Source: Halioglobus japonicus
GTDB lineage: Bacteria; Pseudomonadota; Gammaproteobacteria; Pseudomonadales; Halieaceae
NCBI GenBank assembly: GCA_902705825.1
Contig: CACSIL010000045.1
Location: forward strand, 249,224 to 313,223
DNA: 64,000 bases
Direction of reading: 5' to 3'
The notes under the pieces were generated by a model, which did no database searches, had not been told where the DNA came from, and saw nothing but the letters and a program-made list of their open reading frames with translations. The translations under genes were made by a program, and so were the position numbers. This document shows, piece after piece, positions 1 through 64,000 of the stretch. Within the stretch, counting starts at the first letter, position 1. Each line of letters opens with the position of its first letter.

Positions 1-723
1 GCGCTGTCGAGTGCGGAGCGCGCGCCGACTGATGAGGAGCTTTACTCCAATATCGATGCCAGTAGCCCACACGATTACATCATTCACGCGGCAACCAACT
101 CCATCGAGTTGGGTGATGTAAACCTTGATACTGAAGCGTCAAATAATGCGGATCTGTCGCTGCGCTGGACGGATGGAGACAATTTTGTACAACTGACGGC
201 TTTCTATAATGACTTCAGCGATTACATTAATCTGCGCAATACCGGCGCCGAAGAGGACGAGGTGCCGATCTACGCCTACGTACAGGATGACGCTGAATTC
301 TACGGTGGTGAATTCGACAGTGAGTTCGGACTGACGACAATTGCCGGCGGCGCTGTGCGACTCGGTGTTTACGGCGATGTTATTTACGGTCAGTTGGACG
401 AGGGTGGTGACGTTCCCAGATTGCCACCAGCACGTATCGGCAGCCGTTTATCCTGGAGCGCAGATCGAATGGAATTCTGGACGCGTCTGCAGTATGCCGA
501 TGATCAGGATAAGCCCGGTGATTTCGAACGCTCAACCCAGAGTTATACTCGCTGGGATATCGGCGGTGAGTATCGTCTCCCGATTGATGACAATGAGCTC
601 ATCGCGTTCTTCGAGGTTGCGAATATCACCAATGAGCAGATACGACTCAGTACCTCCTTCCTCAGGGATGTAGCTCCAGAGGCTGGAACGTCAGTGGAAC
701 TGGGGCTTCGCTACCTGTTCTGA
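1..723 (+). CDS. TonB-dependent outer-membrane receptor, C-terminal part
   Basis: The reading frame is open from the first base of the window, so the gene is cut at its 5' end and only about 240 C-terminal residues are present. The sequence has alternating polar/aromatic beta strands typical of a 22-strand TonB receptor barrel. It includes the family-typical stretch SSAERAPTDEELY near the start and HAATNSIELGD shortly after. It ends in a terminal strand LGLRYLF with a final Phe, the outer-membrane assembly signal. Such receptors import iron chelates, vitamins or carbohydrates using TonB-ExbBD energy. The plug domain and TonB box lie outside the window, so the substrate cannot be told. Confidence 0.9.
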   Translation, partial: ALSSAERAPTDEELYSNIDASSPHDYIIHAATNSIELGDVNLDTEASNNADLSLRWTDGDNFVQLTAFYNDFSDYINLRNTGAEEDEVPIYAYVQDDAEFYGGEFDSEFGLTTIAGGAVRLGVYGDVIYGQLDEGGDVPRLPPARIGSRLSWSADRMEFWTRLQYADDQDKPGDFERSTQSYTRWDIGGEYRLPIDDNELIAFFEVANITNEQIRLSTSFLRDVAPEAGTSVELGLRYLF

Positions 724-781
724 GCCGCAGCCTGTTGTCGCAACCTGTTGTCGCACTATGGGCCGTTCGCGCTCACACGGC

Positions 782-1810
782 TCAGGACATACCCAGCGAC
801 AACAGGTTCTCCAATGGTTGGTATAGTTCTTCGAGATAGTCGATATCTTGCTGCTCAAGGTTGATTTCTGTCGCAGCCACGAGGTCTTCAAGTTGTGAGA
901 CTTTTGATACCCCTACCACCGGCGCAGTGACCGCAGGCTTGCTGAGTAGCCAGGCAATGGCGATCTGCGCCGGTGTATTGCCATATTTCATAGCCGTCTC
1001 GAGCAATCTGTCGGCGATCAGGAAATTATTGTCGCCACGGTACAGGGTCTCCGTGCGCTCGCGATCGGACCCGGTAGAACGACTGGTGCTCCCCTTGTCG
1101 AACCCACCTTGATAGGCCCCGGCCAGGATCCCCCGCGCAAGCGGAGACCACGGCGTGATACCTACGCCGCTTTGCTCGCAATACGGATTCATTTCACGCT
1201 CTTCTTCACGATAAATCAGGTTGTAGTGATTCTGCATTGAAATAAACCGCGCCCACCCATGGCGTTTAGCCGTCATCTGTAACTCGGCAAATTGCCAGGC
1301 GAACATCGTCGAGGCGCCCAGATACAGGACCTTTCCTGCCTTTACCAGATCATTCAATGCTTCCAGCGTCTCTTCAATCGGCACTGCGACATGCCAGGGC
1401 AGCCCATGTGGATGTCGGTGAATAATCAACTGATCCACATGGTCGAGCCCCAGTCGCTGCAGGCTTTTATCCATGCCTTCGATAATATGCTTTCTGGACA
1501 GGCCACTCATATTGGGGTTGCTTCCCATGGGCATCGCAACTTTTGTGGTCAGAACGTATTCATCACGTGGCAGCATTTCTCGCAACAGGCTTCCGACGAT
1601 TTCTTCACACGCGCCCAGACCATAGAAGTCAGCGCAGTCGAAATAGTACAGACCCGCATCAATAGCGGCCCGAAAAATTTCCCGCGACTGGTCTTTGTCC
1701 AACGTCCAGTCGCCCTGATGCCCTTTGCCCGGCACTCCAAAGTTCATTGTCCCCAGGCATAAGCGAGACACTTGTAAGCCACTGTTGCCTAACTGTAATG
1801 ATTTGAGCAT
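782..1810 (-). CDS. Aldo/keto reductase
   Basis: An NADPH-dependent (beta/alpha)8-barrel oxidoreductase of the aldo/keto reductase superfamily, about 342 residues, a normal length. The N-terminus reads LQLGNSGLQVSRLCLGTMNF, typical of the YajO/Tas-like group. The catalytic Asp and Tyr are visible in DCADFYGLGACEE, the His in LIIHRHPHG, and the C-terminal cofactor region in APVVGVSKVSQLEDLV. I chose the ATG at 1810, which begins directly with MLKSLQLG; a TTG at 1828 would add six residues. It is convergent with the TonB receptor. The physiological carbonyl substrate is unknown. Confidence 0.88.
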   Translation of the reverse strand: MLKSLQLGNSGLQVSRLCLGTMNFGVPGKGHQGDWTLDKDQSREIFRAAIDAGLYYFDCADFYGLGACEEIVGSLLREMLPRDEYVLTTKVAMPMGSNPNMSGLSRKHIIEGMDKSLQRLGLDHVDQLIIHRHPHGLPWHVAVPIEETLEALNDLVKAGKVLYLGASTMFAWQFAELQMTAKRHGWARFISMQNHYNLIYREEEREMNPYCEQSGVGITPWSPLARGILAGAYQGGFDKGSTSRSTGSDRERTETLYRGDNNFLIADRLLETAMKYGNTPAQIAIAWLLSKPAVTAPVVGVSKVSQLEDLVAATEINLEQQDIDYLEELYQPLENLLSLGMS

Positions 1811-1862
1811 GACGGTTTCCGCTTTCAATTTTTGGTGAGCTTTTTCTGAGTATAACCCAGCA

Positions 1863-2225
1863 GTGACATTCTGGAATCCGTCGCGTAAAGATTACAGAAC
1901 AAGCCTGAGTATCGCCGTGGATGTGACCATTGGCCACAATGCGGTCGTACATGGTTGTACCGTTGCTGATCGGGTATTGATAGGCATGGGCGCGATTCTA
2001 ATGGATGGCGTTGTTGTAGAAAGCGAAGTGGTGATAGCGGCCGGAGCACTGGTGACACCTGGAAAAGTTTTGCGCTCACACTATTTATATGCCGGGAGTC
2101 CCGCCCGGGAGGTGCGTCCGTTGAAAGACTCTGAGATAGCGCATTTTTGTGACAGTGCAGCTCACTACAAAGCGTTGAAAGATCAATATCTTACCGATAG
2201 CGGGCAGACAGTTTCGTCACTCTGA
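1863..2225 (+). pseudogene. Truncated gamma-carbonic anhydrase (left-handed beta-helix) remnant
   Basis: The open frame encodes about 120 residues matching only the C-terminal two thirds of the gamma-carbonic anhydrase/YrdA family, usually 170-185 residues. The two later zinc-ligand histidines are present in VTIGHNAVVHGC, followed by hexapeptide repeats (RVLIGMGAILMDGVVV) and the family tail YLYAGSPAREVRPL. The N-terminal coil with the first His ligand is missing. The sequence upstream in this frame (WNPSRKDYRTS) does not resemble the family, and no fragment of the missing part is seen nearby. It is probably a decayed gene, although a GTG at 1863 could start a short product. It is divergent from the aldo/keto reductase. 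Confidence 0.7.
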
Positions 2226-2409
2226 AACGTCAGATCCAAATCTTCACCCTCCCCTTAGGGTGGTTTCAATATCATGTAAATCGCTGAGCATGTCAGTATG
2301 TACAAACACTCTGCACAGCCAGGCGCAGCCTCGCGGACGCTTTATGAGCGTATTTTGTCGCAGACCGCGGACAGTCAAGGCACGCACTGATAGGGCTGGA
2401 CTTGCTTTC

Positions 2410-3963
2410 CTATCCGATCCCTCTCTCGACACCGTCCCAATAAGGCTCGCGAAGTACTTTCTTGAGGATTTTGCCTGAGGGATTGCGCGGAAGTTCTTCG
2501 ACAATCTCAAGCTGGCGCGGAATCTTATACCCGGCGATTTTATCCCGGCAGAAGTCCATCATCTCCTCGACGGTAAGTGTCATGCCTTCCTTGATGACAA
2601 CAAAGGCCAGCAGTGCCTCGCCGAATTTATCATTGGGTACACCGATTACTGCCACGTCCACCACCACTTCAAGTTTGGCCAGCGCATTCTCGACCTCAAC
2701 CGGATAGATGTTTTCGCCTCCGCTGACGACCATGTCCTTTATCCGATCCTTCAGGTAGAGATAGCCTTCATCGTCGAGGTAACCGGCATCACCGGTATGT
2801 ATCCAGCCGTCGGTGAGGTTGGCAGTCGTGGCTTCAGGCAGATTGTAATAGCACAGCATATTCGTGTCGGATTTGACCCAGATTTCACCGACCTCTCCGG
2901 TCTCCACCTCTACACCTTCGGTATCCATAATTTTGATTTCGACACCCACTGATGGGCGGCCGCAGGATCTCAGTAGCTCGGGCTTGCCGGCGAGCGCACG
3001 GCGGTGGTCACCTGGAGAGAGGCTGACCACGGTACCGGTAGTTTCCGTCATGCCGTACATTTGGATGAACTCGCACTGGAATACTTCGATGGCCCGTCGC
3101 AGCACCGTTTCCGAGATCGGGGATGCGCCGTAGAACATTGTTTTGAGCCTGCTGAAATCACGCTGCTCAATATCCGGGACTTGGAGTACGGCCATGATCA
3201 TCGCCGGCACCATGAATATACTGGTAACCGGATAGGCTTCCATATCATTAAGGATCTGCATAGGATCAAACACGCGGTGCAGTATCGTGTGTTGTCCGTT
3301 ATAGATACCTGCCACAGCTGATCCAGCCCCCCCGATGTGAAACAGCGGGGCACAGATGATGCCTGCTGTGCCGATCGCAGGTCGGTTTGGCGTGGCGATA
3401 ACATTCATCATGGTCAACTGCAGAATATTGTAATGGGAGGTCACCACACCTTTTGGATTCCCCGTGGTGCCGCTTGTGTACAGTTGAATGAATGGATCAT
3501 CCCGGCCTATCTCGACCGAGGGACAGGTGTTGTGGAGGAGGGCGATCCAGTCACTCCAGTGCAGGCTGTCGGGTTGGTTCGCGGTAATAATGACAATATC
3601 TTCTGACAGTAGAGGCCGCAGTGCGTCCAGTGCCGATTCCATACCCTCGAGAACAAAGAGTACACGGGTGTTGGAGTCGCCGATTATGAATGCCAGCTCT
3701 GCCGGTGCCAGCCGGTAGTTGAGCGGCACAGACACGGCGCCGACCTTACTGGCGGCCATGAACCACAGGCAGTGCTCCACGCTGTTTTCGCCGAGAATCG
3801 CGACCCTTTGTTCTTTCTGTACACCCAGTTCCAGAAAGCCATTGCCGAGCTGGTTGGCAATGGCGTCAACCTCGCTATAGCTCAACGACGCGTCGTGATG
3901 TGTAAAGCAGGGAGCGTCAGGTGTGTTTCTGGCGTAGTACTCCAGATAGTTGTGAACGAGCAT
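2410..3963 (-). CDS. Acyl-CoA synthetase (AMP-forming, fatty-acid/long-chain type)
   Basis: An ANL-superfamily adenylating enzyme of about 517 residues that would activate a carboxylic acid with ATP and CoA. Clear motifs are the P-loop-like LYTSGTTGNPKGVV, the adenine-binding YGMTETTG, the hinge region TGDAGYLDDEGYLYLKDR, VSGGENIYPVEVENAL, and the C-terminal catalytic Lys in RNPSGKILKK. I chose the ATG at 3963 because it starts MLVHNYLEYYARNTPDAP, the usual N-terminus of the family, and has an AAGAGAG ribosome-binding site; an upstream extension is not family-like. It is divergent from the luciferase-like oxidoreductase. The substrate is unknown, probably a fatty or aromatic acid. Confidence 0.9.
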   Translation of the reverse strand: MLVHNYLEYYARNTPDAPCFTHHDASLSYSEVDAIANQLGNGFLELGVQKEQRVAILGENSVEHCLWFMAASKVGAVSVPLNYRLAPAELAFIIGDSNTRVLFVLEGMESALDALRPLLSEDIVIITANQPDSLHWSDWIALLHNTCPSVEIGRDDPFIQLYTSGTTGNPKGVVTSHYNILQLTMMNVIATPNRPAIGTAGIICAPLFHIGGAGSAVAGIYNGQHTILHRVFDPMQILNDMEAYPVTSIFMVPAMIMAVLQVPDIEQRDFSRLKTMFYGASPISETVLRRAIEVFQCEFIQMYGMTETTGTVVSLSPGDHRRALAGKPELLRSCGRPSVGVEIKIMDTEGVEVETGEVGEIWVKSDTNMLCYYNLPEATTANLTDGWIHTGDAGYLDDEGYLYLKDRIKDMVVSGGENIYPVEVENALAKLEVVVDVAVIGVPNDKFGEALLAFVVIKEGMTLTVEEMMDFCRDKIAGYKIPRQLEIVEELPRNPSGKILKKVLREPYWDGVERGIG

Positions 3964-4262
3964 GCCTATCTCTCTTTTTATCCTGGTAAGTTTTATGTTG
4001 TCGCAAAGTTGGTGAACTTGGGTCCCCAATTATGCGCGGCGCCCGGAACCCCGGGGCTCGGCTATGACCTGATCAGTTAAACTGGCCGTGACCATCAGCA
4101 GGTGCATAGCACGATTATAGTGCGATGATAGTACAATGTGATCGTTGGTACGATGCCTAATCTTCAGCTTGGCGAGGTCTGATGGATCTCCTAACTTACA
4201 CTGGACTATCGCGCAAAGGCATCACACAATCATCCAGCTATCGACAACAGGGAACTTCAATA
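3964..4262. promoter_or_regulatory. Divergent intergenic region with two inverted repeats
   Basis: This 299-bp stretch separates the divergent acyl-CoA synthetase and luciferase-like genes and must hold both promoters. It contains ATCGT-TGGT-ACGAT at 4141-4154 and GCAC-GATTATA-GTGC at 4109-4123, separated by about one and a half helical turns. Such short inverted repeats are typical of TetR- or LysR-type operators, but no regulator gene is adjacent. Assigning them as operators is inference. Confidence 0.35.
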
Positions 4263-5261
4263 ATGACACTCGAAAAGCGTATTGCCGTAACACTGCCTGC
4301 AGGTCCGAAACTGGAACAGACTGTCGAACTGATTCGCTGGGCAGAAGATAATGGCATATCCGATGGCTGGTTTGCCGATGCCGGCGCACCCGATTCTCTG
4401 ACGCAAGTGGCGGCTATTGCCCACCACACGCGCAAGATGCGAATAGGTGTTGCGGTGACACCCGTATACACGCGCACGCCGGCGGTACTGGCGGCCACCG
4501 CTGACGTCATCAGTCAGGTATTACCCGGGCGCTTTATCATGGGGTTGGGCTCCTCCAGTGAAACCATAATGGGGGGATGGCACGGTATCCCGTTGGATAA
4601 ACCGCTGACCCGGGTAAAAGAAACAACCATTATGGTCAGGAGTATGCTCAAGGGAGAGAAATCAAATTTCGCACTGGATACTCTGCACAGCAAAGGCTAT
4701 CGGCAAGCGCCCTGTGAAAACCCTCCACCCATCTACCTCGCTGGACTGCGTGCAAATATGCTGGAAACCGCCGCTGACGTGGGGGATGGCGTCATCATCA
4801 ATTTGTGGCCCCAGGGTGCACTGCCAAAAATGCTGGAGCACATCAGGATAGGGGCAGAACGCGCCGGCAAACGCGCTGAAGATGTAGAAGTTGTGAACCG
4901 GGCGATGGTACTGGTCACCGATGACAAAGCGCTGGGGCGCAATATCTTCAGGGCTGCATTTGGCCCTTACTACGCAACGCCGGTATACAACAAATTCCTC
5001 GCCTGGGCAGGCTATGAGGATGCGGCCGCCACCATTCGCGAAGGCTGGGCAGCAAAAGATCGGGAAAAGACGGCGGCGGCGATGAGCGATGAGATGATCG
5101 ATGAGATCGCCGTCATAGGTACTGCAGAGGAGGTCCAGGATCGAATTCGGGCCGATGCGCACACAGGCGTGCATACGCAAATCATTGCGCCTATGGCTGC
5201 CACGGCTGAAGATGCCATGCGTACGTTCAGCGCGTTTACGTCAGCCAATTTCTCCTTCTGA
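4263..5261 (+). CDS. LLM-class flavin-dependent oxidoreductase (luciferase-like)
   Basis: A protein of about 332 residues of the bacterial luciferase-like monooxygenase fold, which uses FMN or F420. Recognisable segments are the N-terminal strand and helix (WAEDNGISDGWFADAG), VAAIAHHTRKMRIGVAVTPV, the R/H-rich PGRFIMGLGSSSE loop, and the later PIYLAGLRANMLETAADVGDG strand typical of the F420-dependent methylene-tetrahydromethanopterin-reductase-like subgroup. I chose ATG 4263, with AGGGAA upstream; the in-frame start at 4182 adds a non-family leader. Related enzymes act in degradation of ketones, sulfonates or aromatic compounds. The substrate here is unknown, but the shared control region with an acyl-CoA synthetase suggests carbon catabolism. 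Confidence 0.85.
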   Translation: MTLEKRIAVTLPAGPKLEQTVELIRWAEDNGISDGWFADAGAPDSLTQVAAIAHHTRKMRIGVAVTPVYTRTPAVLAATADVISQVLPGRFIMGLGSSSETIMGGWHGIPLDKPLTRVKETTIMVRSMLKGEKSNFALDTLHSKGYRQAPCENPPPIYLAGLRANMLETAADVGDGVIINLWPQGALPKMLEHIRIGAERAGKRAEDVEVVNRAMVLVTDDKALGRNIFRAAFGPYYATPVYNKFLAWAGYEDAAATIREGWAAKDREKTAAAMSDEMIDEIAVIGTAEEVQDRIRADAHTGVHTQIIAPMAATAEDAMRTFSAFTSANFSF

Positions 5262-5412
5262 TCTGATGGCGCCGCACTTGGTTGAGGTGGGCTTGTACCA
5301 CTTGGCAAGTCACACACCACAGGGAGGATGAGACAACAGGTAGCTGAGCGCCACAGTGACAGCTAGCTCGACAAGACAGCACTTCAGTATGTAGTGGAAA
5401 CAGGAGATAAGC

Positions 5413-6084
5413 GTGAAGCAAACTCTGGCATTTGATGTGTACGGCACACTGATAGATACCCACGGTGTTATGCAGGCGTTGCGGGAGATCATCGGCGACA
5501 GGGCAGGGGCGTTTTCTCAGGCCTGGCGTGATAAACAGCTTGAATACTCTTTCCGTCGCGGCTTGATGGGGGCGTATCAGGATTTTGGTGTGTGTACTGC
5601 CCAGGCTCTGGACTATACCTGTGTTGCGCTTTCTGTGGTGCTGTCGGATGAACAAAAGGCATGCGTGCTGGATAGCTACAGTTCGTTACCAGCTTTTGCC
5701 GACGTAAAAGAAGGGCTTGATAGCCTGCGAGCGAAGGGCGCAAATCTGTTTGCGTTTTCCAATGGGCGCAGCGCAGCTGTCGAGATATTATTGGGCAACG
5801 CCGGAATCCTCGATTCCTTCGAGGGTGTTGTAAGCTGTGATGATGTGCAGACCTTCAAACCCAATCCTGTGGTATATGCGCATTTCATTGCCGAAACGGA
5901 CTCTGAACCTGAGAACACCTGGCTGATCTCAAGTAATCCTTTCGATGTCATTGGTGCGGTATCCTCCGGTTGGAAAGCGGCGTGGGTCCGCAGGTCCGAA
6001 GCGGCAATCTTCGACCCCTGGGAGTTTGCGCCAACGACCGTTGTCACGAACCTGGGGCAGCTCACTGAAAAGTTGATACCGTGA
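5413..6084 (+). CDS. HAD-family hydrolase, (S)-2-haloacid dehalogenase type
   Basis: A 223-residue HAD-superfamily hydrolase of the L-2-haloacid dehalogenase type II subgroup. The nucleophile Asp is in FDVYGTLIDTHG near residue 9. Motif II is FAFSNGRS, motif III is the Lys in FKPNPVVYAHF, and the final acidic/Asn motif is WLISSNPFDVIGA, where the haloacid dehalogenases carry SSNxxD. The start is a GTG at 5413 with a strong AGGAG site at 5402-5406. Family members hydrolyse 2-haloalkanoic acids to 2-hydroxy acids, although many act as phosphatases. It follows the luciferase-like gene by 150 bp and may share its transcript, ending at the terminator near 6414. Confidence 0.85.
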   Translation: MKQTLAFDVYGTLIDTHGVMQALREIIGDRAGAFSQAWRDKQLEYSFRRGLMGAYQDFGVCTAQALDYTCVALSVVLSDEQKACVLDSYSSLPAFADVKEGLDSLRAKGANLFAFSNGRSAAVEILLGNAGILDSFEGVVSCDDVQTFKPNPVVYAHFIAETDSEPENTWLISSNPFDVIGAVSSGWKAAWVRRSEAAIFDPWEFAPTTVVTNLGQLTEKLIP

Positions 6085-6106
6085 ATCACGTCATCCATCG
6101 CCAAAG

Positions 6107-6367
6107 ATGACAGACAACGCCAGTACTATCGAATACAAGGGGCGCCCCATCTTCGTGATCTTCCAGAACTTATTCGATTTTGATGTTAGCCAGTCCAGTT
6201 ATACCACTGACTACAACCTCGCTCAGGTGACTGTCGACCAATTGCTTGAGAACTACAGAGACAGCATTTGGCAGAGACGCCAGTGGATAAACCGTTCCGA
6301 AAATTTGCCTGGAGCCCGGAGGACTAGAAGCCAGCAAGCATCTAGCAAACTCAAACCTCCTCAGTAA
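6107..6367 (+). CDS. Small hypothetical protein (doubtful)
   Basis: An 86-residue open frame lying between the dehalogenase and a good terminator. It has no recognisable domain and no clear ribosome-binding site before the ATG. The composition is polar, with an Arg/Ser-rich tail. Only its position before the terminator supports it; it could be chance or a decayed gene. Confidence 0.25.
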   Translation: MTDNASTIEYKGRPIFVIFQNLFDFDVSQSSYTTDYNLAQVTVDQLLENYRDSIWQRRQWINRSENLPGARRTRSQQASSKLKPPQ

Positions 6368-6413
6368 TAGCAAAACAGCTGAACCGGTTATTGGTGAGGT
6401 TTGTTGGCTGAAC

Positions 6414-6443
6414 AACCGTTGTGGAAACTCCGCAACGGTTTTT
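6414..6443 (+). terminator. Rho-independent terminator
   Basis: An 11-bp stem (AACCGTTGTGG with CCGCAACGGTT, one T-G wobble) with a five-base loop AAACT, running into a short T tract. It lies downstream of the dehalogenase and probably ends the leftward-starting operon before the terminus region. Confidence 0.75.
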
Positions 6444-6629
6444 ACGATGAATCCTGATCAGCCGCGAAATCTTTGTACGAGTGCCCTGATCGTCCCCATT
6501 CTGTCATCGACCTCATTATGACTTATCACGCCTGGGATCCCCGAAAGAGGGATGTGTGCCTGGCGGCTTCCTATCCGGAATCAATCATGCGTTATTCACC
6601 CTGTGGACAATTGTGTGCCCAATTACTCT

Positions 6630-6657
6630 ATTTAACATAATATATATTATGCGCATA
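6630..6657 (-). other. dif: dif site: XerC/XerD chromosome-dimer resolution site
   Basis: Read on the minus strand this is TATGCGCATAA (XerC arm), TATATA (central six bases) and TTATGTTAAAT (XerD arm). E. coli dif has GGTGCGCATAA, TGTATA and TTATGTTAAAT. The XerD arm is identical (11/11), the XerC arm matches 9/11 and the centre 5/6, giving 25 of 28. The core CATAATATATATTATG is a perfect 16-bp palindrome. XerCD, activated by FtsK at the septum, resolve chromosome dimers at dif. The location in a gene-free gap, next to strand-biased genes, fits a terminus. The identification rests on reading the sequence, and the match is too long and too well placed to be chance. Confidence 0.92.
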
Positions 6658-6750
6658 TATGATAAGTCGGGCGAGGCTGTGGATATGTCGCGTGGATGCT
6701 GCATTTATAGGGTCTTTTACGGTTTTAGCGGGTTCTCGTGCCGATTTGGC

Positions 6751-6769
6751 CACTGACACATTGTCAGTG
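6751..6769. repeat. Short perfect inverted repeat
   Basis: CACTGACA and TGTCAGTG are perfect 8-bp arms separated by CAT, about 95 bp to the right of dif. There is no T tract on either side, so it is not an obvious terminator. It could be an operator or a binding site within the terminus region. Confidence 0.5.
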
Positions 6770-6879
6770 TGTCTCTGCAGTTCGTTACGTTCGGCCTGTT
6801 TGTTTGATGTTGAACACTGGCGGATTCCAGCGCAGCGCTTTCTGCGCGTCACACTCACCGAGTCACAAAACCGCTCTGA

Positions 6880-7014
6880 ACCTAACCCAGTGAAAAGAAA
6901 CTGACTGAGAAACTGAATGAACTCGATTGTCTTCGGCCGCACATCTTTCGCCTTGATGTACCGCGCTGTATTTGCACCGTCAGGTAATCTGGCGTGTACG
7001 ATAGCCTGCTGCGT
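6880..7014 (-). pseudogene. Possible decayed C-terminal gene fragment (LysR-tail-like)
   Basis: On the minus strand, from a stop near 7015, a frame reads ARLPDGANTARYIKAKDVR and then PKTIEFIQFLSQFL. This resembles the C-terminal helix of LysR-type regulators, where a basic proline-containing stretch precedes FIxFL. Nothing upstream in any frame looks like the rest of such a protein. The resemblance is weak and short. Confidence 0.25.
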
Positions 7015-7292
7015 TTATCTGGGTTTTTCGTCCAGGTCTTAGCTGCGTAGTCACTGATCTGTAAGTAACGGCTCGATGCGCGTTCGTCATGCATCTGTTC
7101 ACTTGTAGCGTGTTGGGATTGCTAAACGCGCACTCTCGCAAGGCGTTGAATTCTCGCTCAGGAAAGCATGTCTAACTGGTGTGTGATGGCTGGGTTCGGT
7201 TATGGCCGCCTGTAGCGATCTCCCGGCATATCTCAGTTCATGCGTAGATTTCACGCAACGGCACTGCTTGCCCAGCTCGCAACGGCGTTATC

Positions 7293-7320
7293 TACCTTAA
7301 ATAATATTATTATGTTAAAT
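7293..7320 (+). other. Second dif-like site (XerD arm, degenerate XerC side)
   Basis: Bases 7310-7320 are TTATGTTAAAT, identical to the XerD-binding arm of dif. The six bases before it are ATATTA, and the putative XerC arm TACCTTAAATA is poor; a five-base spacer would give ACCTTAAATAA, which keeps the ATAA end. It is in the opposite orientation to the dif site 650 bp to the left. It may be a remnant of a Xer-exploiting element, a cryptic half-site, or chance in an AT-rich patch. Confidence 0.4.
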
Positions 7321-7386
7321 ACTAGGTGTTCCGCACCCAGTGCAAGAAGTTGCAAGCCTCCGATAGCTAGGCAGTATATCCGTAAT

Positions 7387-7418
7387 ATCGACCTATCGAC
7401 CTATCGACCTATCGACAG
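7387..7418. repeat. Octamer tandem repeat ATCGACCT
   Basis: Three perfect copies of ATCGACCT are followed by a fourth ending in AG instead of CT. The array ends just beyond the stop codon of cusA. It is a simple slippage-prone repeat with no evident role. Confidence 0.8.
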
Positions 7419-7419
7419 C

Positions 7420-10400
7420 TCAGCTTTCAGACCTTCTCCTGCTTTCTCTCCACTGTAGTACCACTGTGTATATCACTGGTAAAACGAGTAAGTTAAGGAT
7501 CAGCACGGTAAACATCCCGCCAAGCATGGGCGCGACGATTCTTTGTGTAACGTCTGAGCCAGTCCCTGAACTCAGGGCTATGGGGACAAGCCCTGCTATG
7601 GTCGATACCGCTGTCATCAGCACTGCGCGTGCGCGTTTTGAGGTGGCTGATTGGGCGGCTGCTTTGATCGCTTGTTCGCTCAGCCTTTCACCGGGGGCTG
7701 CGCCCTCCTCTCGTATTGAGCGAATTTCATCATCGATAAAACTCAGTACCAGAACACCGATTTCCGCAGCCAGGCCTGCCAGCGCTATGAATCCGACCGC
7801 TACCGCAACTGACAGATTGAAACCGTTGAGGTAGATAAGCCAGACACCACCAATGAGTCCAAACGGAATTGATAACATCACTACCAGCGGTGCCACCGCG
7901 TTGCGAAAATGCAGGTACAACAGTAGGAAGATAACGAACAATGTCGCAGGAGCCACTATCTGCAATCGTGCTGCAGCGCGTTCCATATGTTCGAACTGCC
8001 CGGACCACCGTACGGTATAACCGACAGGTAACTCTACCTCACGGGAAATAACTTCTTTGGCTCGCGCCACATAGCCGCCTATGTCGGAGGTGGATATGTC
8101 GACGTATATCCAGGCGTTGGGTCGCGCATTCTCCGATTTGATCATAGGCGCTCCCCGTGTGTATTCGATGTCGGCGATCATTGCCAGCGCGACAGGTGAA
8201 CCGTTAGGGGTTGGAATAAGGATTCTGTCCAGCGCCTCGCGGTCCGACCGTAACGCTCTGGGCAGGCGGATATTCAGCGGATAGCGCTCAGTACCCTGCA
8301 CGACTTCTGTGACATTCATGCCGCCGATGGCGCTCATTATCACATCCTGTACCTGCCCTACCGTCAGGCCATAACGGGCGGCGGACTCACGTTGAATATT
8401 GATATCAAGATAGTAGCCGCCGGCTGATCTGTCGGCGAATGCGGAGAGTGTCTGCGGAAGCGTGTTAAGGGCCTGCTCTATATTTCCGGCGATAGCCTGT
8501 AAGGTTTCCAGGTTGGGGCCAGACACCTTGATACCCACCGGGGTTTTAATGCCTGTCGACAGCATATCGATACGTGTCTTGATCGGCATCGTCCAGGCAT
8601 TGCTCAAACCGGGAAACTGAATAGCCGCATCCATTTCATTCATCAGTTCACGCGTCGTCTTGCCCGGGTCGGGCCACTGCACTCTCGGCTTGAGTCTCAC
8701 CGTAGTCTCAAGCATTGAAAGCGGCGCTGGATCTGTCGCCGTATCCGCTCGCCCTGCCTTGCCAAATACGGATTGAACCTCCGGGAATGTGGCCAGAATG
8801 CGATCGGTTTGTTGCATCAGTTCCTTTGCCTTGGTGATCGAAATACCGGGCAAGGTGGTTGGCATATAGAGAATATCGCCTTCATCCAGCGGCGGCATGA
8901 ATTCGCTGCCGAGCTTGCTATAGGGGTAGGCAGTCACCAACACCAACAGCACCGCGCTCACGATGGTCAGGCCTCTGAAACGCATGAGAACAGCGAGTAC
9001 CGGTGTGTGAATCTTACGTATGACACGGCTGATGGGGTTTTTGTCCTCTGATATGATCCTGCCGCGCAGGAAGTACCCCATCAACACTGGTACCAGCGTA
9101 ATAGAGAGAATTGCGGCGGCGGCCATGGAGTATGTTTTGGTAAAAGCCAGCGGGCTGAACAGTCGGCCTTCCTGGGACTGGAGCGTGAATATCGGCACAA
9201 AGGAAACCGTAATCACCAGTAGCGAGAAAAACAGTGCCGGTCCCACTTGTCGGCAGGCCAGTTCGATGGCTTTCCAGCGTTCTGTGGTGCTCAGTTCTCG
9301 TCCTTTCGCTGCGGTAGCCTTGGCCAACTGCTTGTGTCCGTTCTCAATCATTACGATGGCACCATCTACCATGGTACCTATCGCGATAGCGATGCCACCG
9401 AGCGACATGATATTCGCGTTCAGGCCCTGGATACGCATCACGATAAACGCAAGCAGGATGCCCAGGGGTAAGGTGATGATTGCGACAAAGGCCGAGCGAG
9501 CATGCAGTAGAAACAGGATTACTACGAGGCTGACGATCAGCAGTTCCTCCATCAGCGAAGTGCCCAGGCTGGCCGATGCTCTTTCTATCAGGTCACCGCG
9601 ATCGTATACCGTTACGATTTCAATGCCTTCTGGTAAGCCGTGTTTGAGTTCTTCTAATTTTGCACGAACCGCTTTGATCGTCGTCAGGGCGTTTTCGCCA
9701 AACCGCATAATGACAATACCGCCGGCTACCTCGCCTTCGCCGTTGAGGTCGACCAGTCCGCGCCGCAGTTCCGGGCCGGTCTGAACGTGGGCTATGTCCG
9801 CGATACGCACTGGCGTGCCGAATCCATCATCACCCACCGGGATACTTTCAATATCGTTTATCGATTGGATATACCCGGGTGCTCTGACCATGTATTCCGT
9901 TTCAGCCATCTCTATCAACCGGCCGCCGACATCGTTGTTGGATTGCTGTACTGCTTTCTTCACCTGGTCCAATGTAATGTTGTAGTGCAGCAGCGCATTA
10001 GGGTCGATTTCGATCTGGTATTGACGGACATAGCCACCGACTGAAGCCACTTCGGCAACGCCGGGAACGGTCTGTAGCGGGTAGCGTAAAAACCAGTCCT
10101 GCAGGGAACGAAGATCGGCGAGATCGTGCTGCCCGGTTCTATCTACCAACGCGTACTCAAATATCCAGCCGACCCCCGTGGCATCGGGGCCGAGTGTGGG
10201 TGTAACACCGGCGGGGAGTCGGCTACTGGCGGCGTTAAGTGCTTCCAGTACCCGTGAGCGCGCCCAGTACATGTCCACATCATCCTCAAAAATGACATAC
10301 ACAAAGGACAGCCCAAAAAAGGAGTACCCGCGCACCACCTTGGTATGGGGCACCGACAGCATGGCCGTCGTCAATGGGTAGGTTACCTGGTCTTCCACTA

Positions 10401-10578
10401 CCTGGGGGGACTGACCAGGATGCTTCGCCAGTACAATCACCTGGACGTCCGATAAATCGGGAATCGCATCCAGTGGTGTACTAATGTAGGCAAAAACACC
10501 GACAATTGCGAGGATCACTGCCGCCAGCAGAACAAGCAACCGTTCTTTTACAGAGGCGCTGATGATAGCCCTGATCAT
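7420..10578 (-). CDS. cusA: CusA/CzcA-type heavy-metal RND efflux pump
   Basis: A 1052-residue inner-membrane RND transporter of the heavy-metal (HME) subfamily. The full length and twelve-helix pattern are typical. The N-terminus contains TPLDAIPDLSDVQVIV, diagnostic for the HME group, and PGQSPQVVEDQVTYPL. Methionines in SMLETTVRLKP and GAPMIKSENARP align with the E. coli CusA copper/silver-binding Met residues, and RIDMLSTGIKTPVGIKVSG is also CusA-like. That points to Cu(I)/Ag(I) rather than Zn/Co/Cd. The protein uses the proton gradient to drive metal out through CusB and CusC. Its ATG overlaps the cusB stop by four bases (ATGA), so the two are translationally coupled. Confidence 0.93.
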   Translation of the reverse strand: MIRAIISASVKERLLVLLAAVILAIVGVFAYISTPLDAIPDLSDVQVIVLAKHPGQSPQVVEDQVTYPLTTAMLSVPHTKVVRGYSFFGLSFVYVIFEDDVDMYWARSRVLEALNAASSRLPAGVTPTLGPDATGVGWIFEYALVDRTGQHDLADLRSLQDWFLRYPLQTVPGVAEVASVGGYVRQYQIEIDPNALLHYNITLDQVKKAVQQSNNDVGGRLIEMAETEYMVRAPGYIQSINDIESIPVGDDGFGTPVRIADIAHVQTGPELRRGLVDLNGEGEVAGGIVIMRFGENALTTIKAVRAKLEELKHGLPEGIEIVTVYDRGDLIERASASLGTSLMEELLIVSLVVILFLLHARSAFVAIITLPLGILLAFIVMRIQGLNANIMSLGGIAIAIGTMVDGAIVMIENGHKQLAKATAAKGRELSTTERWKAIELACRQVGPALFFSLLVITVSFVPIFTLQSQEGRLFSPLAFTKTYSMAAAAILSITLVPVLMGYFLRGRIISEDKNPISRVIRKIHTPVLAVLMRFRGLTIVSAVLLVLVTAYPYSKLGSEFMPPLDEGDILYMPTTLPGISITKAKELMQQTDRILATFPEVQSVFGKAGRADTATDPAPLSMLETTVRLKPRVQWPDPGKTTRELMNEMDAAIQFPGLSNAWTMPIKTRIDMLSTGIKTPVGIKVSGPNLETLQAIAGNIEQALNTLPQTLSAFADRSAGGYYLDINIQRESAARYGLTVGQVQDVIMSAIGGMNVTEVVQGTERYPLNIRLPRALRSDREALDRILIPTPNGSPVALAMIADIEYTRGAPMIKSENARPNAWIYVDISTSDIGGYVARAKEVISREVELPVGYTVRWSGQFEHMERAAARLQIVAPATLFVIFLLLYLHFRNAVAPLVVMLSIPFGLIGGVWLIYLNGFNLSVAVAVGFIALAGLAAEIGVLVLSFIDDEIRSIREEGAAPGERLSEQAIKAAAQSATSKRARAVLMTAVSTIAGLVPIALSSGTGSDVTQRIVAPMLGGMFTVLILNLLVLPVIYTVVLQWRESRRRSES

Positions 10579-11855
10579 CTGACGCCCTCCCCTGTTTGAT
10601 CGGCCTGTTGAGTTTTACCACTGACCATTTTCGCTGTGGCTTCCTGCAATTTTGATTCGGAATCAATCAGGAACTGCGCCGATACCACAACACGCTCTCC
10701 CACCTCTATGCCCTGAAGAACAGCCACATCCCCCTCTGACTCGATACCCAGGGTGACGCGTCGCGGTTCGAATGTGCCTGATTCAGTTGCTACAAAAATC
10801 TGATCAAAGCTGCCTGAGCGTACGACCGCTTCTGTCGGCACTACCAGTTCCGTTCTTTCCTGTGAGTAGATGCGTACTTCTACAAAGGTTTCAGGCCGCA
10901 GGAGTAGATCGGTGTTATCAAACTCCATACGAATTTGTGTGGACCGCGTTGTCGCTTCTGAATACGGGTAGATATAGGCTACAGTGCCCTTGAGGACTTC
11001 TCCTGGCAGGCTCTTGAGCGAGAGTTCCACCGCATCGCCCTCCTTCACCCAGGGTAACTCGTACTCGTAAATATCCGCATAGACCCAGACTGTGCGGAGA
11101 TCCACAATCTCGAAGAGCTCTGTTTGTGGTGTTACATACTCGCCCTGCCGCGCGCCGATACGGGCGACAATGCCCGTCGCGGGGGCTTGAATATGCAAGG
11201 TTTCCCGAATGACATGTGTCTCTTTGAGTTCCTTTATCTGGTGCGGTGGCACATCCAGTAGTGTCAGCCTTGCGTGGGAGCTCTCAACGAGTGACGTCGC
11301 GCCGCGGCGAATATCTGCAAATGGACTGTCCTTTAATGTTGTGTAGTTGTTGAGCGCGAGCAAATATTCCTGCTGTGTGCTAAGCAGCTGTGGTGAATAT
11401 ATATCCAGCAGTATTTCATCGCGGTCAACGTGCTGCCCTGTTTTATCGACACGTAGATTGCGTATCCAGCCCTCAACTTTGGGGTGCAGCGTGACTACCT
11501 TATCTTCTGCATAGTCAACACGACCGGCTGCACGAATTGTGCGCGATATAGTGCGACGCTCGGCTGTAGTAGTGCGCAAACCAATATTGTTTTGCACCAC
11601 CGGATTAATACTGACAGCGCCTTTTTGATGCCCCTGCTCCTGTTCGTAAACGGGAATATAGTCCATTCCCATGGAATCGGTGGTAGGGACAGGCGATGTC
11701 ACTGCGGGGTTCATAGGGTTTCTGTAAAACAGCGGTTGGCGTTCAGCAGGTGTGGCTGATTGCGCTGCTTTGTCTTGCATATTTGTCACAAAATGTCCGA
11801 CCCAAACACCGAAAGCCAGACAAAAAATACCGACCGCTACGAGTCGCTTATTCAT
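10575..11855 (-). CDS. cusB: CusB-type periplasmic membrane-fusion adaptor
   Basis: A 426-residue periplasmic adaptor of the metal RND efflux systems, anchored by an N-terminal hydrophobic segment (GIFCLAFGVWVGHFVTNM). Residues about 43-70 form a small heavy-metal-binding domain, YRNPMNPAVTSPVPTTDSMG followed by MDYIPVYE, as in CusB proteins with an N-terminal metal-binding module. The rest has the barrel-sandwich and helical-hairpin pattern (HPKVEGWIRNLRVDKTGQHV, IYSPQLLSTQQEYLLALNNY). It would pass Cu(I)/Ag(I) to CusA and bridge to CusC. The gene starts eight bases inside the end of cusC and overlaps cusA by four, so the three are one operon. Confidence 0.92.
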   Translation of the reverse strand: MNKRLVAVGIFCLAFGVWVGHFVTNMQDKAAQSATPAERQPLFYRNPMNPAVTSPVPTTDSMGMDYIPVYEQEQGHQKGAVSINPVVQNNIGLRTTTAERRTISRTIRAAGRVDYAEDKVVTLHPKVEGWIRNLRVDKTGQHVDRDEILLDIYSPQLLSTQQEYLLALNNYTTLKDSPFADIRRGATSLVESSHARLTLLDVPPHQIKELKETHVIRETLHIQAPATGIVARIGARQGEYVTPQTELFEIVDLRTVWVYADIYEYELPWVKEGDAVELSLKSLPGEVLKGTVAYIYPYSEATTRSTQIRMEFDNTDLLLRPETFVEVRIYSQERTELVVPTEAVVRSGSFDQIFVATESGTFEPRRVTLGIESEGDVAVLQGIEVGERVVVSAQFLIDSESKLQEATAKMVSGKTQQADQTGEGVR

Positions 11856-13176
11856 AGATATTCTCCTCTCCTACAGCAGCAGAAAGCCTCGCTATAGACT
11901 GTTGCGCCTCGGAAAAAGATTTCCAGTACAGCAGTTCTGAATTAAAAAGTGTGGCCTGACTGCGTGCCAGACTCAGAAAGTCCACCTGGCTAACCTGATA
12001 GCCCGCCAGCATGGATTCAACGGTTTGTCTTGCCTGTGGCACGATGCCTGTGTCGTAGAGCGCCATTTGCTCGATGGCCTGTTTGTACTGTGTGGCAGCA
12101 TCGGCAATGCTCATATACACCTGATTCTTTTGGTCCAGCAGCGAATAGCGAGAACGCGCAAGTTCCCTTGTATGTTGTTTAACCGATTGCGATTGTCGAC
12201 TACCGGCATACAGCGGCACATTCACGCTGAGCATGATGGAGACAAAGTCCTGCCTGGATTGCCCCAACTCATCGTGCTCTCGATTGCCGTAGGCCAGCCC
12301 TACTTTGAAATCGGGGTAGTACTCCTTTTTCGCCAGCGCCAACCGCGAACTCGATGCATCGATACCTGCCTGTTCATATTGCAGTAATGGCCGCGCACTC
12401 TCAGCGCGGTGGTAGAGGGTTGTGTGGGGTGCAATCGCTCCGGAAAAGCCGGGCATTTCCTGTGGTAGTGTAACGGGCGTGTCCGGTGAGACACCCATTA
12501 ACACATTCAATCGAATGGCCCGTTGGTTGCGCATCGCATTCAATTTGATTTCAGTATCGAGCAGGTTGGAAAGTTCCAACTGCGCAAGCAGGACATCCTG
12601 TTGTAGGCCCTGCCCTACTTCGTATTTTGTGTTGGCTACCGCTACCATTTGCCGCGCTACTGCCTGATTCTTCTTTACCGTGTCGATGGCGCGGTCGAGA
12701 TAAAACACATCCCACCACGTCACGGTGACGTTCATATCCAGATTCAAGCGCATCTCCTCGACGGAAAAAGCGGCGGCCTCCGCTTCAAACAGCGCGATGT
12801 CTTCATTGAGTGCAAGCTTGCCCGGAAACGGAAATGTCTGGCTGATACCCACCTGAATCTGGGTCATGGGCTCCTGGTTCAGATCGAAGTTGTCCCAGGG
12901 TAGATTCAACGCGTTCACGCTGATAACCGGGTCCGGCAAAGTCGCCACCTGAGGCGCTATATGAGTAAGGGCCAGATAACGTTCGCGCATTGCATCGAGG
13001 CCAGGATTATTACTACTGGCGTGACTTCGTGCTTCAGCGAGCTGCAAGAGCGATCCCTCCTGAGCGCGTACGGGGTTCGCTGCCAGCAATGCGCTAATCA
13101 GCACAAATACACCAATCGCAAGCGCAGCCAGCTCTGATTTTATGTGTGCGGCTGGAGAATTATGCATCCAACACAT
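11848..13176 (-). CDS. cusC: CusC/TolC-family outer-membrane efflux channel
   Basis: An outer-membrane factor of the TolC/CusC family. The export signal is a hydrophobic stretch ELAALAIGVFVLISALLA followed by NPVRAQ. Two repeated helical OEP domains follow, with typical LAEARSHASSNNPGLDAMRE and IQVGISQTFPFPGKL segments. It forms the trimeric channel through which CusBA expels metal. The start is uncertain: ATGs at 13176 and 13167 and a TTG at 13215 are all in frame, none with a strong ribosome-binding site. It lacks an obvious lipobox, unlike E. coli CusC. It is the first of the three efflux genes, behind the Cys-rich protein gene. Confidence 0.87.
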   Translation of the reverse strand: MCWMHNSPAAHIKSELAALAIGVFVLISALLAANPVRAQEGSLLQLAEARSHASSNNPGLDAMRERYLALTHIAPQVATLPDPVISVNALNLPWDNFDLNQEPMTQIQVGISQTFPFPGKLALNEDIALFEAEAAAFSVEEMRLNLDMNVTVTWWDVFYLDRAIDTVKKNQAVARQMVAVANTKYEVGQGLQQDVLLAQLELSNLLDTEIKLNAMRNQRAIRLNVLMGVSPDTPVTLPQEMPGFSGAIAPHTTLYHRAESARPLLQYEQAGIDASSSRLALAKKEYYPDFKVGLAYGNREHDELGQSRQDFVSIMLSVNVPLYAGSRQSQSVKQHTRELARSRYSLLDQKNQVYMSIADAATQYKQAIEQMALYDTGIVPQARQTVESMLAGYQVSQVDFLSLARSQATLFNSELLYWKSFSEAQQSIARLSAAVGEENIYE

Positions 13177-13328
13177 GCCGCGTCTATCGATACGGCCAAA
13201 TCTGGAGTTTTTCAAAATACGTCACCTATTCCCAATAACCACAGCAGTCGACGCACGGATAGCACGTGCCTGCGCGATGAAAATCGAAATGGAATTGTCC
13301 GGAGCGCGGCTGAGAACGCCGCGAGGAG

Positions 13329-13742
13329 TCAGCTTAGTCTGGGAGGTCGGTAAAGCTCAAAAGGTGACGGCGCGATAATCGCCTGGGTGATAATTGTGTA
13401 ATGTACGTCGGGGCGGGCTGCAAGAGCGTTGTGATAGTCGCAGGTGACAGAGGATGACATAACGGAGCACGCTGTCGAACAGAGAACACCGCCTGTGCAG
13501 GACTTGCAGGTATCCGATTCGTTAGGCGCGGGTGTTGCCTCCTCATGACAAGAGGGGGCACTGCGCTTCGCTTGCATGTCGTGATCGGTCTTTGCGGTAT
13601 GACTGGCGGCCAGGGATAGAGCCATAGCCTGTGCAGTGCGCTGTTCAGAATCGCCGGGCATGAAGCACGCAGACGCCAGAGATGTTACTGGCTGCAGCAG
13701 CATCAGGAAAATCATCAAGCGTGTAATGGCACGATTACGCAT
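13329..13742 (-). CDS. Cys-rich exported protein, putative metal-binding, at head of cus operon
   Basis: A protein of about 137 residues starting MRNRAITRLMIFLMLLQPVT, a classic signal peptide cleaved after SLASA. The mature part carries His, Met and Cys residues (SHTAKTDHDMQAKRSAPSCH) and a cluster CKSCTGGVLCSTAC, and ends in LYRPPRLS. Small Cys/His-rich exported proteins with such tails are common at the head of CzcCBA/CusCBA operons, often annotated as DUF2946 or CopL-like. I infer periplasmic copper binding. I chose ATG 13742 because it places the signal peptide at the N-terminus; 13817 would add an unlikely leader. It lies 150 bp upstream of cusC, on the same strand. Confidence 0.65.
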   Translation of the reverse strand: MRNRAITRLMIFLMLLQPVTSLASACFMPGDSEQRTAQAMALSLAASHTAKTDHDMQAKRSAPSCHEEATPAPNESDTCKSCTGGVLCSTACSVMSSSVTCDYHNALAARPDVHYTIITQAIIAPSPFELYRPPRLS

Positions 13743-13907
13743 AAAGGCCAAGTCTGTTTGTATTAACCGCAAGTATAGGCCTGCAGAAGCACTTTCACAA
13801 TTGCTCCACAAGCCCATGTTAACGCGCGCAACTGCGGACTGTTGCGGGATCTATTACGTCGCGGCAGCGATACACGGGGCAAACGTTCATGCCCCGCGAA
13901 GCTGAGA

Positions 13908-15101
13908 TCAGCTGTGGTCTGGCGCCACCTCCAGTTCCTGTATCTCCGGCCGACGTCTGCGCCGGGTTCGTGCCGGTATCATACTGCGCATGGCTTCCAT
14001 TTTACCGAAGCACAGCAGTTTATCGCCCGCCTCCAACAATCTGTCGGCTCGCGGGTTAGGGATAACTTTGGCGCCGCGGTACAGTGTGAGTACGTTGACA
14101 TCACTCTCTGCCAGCCCCGTTTCTTTGATCTTCTGTCCGACAAACCGGGAACCTTCGGGAACGTAGATTTCGCTGACACCATAGCCCTTGCTCACGGTGA
14201 GTCGCTGCCTGACATCTATTTCAGGGAAGTCTACCTGGGCCGCAATGTATTCAATCACCGCGCCAGCTACATCCAGGCCGGTAGCGGCTTCGATCCCTTC
14301 CAGACCCGGCGAGGAATTGACCTCCATCACCTGCGGCCCATCCTTGCCCTCCAGCATATCGACACCGGCAACCTGTAAGCCCAGTATCTGCGTACACCGT
14401 ACAGCGGTCTGTATATACTCTTCATCCAGTTCCACTGGCTCAGCGATGCCGCCGCGGTGCACATTGCTGCGAAACTCCTGCCCCTGTGCAACACGCCTCA
14501 TCGCTGCCACCACACGGTCACCGACGACGAAGGCGCGAATATCGCGCCCCTTACTCTCGGCGACAAATTTCTGGATCAGCACATTCTGTTTTTGGCTTTG
14601 TAACAGTTCAACGATGCCCTCTGCTGTTTTGACCGACTCAGCCAGCAATACGCCGATGCCCTGCGTACCCTCAATTAACTTAATCACGACAGGCGCTCCC
14701 CCTACCCTCTCGATGGCGGGGAGTACATCCTTGCGGTCGCGTACAAATGTAGTGCGCGGAATGCCGACATGGTGGCGACTGAGAATCTGCAGGCTGCGTA
14801 GCTTGTCCCGCGAATTGGTAATGCCGTGTGCCGTATTCGCGCAAAAAATATCCATCTCCTGGAACTGGCGAACGACGGCCGTGCCGTAGTAGGTGATTGA
14901 AGCACCGATGCGTGGCAGTGCCGCATCATACTGCGATAACGGTTTTTGTTTGTAGTACAGATCAGGTGAGCCGCGTTCGAGGTCGATGGCAAATTTAAGC
15001 GTGTTAAGCACGTCTACCTGGTGTTCACGTTGCAATGCGGCCTCCTTCAACCGGCGTGTGCTATAGGCATCGGGCGAGCATGAAAGGATGGCAAGTTTCA
15101 T
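13908..15101 (-). CDS. rimK: RimK-type ATP-grasp glutamate ligase with C-terminal RCK_C (TrkA-C) domain
   Basis: Residues 1-295 are a full RimK: N-terminal MKLAILSCSPDAYSTRRL, ATP-grasp motifs VVIKLIEGTQGIGVLLAE and RDIRAFVVGDRVVAAMRR, and the Mg-binding GPQVMEVNSSPGLEGIE. RimK adds glutamates to the C-terminus of ribosomal protein S6. Normal RimK stops near residue 300. This one continues with about 75 residues (EIYVPEGSRFVGQKIKETGL to LLEAGDKLLCFGKMEA) matching the RCK_C/TrkA-C fold of ion-transport regulators, which can bind small ligands, and ends in an Arg-rich tail. The start has an AAAGGAG site. The domain extension suggests ligand control of the ligase, which is inference. Confidence 0.9.
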   Translation of the reverse strand: MKLAILSCSPDAYSTRRLKEAALQREHQVDVLNTLKFAIDLERGSPDLYYKQKPLSQYDAALPRIGASITYYGTAVVRQFQEMDIFCANTAHGITNSRDKLRSLQILSRHHVGIPRTTFVRDRKDVLPAIERVGGAPVVIKLIEGTQGIGVLLAESVKTAEGIVELLQSQKQNVLIQKFVAESKGRDIRAFVVGDRVVAAMRRVAQGQEFRSNVHRGGIAEPVELDEEYIQTAVRCTQILGLQVAGVDMLEGKDGPQVMEVNSSPGLEGIEAATGLDVAGAVIEYIAAQVDFPEIDVRQRLTVSKGYGVSEIYVPEGSRFVGQKIKETGLAESDVNVLTLYRGAKVIPNPRADRLLEAGDKLLCFGKMEAMRSMIPARTRRRRRPEIQELEVAPDHS

Positions 15102-15201
15102 TGTGAACTCCTTTGAGCTGACATGACAAGGAATGAGTTGGAGAGCGCTTTCCTGAACTTGAGAAGACTACTCTCAAGGCAGAGGTCAGCATAGCTGTTT
15201 A

Positions 15202-16179
15202 TTACGTTAGTGCTCGCAAGGCCATATAACCGGCGTAGCTGGCGATCATTACAGTGGCGACCATTCGATTCAAGGTTGCACGACCGTAGAAAAATATCAC
15301 CAGTAGTACCGTAGTGAAGGCCAGTGTCAGCAGAATATCGAAAATCCCTCCTGCCGGAATAGGCAGTGGTCTAATCAATGCACTGATGGGTAGAACAAAC
15401 AGAAAATTGAAAATATTGGAACCGATGATATTGCCTACACAAAGATCCGATTCATCTTTAAACGCGGCGATCACCGAGGTGACCAGTTCCGGTAGACTGG
15501 TGCCGATTGCGACCACCAGCATGCCAATAACCACTGGGGATACGCCCAGCGCGCTAGCGAGTTCTGAGCCTTCGGAAATTGTCAGTTGGCCGCCGGCGCC
15601 TAGCGCTGCTATACCAAACCCCACGTAAATCCAATCTGCGCGCATACCCAGCGGCAGCTTTGGCGGAATCATTGTCTTCATCTGGTTCATATTGGCGATG
15701 AGCGGGTCTTCTCGCTGCTGTAGAACATCACTGATTGTGAGGTAGAGAAATATGCTGAAAAGCAGCAGTAAAATGATCCCGTCCGAGCGCGAGATCATCG
15801 CGATGCTACCCGTCAGTGGAGTGTCCAGGGTCATCACTAACAGTACCGTAGAGCCCAGCAACAGCAGTGGTAACTCACGCCGTACGATCTGCCCCTGAAT
15901 TTTCATCGGTTTGATCAGAGCAGCCATGCACAAAACCAGGCCGAGGTTAGCTAGATTGGAGCCCACTACATTACCAAACGCCAACTCTGTCTCATTGCTG
16001 ATGGCGCCAATAACGTTTACGACAAGCTCGGGTGCACTGGTACCAAACGCGACAACGGTGAGGCCGACAAGTAATGGTGAAACGCCGTGCTCGCTCGCGA
16101 TGCCCGATGCTCCGCGGACCAACGCCGTTCCCCCCAGGAGCAAGAACGTCAGTCCCAGAACCAGTAGAAAAAATGTCAC
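15202..16179 (-). CDS. yrbG: Calcium/sodium antiporter, CaCA family (YrbG-like)
   Basis: A 325-residue inner-membrane cation/Ca2+ exchanger with two inverted repeats. The alpha-1 motif VVAFGTSAPELVVNVIGA with GNVVGSNLANLGLV is mirrored by the alpha-2 motif VVAIGTSLPELVTSVIAA with GNIIGSNIFNFLFV. These Glu/Ser/Asn residues form the ion sites. About ten transmembrane helices are visible. The start is a GTG at 16179. It sits between rimK and the M14-like deacylase on the same strand, with gaps of 42 and 100 bp, so it is probably cotranscribed. Direct involvement in the RimK system is unproven, but RCK_C domains normally accompany ion transporters. Confidence 0.9.
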   Translation of the reverse strand: MTFFLLVLGLTFLLLGGTALVRGASGIASEHGVSPLLVGLTVVAFGTSAPELVVNVIGAISNETELAFGNVVGSNLANLGLVLCMAALIKPMKIQGQIVRRELPLLLLGSTVLLVMTLDTPLTGSIAMISRSDGIILLLLFSIFLYLTISDVLQQREDPLIANMNQMKTMIPPKLPLGMRADWIYVGFGIAALGAGGQLTISEGSELASALGVSPVVIGMLVVAIGTSLPELVTSVIAAFKDESDLCVGNIIGSNIFNFLFVLPISALIRPLPIPAGGIFDILLTLAFTTVLLVIFFYGRATLNRMVATVMIASYAGYMALRALT

Positions 16180-16221
16180 TAAACTTTTACCTTAATCCTT
16201 CGATATACCATAGTAACAAGT

Positions 16222-17292
16222 TTAGATAATGGGTGCATTGCTGGCGTCACCCGGTGGCAAGGGATAATCACTGGGTTGCAGTTCTTCCTGAAATTGCTCG
16301 ACCTCCTTTTCAACGGTCGTTACATTTCTTCCGTACAGCGCGATGTGAAAAGCCGCATCCCCTTCGTATACAAGCGGCAAATTGGTTCGACCAATTACGA
16401 TGCCGTCATTGGGTGCGGTCATCGGTGTCTCACTGGAGCCTAGCGGGTCGGCCACCATTGCTATCACCTGGCCTGCGGTAACCTTGGCTCCCAGAGGAAC
16501 CAGGGTGCGCAATACGCCGCTCTCTGGCGCTCGCAGCCAACTGGTCTGGTAGCTGATCACCGGTGGCGCGGGACCCTTTTTGCGTGTCGATGCCCTTAAC
16601 ATACCGATACTGCGCATAACGTTGATGATGCCTTTCAGCCCTGCGCGTATGTACAGTTCTTCAAACCTCAGTGCTTCGCCAGCCTCATAGAGAATCACCG
16701 GAATTCCGGCATCCTGGGCACAGCCGCGCAGAGATCCATCGCGCAGTTTTGCATCGATCGCCAGAGGAACACCGAACGCTTTTGTCATGCTCAGAATCTC
16801 GGGGTCATCCAGGTCAGCGCGAATCTGGGGAAAATTGGAACGGTGGCGCGAGCCCGTGTGCAGATCGATCCCATGCGTTGATTTCAGCACGATCTCTTTG
16901 AGAAAGGTATGCGCGACCCTTCCGGTCAGCGAGCCTTTCGCCGAGCCTGGAAAAGAGCGGTTCAGATCGCGCCCATCGGGCAGGTATCGTGTGTGGTTTA
17001 CAAAGCCATAGACATTGACGATCGGGATCGCAAGTATGGTTCCACGCATAGTCTTCAGCGCTTTGTGCCCCAATAGCCGGCGAATAATCTCAACGCCATT
17101 GATCTCGTCACCATGAATGGCGGCACTGATGAAAAGTATCGGCCCTGGCAGCTTGCTGCGAATCACCTGTACGGACATCGCCAGATCATCGTTGGTATAC
17201 ATGGGGGCCACAGGAATGTCGACAACGGTGCTTTCACCGGGAGCGATGCTTACGCCACCGATAGTGAGGTCAGGCTGCGAGGTCTTTGTCAT
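16222..17292 (-). CDS. Succinylglutamate desuccinylase/aspartoacylase-family zinc hydrolase
   Basis: A 356-residue M14-like zinc hydrolase. The zinc ligands are visible as HGDEINGVEIIRRL (HxxE) and the later His in GIDLHTGS; RYLPDGRDLNRSFPG supplies the substrate-binding Arg/Asn pair; the general-base Glu is in ILYEAGEALRF. The C-terminal third is a beta barrel (WLRAPESGVLRTLVPLGAKV). Family members remove acyl groups from, or peptide-bonded, acidic amino acids. Genes of this type commonly neighbour rimK and the RimB-type protease. A role in trimming glutamate tags is plausible but inferred. Its start overlaps the stop of the RimB-like gene by four bases (ATGA). Confidence 0.85.
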   Translation of the reverse strand: MTKTSQPDLTIGGVSIAPGESTVVDIPVAPMYTNDDLAMSVQVIRSKLPGPILFISAAIHGDEINGVEIIRRLLGHKALKTMRGTILAIPIVNVYGFVNHTRYLPDGRDLNRSFPGSAKGSLTGRVAHTFLKEIVLKSTHGIDLHTGSRHRSNFPQIRADLDDPEILSMTKAFGVPLAIDAKLRDGSLRGCAQDAGIPVILYEAGEALRFEELYIRAGLKGIINVMRSIGMLRASTRKKGPAPPVISYQTSWLRAPESGVLRTLVPLGAKVTAGQVIAMVADPLGSSETPMTAPNDGIVIGRTNLPLVYEGDAAFHIALYGRNVTTVEKEVEQFQEELQPSDYPLPPGDASNAPII

Positions 17293-17744
17293 GTTTGAAT
17301 CTGGTCTCCCTGCTGGTTTTCACTTTGTACGTAGGATCTTCCCGGATGGACGACATAATTTGCGCTGAGGGCTGTGCGCCCCAGCAGAACGCGAAACAAC
17401 ATACTGTCCCGATCAGTCAGTGTGACCTCTGCCTGAATAATGTCCTCACCGATGCTGATGGCCGTTTCGATGACATAGCGCTGCTCCTCATGCCCGCCGG
17501 AGTCGCGCACAATACGATGGTCTTTTACCGGGGCCTCAGATTCGACGATGGTGTCTGTATCGCCCTGCACAGGGTGAATGGCAAAGCGCACCCATTGCTT
17601 ATCGCCGCGCATAAAAGGCTTCACCCTGAAAGCATGCAATGCACTGGTGCGCGCTCCGGTATCAATCTTGGCTTTTATCCTGGGTATATTGAGATCGGGA
17701 AACCCTATCCATTCTCGCCACCCGATGGGTTTTTTGGTGCTCAT
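17289..17744 (-). CDS. rimB: RimB-type ATP-dependent zinc protease (RimK/LysX-associated)
   Basis: A protein of about 151 residues of the retropepsin-like family annotated as putative ATP-dependent zinc protease (COG4067). The aspartic-protease-like signature KIDTGARTSALHA is at residues 25-37, and VLLGRTALSANYVVHPGRSY forms the C-terminal strand region. In Pseudomonas, RimB works with RimK and RimA to control S6 glutamylation. I chose the ATG at 17744 (MSTKKPIGWREWIGFPDL), with the core beginning immediately as in family members; a start at 17849 would add 35 unrelated residues overlapping ptsP. It is translationally coupled to the deacylase gene downstream. Confidence 0.85.
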   Translation of the reverse strand: MSTKKPIGWREWIGFPDLNIPRIKAKIDTGARTSALHAFRVKPFMRGDKQWVRFAIHPVQGDTDTIVESEAPVKDHRIVRDSGGHEEQRYVIETAISIGEDIIQAEVTLTDRDSMLFRVLLGRTALSANYVVHPGRSYVQSENQQGDQIQT

Positions 17745-17778
17745 GGGAGTTTGTTCCTGTTCGGCTTGTGCGCGGCTA

Positions 17779-20019
17779 TCACCAGAGTATCTCTCCGGCT
17801 CCCAGCACATATAATCGGTCTGCCACCAGCTTTCTGATGTGCATGGCATCGTTCAGGAGAAGCGCCTCTTCTACAATAGCTTTGGCGTTGTCGATGCTGA
17901 TCTGTCGCAGCAGCCACTTGATCTTGGGTAGTTGTGCCGCGCTCATACTGAGTGTTCGTACCCCCAGCCCCAATAGCAGCAACACGGCGATAGGGTCGGA
18001 CGACATCTCCCCGCACACGCTGAAAGGGAGATCAGTGCTTTGCGCTATTTCGATCACGCGAGCAATCTCGTGCAGCACCGCCGGATGCACATGATCGTAG
18101 GAACGGGCCACTCTGGGATTATTGCGATCCAGCGCGAGCAGATACTGGCTCAGGTCATTGGAGCCGATGGAAATAAAGTCGAGCAGATGACGCCAGGAGC
18201 GCAGTTGTGAAATAGCAGAGGGCACTTCCACCATAATGCCCACCGGGGGACGGAGTACGTGAATCCCCTCCTCTGCCAGTTGCGTGATGGCATCGTCCAG
18301 CAGTGTGTGGAACTCAATAATCTCCGACGTATTCCCCACCATAGGCAACATGATGCGCAGGTTTTCCCGGCCTTCAGAGGCCCGTAGCATCGCTCGAATC
18401 TGGCTCATAAACAGGGAGCTGTTGTCGAGACAGAAGCGGATTCCACGCCAGCCTAATGCGGGGTTCTCCTCCCTGATCGGAAAATAGGGCAATGGTTTGT
18501 CGCCGCCAATATCCAGTACTCGCATGTGTACCGGCTTGGTGTCATAGGCTTCCAGAATCTGTCGGTAGACGGCCAGCTGTTCCTCTTCCGAGGGAAACGT
18601 TTCGCTTACCATGAAGGGAATTTCAGTGCGGTACAGCCCCAGACCTTCAGCACCGGCCTGCAGCCCGGGAGAAATATCCGCGAGCAGGCCACTGTTGGCA
18701 TACAGGCAGATTTTTGTCCCATCTACGGTTTGTGCCGGCAAGTCCCGCAGCTCCTGCAATTCTCCTTTTAACTGCTGTTGAGCCTTCAGTATCTGTTCAT
18801 ATTCAACCAGTACCGAGGGTGTAGGCCTGACAATCACCTTGGCGGTGTTGCCATCGACCACCAGCTCATCCTGGTTGTATAACCCCCGGATCTCGCCCAC
18901 GCCCATCACTGCGGGCACGCCCAGCGCATTGGCCAGTACAGCGGTATGCGAAAGATTAGAGCCTTGAAAGCAGACGATACCGGCGAGATATTCAGATGGA
19001 ATACGCGCGATATCGGAGACGCTTACCTGAGACCCTACCAACACCGTCCGGGTAGTGGGGAGTTCTTCACTACCCGTTGCCCGCAGCCCGCGCCAGGCGC
19101 TGTAGAGTTTGTTTCCCAGGTGCCGGATATCTTCATGTCGCGCGCGCAGATATGGATCGTCCATGGCGAGAAACACATCCGCGTGTTGGTGTATCACTTT
19201 TTTCAGAGCGCCGGGAAGATGGACGCCGTCGCGTATTAACTGGCTAACACCATTGACCAATGATGGGTCCGATAAAAGCAGACAGTAGGCGTCAAACACG
19301 GCTGCAACGTCCTGCGACAACAGCTCACTCAACCCCGCCTGCTCACGTTTGACGTCTGCGAGCACTGTTTTTACCAGCTCCTGCCACTCCTGGAGTGCCG
19401 CGTCGATATCTCTGCACTGGCCATCGCTGACGGAATACAGATCGTCTTCGTCACACAGTCTCACCAGGCCAATGCCAATGCCCGGCGCGCCCTTGATACC
19501 GGTCAAGACAGGCGCTGTACTGTGGTTAATTTCCTGCCAGATGGACTCTGTCGAAACCACCAGCGCCAATTGACTGCCCAGTGTAACCAATACAGCAGAT
19601 TCCTCCGCTGAAAGTTCACGCGCTTCCTTACTCTGTGCTACCAGCACGCCAATAACGACACCGCCCCTGACTATCGGCACGCCAAAGAAACTGCTGTAAC
19701 GCTCTTCTTTGGTTTCCCTGATGCTATAAAACGCTGGGTGTTGCGCGGCGTCTGCAATATTGATTGGGTGTCGGGACTGGGCAACCAACCCCACCAGACC
19801 TTTTCCCGCGGGAATTCGGATGCCGCCCACGGAGCCCAGGTTAAGTCCATGGCTGGCCAGCAAAGCCATGTCGCCTCTCTCATCGGCGAGGTACAAGCTA
19901 CAAACGTCCAGCCCCAGGTATTGCTGGATAGAATCGACAATCACGGAGACCTGCGCCGAGGGCGATTCAGCATCGGCTGCGGTTTGTACGATACGTGTTA
20001 AATCCAGAATTACCGACAT
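17779..20019 (-). CDS. ptsP: PTS-Ntr enzyme I (PtsP) with N-terminal GAF domain
   Basis: A 746-residue phosphoenolpyruvate-protein phosphotransferase of the nitrogen PTS. Residues 1-160 form a GAF sensor (YLGLDVCSLYLADERGDMAL, VPIVRGGVVIGVLVAQ), which in PtsP binds glutamine. The phosphorylated His is in SNLSHTAVLANALGVPAVMG near residue 355. The C-terminal PEP-binding TIM barrel shows LYRTEIPFM, GGDKPLPYF, and IGSNDLSQYLLALDRNN. It passes phosphate to NPr and PtsN, regulating carbon, nitrogen and K+ balance. It is upstream of the RimB-like gene by 34 bp on the same strand, so it could drive the whole rimB-rimK segment. Confidence 0.95.
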   Translation of the reverse strand: MSVILDLTRIVQTAADAESPSAQVSVIVDSIQQYLGLDVCSLYLADERGDMALLASHGLNLGSVGGIRIPAGKGLVGLVAQSRHPINIADAAQHPAFYSIRETKEERYSSFFGVPIVRGGVVIGVLVAQSKEARELSAEESAVLVTLGSQLALVVSTESIWQEINHSTAPVLTGIKGAPGIGIGLVRLCDEDDLYSVSDGQCRDIDAALQEWQELVKTVLADVKREQAGLSELLSQDVAAVFDAYCLLLSDPSLVNGVSQLIRDGVHLPGALKKVIHQHADVFLAMDDPYLRARHEDIRHLGNKLYSAWRGLRATGSEELPTTRTVLVGSQVSVSDIARIPSEYLAGIVCFQGSNLSHTAVLANALGVPAVMGVGEIRGLYNQDELVVDGNTAKVIVRPTPSVLVEYEQILKAQQQLKGELQELRDLPAQTVDGTKICLYANSGLLADISPGLQAGAEGLGLYRTEIPFMVSETFPSEEEQLAVYRQILEAYDTKPVHMRVLDIGGDKPLPYFPIREENPALGWRGIRFCLDNSSLFMSQIRAMLRASEGRENLRIMLPMVGNTSEIIEFHTLLDDAITQLAEEGIHVLRPPVGIMVEVPSAISQLRSWRHLLDFISIGSNDLSQYLLALDRNNPRVARSYDHVHPAVLHEIARVIEIAQSTDLPFSVCGEMSSDPIAVLLLLGLGVRTLSMSAAQLPKIKWLLRQISIDNAKAIVEEALLLNDAMHIRKLVADRLYVLGAGEILW

Positions 20020-20237
20020 TTCCCTGCCCTTACCCTGTGCGGCCCATTGCCTGAGTACCCACGCCTGTTTCGCTGTTGCATACGCAACATAGCGTCACGC
20101 CATTTACGCCCGGTAATTGCCAGTACAAGCCTGGACTATTTTCTTGCGTGTCACCTGCCAAGTAACTAGGCTGGCAGGGAGTCAAGGTTCAAATCAAAAC
20201 GCTGCTACAGACAATAGTTCGTTGGAGAATATACCAC

Positions 20238-21206
20238 ATGATAAGGGCGCTATTACTATCCGCAGACGGTAACTACTCAGAAGGTGATGAGCAGCTCCTG
20301 TCGCCCTGGCGGGAGCAGCCAGGCGGCACCCTATGGCTCGATATCCAGGGCGAGATAACGCCTGATATTCGCCTGTTGCTGCAGAGTTTTGAATGCAATG
20401 AACTGGCTATCAACGACGCTTCGCGGACACGGCACCCGCCAAAAGTTGAGAGTTTTGACAAGAATGGCTTCATCCTGTTCCGCGGTATCAGTGAACTCGA
20501 CGATGCCCTGACGCATGTGCCGCAGCAGCTGGCGATCTGGGTGGGGAGCAATTACCTGATAACACTGCACCGGGGTCACTCAGTCAGTGTTGAGCAACTG
20601 CTGGGACAGGCTGTGGCTGACAATCTACTGCAATCACCGGCGGTGCTGGCGCTGAGTCTTCTGCATTACGCGGCAGGTCGCTATCTGGCGAAGTTGATGG
20701 CGGCCGAGGAGCGTATCGGCGACCTCGAAGATCAATTGCTCGGTGAGCGCTCTAATGAAGCCTTGAAGGAACTGGTCGCTTACCGTACCCGCTTGCGCAA
20801 ATTACGCCGAATTTTCAATTACCATCAGCGCATAGCCGAGACCATCCTGAACGATAGCTGCCCATTCCTGGGGGTTGGCGAGAGTGGTTCCTACCATGAA
20901 AGGCGCGATCTTTATGATCGTTTTGAGCGCTTATCCAGTCTGTGCAGTCTGTACTATGAGCTCTGTGGTGACCTCGTGGACGGCTACATTTCGCTCAGTT
21001 CACACCAGCTCAACAACACCATGAAGATACTGACGATCATTACGGCGATATTTGTCCCGATAACCTTTATCGCCGGCCTGTACGGAATGAATTTCGACAA
21101 TATGCCTGAACTGCACCACGAGTACGGCTACTTCTTTGTGCTGGGTATTATTCTTGCCGTAGCCGTGGCGATGGTGGTGCTGTTCAAGAAAATACGCTGG
21201 CTCTGA
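20238..21206 (+). CDS. corA: CorA-family divalent metal ion transporter
   Basis: A 322-residue protein of the CorA/ZntB family. It has a long cytoplasmic N-terminal alpha/beta domain and helical stalk (RKLRRIFNYHQRIAETIL), then two C-terminal transmembrane helices. The selectivity signature GMN is present in IAGLYGMNFDNMPELHHEYG, the periplasmic loop of CorA, and the tail is basic (LFKKIRWL). It should be a homopentameric Mg2+/Co2+/Ni2+ channel; a ZntB-like Zn2+ role is an alternative. It is transcribed divergently from ptsP across a 218-bp gap and convergently with the sulfotransferase gene, only 7 bp apart. Confidence 0.88.
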   Translation: MIRALLLSADGNYSEGDEQLLSPWREQPGGTLWLDIQGEITPDIRLLLQSFECNELAINDASRTRHPPKVESFDKNGFILFRGISELDDALTHVPQQLAIWVGSNYLITLHRGHSVSVEQLLGQAVADNLLQSPAVLALSLLHYAAGRYLAKLMAAEERIGDLEDQLLGERSNEALKELVAYRTRLRKLRRIFNYHQRIAETILNDSCPFLGVGESGSYHERRDLYDRFERLSSLCSLYYELCGDLVDGYISLSSHQLNNTMKILTIITAIFVPITFIAGLYGMNFDNMPELHHEYGYFFVLGIILAVAVAMVVLFKKIRWL

Positions 21207-21213
21207 CGCAACA

Positions 21214-22380
21214 TCAATCAGAGATGGGCCAGCGCTCGTCCTGGGTGTAGAACGCAAAACGCTCTTCGATAATGTCCTCAGTCAGGCCATACTCGGCAAG
21301 ATTGTACTCGTGTTTACCGTGCTTGCCCTTCGGGTTGGCATCTATGTGCGCCTGCATTGCCGTGCGTGATTCGTCGCTCAACGGCAGGTCGAAAGCACGG
21401 TATACTTTTTCGACCATTGTCATAGGCTGATCCACAAACTCACCCTGGGAGCAGTCCACGAACAACTCCGGTGGTAATTCAGCGCGCTGTGCCAGGCCCT
21501 TCTCCAGCGACATGGCATACCACTCCATCACCGCCCTGCCCGTCTGGGCTGCATCCAGGTGACTGATATCACCCATATACATGCCCATGACCACCTTGTT
21601 CATACTGTTGATACTGGGTACGACACGCTGTGGATCCCGGTGGCACCAGACAAAACGCGCGTCGGGGAAAACCTTGCGAATAGCATCGATGCCCCACATA
21701 TGCGCTGGCGCTTTCAGCATCCACTGTTTGCCGGGGTTGCGCCAGTTCAGCATTTGCATCTGTCGCTTCTGGTACGCGTACATCGGCTCGAGATCGCGCT
21801 GCAGCAACCAGCTCCGATACGGCTCAAGCATGATTTCAAACCCCAACTGCACCCCATCAAATGCGTATGCGTGTAACAGCACACACTCCTCGGGCGTGTC
21901 GGCATCGATATAGTGAATTTTGGCAAATTCCGAGTTGCGCGTTTGTTCCAGCGCTTTTACCAGATAGGGGTAACGTGGGTCTTCCTGCCCGGGCTCGCTA
22001 TCCGGCCAGGGGTCAGGAAACTGTACTTCCCACTGTAGCAGGCCGCGGTTGTCGGGTGCTGCGACCAGCAGGTTCAGCAGGGCCGAGGTGCCAGAACGGG
22101 GCAAGCCGGTAACGAATATAGGCGCAGTGATTTCCTGTTCAGCAATCTCCGGGATTGTCTTAAACGCATTTTCACACTTCAGCCGAGTAGCGAGTTGCAT
22201 CACCACTCTGTCGCGGCAGCGTTTACGGCCCTCCGGGTCCTTTACATTGCGATCATAGGTTTCCAGCAGTACTTCAAGCCCCTCACGGAAGGGCAATTCA
22301 CCAAAATCATCAAAACCTGTCTGCCCCTTCGCTTCGGCGATCAATTCATCGGCATCGTAGCTCACTGTTTGGTCGGTCAT
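21214..22380 (-). CDS. Sulfotransferase-family protein
   Basis: A 388-residue cytosolic sulfotransferase-fold protein. The 5'-phosphosulfate-binding loop is TGLPRSGTSALLNLLVA near residue 95, and the 3'-phosphate-binding strand and helix are ARFVWCHRDPQRVVPSIN. Such proteins move sulfate from PAPS to an alcohol or amine acceptor. Members of this long bacterial subgroup are found in marine gammaproteobacteria and mycobacteria with unknown acceptors. Its ATG overlaps the stop of the DUF1214 gene by four bases, indicating coupled translation and a joint role. Its donor PAPS can be made by the Sat and CysC encoded about 11 kb away. Confidence 0.87.
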   Translation of the reverse strand: MTDQTVSYDADELIAEAKGQTGFDDFGELPFREGLEVLLETYDRNVKDPEGRKRCRDRVVMQLATRLKCENAFKTIPEIAEQEITAPIFVTGLPRSGTSALLNLLVAAPDNRGLLQWEVQFPDPWPDSEPGQEDPRYPYLVKALEQTRNSEFAKIHYIDADTPEECVLLHAYAFDGVQLGFEIMLEPYRSWLLQRDLEPMYAYQKRQMQMLNWRNPGKQWMLKAPAHMWGIDAIRKVFPDARFVWCHRDPQRVVPSINSMNKVVMGMYMGDISHLDAAQTGRAVMEWYAMSLEKGLAQRAELPPELFVDCSQGEFVDQPMTMVEKVYRAFDLPLSDESRTAMQAHIDANPKGKHGKHEYNLAEYGLTEDIIEERFAFYTQDERWPISD

Positions 22381-23480
22381 TTCAGCTCCGCCAGTTTTGC
22401 GACACGTGTTTTGAGCTCAGGGTGCTGTTTGGCCCCAATCCAACGCCAGCACATCGTACCCATATTGTGTCCGGCTGTTTCGATCCAGTTGGGAACGCCG
22501 GGATCAGTGTGCGATACCACCACGCGAACACTGCCGTCACTGTTGTAGTGGGCCGTGTGTTTGTTGACATGGATAGTGTGGTGGCGATAGTCCAGGGATT
22601 CCATCCACCAGTTGTCCAGCTGGAAATTCCAGGTCTGGCATTCGGGGATTTCGGGCGCGTCGATGATGAAGACCTCGTCATCTGCAAGCTGCCAGGCGCT
22701 GTGGAAATAGAAGATATTCGGGTCGCCGCCAATCAACTGGCAGTACGCCTGATCCGCCGGTGGCAACTCGTTCAAAGTGGGTAGAAAGCTCTCGGACCAA
22801 TTTTCGAACAGCGTTGCTGAGCCTTTCACAAAACCGATAGCACCCTGCAGGCCGCGTTCGAGTTTTGTCGCGGAGAACGCTTCAGGGCGGTCTTCATCGG
22901 CGCCAATTCGTTCGATTTTCAAGTCGGCCGCTTTCTCGTTCACGCGATCCTGAAATGTCTGGCGTACGTTGATAGAGTTGGTCTCAGGGCCCATCGGCAA
23001 CCAGTTGCCATCGTGTTTGTTACGGCTGATGATAAGCTCCAGTTCGCCGTTCGGGCCGATATCCATTCCCCTTGTATCTATATGGCCGGTGACTTCCATC
23101 GTGCCGCCGGAGGCATACTTGTTGATAATGGTACTGAAGCCCAGGTAGTCGACGGTGCCGCGGTTCCCGGTTATGCGATAGTCATACTTGGGGCTTAAAG
23201 GTGCACTCTCGTAGCGATTGTCCGGGTTGTCGGCACCCAGCTTGATCGTTTCGTGAGCGCCGCAGCGTAATTGAGGGAACAGCGGGTCGCGAAATTCGAG
23301 GAAGCTCTCAAGGCCGCCACGCAACAGGCGAGCAAGGTAGCGATATCCCTCCGCCTGGTTGAACGCGTCCTGTGGGGCCGCCGGGCTGCGGATAATATTA
23401 CCCGCCTCCTGCAGCGCATCACAAAACTCATCCCAGGTGGTTCCATCAAGCACTCTTTTTTCGGCATCGCTGGTCGACAT
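22377..23480 (-). CDS. DUF1214-containing protein
   Basis: A protein of about 367 residues whose C-terminal half matches the DUF1214 family (SAWQLADDEVFIIDAPEIPE, WNFQLDNWWMESLDY, then VVVSHTDPGVPNWIETAGHN and a WRW motif). The N-terminal half (LARLLRGGLESFLEFRDPLF) resembles DUF1254/1214 proteins that pair with sulfotransferases. No catalytic residues are established for this family, so I do not assign a reaction. I chose ATG 23480 with an AGAG site; the 25-residue upstream extension lacks support. It is the first gene of a two-gene unit with the sulfotransferase. Confidence 0.8.
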   Translation of the reverse strand: MSTSDAEKRVLDGTTWDEFCDALQEAGNIIRSPAAPQDAFNQAEGYRYLARLLRGGLESFLEFRDPLFPQLRCGAHETIKLGADNPDNRYESAPLSPKYDYRITGNRGTVDYLGFSTIINKYASGGTMEVTGHIDTRGMDIGPNGELELIISRNKHDGNWLPMGPETNSINVRQTFQDRVNEKAADLKIERIGADEDRPEAFSATKLERGLQGAIGFVKGSATLFENWSESFLPTLNELPPADQAYCQLIGGDPNIFYFHSAWQLADDEVFIIDAPEIPECQTWNFQLDNWWMESLDYRHHTIHVNKHTAHYNSDGSVRVVVSHTDPGVPNWIETAGHNMGTMCWRWIGAKQHPELKTRVAKLAELK

Positions 23481-23617
23481 AGGCTCTCTCTTATCAGACG
23501 GGGTTAATTTGGCTGCGTCAGTGATACCAAAGGCTTTGGCGCGAAGCAAGCGCAACTCCTGTTGCAGCGCCTGGAGCGCTGAAGGAGTCTATGACTTTGA
23601 ACCAGAGGGCGTGTCTT

Positions 23618-25324
23618 TTACAACACGCCCTGTGCGACTTGTTTCGCTGCGTAATCACAGGCCCGGGCAGTAAAGGCCATATAGGTGAGTGACGGATTGA
23701 CGCAGGAGGCCGAGGTCATGAAGGAACCATCCGTGATAAACAGGTTGGGCACATCATGGGATTGGTTGTGTGCATTCAACACCGATTCCGCCGGGTCAGC
23801 CCCCATGCGGGCGGTCCCCATCTCGTGGATACCTTCACCGGGCATGGACATGTCATCGTTGCCCAGCAGTGAGAATACCGCACCGGCAGCCTTCAGCAGA
23901 CGATCTGCCTGTATCTTGGCATCACGACGCAAATTGACTTCGTTTTCACCCCACTCGAAGTCGAACACCACCTGCGGAATGCCGTAGCGATCCACCTTAT
24001 CCTTACTCAGATACATACGGTTGGATTCGTTTGGCAGGCACTCGGTAAAGCCTGCAAGGGCAAATATCCAGGGGCCAGGTTTGCGCAGCGAATCCTTCAA
24101 GGAGGCGCCAAAACCCTTGTTGTTCATGCCGGTCTGCCAGTCCACCCGCAGGGTCGCCGTTTGATAACCATAGCCGCGCACAAAATCGGCATCCTCGTCC
24201 TGCCCGTCGAGATTCCTGAACCGTGGAATATACAGCCCGGTTGGCCGATTGCCGTGGTAGTAGCTATCCATATTATCCAGGAACACCCCGGCACCGCTGA
24301 GGCCAAGAGTGTGATCCATCAGGTAGTGCCCCAGCGTGCCGCTGCTATTGGCTAGCCCGTTGGGGAAATCCTCGCTGGCGGAGTTCAACAGAATCTGGGT
24401 GCTGCCGACGGTGGAAGCGCAGAGGAAGAAAATTTTGGCGCTAAAACTCATGCGTTCCTTGGTCATCGCATCAATGACATGCACGCGCGATATCTTGCCG
24501 GATTCTTTATCGTATTCCAGGCGCTCTACGACGGAGTTCGCGCGCAGGGTGAGATTACCTGTTGCCTGCGCGGCGGGAAGTGTCGAGCTCTGTGAGCTGA
24601 AATAACTGCCAGTAGAGCAACCGCGCGCACAGGGCCCGCAGTAATGACAGGCGCTACGACCGGGGAGATCCTCGGTCAGTATAGCCACGCGCCCGTTGGT
24701 GAGCGTGACATCTGGCGCCTTCTTTTTCAGCCGTTCATTGATCGTTTCCTCGAGCGCGAACCAGGGCATAGGCTTTTGGAACTCGCTGTCGGGCAGCTGG
24801 GGTAAGCCCTCTTTTTTACCGTTGATACCGACAAATTTTTCAACATAGCTATACCAGGGAGCAATGTCCTCATAGCCCACCGGCCAGGGTATGCCATGGC
24901 CATCGATTTCGTTGGCCTTGAAATCCATTTCGCTGAAGCGGTACGTCTGACGCCCCCAGATAAGAGACCGCCCGCCAACCACATCCGCACGTGCCCACAT
25001 AAAGGGTTTACCTTCATCCATCGCGTACGGATTTTGCTTGTCGTTGTTCCAGAACTGCCGCGTCCCTTCATTGAACGAGTGCGTGACCTTGCTCTGTACC
25101 GGGTAGTCCTCGGCGTAGAGTTCGCGGGGCTTTTTACCCTGATACGGAAACTTCCAGTTTGGCGCATGCTCGCCGAGATAACCGCTGCCTGCTTGCAAGG
25201 GTTTGCCGCGCTCCAGCACCAGCACTTTCAGCCCTTTCTCCGTCAATTCCTTGGCAGCCCAGCCACCGGAAATACCGGACCCAACCACGATGGCATCGAA
25301 ATCATATTGTTTGGCTTCAATCAT
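23618..25324 (-). CDS. GMC-family FAD oxidoreductase (glucoside 3-dehydrogenase-like large subunit)
   Basis: A 568-residue GMC flavoprotein. The FAD-binding GSGISGGWAAKELTEKGLK is at the N-terminus, DVVGGRSLIWGRQTYRF follows, and the C-terminus has the conserved His in HEMGTARMG and the Asn in NPSLTYMAF. Residues 226-236 (CHYCGPCARGC) have four Cys, an arrangement seen in membrane-linked sugar dehydrogenase large subunits that hold an iron-sulfur centre. With the Tat-exported small subunit encoded next, it resembles gluconate/glucoside 3-dehydrogenase complexes that oxidise sugars in the periplasm. It has no signal of its own and would be exported with the small subunit. Substrate is inferred from the neighbourhood. 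Confidence 0.87.
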   Translation of the reverse strand: MIEAKQYDFDAIVVGSGISGGWAAKELTEKGLKVLVLERGKPLQAGSGYLGEHAPNWKFPYQGKKPRELYAEDYPVQSKVTHSFNEGTRQFWNNDKQNPYAMDEGKPFMWARADVVGGRSLIWGRQTYRFSEMDFKANEIDGHGIPWPVGYEDIAPWYSYVEKFVGINGKKEGLPQLPDSEFQKPMPWFALEETINERLKKKAPDVTLTNGRVAILTEDLPGRSACHYCGPCARGCSTGSYFSSQSSTLPAAQATGNLTLRANSVVERLEYDKESGKISRVHVIDAMTKERMSFSAKIFFLCASTVGSTQILLNSASEDFPNGLANSSGTLGHYLMDHTLGLSGAGVFLDNMDSYYHGNRPTGLYIPRFRNLDGQDEDADFVRGYGYQTATLRVDWQTGMNNKGFGASLKDSLRKPGPWIFALAGFTECLPNESNRMYLSKDKVDRYGIPQVVFDFEWGENEVNLRRDAKIQADRLLKAAGAVFSLLGNDDMSMPGEGIHEMGTARMGADPAESVLNAHNQSHDVPNLFITDGSFMTSASCVNPSLTYMAFTARACDYAAKQVAQGVL

Positions 25325-25341
25325 TGTTATGTACCACCGCG

Positions 25342-25959
25342 TTACAGGGGAGAGGACCAGGTGCTATCGTTTTTATCCAGCGGGATATCACCGTTAAAAT
25401 ACATCGGCATAGGGTCGTATCGCAGTACCTGAGACGCGCCCTCCTCCGAGGTAAAGAACCCCCAGATCGTGAGTTCCTTTATCTGGCAAATAAACGGCGC
25501 TTCACTGATGAATTCGCGCAGTGTGTTACCAAACTCGTACCACTCGGAGTCCGATGCCTCGTCTTCCAGTGCTTCGAGAATCTCAAGCTGTTGCTCTGCA
25601 CTTAATTGGTCGAACGATGTTCCATACTCTTGTGGGATGCGGGTTTCGATATCCGCCAAACCCGCACTGAAAATGGCCAGCTCGCCCTCGTTCAGCCAGT
25701 TTGCAACCATCAACTCGATATATTGTGGAACGCCCGCATCAATGGCTCCGGGCGTATCCGTGCGAGGAATAATGGTCTCTGCCATCGCCGCCACAATTTT
25801 CCGTTGTGCGGGAGTGAAATAATCGACCGGTGTCGTATTGTAGTCGGGCGCATTGGCCAGATAGGTGGTCTGCTCAACACTGAGGGTGAACCCCAGTTGG
25901 CTGGCGCTGACACCGGAGATCAGAATAGCGGTACATTGCAGGAACTCGCGTCGATTCAT
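25342..25959 (-). CDS. Gluconate 2-dehydrogenase subunit 3-family protein, Tat-exported
   Basis: A 205-residue small subunit of FAD sugar dehydrogenases. It begins MNRREFLQCTAILISGVSAS, a twin-arginine signal (RREFLQ) followed by a hydrophobic segment. The mature part has the Gluconate_2-dh3 signature: FTPAQRKIVAAMAETIIPRT with GVPQYIELMVANW. In known complexes this subunit carries the flavoprotein through the Tat system and assists its maturation. It precedes the GMC gene by 17 bp on the same strand, so the two are one transcriptional unit. The Tat signal tells us oxidation happens outside the cytoplasm. Confidence 0.88.
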   Translation of the reverse strand: MNRREFLQCTAILISGVSASQLGFTLSVEQTTYLANAPDYNTTPVDYFTPAQRKIVAAMAETIIPRTDTPGAIDAGVPQYIELMVANWLNEGELAIFSAGLADIETRIPQEYGTSFDQLSAEQQLEILEALEDEASDSEWYEFGNTLREFISEAPFICQIKELTIWGFFTSEEGASQVLRYDPMPMYFNGDIPLDKNDSTWSSPL

Positions 25960-25968
25960 AATTACCTC

Positions 25969-26226
25969 TCAGCGTCTACGAATTATTTTGAACAGAACAG
26001 GGATAATGAGTATGGCTGCAGCTACTGACAGGCAAACCAGCAAGCGGTGTTCATATACCCCGAGGTAGTATCCCGCTGCCTTGAACCCTGAGTAGCCCCA
26101 ATAAACCGCATCGACCCCAGTGAGGTGGTATAACTCATAGAACATATCAGCGGTTGCGGGCAGTGCAAAGTACAAATAGAGTGCTGCCAGAATGGCAATG
26201 ATCCACTGCCGTTTTGAAATTAGCAT
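25969..26226 (-). CDS. Small membrane protein of unknown function in sugar-oxidation cluster
   Basis: An 85-residue protein with two hydrophobic helices (QWIIAILAALYLYFALPA and LLVCLSVAAAILIIPVLF), joined by a tyrosine-rich loop (YELYHLTGVDAVYWGYSG), and a basic end IRRR. I do not recognise the family. It lies 9 bp upstream of the Tat-exported small subunit gene, so it is surely cotranscribed with the dehydrogenase. It could anchor the complex or pass electrons on, but it shows no heme-binding CxxCH, so this is speculation. Confidence 0.6.
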   Translation of the reverse strand: MLISKRQWIIAILAALYLYFALPATADMFYELYHLTGVDAVYWGYSGFKAAGYYLGVYEHRLLVCLSVAAAILIIPVLFKIIRRR

Positions 26227-26279
26227 TACAGTATTCTCATCGTTATTGTTTCTGTATTCAGTTTATCTGCCGTCATACT

Positions 26280-27122
26280 TTAAATCCGGGCGCGGATAAA
26301 TTCGATTCCTGAACGATACACCTCTTCTTCAGACGCGAATGCATTGCGCCAGACATTTGCCGCCGCAGCAAGATTAGGATCGGCCGTACCGAAGGACTCG
26401 ATCACCAGCCAACCAGTGTAATTGATTTCATGTAAGGCAGCGAAATTGGCTTCCCAGTCGACCTGCCCGGTGCCCAGCGTGCCGCGATGGCTTTCACTGA
26501 GATGTACATGATTTGTCACGTCCTTGATATTGCGCAAGGCTTCACGCGGGTCGGGATCTTCGATATTGGCGTGGTGTGTATCGTAGTGTACGCCGACGTT
26601 GTCCAGGCCCACCTGCTCCACCATACGTCGACACTCCTCTGAGGTGTTGATCAAAAATACCTCAAAGCGATTGAGAAACTCCAGCCCCAGACGCACGCCT
26701 GCCTGCTGCGCATATTCACCGCAGATTCGCAGATACTCAGCGGACCAGTCCCACTCTTGCTCGGTGGCCGCGGTTCCGGTGAAATATTTATGTGCCTGAT
26801 ACATCCCGCCAATCAGGATGTCGCTGCCGATAAGCTGTGTGTCATCGATACTTTTTTTCAGGTTGTCGATGGCCGCAGCTCGCACAGAGCGCTCTGGTGA
26901 GATGGGATTGGTCTCCAGTGTGACAAACGCCGAAGCCGTGCGCTCCAAGCCGAGGTCGTCACAGGCGGCAGCCATCGTTTTCAGCTCAGAGTCTGTCTGG
27001 CCAGACATGGGAATTTCAACACCGTCGTAGCCCGCCGCCGCCAGTGACTCAAACACGGGTATCTGTGCGGTGCTTGTTTCAACGCCCCACAACAGCATAT
27101 TCATGCCTATTTTTACATTCAT
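26280..27122 (-). CDS. Sugar epimerase/isomerase, D-tagatose 3-epimerase-like
   Basis: A 280-residue TIM-barrel protein of the xylose-isomerase-like superfamily. The four metal ligands expected for D-tagatose/D-psicose 3-epimerases are visible: Glu in LGLEFLNRFE, Asp in VHYDTHHANIED, His in NHVHLSESHRGTLG, and Glu in LVIESFG. It would use Mn2+ or Co2+ to epimerise or isomerise a keto sugar. It is in the same run as the GMC dehydrogenase, MFS transporter and a second TIM-barrel protein. A keto sugar made by the dehydrogenase is a reasonable substrate, which is inference. Confidence 0.85.
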   Translation of the reverse strand: MNVKIGMNMLLWGVETSTAQIPVFESLAAAGYDGVEIPMSGQTDSELKTMAAACDDLGLERTASAFVTLETNPISPERSVRAAAIDNLKKSIDDTQLIGSDILIGGMYQAHKYFTGTAATEQEWDWSAEYLRICGEYAQQAGVRLGLEFLNRFEVFLINTSEECRRMVEQVGLDNVGVHYDTHHANIEDPDPREALRNIKDVTNHVHLSESHRGTLGTGQVDWEANFAALHEINYTGWLVIESFGTADPNLAAAANVWRNAFASEEEVYRSGIEFIRARI

Positions 27123-27136
27123 GAAAACAAACCCTG

Positions 27137-28465
27137 TCAGTGCTGGTGCGTGCTGCCTGCCGCACCCATTGTTTCAATCTGGTGACCACCCTTTCTGCGA
27201 TCTGCCAACCATATCAGCCCAAATACCGGTAATAACAGCAGCGGCACGTACGCCACCGACTGAAACGACTCAACCGAGGCATAGCGCACGACTTCCTGCA
27301 TGTGCTCAGGAGAAAGCCCGGCCAGCTTGTCAGCGCCGCCCGCCGCCTGTGCCTTGGCCGCATCGAAGATTGCGCCCATCTTTGGCAGTACGAACTGTAT
27401 CGACATTCCGCCGGCAAACCCCATCAACCCCATGGCCATAGCGCCACCGCGCGGGAATCGCTCAGCGACAATCGCCAACATGGTAGGCCACAGATAACAC
27501 ACCCCGATGCCCCACACAGTCGCGGCGGCAAATGCCAAAATCGGTGATGTCGCAAGGCTAAGCAGGTACAAGCCAATTCCGGCAAACAGGCAGCTGACAA
27601 ACATCAGGCCTATGGACGAAATACGGGCAACGATAGGCCCGGCAAAGTGGCGCATAACAAACATTAACGCACTGACGTAGACCAACAGCAAAATGCCCTG
27701 CATACCCACAATGTTGGACAGTGAGATATTCACCCATTGTCCCGGTGCGAGCTCTGCCGCTGCGGTCAGATACATGCAGACCCAGAACACCCAGAACAGT
27801 GGCCGCTTCAGCAGCTCAGTGAACATCTCTGCGTAGCCGACACCGGCGGCGACTCGCTCGGTGACAGGAAATGTCGATGTAGCGACCATCCACGCCAGCA
27901 CCAATGCCGGCAACATCAGTACCAGCATATTCAGCTCCCAGGGCAGCCCCATACTGGTAATAGCGACACCTAATAAGCCGCCTACAACAATGCCGGCCGG
28001 CCACCACGCGTGCAGAATATTCAGGCGGTGTGCCTTTTCTTCAGGATACAGCGCCGCCACCATAGGGTTGGATGCGGCCTCTACCGCGCCCCAACCGAGG
28101 CCGGTGAGCAACAGGCTGATGAGTACGACAGTTTCCACGGTTGAGTCGACGGGCAAGGTGGTAGCGAGCAGCAGCCCCGCAGCACCGGCGATGTAGCCAA
28201 GTGCAGACAGCAGCAACATTCGCTTCATGCCAATCAGGTCCACCAGAGCACTGCCAAACAGCAGTGTCAGCGCAAATCCTGTAAATGTGGCACCCAGTGC
28301 CTCGCCGAGCAGTGCGGCTGAATTGGCCAGATCAATCTGGTTGTAGATATCATCCTGCAGATTGGAAGCGATATTCGCGCGAACAGCAAACCCCAGTCCG
28401 ATCATGAAAATGGACAGGTTGCCCACATAGTACAGGCGCTTACGATTCAGCGTTTGCCCGGTCAT
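27137..28465 (-). CDS. MFS sugar transporter (FucP/GluP-like)
   Basis: A 442-residue, twelve-helix major facilitator. The N-terminal half has FGSALVDLIGMKRMLLLSAL, the MFS loop 2-3 motif, and LLLTGLGWGAVEAASNPMVA, which resembles the glucose/galactose/fucose-H+ symporter group. The C-terminal half has VWGIGVCYLWPTMLAIVAER and GAMAMGLMGFAGG. It starts with ATG after a GGGAG site. Placed between two sugar epimerase/isomerase genes, it probably imports the sugar or keto sugar processed by the cluster. Confidence 0.85.
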   Translation of the reverse strand: MTGQTLNRKRLYYVGNLSIFMIGLGFAVRANIASNLQDDIYNQIDLANSAALLGEALGATFTGFALTLLFGSALVDLIGMKRMLLLSALGYIAGAAGLLLATTLPVDSTVETVVLISLLLTGLGWGAVEAASNPMVAALYPEEKAHRLNILHAWWPAGIVVGGLLGVAITSMGLPWELNMLVLMLPALVLAWMVATSTFPVTERVAAGVGYAEMFTELLKRPLFWVFWVCMYLTAAAELAPGQWVNISLSNIVGMQGILLLVYVSALMFVMRHFAGPIVARISSIGLMFVSCLFAGIGLYLLSLATSPILAFAAATVWGIGVCYLWPTMLAIVAERFPRGGAMAMGLMGFAGGMSIQFVLPKMGAIFDAAKAQAAGGADKLAGLSPEHMQEVVRYASVESFQSVAYVPLLLLPVFGLIWLADRRKGGHQIETMGAAGSTHQH

Positions 28466-28520
28466 ACTCTACTCCCTTATTTTATGTAATCTGGAAAGGC
28501 GTGGCGGTGGACCTGGATGA

Positions 28521-29576
28521 TTAATCCAGGCCCAGGATGCGCCGGTTGCTGGCGTCATCCGCGACGCCACCGGCAAAATCATCAAACGCGCGCTCGGTAG
28601 TGCGAATAATATGATGGTTGATGAAATCTACCCCTTCTCTGGCGCCATCCTCTGGATGCTTCAGACAGCACTCCCATTCCAGTACCGCCCAACCCTCAAA
28701 GCCGTAGCGTGCAAACTGGCTAAAGATACCGCTGAAATCCACCTGGCCGTCCCCCAGCGAACGGAAGCGTCCGGCGCGATCCGTCCAATCCTGGTAGCCG
28801 CCGTACACACCGCTGCGACCATTGGGATTAAACTCCGCATCCTTTACATGAAACATCTTGATGCGCTCATGGTAGAAGTCAATAAATTGAATGTAATCCA
28901 GTTGCTGCAGTACGAAATGACTGGGGTCGTACAGAATATTGCAGCGCGCGTGGTTACCGGTGGCTTCCAGAAAACGTTCAAAGGTGACGCCGTCATGTAA
29001 ATCCTCGCCGGGGTGTATTTCATAGCACAGGTCCACGCCCGCGCTGTCAAACGCATTGAGAATGGGCAACCAGCGCTCAGCCAGTTCGCGAAACCCTGTT
29101 TCTACCAAGCCCTGTGGACGTTGTGGCCAGGGATAGAATGTGTGCCATAACAATGCACCGGAAAACGTCGCATGCGCCTGGAGGCCAAGGTTCTGACTGG
29201 CACGTGCCGCCAGCATGAGTTGCTGTACTGCCCATTCCTGCCGCGCTTTCGGGTTGCCGTGTACAGCGGCGGGGGCAAAGCCGTCAAACTGTTCATCGTA
29301 TGCCGGGTGAACAGCCACCAACTGACCCTGCAAGTGGGTGGATAGCTCGGTGATCTCTATGCCATTGTTGGCGCAGATCCCCGTTATTTCATCGCAGTAA
29401 TCTTTACTCTGTGCCGCTTGTTCCAGATCGATCAGGCCCGCTTCCCAGGTCGGAATCTGCACGCCCTTGTAGCCCAGGTCTGCGGCCCAGCGGGTAATGC
29501 TATCCAACTTGTCAAAGGGCGCCTCAGCGCCTGTAAACTGCGCGAGGAATATGGCTGGGCCTTTCATACGAGACAT
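28521..29576 (-). CDS. Sugar phosphate isomerase/epimerase family TIM-barrel protein
   Basis: A protein of about 351 residues of the AP-endonuclease-2/xylose-isomerase-like family. Metal-site residues appear in LCYEIHPGEDLHDG (Glu), NILYDPSHFVLQQLDY (Asp, His), KMFHVKDAEFNPNG (His, Asp) and VLEWECCLKH (Glu). It is longer than the tagatose-epimerase type and resembles the group that includes YcjR, an epimerase of 3-keto-glycosides in E. coli. I chose ATG 29576, with GAGGTAAG upstream; the 26-residue extension is not family-like. It lies between the MFS and Gfo/Idh/MocA genes. Confidence 0.85.
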   Translation of the reverse strand: MSRMKGPAIFLAQFTGAEAPFDKLDSITRWAADLGYKGVQIPTWEAGLIDLEQAAQSKDYCDEITGICANNGIEITELSTHLQGQLVAVHPAYDEQFDGFAPAAVHGNPKARQEWAVQQLMLAARASQNLGLQAHATFSGALLWHTFYPWPQRPQGLVETGFRELAERWLPILNAFDSAGVDLCYEIHPGEDLHDGVTFERFLEATGNHARCNILYDPSHFVLQQLDYIQFIDFYHERIKMFHVKDAEFNPNGRSGVYGGYQDWTDRAGRFRSLGDGQVDFSGIFSQFARYGFEGWAVLEWECCLKHPEDGAREGVDFINHHIIRTTERAFDDFAGGVADDASNRRILGLD

Positions 29577-29613
29577 GATACTTACCTCTTTATTGTTTCT
29601 TTTATCCGATGTG

Positions 29614-30771
29614 TCAACGTCGCTCGAACGCGTGCCACTTGATATTGCTGGCACTGGCGGCGACCGCTAACTCGATAAACGTCATGCCGCGTATTGCCGC
29701 GTCGATACCCGGGCAGTCGGCAGCGCGTTCATCGGTGGCGCGGCCTTCCTCACGTGCGCGAATTTGTCCGGCAAACGCCAGGTAGATGTTAGCAAAGGCT
29801 TCCAGGTAGCCCTCGGGGTGTCCCATCGGCGTGCGGGTATTGGCCGCTGCCAATTCACTCAGGTACGGTCCGCCGGCACGCAGCATTTCAGTGGGGCGAT
29901 CCGCCCATTTCAGCCACAGTGTATTGGGTTCCTGTTGCCGCCACTCAAGTCCGCCCCGCTCTCCATAGATGCTGATCTTGAGCGCGTTTTCCTCGCCAAC
30001 ACACACCTGGCTTGCGTGCAGTATGCCGCGCGCGCCGTTGGCAAATCGCAACAGCACAGCGCCGTCGTCGTCCAGCGGTCTGCCCGGTACAAATGCGGTG
30101 AGGTCTGAACAGATCGCGGCAATGGACTCCCCACTGACATACTCTGCAAGGTTCGCAGCATGTACTCCGATATCGCCCATGCAACTGCTGATTCCAGCCT
30201 GAGCCGGGTCCAGCCGCCAGGCAGCCTGCTTGTTGTCAGTATCTTCTTCTTTAGCTGCCAGCCAACCCTGTGGATATTCCACCACGACCTTGCGGATATT
30301 GCCGAGCTCTCCGGCAGCCACCCTCGCCCGTGCCTCCTTGACGAGGGGATAGCCGGTGTAGGTGTGAGTCAGGCCATAGAGCAGTCCTGTTTCTGTGACC
30401 AACTCTCTCAGTCGAATGGCCTCATTGAGATTCAGGGTGGCGGGCTTGTCAGACAGCACATGGAAACCGCTGCGCAAAGCAGCCTCGGCGACGGGAAAAT
30501 GTTGATGGTTGGGGGTGACTATCGCAACAAACTGCATGCGTTGATCAGCTGGCAGTGCTGCCTCCGCTGACATCATCGTGTGAAAGTCGTCGTAGACCCT
30601 TTCCGGCGGCAGGTATAACGCCGCTCCCGAGCGTTGGGAACGCTCTGGGTCACTGCTGAACGCGCCACACACCAGTTCAATCTCGCCGTCCAGTGCGGCC
30701 GCCATACGGTGCACAGCGCCTATGAACGCGCCCTCCCCGCCGCCTACCATTCCCATTCTTATTTTTGTCAT
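29614..30771 (-). CDS. Gfo/Idh/MocA-family NAD(P)-dependent oxidoreductase
   Basis: A protein of about 385 residues with an N-terminal Rossmann fold ([20 protein letters not shown]) and the family motif in [14 protein letters not shown], where a Lys-Pro pair marks the active-site side. The C-terminal domain includes [20 protein letters not shown] with the catalytic Asp/His pair. Such enzymes oxidise or reduce sugars at C1, C2 or C3. In 3-keto-glycoside routes a member of this family interconverts keto and hydroxy forms. It is the promoter-proximal gene of the leftward cluster, facing the divergent PAS-AraC regulator. ATG 30771 was preferred; an in-frame GTG lies two codons upstream. Confidence 0.88.
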
Positions 30772-30896
30772 GAACACCCTCTACTGCAATCAAGCGCCGT
30801 CAGGCGCTGCAACGCCCGGATACTCCCACCAATGGCAGGGGAAGTCTTGTATATAATCCTCTATAATTTGAATAATTTCGGCTGGAGCGCTATATA

Positions 30897-31634
30897 TTGA
30901 CAAAGCTTGTCTACCCATCGCTGGACGGAGCAGAGCAGAACTTTGCCATGCTGGACCTGATCCCCGATACCCATGCGTGGATAAAGGATGTGGATGGCTA
31001 TTTTGTTTACGGCAACCGGTTGTTTTTTGAACGATTCGGCTTTGCCTCACTGCAAGGGCTTTTGGGTAAAACGGATTACGATCTCGCGCCTGCAGCGATG
31101 GCGGAAAAATACTGCAGTGATGATGAGCGGGTGCTCAATGGCAGCCCGGTGAACGAGCGGTTGGAGCTAATTACGGCTGAGGGACAACCCAGCGATTGGT
31201 TTCTCACCTCCAAATGGCCAATCTACGATTTAGAAGAGCACGTCATTGGCAGTTTCGGTATCAGTCGCCATCTCAACAAGACGGAAGGCAGAGCCATCCC
31301 TTTTCGGGAACTGCGCACACCAATTGCTTACATCAACGAGCATTTTGCCAGCAACATCTCTGTTGAATCGCTGGCGGGCGCCTGCGGTATTTCTGTCAGT
31401 GCATTGGAACGGCGTTTTAAAAAACACCTCAATAGAACACCCCATCAGTACATCATTGATGTGCGTCTGGACAACGCCCGCCGTATGCTGCGAGAAACCG
31501 ACAAACCCATTGGCACGATAGCGCTGGAAACCGGTTTCGCCGACCACAGTCATTTTACACGGGCATTTTCCTGCAAATTTGGTCTCGCGCCGAGCAGAGA
31601 TCGGCGCGAGCAGAGCCGCACTCAGCCGGGATAG
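30897..31634 (+). CDS. PAS-AraC family transcriptional regulator
   Basis: A 245-residue regulator with an N-terminal PAS domain (residues 14-125: MLDLIPDTHAWIKDVDGYFV, LGKTDYDLAPAAMAEKYCSD, GSFGISRHLNKTEG) and a C-terminal AraC-type double helix-turn-helix (VESLAGACGISVSALERRFK, PIGTIALETGFADHSHFTRA). The start is a TTG at 30897 with GGAG nine bases upstream. It is divergent from the sugar-oxidation cluster, with a 125-bp AT-rich gap, so it most likely controls that cluster in response to a ligand or redox state sensed by PAS. Its 3' end overlaps the convergent DHH gene by 13 bp. Confidence 0.88.
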   Translation: MTKLVYPSLDGAEQNFAMLDLIPDTHAWIKDVDGYFVYGNRLFFERFGFASLQGLLGKTDYDLAPAAMAEKYCSDDERVLNGSPVNERLELITAEGQPSDWFLTSKWPIYDLEEHVIGSFGISRHLNKTEGRAIPFRELRTPIAYINEHFASNISVESLAGACGISVSALERRFKKHLNRTPHQYIIDVRLDNARRMLRETDKPIGTIALETGFADHSHFTRAFSCKFGLAPSRDRREQSRTQPG

Positions 31635-32578
31635 GCCTGCTGAAATGCGTCGACGAAATCCTGCAGGCGGTCCAGCGGTAAGTCGTTGATACCCGCCGCC
31701 CCTGCCCGGCCGCCACCCGTTGGGAACTGCATACACAGATCCGCCGCGCCCTGCTTGTTGTTCATAGGCGCGCGAACGCTGATCAGGTAGTTACCCTTGG
31801 CATTGATCGTCAAAACGGCATGCGCACGGGCGGGGTTACTGGTAGCCAGATCATTACTGTAGACACCACTAACACGGCGTGCCCAGGGCTCATCAGGTAA
31901 CAGGAATACAGCCGAACCCGGCTTGGCCTGCAATGGCTCTAGCGCCTCGGCATTTGCCATATCTTCGCGATAGCCGGTGCTGAGCTTTTCGAAGTCGGGT
32001 GAATTGTGCACAAAATCCAGCGGTCCCTCTGCCGCATACAGGCGCAGGTACAGTTCCTGTGGATCGAAGTGTAAATCCTCAATAGTGGGGCCATAGCCGT
32101 TGTAATTGATATATGTACCGAGGTTTTCCAGTGATGTGAGATCCTGCGGCGAGATATCCAGCCCTTTTGCCAGAGTTCTGGCGGTATTGTGGAGATTGTC
32201 ACCAAATGCGCCTGTGACCGCCCAATCGAGATGGCTGCCCTCAAGGTACCCATTCACCAGCGCAGCCGTGCACACTTCAGGTGACTCATTCACAATCGCT
32301 GTCAGGTTGGCGTGATCGGGAATATCACCGGGAAAGTGATGGTCTACGTAAAACACAGAAGCACCCTGCTCCAGCGCTTTGTCCAGCGCGCTACGGTTTT
32401 TGTCCATTGATACATCCAGGACTGTTATCAGGTCACCAGCAGCGGCATCCACTTTCCCCAATAAATTGATGTCCCGTTTGACGCCTGTTACCAGTGTTGC
32501 CTCGCGCGGTTCGGCCTTGCGTAATTGAAGCAGAGCGCAGATGCCATCGGCATCTCCGTTGAAAAGGTCGTAATTCAT
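31622..32578 (-). CDS. DHH/DHHA1-family phosphoesterase
   Basis: A 318-residue DHH-superfamily phosphoesterase. Motif I is FNGDADGICALLQL, the namesake DHH is in VFYVDHHFPGD, and the C-terminal DHHA1 domain ends in TGGGRAGAAGIN. Family members hydrolyse short oligonucleotides, cyclic dinucleotides or 3'-phosphoadenosine 5'-phosphate (PAP). It lies just after sat and cysC on the same strand, and PAP is the by-product of PAPS use, so PAP hydrolysis is an attractive role. That assignment comes from the neighbourhood, not from a specific motif. Confidence 0.85.
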   Translation of the reverse strand: MNYDLFNGDADGICALLQLRKAEPREATLVTGVKRDINLLGKVDAAAGDLITVLDVSMDKNRSALDKALEQGASVFYVDHHFPGDIPDHANLTAIVNESPEVCTAALVNGYLEGSHLDWAVTGAFGDNLHNTARTLAKGLDISPQDLTSLENLGTYINYNGYGPTIEDLHFDPQELYLRLYAAEGPLDFVHNSPDFEKLSTGYREDMANAEALEPLQAKPGSAVFLLPDEPWARRVSGVYSNDLATSNPARAHAVLTINAKGNYLISVRAPMNNKQGAADLCMQFPTGGGRAGAAGINDLPLDRLQDFVDAFQQAYPG

Positions 32579-32596
32579 AGTGTCACCAAAAGAATG

Positions 32597-32622
32597 GGCG
32601 CCAGCCGTTGATGTCTGGCGCC
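32597..32622 (-). terminator. Hairpin after sat
   Basis: GGCGCCAG and CTGGCGCC form a perfect 8-bp stem with a ten-base loop, lying between the sat stop and the DHH gene start. On the minus strand it is followed by CATTCTTTT, a weak T-rich tail. It may end or attenuate sat transcription before the DHH gene. Confidence 0.5.
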
Positions 32623-32631
32623 GGGGTGGAT

Positions 32632-33819
32632 TTAGTTGTCCAGCGTCTGGTAATAATCCGACAGGATTTTCGCTACTTCAGGGCGGGAAAACTCGGGCGG
32701 TGGTGCGATACCCTTACCCAACATTTCACGCACAGCAGTACCTGACAGCAGGACGAAATCATCCTTGGTGTGGTCTGGCACATCGCGCATCATTACTACC
32801 TTGTTCAGCTTCTTGCTGTACGCCGTGTGATCGGCACCGAAGATCTCCAGTTCCAACGCGCCTTTGGGCACCTCTTCTTCGAAGATAGTCTGGGCGTCAA
32901 AGCCGCCGTAATAATCGCCTACACCGGCATGGTCGCGGCCGACAATAAGGTGGGTACAGCCGCAGTTCTGGCGAAAGACAGCGTGCAGCACGGCTTCGCG
33001 CGGGCCAGCGTACAACATATCAAAACCGTAACCGGTAACCATGACAGTATTCGCCGGGAAGTAGATTTCCACCATTTTGCGGATAGCGGCGTCGCGAACG
33101 TCAGCGGGGATATCACCAGGCTTCAATTTGCCCAGCAACATGTGAATCAGCACGCCGTCTGCGTTCAACTGTTCCATGGCCATGCGGCACAGCTCTTCGT
33201 GCGCGCGGTGCATGGGGTTACGAGTCTGGAATGCTACGACCTTCTCCCAACCGTGCTCAGCGATTTCATTGCGAATTTCAACCGCGGTGCGGAAGGTATC
33301 GGGGAAGTCGGTCTGGAAGTAGGAAAAGTTCAACACCTGAATAGGACCGGACAACATAGTGCGTCCAAGGCTGTCGAAGGTTGCGACGCCGGGGTGCTTG
33401 GGATCCTTGGTGCGGAAGATTTTTTCTGACATGAAGGCGATCTGGTCGTCACTGACCTGCTCCACCGCTTCGACATCCATCACAGCCAGTACCGGATTAC
33501 CCTTTACGTTGGGATCGCGCAGGGCGATACGGGTACCGGCTTTTACATCTGTATCGGATGTCATGTTCACAATGGGTACAGGGAAGAACAGACCGTCTAC
33601 GGTGTGCATCTTGTCTGCCACGCTGAGTGAGTCAGCGAGATTCATATAACCGGTCAGCGGGTTGAAATAACCGCCGCCGAGCATTACGGCGTTGGCTGCG
33701 GCAGCTGAGTTAAGCAGCAGTGAAGGCAGGGTTTCGGCCTCTGCTTGCAGTGCTTCGCGCTCTGCGTTGTCGTAGACAAAAAGCGGGTTGAGCTCATCGG
33801 AGCCGTGTGGCTTGATCAT
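32632..33819 (-). CDS. sat: Sulfate adenylyltransferase (single-chain Sat)
   Basis: A protein of about 395 residues of the single-subunit ATP sulfurylase family, making adenosine 5'-phosphosulfate from sulfate and ATP. The nucleotide-binding FQTRNPMHRAHEELCRMAME is clear, with the second motif LIVGRDHAGVGDYYGGFDAQ and, near the N-terminus, MLGGGYFNPLTGYMNLADSL. The usual E. coli-type CysDN pair is replaced by this one-chain enzyme. I chose ATG 33819 (MIKPHGSDELNPLFVYD), with AGGAG upstream. It follows cysC by 13 bp, and the pair with CysC yields PAPS. Confidence 0.94.
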   Translation of the reverse strand: MIKPHGSDELNPLFVYDNAEREALQAEAETLPSLLLNSAAAANAVMLGGGYFNPLTGYMNLADSLSVADKMHTVDGLFFPVPIVNMTSDTDVKAGTRIALRDPNVKGNPVLAVMDVEAVEQVSDDQIAFMSEKIFRTKDPKHPGVATFDSLGRTMLSGPIQVLNFSYFQTDFPDTFRTAVEIRNEIAEHGWEKVVAFQTRNPMHRAHEELCRMAMEQLNADGVLIHMLLGKLKPGDIPADVRDAAIRKMVEIYFPANTVMVTGYGFDMLYAGPREAVLHAVFRQNCGCTHLIVGRDHAGVGDYYGGFDAQTIFEEEVPKGALELEIFGADHTAYSKKLNKVVMMRDVPDHTKDDFVLLSGTAVREMLGKGIAPPPEFSRPEVAKILSDYYQTLDN

Positions 33820-33832
33820 CGTGTTCTCCTGT

Positions 33833-34450
<618 letters not shown>

Positions 34451-34470
34451 GTTTGAACTCTCCGTCAATG

Positions 34471-34595
34471 TATTGGTGCCAATAAGCCCACTTCACGCAG
34501 GCCTGTGGATTTCGTCGGCGCGATAGAGTAATGCCATATCCTCCACATGTAAAACAGGATATTATGGATCATTCTACCGGTTTTACCGATACCGG
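34471..34595. promoter_or_regulatory. Intergenic control region between cysC and LysR gene
   Basis: In the 219-bp gap between the divergent cysC and LysR genes, TATTGG-TG-CCAATA at 34471-34484 is a near-palindrome 20 bp before the cysC start. CCGGT and ACCGG at 34577-34595 form a second inverted repeat nearer the LysR gene. Either could be bound by the LysR protein; this is inferred from position and symmetry only. Confidence 0.35.
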
Positions 34596-34669
34596 GCCGC
34601 CGCTGAGGTAATGCCGCGCTGTTCGCAGGCGCACAGGGCCTCTGCGCCGAACGTTTTTGTGGGGAATAG

Positions 34670-35554
34670 ATGAAGTTCACCATCAGACAGCTACAGATTT
34701 TTCTTGCCGTGGCTAAGCATCAGAATATATCGAAAGCGGCCCAGAGCCTCCATATGTCGCAATCAGCCGCCAGCGAAGCCCTGCTAAACCTGGAACACAC
34801 CTACGAAGTCTCTCTGTTTGATAGGGTCAGCAATAAGCTGGCGCTCAATGCCATCGGACACACCTTGCGCAAGGAAGCTGAAAACCTGCTTGCTCACTGC
34901 ACAAGTTTTGAACAAACACTTCTGGACCACACCGAGGTCGGCCATATCAAGGTGGGAGCCAGTTTTACCATCGGCAACCATCTGGCCACACGATACCTTG
35001 CCGGTTATCTTGCCAACTACCCCGAGGCCGATGTTCAGTTGGATATTGCCAATACGCCCGATGTAGTGGCCAGGGTGCTCAATTTCGATGTCGATATCGG
35101 TATGGTCGAGGGCGATGTGCACCACCGGGAACTTGAGCTGATTCCGTGGCGAGATGATGAACTCATCGTATTTTGCGCGGCCGATCACCCTTTGGCGGGA
35201 AAGAAAACCCTGACGAACAAGGACATTAAGGAAGCCCTGTGGATACTGCGCGAACCGGATTCAGGTGCCCGGCAGACCTTTGACCGGGCGCTTGCCGGTC
35301 TGCTTCCGGACATCAACATCTATCTTGAATTTAAGCACAATGAGGCGATAAAGAACGCTGTCGAGTCTGGCCTGGGAATTGGCTGTCTTTCAAAGATCGT
35401 ATTGCAGAAAAACTTTGCCAACGGAGATCTCGTACCGCTGACGCTGCCGCGGCGCAACATGCGAAGAACGTTTTACTTTGCGCTACCCAGAGACCGTTAC
35501 CGCTTGGAATCGGTCGAATTCTGGATGCGCACCTGTCGTGAAATGGATGGCTAG
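34670..35554 (+). CDS. LysR-family transcriptional regulator
   Basis: A 294-residue LysR-type regulator: N-terminal winged helix (IRQLQIFLAVAKHQNISKAA, SLHMSQSAASEALLNLEHTY), then a periplasmic-binding-like effector domain (VDIGMVEGDVHHRELELIPW, VESGLGIGCLSKIVL). It resembles the YeiE/CbbR side of the family. It is divergent from cysC-sat, so it probably controls sulfate activation in response to a sulfur-containing or reduced metabolite, although CysB-specific features are not visible. It ends 8 bp from the convergent sohB. Confidence 0.88.
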   Translation: MKFTIRQLQIFLAVAKHQNISKAAQSLHMSQSAASEALLNLEHTYEVSLFDRVSNKLALNAIGHTLRKEAENLLAHCTSFEQTLLDHTEVGHIKVGASFTIGNHLATRYLAGYLANYPEADVQLDIANTPDVVARVLNFDVDIGMVEGDVHHRELELIPWRDDELIVFCAADHPLAGKKTLTNKDIKEALWILREPDSGARQTFDRALAGLLPDINIYLEFKHNEAIKNAVESGLGIGCLSKIVLQKNFANGDLVPLTLPRRNMRRTFYFALPRDRYRLESVEFWMRTCREMDG

Positions 35555-35561
35555 GCAGCGC

Positions 35562-36626
35562 TTAGTAATTCCCTCTACCCTGCGCGCGCTGCCAAATCTT
35601 CAGAAAACCTCGTTCCAGTGCGCCCTCAGCCGCCAGCCCAAACTTCTCCTGCCAGTTCTTCTTGTGTACAAAACGCACATCGTACACGTCCCAGTCTTGC
35701 AGTCTCGTCTGAATGAACGCATCGCTTGTCTGAAGCTCATCGACCAGCCCCTCCTCCAGTGCATTCTGGCCATACCAGACTTCCCCTGTTGCCACCTTGG
35801 CAATGTCCAGAGAAGGACGATTGCTGCTGACAAAGCTCTTGAACAGGGAGTGCGTCTCTTCCAGCTCCTCTACAAACTTCTCCCTGCCCTTGTCGGTGTT
35901 TTCGCCAAACATGGTGAGCGTGCGCTTGTACTCGCCCGCGGTAAGTAATTCAAAATCGATGTTATTTTTTTGCAACAGGCGGTGGAAGTTCGGCAGTTGT
36001 GCCAGTACGCCGATGGAGCCGAGTACGGCAAAGGGCGCGGCAATGATGCGGTCAGCCACACAGGCCATCATATAGCCGCCACTGGCCGCAACCTTATCCA
36101 CTGCAACGATCAGCGGCACGCCGGCCGTCTTGATTCTCTGCAACTGACTGGAAGCTAGGCCGTAGCTGTGAACCATTCCGCCAGGGCTTTCCAGATTGAC
36201 CAGTATTTCATCGCCCGCTTTGATTTGCGGGAGAATTGCCGAGATTTCCTCGCGCAAGTTTTCTGCGGCACTGGCGCGCATATCACCCTCAAAATTTATG
36301 ACATACATGCGCTTTTTACGCGTTTCTGCCGGGGCCTCCTCCCCTTTTTTGAGCATTTTTTTGGCGATTTTGGCTTTGGACTTTTCTTCCTTTTTGGCCG
36401 CTTTACGCTGCATTTTCAGTACTTCAGCGTCATCGATGACGTCGCACACAGACTCACTGATGTGCCGGTACTTCTCATTGAGATCGCGGACCTCAATATG
36501 TCCTTCATGCTGGTCGGCGCGCTGGCGTTGTCCAATGGCTACCAGGCTGGCGACAAGAATCAGAATAGCGGCAACAAGGGTGACTGCCTGGGCAAGGAAA
36601 AGCCCATACTCATAAATGAATTCCAA
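35562..36626 (-). CDS. sohB: SohB-type inner-membrane S49 peptidase
   Basis: A 354-residue membrane-anchored S49 (signal-peptide peptidase A-like) protease. It has one N-terminal transmembrane helix (LFLAQAVTLVAAILILVASL), then a Lys-rich linker (RKAAKKEEKSKAKIAKKMLK) and the protease domain: NLESPGGMVHSYGLA, catalytic Ser in VAASGGYMMACVADRI, and catalytic Lys in AGEYKRTLTMFGEN. The start is TTG at 36626 with GGAG upstream, encoding MEFIYEYG. It is followed upstream by nudC, 18 bp away, on the same strand. It likely degrades peptides in the periplasm. Confidence 0.92.
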   Translation of the reverse strand: MEFIYEYGLFLAQAVTLVAAILILVASLVAIGQRQRADQHEGHIEVRDLNEKYRHISESVCDVIDDAEVLKMQRKAAKKEEKSKAKIAKKMLKKGEEAPAETRKKRMYVINFEGDMRASAAENLREEISAILPQIKAGDEILVNLESPGGMVHSYGLASSQLQRIKTAGVPLIVAVDKVAASGGYMMACVADRIIAAPFAVLGSIGVLAQLPNFHRLLQKNNIDFELLTAGEYKRTLTMFGENTDKGREKFVEELEETHSLFKSFVSSNRPSLDIAKVATGEVWYGQNALEEGLVDELQTSDAFIQTRLQDWDVYDVRFVHKKNWQEKFGLAAEGALERGFLKIWQRAQGRGNY

Positions 36627-36644
36627 AAGTTTACTCCAGTGTGT

Positions 36645-37457
36645 CTATTTTAAGGTTTCGATGTAGTGTTGAATCAGCTGTCCGGAAATCGATGACGCTG
36701 GTGGAATCAACGGTAGTTCGCTGTAGTGGAACCAGCCGGCGTCTGCAATTTCTGAGGGCTGACAAACGATATCGCCGCCCACGTAATCGGCAAAGAACCC
36801 CAACATCAGTTGATTTGGAAAGGGCCATGACTGCGACTGGAAATACCGCAGGTTGGTGACTTCAACCCCTACTTCCTCACGTACTTCCCGGTGCAGAGTC
36901 TCTTCGGCGGTCTCGCCCGCTTCGATGAAGCCGGCCAGCGTGCTGTACATTGGCTGGGGGAAATTGGCATTGCGCGCCAGTAACAGCTCCTCGCCGCGGG
37001 TCACCAGTACAATAACGCAGGGTGAGATGCGCGGATAGTTGATAACCCGGCAAGGGTCACAACGCATCGCCCTCTCCTGGAGATCCACGGTCATCTTGTC
37101 GCCGCAGCGACCGCAGTAGCGGTGGTCCCGCTCCCAGTCCAGTAATTGTGCAGCCCTGCCGGCTAAGGCAAATAGCTGCTCATCTACTCGGCCGAGAATA
37201 TGGTAGAGGCTGCCCTTCTGGTACTGCAGGGGGTCGGGCTGGTCCACCGTGTCAATTTCCAGCACATAGCAGGGTTGATCGCCCCAGTAGCCCAGAAACT
37301 GACGCCGCAGTTCAGTCCAACCACTTCTCTGTACCTGTTCACGGGCGATCAGGCATCCGGTTTGGGAACGCATATCACTGAGTAACTGCCCTCCCTGAAA
37401 CACGATATGCAGTTCAAAATCGCTGGAATCGGGTGGCGTGTTATCGGGTCGAAACAT
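36645..37457 (-). CDS. nudC: NAD+/NADH diphosphatase
   Basis: A 270-residue Nudix hydrolase. A four-Cys zinc ribbon (HRYCGRCGDKM with MRCDPC) is followed by the NADH-family motif and the Nudix box GFIEAGETAEETLHREVREE, then the characteristic SQSWPFPNQLMLGF downstream. NudC cleaves NAD(H) and removes NAD caps from RNA. The ATG has a strong GGAGG site. It sits 18 bp before sohB on the same strand, probably one transcript, and is divergent from nhaB. Confidence 0.94.
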   Translation of the reverse strand: MFRPDNTPPDSSDFELHIVFQGGQLLSDMRSQTGCLIAREQVQRSGWTELRRQFLGYWGDQPCYVLEIDTVDQPDPLQYQKGSLYHILGRVDEQLFALAGRAAQLLDWERDHRYCGRCGDKMTVDLQERAMRCDPCRVINYPRISPCVIVLVTRGEELLLARNANFPQPMYSTLAGFIEAGETAEETLHREVREEVGVEVTNLRYFQSQSWPFPNQLMLGFFADYVGGDIVCQPSEIADAGWFHYSELPLIPPASSISGQLIQHYIETLK

Positions 37458-37614
37458 CTGACCTCCAAAAGGATGGGGAAATAAGACCGGCTATAGTATG
37501 ACTGCATGCGCACAGGAGCAAGGTTACTGGTGTGCAGGTATTCCCCAAATTTTGGCAAGGGCTGCAGAATGCCGTAGAATGCGCGCCCCCAACTCGTGAA
37601 GAGTCTCGATAATC

Positions 37615-39114
37615 ATGCAATTGCCTTCAGCCTTCTGGAAAAATTTTCTCGGCCCAGCTCCCGAGTGGTACAAACGCACGATAGTGGCATTTTTACTCAT
37701 CAACCCGCTGATGCTGTGGGCTTTAGGGAGTTTTGTTACCGGCTGGGTATTGATTGCGGAGTTTATTTTTACCCTGGCACTGGCGCTGCGCTGCTATCCG
37801 TTACAGCCTGGTGGCCTGCTGGCGATTGAGGCTGTGTTGTTGGGCATGACCTCGCCAGAGATGGTCTATCACGAAACAGCGGCCAATTTTGAAGTGATTC
37901 TGCTGCTGATGTTTATGGTGGCAGGCATCTACTTTATGAAAGATCTTTTGCTTTTTATGTTCGCCAAAATCCTGTTGAACGTCCGCTCCAAGGTCGCGCT
38001 TTCACTGCTGTTTTCTCTGGTCGCCGCCTTCCTCTCTGCGTTTTTGGATGCACTTACTGTTACCGCGGTATTGATCAGCGTGGGCGTGGGCTTTTTCTCC
38101 GTCTATCACAAGGTAGCCTCTGGACAGAAGCTCAGTGATGACGCCCATGACAGTTCTTCAGACGACACTGTGGGCGAACTGCACCGGGACGATCTGGAAC
38201 AGTTCAGAGCGTTTCTGCGCAGCCTGCTGATGCACGGCGCCGTGGGAACCGCTCTGGGCGGCGTGTGTACCATGGTTGGTGAGCCACAGAATTTGTTGAT
38301 TGCGACAGTCGCCGGGTGGGATTTTATTGAATTTGCCAAGATTATGGCGCCCGTCAGCGTGCCGGTTTTGTTTGCCGGTTTATTGACCTGTGCCGGGCTG
38401 GAACTGACAGGCATTTTTGGCTATGGCGCTAAACTGTCCGACAACGTGCGAACCGTCCTGATGGAATACCAGGCCAACGAAGAGAGCAAGCGCACCACTC
38501 GCAGTAATGCACGCCTGCTGGTCCAGGCATTGGTTGCGGTGATTCTGATTCTAGGTCTGGCCATGCACTGGGCAGCGGTCGGCTTGATCGGCTTAATGGT
38601 TATTGTGCTGCTTACCGCGTTTAACGGCATTATTGAAGAGCACCAGTTGGGCAAGGCTTTCGAGGAGGCGCTGCCATTTACCGCACTGCTGGTGGTGTTT
38701 TTCGCCATTGTCGCCGTCATCCACGATCAGCATCTGTTTACGCCCGTGATCGACAGCGTATTGCATATGAGATCGGACGTACGGCCCACGATGTTTTTCC
38801 TGGCAAATGGTATTTTGTCCATGATCAGCGATAACGTATTCGTCGCTACGGTCTATATCAATGAAGTGAAGGCCGCACTGGATGCTGGCACGATATCGCG
38901 CGAGGAATTTAACCACCTGGCAGTGGCCATCAACACCGGCACCAACCTTCCCAGTGTTGCAACGCCTAATGGTCAGGCGGCATTCCTGTTCTTACTCACC
39001 TCAGCGCTGGCACCGCTAATTCGCCTGTCCTATGGGCGCATGGTGATTATGGCGCTGCCTTATACGGTGATGATGGGCGGTGTTGGGCTGGCGTGTGTGG
39101 CGTTGTTTATCTAG
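37615..39114 (+). CDS. nhaB: Na+/H+ antiporter NhaB
   Basis: A 499-residue polytopic membrane protein of the NhaB family, normal length. Recognisable parts are the N-terminal [20 protein letters not shown], the loop with [20 protein letters not shown], the conserved [20 protein letters not shown], and [20 protein letters not shown] near the C-terminus, which holds ion-path residues. It would export Na+ in exchange for H+, fitting a marine lifestyle. It overlaps the convergent dnaQ gene by four bases at its 3' end. Confidence 0.95.
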
Positions 39115-39842
39115 GCTTCTTCGCTGATAGCCTCACCTCGCCACAACACTTTGCCGCCGTTGGACGCTGCAATTTCCTCCAAATAAGCCTCATGTGCGGA
39201 TATCTCTTCAGGTGAGGCTTTGATGACAGGCAACGCCTGGCGTCCCGCTGTAAGTCGCACAATCTGTTCTGAGAGAGATTGCCCATCGTTATCTGTCCCT
39301 GAGTCAGACAGCTGTAATGCTGTCTGACCACCGGTCATTGCCAGATAGACGTCGGCCAGAATCTCCGCATCCAGTAGCGCGCCATGCAAATCGCGCTGTG
39401 AATTATCGACTGTATAGCGCTGGCACAAGGCGTCGAGGCTATTGCGTTGTCCGGGGTGTTTGGCGCGAGCCATCACCAGCGTGTCGGTGACAGAGCACAG
39501 TTCGTCCAGTCGCGCCGTAGTGTCTGATACGCGCTGCATTTCCGCATTCAGAAACCCGATATCGAAAGGCGCGTTGTGGATGACCAGTTCCGCTCCCTGT
39601 ACGAATTCCAGAAAGCCCGGCAGAGCCACTTCAAACGCGGGTTTGTCCGCCAGAAAATCATTCGTAATACCGTGCACCTCAATCGCGCCCTGATCGATTT
39701 CGCGATGAGGGTTAATGTATTGGTGGTAGTGGTTGCCGGTGAGTTTACGGTTGATCAACTCCACGCATCCGATTTCAATTATGCGATGGCCCTGAGAGAC
39801 CTCCAGGCCGGTGGTCTCTGTGTCGAGAACGATTTGTCTCAT
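39111..39842 (-). CDS. dnaQ: DNA polymerase III epsilon subunit
   Basis: A 243-residue 3'-5' proofreading exonuclease. ExoI is [20 protein letters not shown] with the two acidic metal ligands; ExoII is in [16 protein letters not shown]; ExoIII epsilon is [20 protein letters not shown], with the His and Asp. The C-terminal tail binds polymerase alpha. An AGGAG site precedes the ATG. It is 21 bp downstream of rnhA, the common gammaproteobacterial order. Confidence 0.95.
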
Positions 39843-39863
39843 GTCTGCTTTATCTCCTTGAAA

Positions 39864-40313
39864 TCATCGTCGGGTGCGCAGCGCTAACTCATCAATACCC
39901 CTGTTGGCCAACTGGTCTGCGCGCTCGTTCTCTACATGCCCACTATGCCCTTTTACCCAGTGCCACTGCACTTGGTGGCGCTGGTTCTGGACATCGAGCA
40001 ACTGCCACAGATCGACATTTTTGACCGGCTTTCGCGCCGAGGTTTTCCAGCCCTTTTTTTTCCAGTTTTCAAGCCAGGTGGTTATGCCATTCTTTACATA
40101 CACCGAATCAGTGGTGAGGTCGACGATGCACGGAGCAGACAGTGCTTTCAGCGCTTCTATGGCCGCCAGTAACTCCATCCGGTTGTTGGTCGTTTCCGGC
40201 TCCCCGCCATATAACTCCCGCTCAATCTCCCCGTAGCGTAAAAGTGCACCCCATCCACCTGGCCCCGGGTTTCCGCGGCAGGCCCCATCGGTAAAAATTT
40301 CTACTTTCTTCAA
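39864..40313 (-). CDS. rnhA: Ribonuclease HI
   Basis: A 149-residue RNase H that removes RNA from RNA-DNA hybrids. Catalytic residues are visible: Asp in [20 protein letters not shown], Glu in [13 protein letters not shown], Asp in [12 protein letters not shown], and the late Asp in [12 protein letters not shown], after VKGHSGH. The start is TTG at 40313, whose TTGA overlaps the stop of the upstream methyltransferase gene; this gives [10 protein letters not shown], the standard N-terminus. The longer in-frame extension to 40358 would lie inside the methyltransferase gene. Confidence 0.94.
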
Positions 40314-41116
40314 GCGGCAATATTTCCTTGTTGTTTTGATATCGCTGTCTTCAGGCACCCTGACCGGGGTGAAGGCGTGGGTACAGGCGCGGGATTGGGA
40401 ACCAGCCCAATCAGGCGCTTCTTACTGGTTAATAACGGGCGGCGCGGGCGATTTAACCCCGCCGTATGTTTGGTCGCATGCAGGATATAGACCCCGCCAA
40501 ACGGTAGATTGTGTCGAGCAATCCAGCGATCACAACCGGCAACGACTTCGCGCAGCCGCTCGTGACCCAGCGGAGGCAGCGTGTACAGTCTGCGGGTACC
40601 GAGCACTTCGCAGCCGAGTAAATGCAGCCAATCAGTCAGACGATGTTCGCTCACAGGCCGGTGTTGGGACCACAGTGGATCACGCAGAGCGCTGCGTATC
40701 CGTGTATTGCACCCAAACAGGCTGTACGGATTGAACCCCACCACCAGCAGTTGTCCCTGTGGTGTTAACACACGCTGAATCTCCCGCAAGACCTGGTGGG
40801 GGTTGCTTGCAAACTCCAGGCAGTGGTGCGCGATGATTGTGTCCACACTGTCGCTTTCCAGCGGTAATTCTTCCGGGGCCGCAACCAGTGCGACGCCCTC
40901 CCCGCTGTGCTGCGCACAATACAATTGATGATTAATCGGGCTATCTGAACACAGCGGGCGGCCGCCACTGACGCCCAGCTGCAGAATATGGTAACCGAAT
41001 GAGGTATCAAGTAATGTCTGAATTGCGACACGCGTCTCTTCCAGCAGGTACTGGCCATTTTGTCGCGCATACCAGCATTCCAGTTGGGTTAAAATCTCGT
41101 TACAATCGCGCTGCAT
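40310..41116 (-). CDS. SAM-dependent methyltransferase, rnhA-associated
   Basis: A protein of about 268 residues with a class I methyltransferase core ([57 protein letters not shown]). The SAM-binding glycine motif is weak (QLGVSGG), as in the uncharacterised group normally found upstream of rnhA-dnaQ in gammaproteobacteria. The tail is Pro- and Arg-rich. The start is uncertain: ATG 41116 starts the recognisable protein, ATG 41224 adds a Ser-rich leader. Its stop overlaps the rnhA TTG start. It is divergent from mltD. Confidence 0.78.
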
Positions 41117-41421
41117 TACATTTTTGGTTTCCCGCGCCTGATGCCGCAGGTTGCTCCGCTCTTTGGACTGTTTTGAGGAGGAGCTTATACTACTGTATTT
41201 TATCCCGATTGGAACGTAACTCATGTTCAACTTCCAGGGTCTTTTTGTCCCTTCAAGCGATGCTAACGCAATACTGCAGTGCCCTCTGCCCGCCCAAGCC
41301 GGGGCAGTGTTCTCTGTCAGCCGCCGGTCGGTTCGTTGAGCATGCGCCCACAGATTGGTTATTTCCGGGTTGTTCAAACGTTGATATTCGCGCCATTACA
41401 GACTCAAGGTGACTCACTATA
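41117..41421. other. Intergenic region between methyltransferase and mltD genes
   Basis: About 305 bp without a convincing gene; it must hold both divergent promoters. The mltD side is AT-rich (TGACTCACTATAATGG just before the ATG, with a plausible minus-10 TATAAT). In many relatives the glyoxalase II gene gloB lies here between these two genes; no trace of it is visible. Confidence 0.5.
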
Positions 41422-42813
41422 ATGGTGTTAAATTCTATATTTTTCAAAAAGATACATCACTATATTATTGCTATTTATAGTATTGTTGCGCTGTCTGCCT
41501 GCCAGACACTGAATGCTCCACCTCCTCCCAACCGTGATAGCGCTGCCCAGACACCCGTGTCGGAAGTGACAGCCGCCGCCACAGACCCGCTAGATCCTGA
41601 TTTAGACGCTACTGTAGCTCCCGCCGTTGACCCCGTCGCACAGACAGCCCCGGATGTGACGGCCGAGGAAGAGCCCGATGACGTATGGCAGCGCATGCGA
41701 GACGATATGCAGTGGCAGCAGACAGATGACGTCCGGATCGACAAAGCGCGTGAGGGTTATCTACGCCACGTCAATCACATTCCTCTGGTAGCCGGTAAAG
41801 CGGACAACTACCTGTATTACGTCGTGGAGGAGGTGCAAAAACGCAATATGCCTGTGGAATTGGCGCTTGTCCCCATGGTGGAGAGCGACTGGGACCCTTT
41901 TGCAGCCTCCTACTCCGGTGCCGCCGGACTGTGGCAAATAATGCCGGCAACCGGCACCCACCTGGGGCTCTCGCAGGATTCCTGGTACGACGGCCGTATG
42001 TCGGTGCGGGATTCCACCAAAGTAGCGCTGGATTATCTGGAGGAGTTATACCATCAATTCGACCAGGACTGGTTTCTCGCGCTCGCGGCATACAACAGCG
42101 GCGCGGGGAACATCGCGCGTGCCCGCAAAGCGAATGAGGCGCAGGGACTCAGCACAGATTACTGGTCTCTGAAGCTGCGGCGGCAAGCCAGTGATTATGT
42201 TCCCAAAGTAATAGCCCTGGCACAGATTGTCGCTGAGCCAGAACGCTATGAGGTTGAACTTCCCGCGGTGGAAAATGCACCTTCCTTCGAGGTTGTCGAG
42301 ATTGGCAGGCAGTTGCAACTGTCAAAGGCCGCGGAACTGGCTGGCATTGACGTGGAGACCTTGCGCGCACTGAACCCCGGACAGCTGCGAGAGACGCTCT
42401 CCCCGCGCCAGCCATTTGAGCTGTTAGTGCCGGTTGAAAACGCGACTCACTTCGAAGCCAATATTGCAACGCTCAGCCCTGAAGAACTCGTGCAGTGGCA
42501 AACGTATAAAATTAAACCGGGCGACAGCCTGAGCGGCATTGCCAGTGCCTTTGATATCGATGTGCAAGTGCTACAAGACATCAATAGTTTACAGGGCAGT
42601 AAGATCAAGGCTGGCGACGTGCTGAAAATCCCGGGCAGCAGTGATGAGGCTCCACCGCCGCAGGGGTATCTGGTGCGCGCAGGCGATTCGCTGTCGCGAA
42701 TCGCAGGCAAGTTCAATGTCTCCGTTGACGACCTTATCGACTGGAATTCACTGGACCCCAGCGCCTATCTAAAACCGGGCCAAGAGTTAAAGCTCTATGT
42801 GAAGGGGGGGTAG
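41422..42813 (+). CDS. mltD: Membrane-bound lytic murein transglycosylase D
   Basis: A 463-residue lipoprotein. The signal ends in lipobox LSAC at residues 24-27, followed by a Pro/Ala-rich linker. The SLT catalytic domain has the acid Glu in ALVPMVESDWDPFAASYSGA at about residue 154, then GLWQIMPATGTHLGL and FLALAAYNSGAGNIARA. Two LysM domains follow, at about 360-403 (YKIKPGDSLSGIASAFDIDV) and 414-458 (YLVRAGDSLSRIAGKFNVSV). It cleaves peptidoglycan glycan strands to anhydro-muropeptides at the outer membrane. A palindrome overlaps its stop codon. Confidence 0.95.
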   Translation: MVLNSIFFKKIHHYIIAIYSIVALSACQTLNAPPPPNRDSAAQTPVSEVTAAATDPLDPDLDATVAPAVDPVAQTAPDVTAEEEPDDVWQRMRDDMQWQQTDDVRIDKAREGYLRHVNHIPLVAGKADNYLYYVVEEVQKRNMPVELALVPMVESDWDPFAASYSGAAGLWQIMPATGTHLGLSQDSWYDGRMSVRDSTKVALDYLEELYHQFDQDWFLALAAYNSGAGNIARARKANEAQGLSTDYWSLKLRRQASDYVPKVIALAQIVAEPERYEVELPAVENAPSFEVVEIGRQLQLSKAAELAGIDVETLRALNPGQLRETLSPRQPFELLVPVENATHFEANIATLSPEELVQWQTYKIKPGDSLSGIASAFDIDVQVLQDINSLQGSKIKAGDVLKIPGSSDEAPPPQGYLVRAGDSLSRIAGKFNVSVDDLIDWNSLDPSAYLKPGQELKLYVKGG

Positions 42814-42826
42814 TGCCGGCACTACC
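42809..42826. repeat. 18-bp perfect palindrome between mltD and next gene
   Basis: GGTAGTGCC followed directly by GGCACTACC is a perfect 18-bp palindrome without a loop. It covers the mltD stop codon and ends at the GTG start of the next gene. There is no T tract, so it is not a simple terminator. It might be an operator or control translation of the following gene. Confidence 0.75.
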
Positions 42827-43423
42827 GTGAGTGAACTGATTAATACACTTTTGAAATACGTTTCCACTGCCCTGCTTCTGGTGCCGATGACGGCAATGCC
42901 CGCCGCAGCCCAGGGAACACCGGGGACCCCTGAAACGCTGGGGCGTATTATTGGCCCCGAAACAGAAACGGTGGTTGCCGCCATCTATCCGCAGAGTCGC
43001 GAGATCAGTATGACGCAGGGTTCAGCCATCAGTTATACCGTCTACGCTCCCGAACAAGTGGTAAACCTCGCCGATGTCAGTGTAGGAGATCATATCCTGG
43101 GCACTTATTCCGCCTCAGTGGAAGGTGATATCCGCGAACCCACCCAGGCGGATCTGGAGACTCCCTGGCAGGTGTTGCAAGAAGGTGTCATCAGCTACCG
43201 CGACGGGATGTTGCAGGTGGACGAACCACGCGTGATTCAAGCCGTGGTCACCATTGCGGGTATAGACAAGTCGGGCGGTGTATTCATCGCCTGGGATTCT
43301 CGCCGTAGACCGTACTTTCTCGCGCATGTAGAGGCCGAAAAGCTGGCCGCGCTGGCGGTACATCAACAAGTGGTTGTCGTCTTTTCGGAGGCGATGGCGA
43401 TAACGTTCAACAAGCAACGCTGA
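42827..43423 (+). CDS. Exported protein of unknown function downstream of mltD
   Basis: A 198-residue protein with a signal peptide (NTLLKYVSTALLLVPMTAMP, cleaved after AAA). The mature part is beta-rich, with ISYTVYAPEQVVNLADVSVG and LQVDEPRVIQAVVTIAGID. I do not recognise a family. The start is a GTG at 42827, directly after the palindrome; it lacks a good ribosome-binding site, and translation may depend on coupling to mltD. It probably acts in the periplasm. Confidence 0.65.
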   Translation: MSELINTLLKYVSTALLLVPMTAMPAAAQGTPGTPETLGRIIGPETETVVAAIYPQSREISMTQGSAISYTVYAPEQVVNLADVSVGDHILGTYSASVEGDIREPTQADLETPWQVLQEGVISYRDGMLQVDEPRVIQAVVTIAGIDKSGGVFIAWDSRRRPYFLAHVEAEKLAALAVHQQVVVVFSEAMAITFNKQR

Positions 43424-43453
43424 GGCAGCTTAGCGACGCGCGAGGCGGTCCGA

Positions 43454-44173
43454 TCAATCGGCCAGCAGCTCCTCTACCAGCGCTGTCACTTCCCGGCTGG
43501 CCACACCACAGCGTTGCTGGTGGAAGTATCCCGTGACCTCGCTCACTTCCCTGTTAATCTCAATAGTCTGGGCACCTGCAGCAAGCGCCTCCTGCACAAA
43601 ACCTGCCGCTGGATAAACCACGCCTGAGGTGCCAGCTGCAATAAACAGGTCACAATTGCGCAACATGGAAACAATGGTGTCCATCTGATAGGGAATTTCT
43701 CCGAACCAGACGATGTCAGGCCGCAGCTTCCCCGCCACGCCGCACGCCGGGCAGTAAGTGGTCCCGTCGTAATCTCCAGGTACGGGTTGGGCCTGTGAAC
43801 AGGCCACACATAACATGCTGTTCAACTGACCGTGCATATGGCACACCTGCTCGCTACCCCCGCGCTCATGCAGATCATCGACATTCTGGGTAACCAGGAA
43901 TACGTCTCCTGAAAACTGCGACTGCAATCGCGCAAATGACCGATGCGCCTCATTGGGCTCAACATCCTGCAGTTGGTTCCTGCGGGCATTGTAGAAGCGA
44001 TAAACCAGCGCTGGATCTCGCTCAAACGCTTCGGGCGTCGCTATTTCCATGGGGTCATGCTTTTCCCAGAGGCCGTCTGAGTCGCGAAAGGTCGCCAGAC
44101 CCGATTCCGCTGACACCCCGGCTCCGGTCAGGATCACGATGCGATTAATGGGGCGTCCGTTTACTTGTGTCAT
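43454..44173 (-). CDS. cobB: NAD-dependent protein deacylase (sirtuin, CobB-like)
   Basis: A 239-residue sirtuin. NAD-binding is in LTGAGVSAESGLATFRDSDG, the catalytic His region is TQNVDDLHERGGS with CHMHGQL, and a four-Cys zinc site is CVACSQ and CPACG. The FYNARRNQL segment keeps the Tyr-x-x-Arg pair of class III sirtuins, indicating desuccinylase as well as deacetylase activity, as in E. coli CobB. It lies just downstream of the AddAB-like pair on the same strand, with a 33-bp gap. Confidence 0.93.
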   Translation of the reverse strand: MTQVNGRPINRIVILTGAGVSAESGLATFRDSDGLWEKHDPMEIATPEAFERDPALVYRFYNARRNQLQDVEPNEAHRSFARLQSQFSGDVFLVTQNVDDLHERGGSEQVCHMHGQLNSMLCVACSQAQPVPGDYDGTTYCPACGVAGKLRPDIVWFGEIPYQMDTIVSMLRNCDLFIAAGTSGVVYPAAGFVQEALAAGAQTIEINREVSEVTGYFHQQRCGVASREVTALVEELLAD

Positions 44174-44206
44174 CTATTGCTCCGCGCTGGTCGGATGAGT
44201 TTCACG

Positions 44207-47200
44207 TTACAGGCCGGGTAGGTCCAGCGTTTCGATAATATGCAATTGGCCCAGTGCTGTAAAAAACAGCGCGCAGCGCATCGGCTGCTGACCCAGAAAA
44301 CGCACCGCATCCCGATAAGCTCGTAACTGTTCATGATAGACAGCACTTTCGCGCGAAAAAAACGCCTCAATCGACTCTCCAGGGCCCGGGCAGCTGCTCT
44401 TGTAGTCGATCACCCAGCGCACGCCAGTGTCGGCATCAACGAAACTGCGGTCGATAACAATGTCCCGGATTCGCTGCTGCGAGTCGACGGTTGTCAGCGC
44501 CCATTCACTGTGCGCTTCGCGATGTTTCCCGCAGAGCACCCACCGCCCTGCCCCCCCGACCTTGATTGAATTGGCGACAGCATTGCGCACCGACGCCAGC
44601 GCTCTGTTCAGTGCCTCGCCGCGCAGGCCTTCACGCTGTAACGCAATGTGCCAATGACGGAGATCTCTTTCACTGACCTCCTCGGGCAAAATGTCCCTGT
44701 GCGACAGTGTCTCCAGTACTTTGTGCACAACATTGCCTATGCTCCGGTCGACGCTATTGGCGATGAAAGCAGTCGGATTGTCGGCGCTTTCGCGTGGCAC
44801 AGAAAAACCGTGATTGGCCGGTACAGGGACAGCCGCCTCTGCGAGGCGCGTCAAATGTCGCGGTGTTCGCAATGCAGGCGCTGAAGCAGGTTCATCGCGC
44901 TGCGCATACACCTGCATTTCCTGGCTGAAGGCTGGCCATATTGGATTTAACAGGCTGAGTCTGGACGGTGCGTTGGGGAGTCCCGTTGCCGTGTCGGTCT
45001 TAATAACACCGGTTAAAAACAATTGTGCGATGGCTCTGGTAGCACCGACATAGAGTAGTCGTGTAGCCTCCAGCAACGTTTTCTTTTGCCGTTGAAGTTG
45101 TAGATAGTTGTACAGTGTAGGCGTATCAGCCTTGCTGTGATCGTCGGCCGCCAGCAGGAAAGATCTTTCTCCGTCTGCGTTGCTATACTCATCCCAAAGC
45201 AGGAGGTCGCGGTCATCTCTGCGGGGTGATCTGTCCAGTTGCGGAATGATGACTCTGTCGAACTCCAGGCCTTTGGCTTTGTGCAGCGTCAGCAGGTGTA
45301 CCTTGCTGTCCGGATCCCGCGCATTCATAAATCGTTTTTGCACACTTTGTGTGAGCCAATCGAGATCAAACCCTACCCCCGCCGACTCCGCCTCTTCGAG
45401 TAACTGAAGAAAATTTTCGACGTCCAGAAGGCTGTCTTCGTCAGGTGCGCACTGTGGACCGCCAATTTCAACCCAGGCCTGTTCCACCCAGACACGCAAA
45501 CTGAGTCTGTCGTGTTTTTCCCTGGCCCTTTGCAGCGCGGGAAGGACATGCTGCAAGCGAGACCTGCCGTCCTCACTGAGAGCGCTGCGCACGTCAACCT
45601 GCTGGATCACAGACCAGATGGGGGTGTAAGGCGCGTGGTCGCCAGCGCGCGCTATGGCCAGTAAATCTTCCAGGCGAAGGCCGCACCAGGGGGCACGAAG
45701 AACCGCCATCCACGCGAGGCGATCAGCATCGCTGTATAGCGCCCGGCACAAGGTCAGTAAATCGGCCACTGCAGGGGACTGTGCGAGACCGTCCAGATCC
45801 GGTGCATTGTAGGGGATTCCCAGGTATTTCAGTTGCTTCACGATCGGTTGAAGGTGGCTGCGAGTACGCCCCAGAATCGCGATGGTCTCCTCACTATTGG
45901 CAATGCATTCAGCAATTTGGTCACAGACAAACAGCACTTCACGACGGCGTGCATCACCGCCAGAAAAGGCTCGCATTTGTACGGCCGGATCAATTCGCAA
46001 TGGCCGCACAGCCTGCGCCCGGCTGAAGCGCACCTGAGCACGGCCTACGTCATTGGTACTGGGAAAGGCTGATTCAAACGTATTGTTGACCCAGTCCACC
46101 ACCCCTCTGTCCGATCGGAAATTACAGCTCAGTTCCAGGTATCGCGGCACAACCGAGTTGAACCCTTCGCTTCTAGCCTTCAGGAATAGCCCGACATTGG
46201 CTCCACGGAAGCCATAGATTGACTGCATGCCATCGCCGACAATCATTAACGTACGCGGTACCTCGGGATTCTGCTCGTTGTATTCGCCCCAGCCTCGGGT
46301 GAGTTTTTGCAGGAGTTCGTATTGCGTAATTGCCGTATCCTGAAATTCATCGACCAGGATGTGATCTATCTGGTAATCCAGTCGCAGTGCCAATTCTGTG
46401 GGGGCATCGTCGTCACCCAGTGCCAGTAAGGCCGATTGCGCTACCTGACAGTGATCCACCACTCCCTGTTGCTGAAAGACCAGCAATAGTTGCGCCGCCA
46501 ATGTCGGTAACAACCGCGACAGATGCAGTACCAGACGCCATGAATCACTGTCGGCTTCCAGCGCTGGCAGTGACTGAACAGACGCCAGGGCCTCCTGTAA
46601 GCCTTCAATGGTTTGCAGCTCCAGTAGCAGTGCCTGCCACTGCTTTTTGCGCCGCTGGGGCTCGCCAGTCCCAGCCGGAAAACCTTCTGCTTTGGTAATT
46701 TTCTTGCGCCAGTGTCCGCTTTTCGTCAACAGCAGATCGCGCAGTGTTCGCCAGTGTGCCAGTTCGTTGGCCGCGGCCTGTGGAAAATGCAGCGGTGGCG
46801 GTTCATTGAGGTTTGCCGCCGAAAACTGCATCAGCTGCAACAATTCGCCGCGAAATACCGCCAGCTTTTGATCCACGTCTGACAGTTCATTGCTCACCAT
46901 CGCACCGACAGTGGCAACCAGATAGTTTTCGGCTTCCTCCGGGGCATGGTGAACCCCGATATAACCTCGCCATTGGTCGCGCCGGGCCAGCATTGAAACC
47001 AGCAGTGTTTGTAGCCGCTCCCAGTCGTTGTCAAAGTGTTGCAGCAGTGTTCTCAGGTCTGTGGCTATGGGGTGATCTCCCTCCAGTAGCTTGTACAATT
47101 CCTGCACGGCTTCAATATACAGCGGGGTCACATCATCCTTGACGTTGGCCTGGCCGCCAAACTGACTGAGCACCGGCATTTGCCGTGTTAACCCGGCACA

Positions 47201-47566
47201 AAAGCTATCGATTGTTTTGATATTAAAGCGGGAAATATTGCCCAGTAACTGCCACTCTCCCCTCGCATCGGCGGCCAGCGCCTGCTCAGCCAGCGTGCGG
47301 GTTACCTGCTGATGCGGGTTATCGCAGGGCATGTTCTCCTGTGCGCTGCGCAATGATTCCAAAACCCGTTCACGCATTTCGGCTGCCGCTTTGCGGGTAA
47401 ACGTGATTGCCAGTACCTGCTCAGGCCGCTGTACACGGGACAGCAGATTGAGATATCGCTGAATCAGCAGTTCCGTCTTACCGGATCCTGCCGGCGCACT
47501 GACACAGACGCTGTGATGAGGATCGATCGCTGCAGTGCGCTCAAGTGTGTCGGCAAGTTCGCTCAA
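44207..47566 (-). CDS. AddA-like UvrD/Rep-family helicase-nuclease
   Basis: A 1119-residue SF1 helicase with Walker A SAPAGSGKTELLIQRYL at residue 23, Walker B LVDEFQDTAITQYELLQKL, motif IV-like ELSCNFRSDRGVVDWVN, motif V VHLLTLHKAKGLEFDRVIIP and motif VI RLLYVGATRA. The C-terminus has a RecB-type nuclease motif, VRWVIDYKSSCPG. It is the helicase partner of the AddB-like protein and would process double-strand break ends for RecA loading. It overlaps the AddB-like gene by four bases (ATGA). This lineage pair differs from RecBCD; the exact subtype needs comparison. Confidence 0.9.
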   Translation of the reverse strand: MSELADTLERTAAIDPHHSVCVSAPAGSGKTELLIQRYLNLLSRVQRPEQVLAITFTRKAAAEMRERVLESLRSAQENMPCDNPHQQVTRTLAEQALAADARGEWQLLGNISRFNIKTIDSFCAGLTRQMPVLSQFGGQANVKDDVTPLYIEAVQELYKLLEGDHPIATDLRTLLQHFDNDWERLQTLLVSMLARRDQWRGYIGVHHAPEEAENYLVATVGAMVSNELSDVDQKLAVFRGELLQLMQFSAANLNEPPPLHFPQAAANELAHWRTLRDLLLTKSGHWRKKITKAEGFPAGTGEPQRRKKQWQALLLELQTIEGLQEALASVQSLPALEADSDSWRLVLHLSRLLPTLAAQLLLVFQQQGVVDHCQVAQSALLALGDDDAPTELALRLDYQIDHILVDEFQDTAITQYELLQKLTRGWGEYNEQNPEVPRTLMIVGDGMQSIYGFRGANVGLFLKARSEGFNSVVPRYLELSCNFRSDRGVVDWVNNTFESAFPSTNDVGRAQVRFSRAQAVRPLRIDPAVQMRAFSGGDARRREVLFVCDQIAECIANSEETIAILGRTRSHLQPIVKQLKYLGIPYNAPDLDGLAQSPAVADLLTLCRALYSDADRLAWMAVLRAPWCGLRLEDLLAIARAGDHAPYTPIWSVIQQVDVRSALSEDGRSRLQHVLPALQRAREKHDRLSLRVWVEQAWVEIGGPQCAPDEDSLLDVENFLQLLEEAESAGVGFDLDWLTQSVQKRFMNARDPDSKVHLLTLHKAKGLEFDRVIIPQLDRSPRRDDRDLLLWDEYSNADGERSFLLAADDHSKADTPTLYNYLQLQRQKKTLLEATRLLYVGATRAIAQLFLTGVIKTDTATGLPNAPSRLSLLNPIWPAFSQEMQVYAQRDEPASAPALRTPRHLTRLAEAAVPVPANHGFSVPRESADNPTAFIANSVDRSIGNVVHKVLETLSHRDILPEEVSERDLRHWHIALQREGLRGEALNRALASVRNAVANSIKVGGAGRWVLCGKHREAHSEWALTTVDSQQRIRDIVIDRSFVDADTGVRWVIDYKSSCPGPGESIEAFFSRESAVYHEQLRAYRDAVRFLGQQPMRCALFFTALGQLHIIETLDLPGL

Positions 47567-50289
47567 GCCGGGAACTCCCGAGCGGCTGTGACGGCGTCGT
47601 CAGCAAGCTCATCCATCGTTGCGTCTGTGCCGGACTCGACCCGACACAGTGGTTGCAATCCGCACCAGGTACAACTGCTTGGTGTCAGTGGATCCACCTG
47701 TGCTTCACCCAACACGTACTCACTCGCCAGACGTTCGAGCGTGCGGCGCCAGGATTCGTTTAAATCCGCCCAGCCCTGCGCATCCATTATTGAAGCTACT
47801 GCTGCGGATCGTCTGGTGGCGGTTCCAGGAATCGCGGCAGTAGTCCCGAGCCCTTTGTAACTGCACTCACGCGGACGCACGCTGGCAAAAGCCAGCCCAG
47901 CTACCGTCTCTGGTTCGGCAATGCTGTAAAGTAATAGCTGTGGGCGGGCCGGTCTGTCCCCCATCCAATCCTTGACACTACTGCGGCCGGATTTGTAATC
48001 AATAATCACACGGGCTCCGCCAGGCAGTTCGTCGATTCGATCGACACGCAATCGAATCTGTAAGCCGGCGAGTTCCAGGTTCATACCCACTTCGCGCTCT
48101 GCCACTGCGAATTCACTGCGGTTGCGTTCTACCTCCAGCCACTCATGCAGCAAAGCGCGTAATCTCCCCGCTTCCAGCTGCCAATAGGCGGCGCCCAGTT
48201 TGCGCTGTTGGTGTCCGGGGATTGTTGCTATGGCAGTCTGCACCGCGCTTTCCACACTTTGCTGTTGCCGCTCTTCATCCAGCGCCTGTAACGTTGCGGA
48301 ATCACCAAGATCGCTCCACAGAGCGTCTAGCGCGGCATGTAACAATGAGCCTCTATCGGACGGTGACAAGCCCACGTAAAACGTCGCGAGCGGCTCAACC
48401 TGTAAACGGTGGTGAGCAAATGCTCGAAAAGGACACTGGGACTGGTCCTCCAGCAAACCGCTGCCGCCGGTAACCGGGTTATCGGGATCAGGTTCCAGCG
48501 AGGGCGCGCGATGATCCTCCACATTCTCAAGCGCCACTGAATTTAGCCGCTGCCGCCAGCTATCGGCGACCGGGGCGGGACTGGGTAGCGCCTGCTCCGT
48601 GAAACTCTGTAATAGTGAACTTGGCAAATCTGGAACACCGTCCACCTGGCGACAGTAGCTCCCGTGAATCACGCTACTGGTGCGCGCGTATTGTTGTAGC
48701 AGTGCTGTCGCAAACGCCCATTCCCGTTCGGGGTTGGCATGCGGCATTTGCAGGCCAGTCTGCAGTGCTACCGGAATGAACGGATTGGGCCGCGGTGACG
48801 CCGGCCAGCTCGACCCCTGCATGCCACATAGCCAGAGGTGATCAAAGTGCAACCCGGCCGCCTCCAATGGGCCCAATACCTGTATTGGGCTGTCTGCTGT
48901 CTGCGGTTGGGATATCTGCCTGATACAGCAAGTGCGCAGCAACGCCAATGCCTCATTAAAATGCATCGGTTCGGTGACTATATCGAAAGTCGCGAATTCA
49001 TCGAGGGTGCGCTGCCACAGTGCCAGCTGTTGAAACTCCAGCGAATCCAACGGCTGTTGGCCGGGCCATCCCCAGGCGTTGAGCATCTCGTTGAAACGCC
49101 CCAGCCACTGCGATGGCAAGGCTTTGTGGCGCAAGCCCGGAGTTGCCCGCAGGGCATCCAGACAGTTCGCCAGTGCGAGCCCTTTCACACCCCTCAGTTG
49201 CACTGCATTGGCCTCATTACGAAGATCGGTAACAGCCAGCGTTGCCCTGCCCTGCGCATATAACTGCTGAATAAAGCGCTGTGCGAGTGCGCTCTGCGTA
49301 TCGGGGAGATCAAGAAAGCGGGAGCGCAGCAATCCCTCTATTGCCGCAATCGTCGTTTCCTGCAGCCCCAATGCCAGTACTGCGAGTGCGTCGCGCACCA
49401 AGGGCACTTTAGCGAGCGGAATACCGGTTGAAAAGTTAACCGGCAGGCTGGCGTAATTGTGCCCCAGACAATCGAACTCTCGTCGCAACAGATACTCTAG
49501 CGGCACCCGGTCAGCCGCCATATCGCTGAGGACGATTGCGATAGTGGTATGCGGGTCAGCGCGGTGTAACTGTGCGGTCCAGTGGGCGACTGACTGCAGC
49601 TCTGCGCGTTTGTCGCTGCATGAATGCAACAGCCGGTCAGCTCTGGCAGCGCCGTGGCCGACCTCCCTCACCTCTGCACAAAGTGTCTCCAGTGCTGCGC
49701 GCAGCAGTGGCGCGAGCATATCAAACTCCACCAGGGCTACCCTGGTTCCGTCCGGGCTCCCGGCGATACCCGGTAATTGCGCCAGACAGTCAGAGGCCGT
49801 ACACAGCCCATCCTGCGCCAACCTGCGATCAAACATGTCCAACCATTGCAAAAATGTGCAACAGTCGCCATCCAATTCAAATTGTTGCCTGATTCCAGGG
49901 GTTCTCCAGTCCACTCGCCAGCGCAACAGGGTATCCCGTGCTTGAGCGGCCAGTTCAGCCGCGCCAGAGGGCCTGAGCAGTTGCAGGTCCGGCGTCTGAT
50001 TCTGCATTTGACTGATCAGCTGCCGCCATATCTCGACGGCTTGGGCCGACGTTAAGACGATACGCTGTGCCAGCAGATTGCTGCTGACAGCGGCTTCCCA
50101 TTGCTCTTGCAGCCAGACTTCCAGCGGCTGGACTGATAGCGGTTCCCACACCCGCATTCCCTGGGCGTCCTGCAGGGCATCCCATTCAGCCTTAATGCGT
50201 CGTGCCAGACGAAAATTGGGTGTTAAAAGCGTATAGCCCTGCCTGATCAGAGGCTCAAGCGCAGTGATGTCGTAAAGGCCGAGGGCCAA
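47563..50289 (-). CDS. AddB-like PD-(D/E)XK nuclease with iron-sulfur cysteines
   Basis: A 908-residue protein of the AddB-related family annotated as probable DNA repair protein (TIGR03623 type). The N-terminal half is an inactivated helicase-like region (LAQRIVLTSAQAVEIWRQLI). The nuclease motif is RVIIDYKSGRSSVKDWMGD near residue 760. Cysteines at about 620 (CPFRAFAHHRLQVE) and the C-terminal CTWCGLQPLC form the C...CxxCxxxxxC pattern of AddB iron-sulfur nucleases. It would work with the downstream helicase in recombination repair. It is divergent from the DAHP synthase gene. Confidence 0.88.
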   Translation of the reverse strand: MALGLYDITALEPLIRQGYTLLTPNFRLARRIKAEWDALQDAQGMRVWEPLSVQPLEVWLQEQWEAAVSSNLLAQRIVLTSAQAVEIWRQLISQMQNQTPDLQLLRPSGAAELAAQARDTLLRWRVDWRTPGIRQQFELDGDCCTFLQWLDMFDRRLAQDGLCTASDCLAQLPGIAGSPDGTRVALVEFDMLAPLLRAALETLCAEVREVGHGAARADRLLHSCSDKRAELQSVAHWTAQLHRADPHTTIAIVLSDMAADRVPLEYLLRREFDCLGHNYASLPVNFSTGIPLAKVPLVRDALAVLALGLQETTIAAIEGLLRSRFLDLPDTQSALAQRFIQQLYAQGRATLAVTDLRNEANAVQLRGVKGLALANCLDALRATPGLRHKALPSQWLGRFNEMLNAWGWPGQQPLDSLEFQQLALWQRTLDEFATFDIVTEPMHFNEALALLRTCCIRQISQPQTADSPIQVLGPLEAAGLHFDHLWLCGMQGSSWPASPRPNPFIPVALQTGLQMPHANPEREWAFATALLQQYARTSSVIHGSYCRQVDGVPDLPSSLLQSFTEQALPSPAPVADSWRQRLNSVALENVEDHRAPSLEPDPDNPVTGGSGLLEDQSQCPFRAFAHHRLQVEPLATFYVGLSPSDRGSLLHAALDALWSDLGDSATLQALDEERQQQSVESAVQTAIATIPGHQQRKLGAAYWQLEAGRLRALLHEWLEVERNRSEFAVAEREVGMNLELAGLQIRLRVDRIDELPGGARVIIDYKSGRSSVKDWMGDRPARPQLLLYSIAEPETVAGLAFASVRPRECSYKGLGTTAAIPGTATRRSAAVASIMDAQGWADLNESWRRTLERLASEYVLGEAQVDPLTPSSCTWCGLQPLCRVESGTDATMDELADDAVTAAREFPA

Positions 50290-50443
50290 GCTTCTTCTCC
50301 TGGATAAGGAATGGTACCGCGCAGGCGCCTACACAAAGTACGGCGACTACTATAGAATTCGGCGCCCCGTTGCTGTCCACGTGGACACTTCAGGCATTTT
50401 AGCCTCCGGGTTCGAACAGAAAAGACTTTATCAGGTAGTGACG

Positions 50444-51526
50444 ATGAGCAACACCAAAGTACACAATGTGAATGTAGCCTCTCAGAACATATTGATTACT
50501 CCAGCGCAATTAAAGGCCGCTCTGCCGATGTCTGAGTCCGTGGAAAACACGCTCACACAGAGCCGCCAGACTATTGAGAATATATTGGATGGACGCGACT
50601 CGCGTATCTTTGTGGTCGTTGGCCCCTGCTCTATTCACGATACTACCGCTGCGCTGGAGTACGCCCGACGCCTGAAGGCACTGGCCGATGAGCTCAGCGA
50701 TACCTTGTACATCGTAATGCGCGTGTACTTTGAAAAGCCTCGCACCACAGTCGGCTGGAAAGGGCTGGTTAACGACCCGTTCCTGGATGACTCTTTCAAT
50801 ATCGAGGAAGGTCTGCATATTGCCCGTAAACTCCTGCTGGATATTCTGGACATTGGCCTGCCTACGTCGACGGAAGCGCTCGACCCTATCTCGCCACAAT
50901 ATTTGCAGGATCTGGTGAGCTGGACAGCCATTGGCGCCCGCACGACGGAGTCGCAGACTCACCGGGAGATGGCCAGTGGCCTGTCCAGTGCAGTAGGTTT
51001 CAAAAATGGCACAGATGGTGGCCTGACGGTAGCGACTAATGCACTGAACTCCGTGGCTAATCCACACCGCTTTCTGGGCATTAATGGCCAGGGTCAGGTG
51101 TCTGTATTCACCACCAAGGGCAACCGCTACGGTCATATCGTCCTGCGCGGTGGGGCAGCCGGTCCGAACTATGACTCTGTACATATCAAGCTGTGTGAAG
51201 ACGCTCTGGCCAAAGCCGGCGTGTCCGGCAATATCATGGTTGACTGCAGCCACGCCAATTCCAACAAACAACCCGAGTTGCAGCCGCTGGTGGTAGAAAA
51301 TGTGGCGAATCAAATACTGGAAGGCAATACGTCGATTATCGGACTGATGATAGAAAGCAATTTACGCGCTGGTAACCAGTCCATTCCCACAGATCTGAAT
51401 GAGCTGGAATACGGCGTATCTGTTACAGACGGGTGTATCGATTGGGAGACAACGGAGAGTTGCCTGCGCACGATGCGTGAGCGTATTAAAGAGACTCTGG
51501 CCGCGCGCCGCAGGCAGGCTGTGTGA
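50444..51526 (+). CDS. aroG: 3-deoxy-7-phosphoheptulonate synthase, class I (AroG/AroF type)
   Basis: A protein of about 360 residues that condenses phosphoenolpyruvate and erythrose 4-phosphate in the first step of the shikimate pathway. Motifs: VVVGPCSIHDTTAALEYARR, YFEKPRTTVGWKGLVNDP, GARTTESQTHREMASGLS, and the metal-site VDCSHANSNKQPELQ. I chose ATG 50444 (MSNTKVHNVNV), with AGGTAGTG upstream; the ORF start at 50381 adds an unrelated leader. Which of the Phe/Tyr/Trp-inhibited isoenzymes it is cannot be decided by eye. A strong hairpin follows it. Confidence 0.93.
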   Translation: MSNTKVHNVNVASQNILITPAQLKAALPMSESVENTLTQSRQTIENILDGRDSRIFVVVGPCSIHDTTAALEYARRLKALADELSDTLYIVMRVYFEKPRTTVGWKGLVNDPFLDDSFNIEEGLHIARKLLLDILDIGLPTSTEALDPISPQYLQDLVSWTAIGARTTESQTHREMASGLSSAVGFKNGTDGGLTVATNALNSVANPHRFLGINGQGQVSVFTTKGNRYGHIVLRGGAAGPNYDSVHIKLCEDALAKAGVSGNIMVDCSHANSNKQPELQPLVVENVANQILEGNTSIIGLMIESNLRAGNQSIPTDLNELEYGVSVTDGCIDWETTESCLRTMRERIKETLAARRRQAV

Positions 51527-51531
51527 TCGGC

Positions 51532-51556
51532 CAGGCGTTCCGCAATGGAACGCCTG
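51532..51556. terminator. Strong hairpin between convergent aroG and nfuA
   Basis: CAGGCGTTCC and GGAACGCCTG form a perfect 10-bp stem with loop GCAAT. It lies six bases after the aroG stop and eight before the nfuA stop. There is no long T tract on either strand, so it may act as a bidirectional block or an RNA 3'-end stabiliser rather than a classical terminator. Confidence 0.65.
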
Positions 51557-51563
51557 CGGTCAG

Positions 51564-52139
51564 TTAATAATAGGCCTGGGACGTATCGCTGTGGTCGGTT
51601 GTATCGGCCACGCCGGTGAGCTGAGGGATCTGCTCCAGCAAGGTTTTTTCCACCCCGCCTTTAAGCGTTTGATCTACCGCGCTGCAACCCTGGCAGCCGC
51701 CGCCAAACTGCAGAATAGCGACAGATTTCTCTGTAATTTCCACCAGGCTCACTTCGCCACCGTGGGCCGCCAGTGCAGGATTGACCTCGTTGTAGAGGAC
51801 ATAATTCACTCTATCTTCCAGCGAACTGTTGTCGTCTACTCTCGGCAGCTTGGCATTGGGCGCCTTGATTGTCAGCTGCCCTCCCATGCGATCCTTGGCA
51901 TAGTCAACCAGCGCGTCTTCGAGGAAAGGCAGGCTCTTTACTTCATACCAGACTTTAAATTTGGGCAGCTCTTCCTGTTGATCGTCTTCGTGCACATCAT
52001 CCTTACGACAGTAGGCAATGCACGTCTCGGCACGGGGGGTTCCCGGCTGATTAATGAAGATCCGAACGCCAAGAGCATCTTCCTGCTTGGATAACAATTC
52101 AGCCAGGTAATCCTGTGCCGATTCAGTAATAGTGACCAT
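51564..52139 (-). CDS. nfuA: Fe-S cluster biogenesis scaffold NfuA
   Basis: A protein of about 191 residues with an N-terminal degenerate A-type domain ([20 protein letters not shown]) and a C-terminal Nfu domain containing the cluster-binding [17 protein letters not shown]. It carries 4Fe-4S clusters to target enzymes under oxidative or iron stress. I chose ATG 52139, which gives the standard MVTIT start; an ATG at 52151 would add four residues and run into the palindrome described separately. A candidate IscR site overlaps its upstream edge. Confidence 0.93.
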
Positions 52140-52149
52140 TGCGCGATCC

Positions 52150-52173
52150 ATTCCGAGTAAAATACTCGGGTAT
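52150..52173 (-). promoter_or_regulatory. Candidate IscR-type operator upstream of nfuA
   Basis: On the minus strand the palindrome is ATACCCGAGTA-TTT-TACTCGGAAT, with a perfect CCGAGTA/TACTCGG core. It resembles type 1 IscR sites of gammaproteobacteria, and nfuA is a known IscR target in E. coli. It ends about ten bases upstream of the chosen nfuA start, where bound protein would block transcription or initiation. Confidence 0.5.
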
Positions 52174-52357
52174 TGTACCAAACTTGCCCGCCAAGTGTGA
52201 ATGATGCAGGCAACCGATCTCCAATGAGCCCCACAATCTGTTAACATTGTCTGCCTTTTTGAGAGTGGGGAAGCTTCTCCGCACCCCTCCCCAAGGCACA
52301 ATTCAGTTAGAATCGATAAGTATTCAGACACAATTCGGGCACGATTAAGGCACTATA

Positions 52358-55300
52358 ATGGCAACGGTCAAAAACAATTCCGGGCTCCTGGAGCAGGCTC
52401 TACAACAGCGCATTCTGATTATAGACGGCGCGATGGGCACGATGATTCAGGGCGAGGGCCTCACCGAGGCGGATTTTCGCGGTGAGCGATTCGCTGATCA
52501 CAGCTCCGATCTCAAGGGCAATAATGAATTACTCAGCCTTACCCGGCCGGACATTATCGCCAAGATACACCGTGCCTTTCTCGAGGCCGGTGCCGACATC
52601 ATAGAAACCAATACCTTCGGCAGTTCATCGGTAGCGCAATCCGACTATGCGTTGAGTGATCTTGCCGAGGAACAGAATCTGGCGGCAGCCAAAATCGCCC
52701 GGCAAGTGGCCGATGAGTACTCCGCAAAAACACCGGATAAACCGCGCTTTGTGGCTGGTGTGCTCGGCCCCACACCCAAAACAGCCTCTATTTCACCTGA
52801 TGTGAACGATCCCGGTGCGCGCAGCATCAGCTTTGACACGCTGCGAGAAGACTACGCCAGGGCAACCCACGCGCTGATCGCCGGCGGTGTCGATCTGATT
52901 ATGATCGAGACCATTTTCGATACGCTCAATGCCAAGGCGGCAATCTTTGCCGTTAAAGAGGTTTTCGAAGAACTGGGGCAGGAATTGCCGATCATGATCT
53001 CGGTGACGTTCCCCGATATCAGCGGGCGCGTGCTGTCCGGGCAGAACCCGGAAGCCTTCTGGAATGCAGTAGCCCATGCCAAACCATTGATAGTCGGAAG
53101 TAACTGCGGACGCCCCTACCGTGAAATCCGCCCCTTCGTGGAGGAACTGTCAAAAGCCTGCGATTGCTATTTCAGCGCACACCTCAACGCCGGCCTACCC
53201 AACGCATTTGGCGAGTTCGATGAAACACCCGATATCATGGAAGCGGATTTCCGGGAGTTCGCCGGACGCGGCTTCCTCAATCTGGCCGGGGGGTGCTGTG
53301 GCACCACGCCTGCGCATATTCGCGCAATTGCAGACGCCTGTAAGGGCGTCCCTCCCCGCCCGTTGCCGACACATGAGCCGGCCTGCCGCCTCAGTGGGCT
53401 GGAGGCCTTCAATATCACCGCCGACAGCCTTTTCGTAAACGTCGGTGAGCGCTGTAACGTGACAGGGTCTGCCAAATTCAAGCGCCTGATTATGGACGAT
53501 CGTTTCGATGAGGCGCTGGTTGTCGCACGCAACCAGGTTGAGGATGGTGCACAGGTCATCGACATCAACATGGATGAAGGCATGTTGGACTCTGAGGCGG
53601 CGATGGTCACCTTCCTCAACCTGATCGCCTCTGAACCGGATATCAGTCGCGTCCCCATCATGGTTGATTCCTCGAAATGGAATGTCATAGAAGCTGGCCT
53701 GAAGTGTATTCAGGGCAAGGCAATAGTTAATTCCATCAGCTTGAAAGCGGGAGAGGAGGAATTCCTCACGCAGGCCCGATTATGCCAGCGCTATGGCGCG
53801 GCGGTTGTCGTTATGGCTTTCGATGAACAGGGTCAGGCAGACAACCTGCAGCGGCGTAAGGATATCTGCAAGCGCTGCTATGATCTGCTGGTAGGCGAGC
53901 TCAACTTCAATCCCAATGATATTATTTTCGACCCGAATATCTTTGCCATTGCCACCGGTATAGATGAACACAATAACTATGCTGTGGAGTTCATCGAGGC
54001 GACCCGCTACATCAAGGCGGAACTGCCCGGTGCACTGGTGTCCGGCGGCGTCTCCAATGTCTCGTTCTCGTTTCGCGGCAACAATGCAGTACGCGAGGCC
54101 ATTCACTCTGTCTTCCTGTATCACGCGATTCAGGCCGGCATGGATATGGGGATCGTCAACGCCGGCCAATTAGCTGTTTATGACGAATTGCCCAAGGAAC
54201 TGCGCGACGTTGTCGAGGATGTGATTCTCAACCGCACCGAGGACGGCTCCGAACGACTGTTGGAATTGGCCGAACGTTATCGGGATTCCGGTGGTACCGA
54301 GGCCCGCGTAGAGGACCTCAGCTGGCGCGAAGAAGACGTGGAGAAGCGCCTTGCGCACGCTCTGGTCAAAGGGATCAATACCTGGATTGTTGAGGATGCG
54401 GAAGAAGCGAGACTGAAATTCGATCGCCCTATTCAGGTCATTGAAGGCCCGCTGATGGATGGCATGAATATCGTCGGTGAGCTCTTTGGCACCGGCAAAA
54501 TGTTTCTCCCCCAGGTGGTGAAAAGCGCCCGTGTGATGAAGCAGGCTGTAGCGCATCTACAACCGTATATCGAGTTGGACAAGGTCGGAGGAAACTCCAC
54601 CAATGGCAAAATCCTGATGGCGACCGTCAAGGGTGATGTTCATGATATCGGTAAAAATATTGTGGGTATCGTATTGCAGTGCAACAACTTCGAGGTCATC
54701 GATCTCGGTGTCATGGTGCACTGCGAGAAGATACTGGAAGTGGCACGGGACGAAAACGTCGATATTATCGGTCTGAGCGGTCTGATCACACCCTCGCTAG
54801 ACGAAATGGCGCATGTTGCCGCCGAAATGCAACGCCTGGATTTCAATGTGCCACTGATGATAGGCGGGGCAACCACGTCTAAAGCACATACCGCCGTGAA
54901 AATTGATCCACAATACAATGGCGATGTCGTGGTCTATGTACCAGATGCCTCCCGCAGCGTTGCTGTTGCGACCCAGCTCGTGGGTCAGGGCAAGGAGAAG
55001 TTTGTCAACGACCTGCGCGATGAGTATGTCGTCGTGCGTGAAAGAGTGGCTAACCGAAAGCCGCGCGAAAAAGAACTGACCTACGCACAGGCTATTGCCA
55101 ATGCAATACAGTTGGACTGGGATAACTACCAGCCACCTCGCCCTTCGTTTATCGGCACCCGTGTGTTTGACAATTTCCCGCTGGCGGAACTGGTAGACAC
55201 AATAGACTGGACGCCGTTCTTTATCACCTGGGAACTCTCCGGCAAGTTTCCCAAGATACTGGAAGACGAAGTGGTTGGCGTGCAGGCGAAGGAACTTTAT

Positions 55301-56050
55301 AGCGATGCGCAGGCGATGTTAAAACGCATCGTGGATGAAAAATTGTTTACTGCGAACGCTGTTGTCGGTTTTTGGCCTGCGGCTCGAAAAGGCGCTGACG
55401 ATATCGAGGTTTTTGCCGATGAGTCGCGCACCGAATCCATCGCCACTCTGCATCATCTGCGCCAACAAACCGAGAAGCCAGATGGTAAATTCAATGCCAG
55501 CCTGGCGGATTTTGTCGCGCCGGCTGATAGCGGTGTCGAAGATTATATCGGTGGATTCTGCGTCACCACAGGCCACGGCGTGGAGGAATTGGCTGCAGAA
55601 TACGCGGCGCAACACGACGATTACAATGGCATTTTATTGAAATCCCTGGCCGATCGACTCGCTGAATCTTTCGCAGAGTATCTGCACCGGATGGTTCGCA
55701 AGGAGTTATGGGGTTACGACGCGGATGAAGCATTAGACGTAGACGAGCTTATCCGCGAGGGTTATCAGGGTATACGGCCTGCTCCAGGTTACCCGGCCTG
55801 CCCTGACCATACGGAGAAAGCCACGCTGTTCAGGCTTCTGGATGCCAGCAATGCCACCGGAGTGCAATTGACCGAAAGTTTTGCAATGACACCGCCCTCT
55901 TCAGTCAGCGGTTTTTACTTTTCACATCCACAATCGCGCTACTTTGCTGTGGGCAAAATAGGACGCGACCAAGTTGAAGATCAGGCACTGCGCAAGGGAG
56001 AGTCTGTGGAAGAACTCGAACGCTGGCTGCGCCCCAACTTGAGCTATTAA
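52358..56050 (+). CDS. metH: Cobalamin-dependent methionine synthase
   Basis: A 1230-residue, full-length MetH. The homocysteine domain has the zinc Cys pair in [14 protein letters not shown] near residue 310. The pterin domain includes [19 protein letters not shown]. The cap and B12 domain hold the lower-ligand His in [17 protein letters not shown] near 757, with [17 protein letters not shown]. The C-terminal activation domain has [14 protein letters not shown] for SAM. It transfers the methyl group from methyltetrahydrofolate to homocysteine. It is divergent from nfuA. I see no B12 or SAH riboswitch before it. Confidence 0.97.
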
Positions 56051-56063
56051 GGGAGATATTTAA

Positions 56064-56309
56064 TTGAACGACTCAGCGCAAAGAGCACCTGACTCTCAGG
56101 AACCACCACCGCGTAAACTGAATCCTTTACAGGTCATAGCAAGCGTATTAGCGGCTGGCCTGGGTGTGCAGAGCAGCAAGAATCGGGAGCGGGATTTCAA
56201 ACAGGGCCGTATCGGCATTTTTATTGCCGCAGGCATTATATTTACTCTGGTTTTTATAGCTTCTGTGATGTTCGTGGTACAGACAGTTATAAAAAATGCC
56301 GGGCAATGA
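56064..56309 (+). CDS. DUF2970-family small membrane protein
   Basis: An 81-residue protein with the DUF2970 signature: LNPLQVIASVLAAGLGVQSS, KNRERDFKQGR, then one transmembrane helix (IGIFIAAGIIFTLVFIASVM). Its function is unknown. It starts at TTG 56064 after a GGGAG site, 13 bp downstream of metH on the same strand. Confidence 0.85.
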   Translation: MNDSAQRAPDSQEPPPRKLNPLQVIASVLAAGLGVQSSKNRERDFKQGRIGIFIAAGIIFTLVFIASVMFVVQTVIKNAGQ

Positions 56310-56341
56310 GGTTGCGAAACGTCAGCCCGGCACAGTAATAA

Positions 56342-56464
56342 TCAGGAAGGCATTCCTGACAACCAGACGTACATAGTGGTAACAAAGATGGCGATTATCG
56401 CCACGGTAGCCATGGCGTCAGCGGCGCCATCTGCTGCACGCTCGTTGTTGGTTTGATCGGACAT
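56342..56464 (-). CDS. 40-residue single-helix membrane protein
   Basis: A very short gene read by eye on the minus strand: MSDQTNNERAADGAADAMAT followed by VAIIAIFVTTMYVWLSGMPS and a TGA stop. The first half is acidic and polar; the second half is one hydrophobic helix ending in LSGMPS. A GGAG ribosome-binding site stands nine bases before the ATG. I recall similar mini-proteins ending in WLSGMPS in other gammaproteobacteria. The function is unknown. It is too small for ordinary gene calling and is convergent with the DUF2970 gene. Confidence 0.75.
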   Translation of the reverse strand: MSDQTNNERAADGAADAMATVAIIAIFVTTMYVWLSGMPS

Positions 56465-56682
56465 TCTCTACTCCAGGCATGAGGTTGTAAGGGCGCCGCA
56501 TTATAGCAATATTTCTCGCAATCAAAAGCACTGACAACAAGGTGTGAAGAATTGCCGAAAAGTGACTCTCTGATTCTAAGCTTATGAAAATTATGACTAT
56601 TTGTTCGTACTCGTTTTCTGGTATGGTAGCGCCCTTTTCTTCACCAGACAGCTTTGGCCCTTTGCCGGAGCAGGAAGTGTAA

Positions 56683-58347
56683 ATGTACGTTTACGACCAA
56701 TATGACCAGAAAATCATCGATGAGCGTGTTGCGCAGTTCCGCGACCAGACAGCGCGCTTTCTCGACGGCAAGATATCAGAGACTGAATTTCTGCCGCTGC
56801 GCCTGCAAAACGGGCTGTACTTGCAACGACAAGCCCCAATGCTGCGTATTGCCGTGCCCTACGGGCTGCTGAACAGCAAACAGTTACGCAAGTTAGCGGA
56901 TATCACCCGTCGCTATGACAAGGGTTACGCGCATATCAGCACGCGACAGAATATTCAGCTGAACTGGCCGGCCCTGACCGATGTCCCCGATATCCTGGCG
57001 GAACTTGCCACTGTGCAGATGCACGCGATCCAGACCAGCGGTAACTGCGTGCGCAATACCACCACCGACCAGTTTGCCGGCGTCGCCTGTGACGAGCTGG
57101 AGGATCCCAGGCCCTATTGCGAAATTATTCGGCAGTGGTCGACATTACACCCCGAGTTTGCGTTTTTGCCGCGTAAGTTCAAAATCGCGGTTTGTGGCTC
57201 CACCGAAGATCGGGCGGCCATACACCATCACGATATCGGTCTCGAATTGCTCGCCAATGCACAGGGTGAGATAGGCCTGAGAGTGCTGGTTGGCGGCGGC
57301 CTTGGTCGCACACCTGCTATCGGCTCAGTAGTTTGTGATTGGCTCGAGAAAGAGCACATGCTGACTTACCTGGAGGCTATCCTGCGGGTATACAACAAGC
57401 ATGGGCGGCGCGACAACAAGTTCAAGGCACGCATCAAGATACTGGTGCGGGCGATGGGCGTTGAGGCATTCAGGGAGGCTGTGGAAAAGGAATGGGCAAC
57501 GCTCAAGAATGGCCCGACCACCCTGACAGAAGATGAACTGATACGAGCCCGTTCGTTCTTTGACGCACCGGATTACGCGGTTCTTGATCGCGCAGAATCA
57601 ACAACTGAACTGCAGGCGGCATGCGATCGCGATGCCATATTCGGCAATTGGGTCAAACGCAATACGCAGGATCATCGGGTTCCGGGCTACCGCATCGTGA
57701 CAGTGTCCCTGAAATCCACAGGCTATGCGCCAGGGGATGTGACAGCAGAGCAACTCGAACTGATAGCCGAGCTCTCCGACCTGTATTCATTTGGCGAAAT
57801 CCGCAGCACGCACGAACAGAACATGGTTCTTGGTGATGTTCCCATATCGCAGCTGTACGCGTTGTGGCAGCACCTTCAGGGCGCGGGGTTGGCGACACCG
57901 AATATTGGCTATCTCACCGATATAATCTGCTGCCCGGGTGGCGATTACTGCTCACTGGCCAATGCAAAGTCTCTGCCGGTAGCGGAAGCTATTCAGGCGC
58001 GTTTTGACGATCTGGATTATATCTATGACCTCGGGCCACTGGAGCTCAACATCAGCGGCTGTATGAACGCTTGTGGCCACCACCATATCGGCCACATTGG
58101 CATACTCGGTGTGGACAAGAAGGGTCAGGAGTATTATCAGGTGTGCCTGGGAGGCAGCCAGTCCAAAGATGCCTCCATCGGCAAGATTCTCGGCCCGTCA
58201 TTCAAGCAGGAAGATATGCCGGATGTCATCGACACCATCCTCTCAACGTACGTAACACTGCGTCAGGAAGAGGAAAGTTTCCTCGATACCTATCGACGTG
58301 TTGGGAATGAGCCCTTCAAGGAGCGTGTGTATGCCCCGACTCATTAA
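56683..58347 (+). CDS. cysI: Nitrite/sulfite reductase hemoprotein (CysI-like)
   Basis: A 554-residue siroheme and 4Fe-4S reductase converting sulfite to sulfide. Substrate and siroheme contacts appear in YAHISTRQNIQLNWPAL, QTSGNCVRNTTTDQFAGVAC and RKFKIAVCGSTEDRA. The cluster Cys pattern is IICCPGGDYCSLANAK near residue 415 and SGCMNACGHHHIGHIG near 460. No flavoprotein CysJ is adjacent, so electrons probably come from ferredoxin. The ATG follows a GGAAGTG site. It overlaps the DUF934 gene by 17 bp, the usual pairing. Confidence 0.94.
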   Translation: MYVYDQYDQKIIDERVAQFRDQTARFLDGKISETEFLPLRLQNGLYLQRQAPMLRIAVPYGLLNSKQLRKLADITRRYDKGYAHISTRQNIQLNWPALTDVPDILAELATVQMHAIQTSGNCVRNTTTDQFAGVACDELEDPRPYCEIIRQWSTLHPEFAFLPRKFKIAVCGSTEDRAAIHHHDIGLELLANAQGEIGLRVLVGGGLGRTPAIGSVVCDWLEKEHMLTYLEAILRVYNKHGRRDNKFKARIKILVRAMGVEAFREAVEKEWATLKNGPTTLTEDELIRARSFFDAPDYAVLDRAESTTELQAACDRDAIFGNWVKRNTQDHRVPGYRIVTVSLKSTGYAPGDVTAEQLELIAELSDLYSFGEIRSTHEQNMVLGDVPISQLYALWQHLQGAGLATPNIGYLTDIICCPGGDYCSLANAKSLPVAEAIQARFDDLDYIYDLGPLELNISGCMNACGHHHIGHIGILGVDKKGQEYYQVCLGGSQSKDASIGKILGPSFKQEDMPDVIDTILSTYVTLRQEEESFLDTYRRVGNEPFKERVYAPTH

Positions 58348-58798
58348 AAACGGCGCGGTCGTCGACGATTCGTGGACAGCATTGGATCACGATACCGTGG
58401 CGCCGCAAGCAGGACAAATTTGTACGCTGCCGCAGTGGCTGCAGTTGTCGCAGAAGAAAGGCAGCGCTGTGCAACTGGAGCCTGCCGAAGAACCCGATAT
58501 CCTGTTTGAGCATCTACAGGAGATTGCTTTAATCGTAATCAACTTCCCGGTGTTCACTGATGGTCGTGGGTTCTCATACGCAAGGCGGTTGCGGGAACAC
58601 GGCTATCGCGGAGAATTACGCGCTGGCGGTCACTTTATTCGCGACCAGCTCACCTACTTGCGCCGGTGTGGTTTTGACGCTTTTCAGATGGATGATGAAT
58701 CCGAACTGGAAGCAGCGCTCGACAGTCTCGGCGACTTTACGGAATTTTATCAGGCCGCGGACGACCAACCACTGCCGCTGTTTCGCAGACGGGTATAG
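58331..58798 (+). CDS. DUF934 protein, sulfite-reduction partner
   Basis: A 155-residue protein of the DUF934 family (COG3749). It shows IALIVINFPVFTDGRGFSYA, RLREHGYRGELRAGGHFIRD, and YLRRCGFDAFQMDDESELEA, the typical family segments. It is almost always found directly behind the ferredoxin-type sulfite reductase, although its reaction is not established. Translation starts at ATG 58331 inside the end of cysI, so the two are coupled. Confidence 0.9.
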   Translation: MPRLIKNGAVVDDSWTALDHDTVAPQAGQICTLPQWLQLSQKKGSAVQLEPAEEPDILFEHLQEIALIVINFPVFTDGRGFSYARRLREHGYRGELRAGGHFIRDQLTYLRRCGFDAFQMDDESELEAALDSLGDFTEFYQAADDQPLPLFRRRV

Positions 58799-58870
58799 CC
58801 AGCGGGCTGATTTCCTATCTGCAGGAGCTTTGTTTACACTCATAGCCTGCCAGGCATGTAAGAGCGGCGA

Positions 58871-60046
58871 ATGGAATTCAGCAGTATCACCTTTTCGTTT
58901 TTCCTGATTTTTACCGGGGCAGCAGTATTTGCCTCTATTGCGCTTTACACACGCCAGCCCCTGATCATTGCGTACATCGCGCTCGGTGCCTGCATCGGGC
59001 CGTATGGCCTGTCTTTGGTGACAGACCTTTCATTGTTATCGGACATCGGCCACGTCGGCATTATTTTTCTACTGTTTCTGCTGGGCCTGGATATGCAACC
59101 CCAGGCACTGTGGGCAACGCTGCGAAAATCTACTGTAGTGGCTGTTTTTAGCTCGGCCATCTTTCTGGCCATAGGGTCTGCGGTGCCGCTGATGTTTGGC
59201 TATTCAGTGCAGGATAGCCTCGTCGTGGGTGCCGCAATGATGTTTTCCTCTACGATAATTGGCATCAAGCTACTGCCAACAACGGTGTTGCACCACCGCC
59301 ACATCGGTGAGCTGATGATCGGCTTGCTACTGCTGCAGGATCTGCTGGCTATCATTGTACTGATGGTGTTGCTCAGCGCGGCCACTGGCGGTGACAACAG
59401 TATGGGTAGTGATCTGGCACTGTCACTACTGAGTCTGCCGGTTCTGGCGGGCGCGGCAGTGCTTGTTGTGCGCTATGCCCTACTCCCTTTGATCTCTCGG
59501 TTTGACCGTTTTCACGAGTACATCTTTTTACTCGCCATAGGCTGGTGCCTGGGTATGGCAGAAGCTGCCCACGCTCTGGGTTTATCGGCGGAAATAGGCG
59601 CCTTCATAGCGGGCATCAGCATCGCCACCAGCCCGATATCGCAGTACATTGCTGTGAACCTGAAGCCACTGCGCGATTTCTTTCTGATCCTGTTTTTCTT
59701 CTCTGTCGGAGCCCGTTTTGATCTTGCAGTACTCAATCAGGTGCTACTGCCAACACTGCTGTTATCAGCGCTCGTTTTAAGTATTAAGCCTGCGGTCTAT
59801 CGCTATCTGCTGAAAGGCGTTAGCGAAAAACGTAGTCTGGGGTGGGATCTTGGGTTCCGCCTGGGTCAGGCCAGCGAATTCTCGCTGCTGATTGCCTATG
59901 TCGCTGTCGCGGGGGCCCTGATTTCGGAGCAGGCTTCCCTGTTGATTCAGGCAACTACTATTCTCACGCTACTGGTGTCGTCCTACATCGTGGTGCTCAA
60001 CTACCCTACCCCCATCGCCATCTCAGACCGCTTGCGCAGGGATTGA
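58871..60046 (+). CDS. CPA2-family monovalent cation/proton antiporter (Kef-like)
   Basis: A 391-residue protein with about twelve transmembrane helices, of the CPA2 family. Motifs are LSDIGHVGIIFLLFLLGLDM, the GLLLLQDLLAIIVLMVLLSA segment holding the conserved Gln-Asp, and LSAEIGAFIAGISIATSPIS. Unlike KefB/KefC it has no C-terminal RCK/TrkA-N domain, so it is a transport module only. It would move K+ or Na+ against H+. It follows DUF934 by 72 bp on the same strand and is followed by a bidirectional terminator. Confidence 0.88.
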   Translation: MEFSSITFSFFLIFTGAAVFASIALYTRQPLIIAYIALGACIGPYGLSLVTDLSLLSDIGHVGIIFLLFLLGLDMQPQALWATLRKSTVVAVFSSAIFLAIGSAVPLMFGYSVQDSLVVGAAMMFSSTIIGIKLLPTTVLHHRHIGELMIGLLLLQDLLAIIVLMVLLSAATGGDNSMGSDLALSLLSLPVLAGAAVLVVRYALLPLISRFDRFHEYIFLLAIGWCLGMAEAAHALGLSAEIGAFIAGISIATSPISQYIAVNLKPLRDFFLILFFFSVGARFDLAVLNQVLLPTLLLSALVLSIKPAVYRYLLKGVSEKRSLGWDLGFRLGQASEFSLLIAYVAVAGALISEQASLLIQATTILTLLVSSYIVVLNYPTPIAISDRLRRD

Positions 60047-60071
60047 TTGCGGTTGTAAAACGCGGGCGAAA

Positions 60072-60098
60072 AAAAACCGGCCATAAAGGCCGGTTTTT
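60072..60098. terminator. Bidirectional rho-independent terminator
   Basis: AAAAACCGGCC, loop ATAAA, GGCCGGTTTTT: a perfect 11-bp stem flanked by A and T tracts, so it works on both strands. It lies between the convergent antiporter gene and etfA. Confidence 0.92.
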
Positions 60099-60113
60099 AT
60101 AACAGCGAGGCCC

Positions 60114-61043
60114 TTACAGGCTGGATTCAAGCTCGGGAAGTGCGTCAAACAAATCCGCGACAAGACCGTAGTCCGCCACCTGGAAGATCGGCGCATCCTC
60201 GTCCTTGTTAATAGCGACAATCACTTTGGAATCCTTCATACCAGCCAAATGCTGAATCGCACCGGAGATACCTACAGCAATGTACAGATCGGGAGCGACG
60301 ATTTTACCTGTCTGGCCCACTTGCATGTCATTGGGTACAAAGCCGGCGTCTACAGCTGCGCGTGAAGCGCCGATCGCTGCTCCGAGTTTGTCTGCGATAC
60401 CATCAAGCAGTTTGAAATTCTCGCCATTTTGCATCCCTCTGCCACCTGAGATCACCACAGATGCAGACGTCAGTTCAGGGCGTTCAGAGACCGCAACTTC
60501 CTCGCTTACAAACGCGGAGATCCCGGCATCGTGAACAGCGTCCAGGGCTTCAATAGACGCAGAACCACCTGTTGCTGGAGCGGCATCGTATGCAGTCGTA
60601 CGCACAGTGATAACTTTCTTGGCATCAGTACTCTGTACTGTGGCAATAACGTTACCGGCGTAAATCGGTCGCTCGAAGGTATCCGCTGACTCGACAGCAG
60701 TGACATCCGAGATCTGTGCAACGTCCAGCAATGCGGCTACCCGCGGCAGGAAGTTCTTACAGTTCGGTGTTGCCGGTGCCAGAATATTGTCGTAACCCGC
60801 AGCGACTTCAGCAACCAGCAGGCTGATGTTCTCGGCCAACTGGTGTCCATATGCTGCGTTATCCGCTACCAGAACCTTGTTGATACCAGGGATAGCAGCT
60901 GCTGCTTCAGCGACTGCGCCACAATCGGCACCGGCTACCAGTATATCGATATCGCCGCCTATCGCCTGCGCGGCCGCAACTGTATTCAGCGTGGCAGTTT
61001 TTAAGCTGCTGTTGTCGTGTTCCGCTATAACCAGAGTACTCAT
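60114..61043 (-). CDS. etfA: Electron transfer flavoprotein alpha subunit
   Basis: A 309-residue ETF alpha subunit. The N-terminal domain starts [20 protein letters not shown]; the C-terminal FAD-binding domain has [60 protein letters not shown] and [16 protein letters not shown]. It accepts electrons from acyl-CoA and other dehydrogenases and passes them to ETF-ubiquinone oxidoreductase. It overlaps etfB by four bases (ATGA) and ends at the bidirectional terminator. Confidence 0.97.
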
Positions 61044-61792
61044 GAGATTACCTTCGCTTCGTTCTTCAGTTTATCAACCAACTCCTGGACATCCTTAACC
61101 TTGATACCGGCCTGGCGCGCAGCGGGAGGTGCAACTTTCACCTGGGTGATATGTGAAGTTACCGCTACACCCAACTCGTCAGGTGTGAGTACGTCCAATT
61201 GCTTCTTTTTGGCTTTCATAATGTTGGGAAGTGAAGCGTAACGCGGCTCATTCAGACGCAAATCTGTCGTTACGATAGCGGGCAGGTTCAGGCTTACAGT
61301 CTGCATGCCGCCATCGATCTCGCGTGTGACATTCACTTTGTCCCCGTCTACAACCACTTCGGAGGCGAAAGTGCCCTGCCCCATGTTAGCCAGAGCTCCG
61401 AGCATTTGTCCCGTCTGGTTATTATCACCATCAATGGACTGCTTACCCAGAATGACCAACTGCGGCTGTTCTTTATCTACCACAGCTTTAAGCAGCTTGG
61501 CGACAACCAGCGGCTCTACTTTACCGGCCACTTCGACCTGTATTCCGCGGTCAGCGCCCAGCGCCAGCGCCGTACGGATCTGCTCCTGGCAATTTTTCTC
61601 GCCAACAGATACGGCGATAACTTCTGTCGCAACGCCCGCTTCTTTGAGGCGTACAGCTTCCTCGACGGCTATTTCACAAAAGGGATTGATAGACATTTTG
61701 ACGTTGTTGAGATCAACATCGCTACCATCGGCTTTGGCGCGAACTTTCACGTTGTAATCAACGACGCGCTTTACAGCAACAAGAACCTTCAT
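61040..61792 (-). CDS. etfB: Electron transfer flavoprotein beta subunit
   Basis: A 250-residue ETF beta subunit, the AMP-binding partner of EtfA. Signature regions are [60 protein letters not shown] and [20 protein letters not shown]. The ATG follows a GGAG site. It is divergent from the ETF-QO gene across a 269-bp gap in which I see no clear operator. Confidence 0.97.
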
Positions 61793-62061
61793 GGATTCTC
61801 CATAGAATTTTCAGGTGGGTTAAAGGCGGCTGCAAGGGTAAAATAACAATGCAAGCCATTGAACTAGGCGGCGTATGTTGCCCATAAATGGCGTTGGGGT
61901 CAAGGGCCATGGGGCCTGCCATGAAGTAGCCCCGTCACCGGCAGAAGGATTTTCTATCCCCAACTTTATAGTTTTTAATCGTTGAAAATTATATACTTGT
62001 GGCCTTTTCAGAGATCGGATCGAGCGTCCGAGCCAGTAAACCAAACCAAGAGGACAGCGCA

Positions 62062-63714
62062 GTGGAACGTGAATCTATGGAATTTGATGTTGTGATCGTT
62101 GGCGCCGGTCCTTCGGGGCTATCCGCAGCGTGTCGCATCATGCAACTGGCACAGGAGAAAGGACAGGAAATCACCGTTTGTGTGGTGGAAAAGGGATCCG
62201 AGGTCGGGGCCCACATTCTCTCTGGTGCAGTGCTCGAGCCGCGCGCTCTCAATGAGTTGTTTCCCAATTGGAAAGAACTGGAAGCCCCTATCAAAACAGA
62301 GGTCAAAGGTGACAGGTTCTTCTTTTACCTGAGTCAAACCAGCGCTATTAAATTGCCGAACTTCATGATTCCCAAGCCGACACATAATGAAGGCAATTAT
62401 ATTGTCTCCATGGGTAATGTTTGCCGCTGGTTGGCCGAGCAGGCTGAAGGTATGGGCGTAGAGGTTTATCCGGGGTTCGCCGCTGCAGAGATTCTTTACC
62501 ACGAAGATGGACGCGTTAAAGGTATCGCAACCGGTGATATGGGTGTCGGTGCCAATGGTGAGCACAAAGACAGTTACATGCCCGGCATGGAGCTGCATGC
62601 GAAATACACCTTGTTTGCCGAAGGTTGTAGAGGCCATCTCGGCAAGCAGTTGATCGAGAAATTCTCACTGGCAGAAGGCAAAGATCCCCAGCACTACGGA
62701 ATCGGGATTAAAGAGATTTGGGAAATCCCACCGGAAAAACACGAGGAAGGACTCGTGATCCACGGTCTGGGCTGGCCCCTCAGCGAAAGTAATTCTGGCG
62801 GCGGTGCCTTTATGTACCACGCTGAAAACAACCAGGTTTATATCGGGCTGATCGCTGACCTGAACTACAGTAACCCTCACATGAGCCCCTTCGAGGAGTT
62901 TCAGCGATGGAAGCATCACAGCGAGACTGTGAAGTATCTTGAGGGTGGCTCGCGCATCGTATACGGCGCTCGGGCAATCACCAAAGGGGGGCTAAACTCC
63001 CTGCCGAAAATGCATTTCCCGGGAGGGCTGTTGATCGGTTGCGATGCAGGCACATTGAACAGCGTTAAAATCAAGGGCAACCACACCGCCATGAAAAGTG
63101 GCATGCTGGCAGCTGAAGCGGTGGTGGATGCACTTGCACAGGGCGAAAGCGCACCGGCAGACCTCGATACATTTGCCACCAAGCTGGAATCTTCCTGGCT
63201 GCATGAGGAGCTTTACAGCACCCGCAATTTCTCCGGGTTCATGCACAAATTTGGCATTCTCGTCGGCTCTGCTATGGTCTGGATCGATCAGAATATTTTC
63301 AAAGGAAAACTGCCCTTCACATTGAATGACAGCAAACCGGATTACGCAGCACTCAAACCGGCTGCCGATTGCAAAAAACTGGATTATCCGAAGCCAGACA
63401 ACACCATCAGCTTTGATCGTCTATCGTCTGTATTCCTGTCCAACACCAACCACGAGGAAGACCAGCCTTGTCACCTCACCCTGCTCGACCCGAGCATACC
63501 GCTGGAAAAGAACCTGCCAATGTACGACGAACCGGCACAGCGTTATTGTCCGGCAGGCGTTTACGAAATTGTTGAGGATGAAGCGGGTCAGCGTTTTCAG
63601 ATCAATGCCCAGAACTGTGTGCATTGCAAGACGTGTGATATCAAGGACCCGGCGCAGAACATTACCTGGGTGACTCCTGAGGGCTTTGGCGGTCCGAACT
63701 ACCCCAATATGTAA
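62062..63714 (+). CDS. Electron transfer flavoprotein-ubiquinone oxidoreductase
   Basis: A 550-residue, membrane-associated FAD/4Fe-4S enzyme delivering electrons from ETF to ubiquinone. FAD-binding is FDVVIVGAGPSGLSAACRIM, followed by GSEVGAHILSGAVLEPRALN; membrane/quinone region YGARAITKGGLNSLPKMHFP; the cluster Cys pattern is CPAGVYEI with INAQNCVHCKTCDIKDP near the C-terminus. I chose GTG 62062 (MERESMEFDVV) with an AGAGGA site, since other gammaproteobacterial proteins start MERExMEFDVV. It is paired divergently with etfBA, supporting fatty-acid and amino-acid oxidation. Confidence 0.95.
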   Translation: MERESMEFDVVIVGAGPSGLSAACRIMQLAQEKGQEITVCVVEKGSEVGAHILSGAVLEPRALNELFPNWKELEAPIKTEVKGDRFFFYLSQTSAIKLPNFMIPKPTHNEGNYIVSMGNVCRWLAEQAEGMGVEVYPGFAAAEILYHEDGRVKGIATGDMGVGANGEHKDSYMPGMELHAKYTLFAEGCRGHLGKQLIEKFSLAEGKDPQHYGIGIKEIWEIPPEKHEEGLVIHGLGWPLSESNSGGGAFMYHAENNQVYIGLIADLNYSNPHMSPFEEFQRWKHHSETVKYLEGGSRIVYGARAITKGGLNSLPKMHFPGGLLIGCDAGTLNSVKIKGNHTAMKSGMLAAEAVVDALAQGESAPADLDTFATKLESSWLHEELYSTRNFSGFMHKFGILVGSAMVWIDQNIFKGKLPFTLNDSKPDYAALKPAADCKKLDYPKPDNTISFDRLSSVFLSNTNHEEDQPCHLTLLDPSIPLEKNLPMYDEPAQRYCPAGVYEIVEDEAGQRFQINAQNCVHCKTCDIKDPAQNITWVTPEGFGGPNYPNM

Positions 63715-63750
63715 GTGTTTTTGAGTGCGCGCAGCCAATAACGGGCTCTC

Positions 63751-64000
63751 TCATGTCGGCATGGCAAATTCGTAATCGCCCGATGTGAGAACGGCCTGTT
63801 TATCGCGCATCTCAGCCAACTCGACCAAACGGTACCATGCGGCCCGGGTGCATAGCGCAGTCAGGCCGTGAGGTAGATGCAGGGCTGCAATACCACCGAC
63901 CTCGTGATCGAGAAACAGCGAGCATTGTTGGTCAATCGTAACGCGCTTGCCGGTATTGAGAGTCGCCTCCAATAAGTGCTTATCACCCTCCTCCACCACT
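63751..64000 (-). CDS. DUF1285-like protein, 3' part (runs off window)
   Basis: The frame is open to the right edge, so only the C-terminal 83 or so residues are present. LNTGKRVTIDQQCSLFLDHE, followed by LPHGLTALCTRAAWYRLVEL and a Ser-Gly-Asp near the end, resembles the C-terminus of DUF1285 proteins (a GLEA...YYRLVEL-type helix). The resemblance is from memory of the family and moderate. Function unknown. Confidence 0.5.
   Translation of the reverse strand, partial: VVEEGDKHLLEATLNTGKRVTIDQQCSLFLDHEVGGIAALHLPHGLTALCTRAAWYRLVELAEMRDKQAVLTSGDYEFAMPT

Follow-up and report, generated by a model that had tools for sequence, protein, structure and literature searches.

An inverted companion of the dif site in part of the Halieaceae, a putative XerD docking site at the chromosome terminus

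Once replicated, bacterial chromosomes are disentangled and separated at the dif site, and XerD is known chiefly as a recombinase acting there. The locus described here, a stretch of 64,000 nucleotides from Halioglobus japonicus (hereafter, the window), carries one sequence resembling dif and, nearby, a second XerD arm in the opposite orientation. Two questions are raised by this arrangement: whether the first sequence is the chromosomal dif, and what role, if any, the second one may have.

The dif-like sequence occupies positions 6630-6657 and reads TATGCGCATAATATATATTATGTTAAAT on the minus strand. Its 28 bp comprise an XerD arm (6630-6640), a central TATATA (6641-6646) and an XerC arm (6647-6657), that is, two 11-bp arms around a 6-bp centre, with the XerD arm conserved. 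As the first-pass annotation had proposed, 25 of the 28 bases were identical to E. coli dif, the mismatches falling at bases 1, 2 and 13 and the XerD arm being identical. The 26-base dif core, with one base left open, was matched once in the window and never in 100 dinucleotide shuffles (≤3 mismatches). At the same tolerance, a scan for other dif sites returned no second one in the assembly (5,051,014 bases, 53 contigs, 93% complete), where the only match was the window site, at 255,853-255,880 of the 413,450-bp contig C45. The comparison with related genomes agreed with a single-copy site shared among relatives, since 41 of the 57 genomes analyzed, its own included, had exactly one match each and 16 had none. 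The site had also been placed, correctly, in a gap between genes; this gap is bordered by a haloacid-dehalogenase-type gene ending at 6084 and a CusA/CzcA-type efflux gene (7420-10578, typed with NCBIfam), and putative ORFs of 81-104 amino acids are listed inside it.

The chromosome-terminus reading of the annotation was confirmed on contig C45. The cumulative GC skew of this contig climbed up to the 1-kb bin that ends at 255,000, no more than 1 kb from dif, and then dropped, the skew being +0.048 to the left of dif and -0.042 to the right. The KOPS motif GGGNAGGG converged on dif from both sides, with 45 forward and 5 reverse copies on the left and 1 forward and 34 reverse copies on the right, and GGGCAGGG was the most polarised 8-mer of the contig (by our own score, among 8-mers with at least 12 counts). 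The closest KOPS pointing to dif were 1.1 kb away on the left and 3.9 kb away on the right, and one of the five wrongly oriented copies on the left was 4.4 kb from dif. The strand bias that had been attributed to the terminus also fitted this position, as mechanically chosen ORFs to the right of dif covered 37.7 kb on the minus (leading) strand versus 16.0 kb on the plus strand. The terminus had been invoked as well for a lack of rRNA; no tRNA was found in the window and no Rfam match reached gathering scores, which agrees with a terminus, but a terminus does not explain such an absence.

Hence, the identification of 6630-6657 as the chromosomal dif for dimer resolution by XerC/XerD is well supported by sequence and context, and chromosome dimers would be resolved there by both proteins once activated by KOPS-guided FtsK. 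The site is like proteobacterial dif in its arms, hexamer centre, position at the skew peak, KOPS polarity and single copy. Its identity and terminus position are correct and in themselves ordinary. The site differs from the proteobacterial pattern by DnaA-box-like flanks, clearest in relatives, and by a companion site.

This companion, which the first-pass annotation did not mention, was recognised by a second XerD arm on the plus strand at C45:256533-256543 (7310-7320 of the window). The arm, TTATGTTAAAT, has exactly two copies in the genome, one in dif and the other in the companion, named here dif2 (7292-7321, plus strand), where it is intact and preceded by AATAA (7300-7304) and five intervening bases. 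The new site lies 680 bp from dif on the XerC side of the latter, inverted, and its XerD arm faces away from dif. The string common to both sites is 14 bp long, inverted, with 665 bp between the arms, and from base composition about 1.4e-5 copies of this 14-mer would be expected in the 1.5 kb around it. Contig C45 has no other exact copy of the XerD arm; the remaining XerD-like sites of its 413 kb were two 11-mers with one mismatch, 200 and 245 kb off, and two 13-mers with two mismatches, 49 and 92 kb off. The 6-bp centre and the XerC arm of a chromosomal dif are missing from dif2, with the exception of the arm in genome G007. On its other side, dif2 is directly adjoined by the CusA/CzcA-type efflux pump gene and a periplasmic adaptor gene (7420-11855), and a short tandem repeat with the 8-bp unit CGACCTAT is located just past it (7386-7416).

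The distribution of dif2 was surveyed at 70 dif loci whose XerC-side flank measured 900 bp or more, all of them from Halieaceae save one unassigned MAG; two loci, one of them this MAG, came from named records outside the genome panel. An inverted XerD 13-mer (≤1 mismatch) was present within 2 kb on the XerC side at 18 of the 70 loci (14 exact), and the control classes gave 0 (direct, XerC side), 0 (inverted, XerD side) and 1 (direct, XerD side). Loci L180, L192, L078, L090 and L095 had been left out for having no dif, as had G077, with no dif on its contig, and G006, G026, G071 and the dif contig of G089 fell outside the 70 for having less than 900 bp of XerC-side flank. Although outside the survey, G006 does carry dif2 in its 832 bp of flank, and the dif contig of G099, also outside, has no inverted arm, so that counting it would give 18 of 71. 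Only one (G024) of the 26 family genomes lacking the exact 13-mer entered the survey. Within the 70, G007 and G073, whose companions lie beyond 2 kb, and G020, with two mismatches, were scored as negative. The cases known beyond the 18 are G006, G073 (12.6 kb), G007 (5.4 kb from dif, a variant with a full XerC arm), G020, and G001 and G077, in which dif2 is on a contig without dif.

Furthermore, the exact XerD 13-mer was found in 74 of 100 family genomes and formed an inverted pair on one contig in 15 of them, at distances of 536, 598, 623, 660, 667, 675, 678, 699, 706, 765, 805, 845, 851, 1728 and 12,653 bp; the second arm was on the XerC side of dif in all 15. In a sample of the order (293 genomes, 14 of the family), exact inverted close pairs were seen in Halieaceae only, among the matches listed; among these same matches, five genomes outside the family had the 13-mer on both strands, and in the four examined (all except G166) the two copies were on different contigs. 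In part of the Halieaceae, dif is thus accompanied by dif2, usually 0.4-0.9 kb off on the XerC side. The 18 loci do not represent independent events, because of shared ancestry. In addition, 52 of the 70 loci had no dif2 within 2 kb, including every one of the seven sufficiently long Haliea-type (g43) loci; the single g43 genome examined nevertheless has SMC, and dif2 is therefore dispensable. A degenerate dif2 in apparent non-carriers was considered and rejected, as the joint score for arm and palindrome (see below) was 22-24 in three carriers and at most 18 in the 16 non-carriers scanned.

Twenty sites aligned on the XerD arm gave the consensus AATAA-nnn-TATTATGTTAAATA, with GCGCA ahead in several. 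The AATAA columns, which had not been used in the selection, were each conserved in 18-19 of the 20 sites, and the next three bases varied. Ten of the 13 columns of the XerD 13-mer were invariant, a uniformity that is partly built in because the sites were chosen by this 13-mer (≤1 mismatch). Five bases, three of them variable, separate AATAA from the arm in dif2, compared with six in dif, and the XerC outer half is not conserved, a good XerC arm being mostly absent.

A palindrome was also found near dif2. In the window it reads TGCAAGAAGTTGCA (7341-7354) and lies 33 bases after the start (7308) of the XerD 13-mer. Its general form, TGCAAnnnnTTGCA, was matched at 9 or 10 of its 10 positions at 21 of 24 sites, with offsets from the 13-mer start of +31 to +34 (13 sites), -50/-51 (5 sites) and -59/-61 (3 sites); the chance expectation from contig frequencies was about 0.006 per site, for a motif noticed on the very sites scored. 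The exceptions scored 8 (G007), 7 (G015) and 6 (G020), the dif2 of G015 having neither AATAA nor palindrome and that of G020 having two mismatches and no palindrome. Within genus g11 the palindrome occurs on either side of dif2, and the shift from -51 to +33 amounts to 84 bp, or about eight helical turns; the -59 cases fit this phasing poorly. At dif itself the palindrome was absent in all seven loci looked at. It was not enriched genome-wide either, with 20 places versus 19 for the reversed control, and a general regulon was rejected on this count and for the lack of a common theme by eye in 15 loci contexts. The spacing of its half-sites resembles that of an ARG box. ArgR was tried as the owner of the palindrome and rejected, since ArgR (PF02863) was found in 0 of 17 genomes and the control rang in 8 of 14.

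The DNA around these elements proved far less constant. When the 761 bp following dif were compared with 56 other genomes, matches were obtained in three, over 57-103 bp near dif, where the beginning of the dif-dif2 interval (6658-7291) was 76-79% alike; the rest of the interval was without match there. Neither a gene nor an RNA family was assigned to this interval. Blastn among 20 intervals (190 pairs) connected 18 of the 37 pairs from one genus and 44 of the 153 pairs from different genera; among the 25 longest hits listed, those across genera measured 32-66 bp and were located mostly at dif2, next to dif or within a single internal block. The right-hand neighbour of dif2 is a CusA-type gene in the window (NCBIfam) and in G008 (by eye), with other genes elsewhere, such as a relative of calcium/sodium antiporters in G007. 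The pair and its orientation are kept despite the changed neighbour genes and the 12.6-kb interval of G073, and AATAA, arm and palindrome occur together at set offsets under six genus labels and in one unassigned record. Since a number of relatives share dif2 while the surrounding DNA differs, these data suggested that dif2 serves a separate function at the terminus.

Some intervals had features of their own. That of G073 (L070, 6824-18218) contains, within about 12 kb, ORFs of 1014 and 971 amino acids, similar by eye to Tn3-type transposases, and an integrase-like ORF. In L069 and L071 (G072 and G074), most of the interval is filled by a plus-strand ORF of 211-215 amino acids, about 40% identical between them and without match to the ORFs of other loci at E 0.01. 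A hairpin-like block resembling GCGCTCCTACGCGCATAGTTT (0-5 mismatches) recurred, always in one orientation, 337-426 bp ahead of dif2 in five intervals from three genera (at +365 from dif in L083, +203 in L082, +379 in L072, +295 in L086 and +285 in L080); it was not found in the window and is not general among intervals.

As to the nature of this function, we see an even chance that dif2 is a selected, non-recombining docking site for XerD, which together with dif would gate the terminus on both sides. Because dif2 is inverted relative to dif, the XerD arms point outward on both flanks of the terminus, and the first thing that a motor encounters, on whichever replichore it arrives, would be an XerD. 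XerD would bind dif2 without XerC and without recombination, helped by a putative factor on the TGCAAnnnnTTGCA palindrome, and would act on the motor coming from the dif2 side, stopping FtsK and/or unloading SMC. FtsK reportedly stops at XerCD-dif (work of Graham et al.), and XerD-binding sites are said to unload SMC in Bacillus subtilis (work of Karaboja et al. in 2021). An XerD-only SMC-unloading site is defined by an intact XerD half without an XerC half near the terminus, and dif2 has by its sequence this composition; speaking against such a site, the full XerC arm of the G007 companion would be needless. B. subtilis has several XerD sites, whereas no further exact arm exists on the window contig.

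Three reports (PMC12322038, PMC10945525, PMC8242196) describe how XerD unloads SMC at the XerD sites of B. subtilis, and the last of them states that no such unloading had been demonstrated in E. coli as of 2021. Like these sites, dif2 has an XerD arm close to the terminus that is in most cases not accompanied by a proper XerC half. It differs in belonging to a gammaproteobacterium and in being a single companion with a fixed inverted geometry and an adjacent palindrome. The host is also alike, with SMC present in the window genome (NCBIfam equivalog hit) and MatP not found. Among 17 genomes, 14 of them dif2 carriers, SMC was detected in 16, the sole miss (G122) being a carrier, and the MatP of E. 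coli in none, the window genome included. The SMC of 15 other genomes, 12 of them carriers, was 64-90% identical to that of the window, so the depth of the dif2 carriers is considerable.

A less favoured possibility, of low yet appreciable probability, is that dif2 is the functionless relic of a Xer-using mobile unit, either what is left of a C-type dif module or the site at which an element had integrated. The geometry of dif and dif2, two inverse sites with their XerC sides inside, equals that of the C modules of Acinetobacter as described in PMC13141974 and PMC12907356; dif is a known insertion target (PMC2731167), direct-orientation dif-like sites or XerD 13-mers occur nearby in others of the order (G087, G042, G362), and the inverted site of G007 is almost complete. 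Nevertheless, those modules consist of two complete, recombination-competent inverse sites, whereas dif2 fits in orientation only, as its centre has five bases and its XerC arm is in most cases poor, and the pair is spread over many species of one family with an interval mostly without recognised cargo. A Xer-integrated element would have direct-repeat att sites and element genes, and here the sites are inverted and no phage or plasmid genes were recognised, in the window interval (ORFs, Rfam) or in any other except that of G073 (by eye and blastp). Moreover, a relic would be expected to erode like the DNA around it, yet AATAA, arm and palindrome are found as a set in intervals that for the most part do not align. 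The site pattern was matched by nine viral contigs, all AT-rich and none with a dif-like site in the stretch examined, and arm plus right-hand palindrome by none, for which reason a phage origin of dif2 was rejected. As for the direct-orientation pairs, L105 (G087, 4.5 kb on the XerD side), G042:C81 and G362:C182 have their dif-like sites or XerD 13-mers 4.5-12.9 kb apart and are candidate Xer-integrated elements. Separately, in L089 (G013) a tandem pair of XerD-like arms, spaced 18 bp and each with one mismatch to the 13-mer, lies in dif orientation on the XerD side, 1517 and 1535 bp from dif.

It is unlikely, more so than a relic, that a different terminus protein binds the conserved unit, chiefly at the palindrome, and that this protein or a Xer paralogue uses the XerD-like arm. 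The palindrome is indeed nearly as regular as the arm, can stand on either side in g11 at a distance close to whole helical turns and, as noted, is not enriched genome-wide; yet the 13-14 bases shared with the XerD side of dif can hardly be accounted for if XerD is not involved, and ArgR, one candidate from Xer biology, was not found in any of the 17 genomes. This last result also separates dif2 from the cer site of ColE1, which, according to PMC5357621, has ArgR/PepA accessory sites: a palindromic accessory site at a set distance from a Xer half-site is common to both, but dif2 is inverted and chromosomal and is not a plasmid resolution site. Recombination between dif and dif2, inverting the interval as a switch, would be favoured by inverted sites with identical XerD arms; it is very improbable, because the centre of dif2 is 5 bp long versus six in dif, with variable bases beside the XerC half, and the flank abutting dif was seen by eye at none of 21 dif2 flanks. 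The centre is a hexamer in all proteobacterial genomes analysed in PMC2731167. Chance or shared ancestry alone deserves just as little credence: all cases seen fall in one family and so are not independent, but the expectation for the window pair, the nearly empty control classes and the gap in joint scores between carriers and non-carriers stand against it.

Among the literature matches listed, none, as judged by their titles and the starts of their abstracts, described a second, inverted XerD site or DnaA boxes at dif, and a term search in PMC3025954 gave no match. If dif2 is indeed a conserved extra half-site for XerD, it would become testable whether XerD unloads SMC or arrests FtsK beyond the Firmicutes as well, here in a gammaproteobacterial lineage with SMC and no detectable MatP, with related genomes carrying or lacking dif2 as natural controls. 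A docking site of this kind would show a one-sided recombination site turned into a two-sided terminus marker.

Additionally, the flanks of dif were analyzed. In the window, the DnaA-box-like sequence TTGTCCACA (6602-6610, minus strand) lies on the XerD side of dif, where in relatives it is part of a conserved CTGTGGATAACTGTGTG-like stretch, and a degenerate box at 6658-6666 on the XerC side is the counterpart of TGTGGATAA. In many relatives, TGTGGATAA follows dif on the XerC side, abutting it in a number of them, and CTGTGGATAACTGTGTG or related forms are found on the XerD side. The reading of these flanks as DnaA boxes presumes the box consensus. In a collection of 84,980 species, dif followed by TGTGGAT occurred in 27 stretches, 25 from Halieaceae, one from Marinobacter and one from an unassigned MAG. 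By our own box pattern, dif2 was present at eight of the nine loci with both boxes versus four of the 39 with neither. From these sequences we would tentatively propose, with more doubt than belief, that many Halieaceae have a composite terminus gate, made of a DnaA-box-flanked dif, a recombination-dead outward XerD site and a palindromic co-factor site, which would halt FtsK or unload SMC with Xer protein at work on either flank, may have arisen where MatP is absent, and in which DnaA would tie the terminus to initiation. If true, it would be a Gram-negative counterpart of XerD-dependent SMC unloading. The loci with DnaA-box-like sequences beside dif include L069, L072, L075, L104 and L106, and on the XerD side TGTGCATAA is the form found in Haliea-type genomes.
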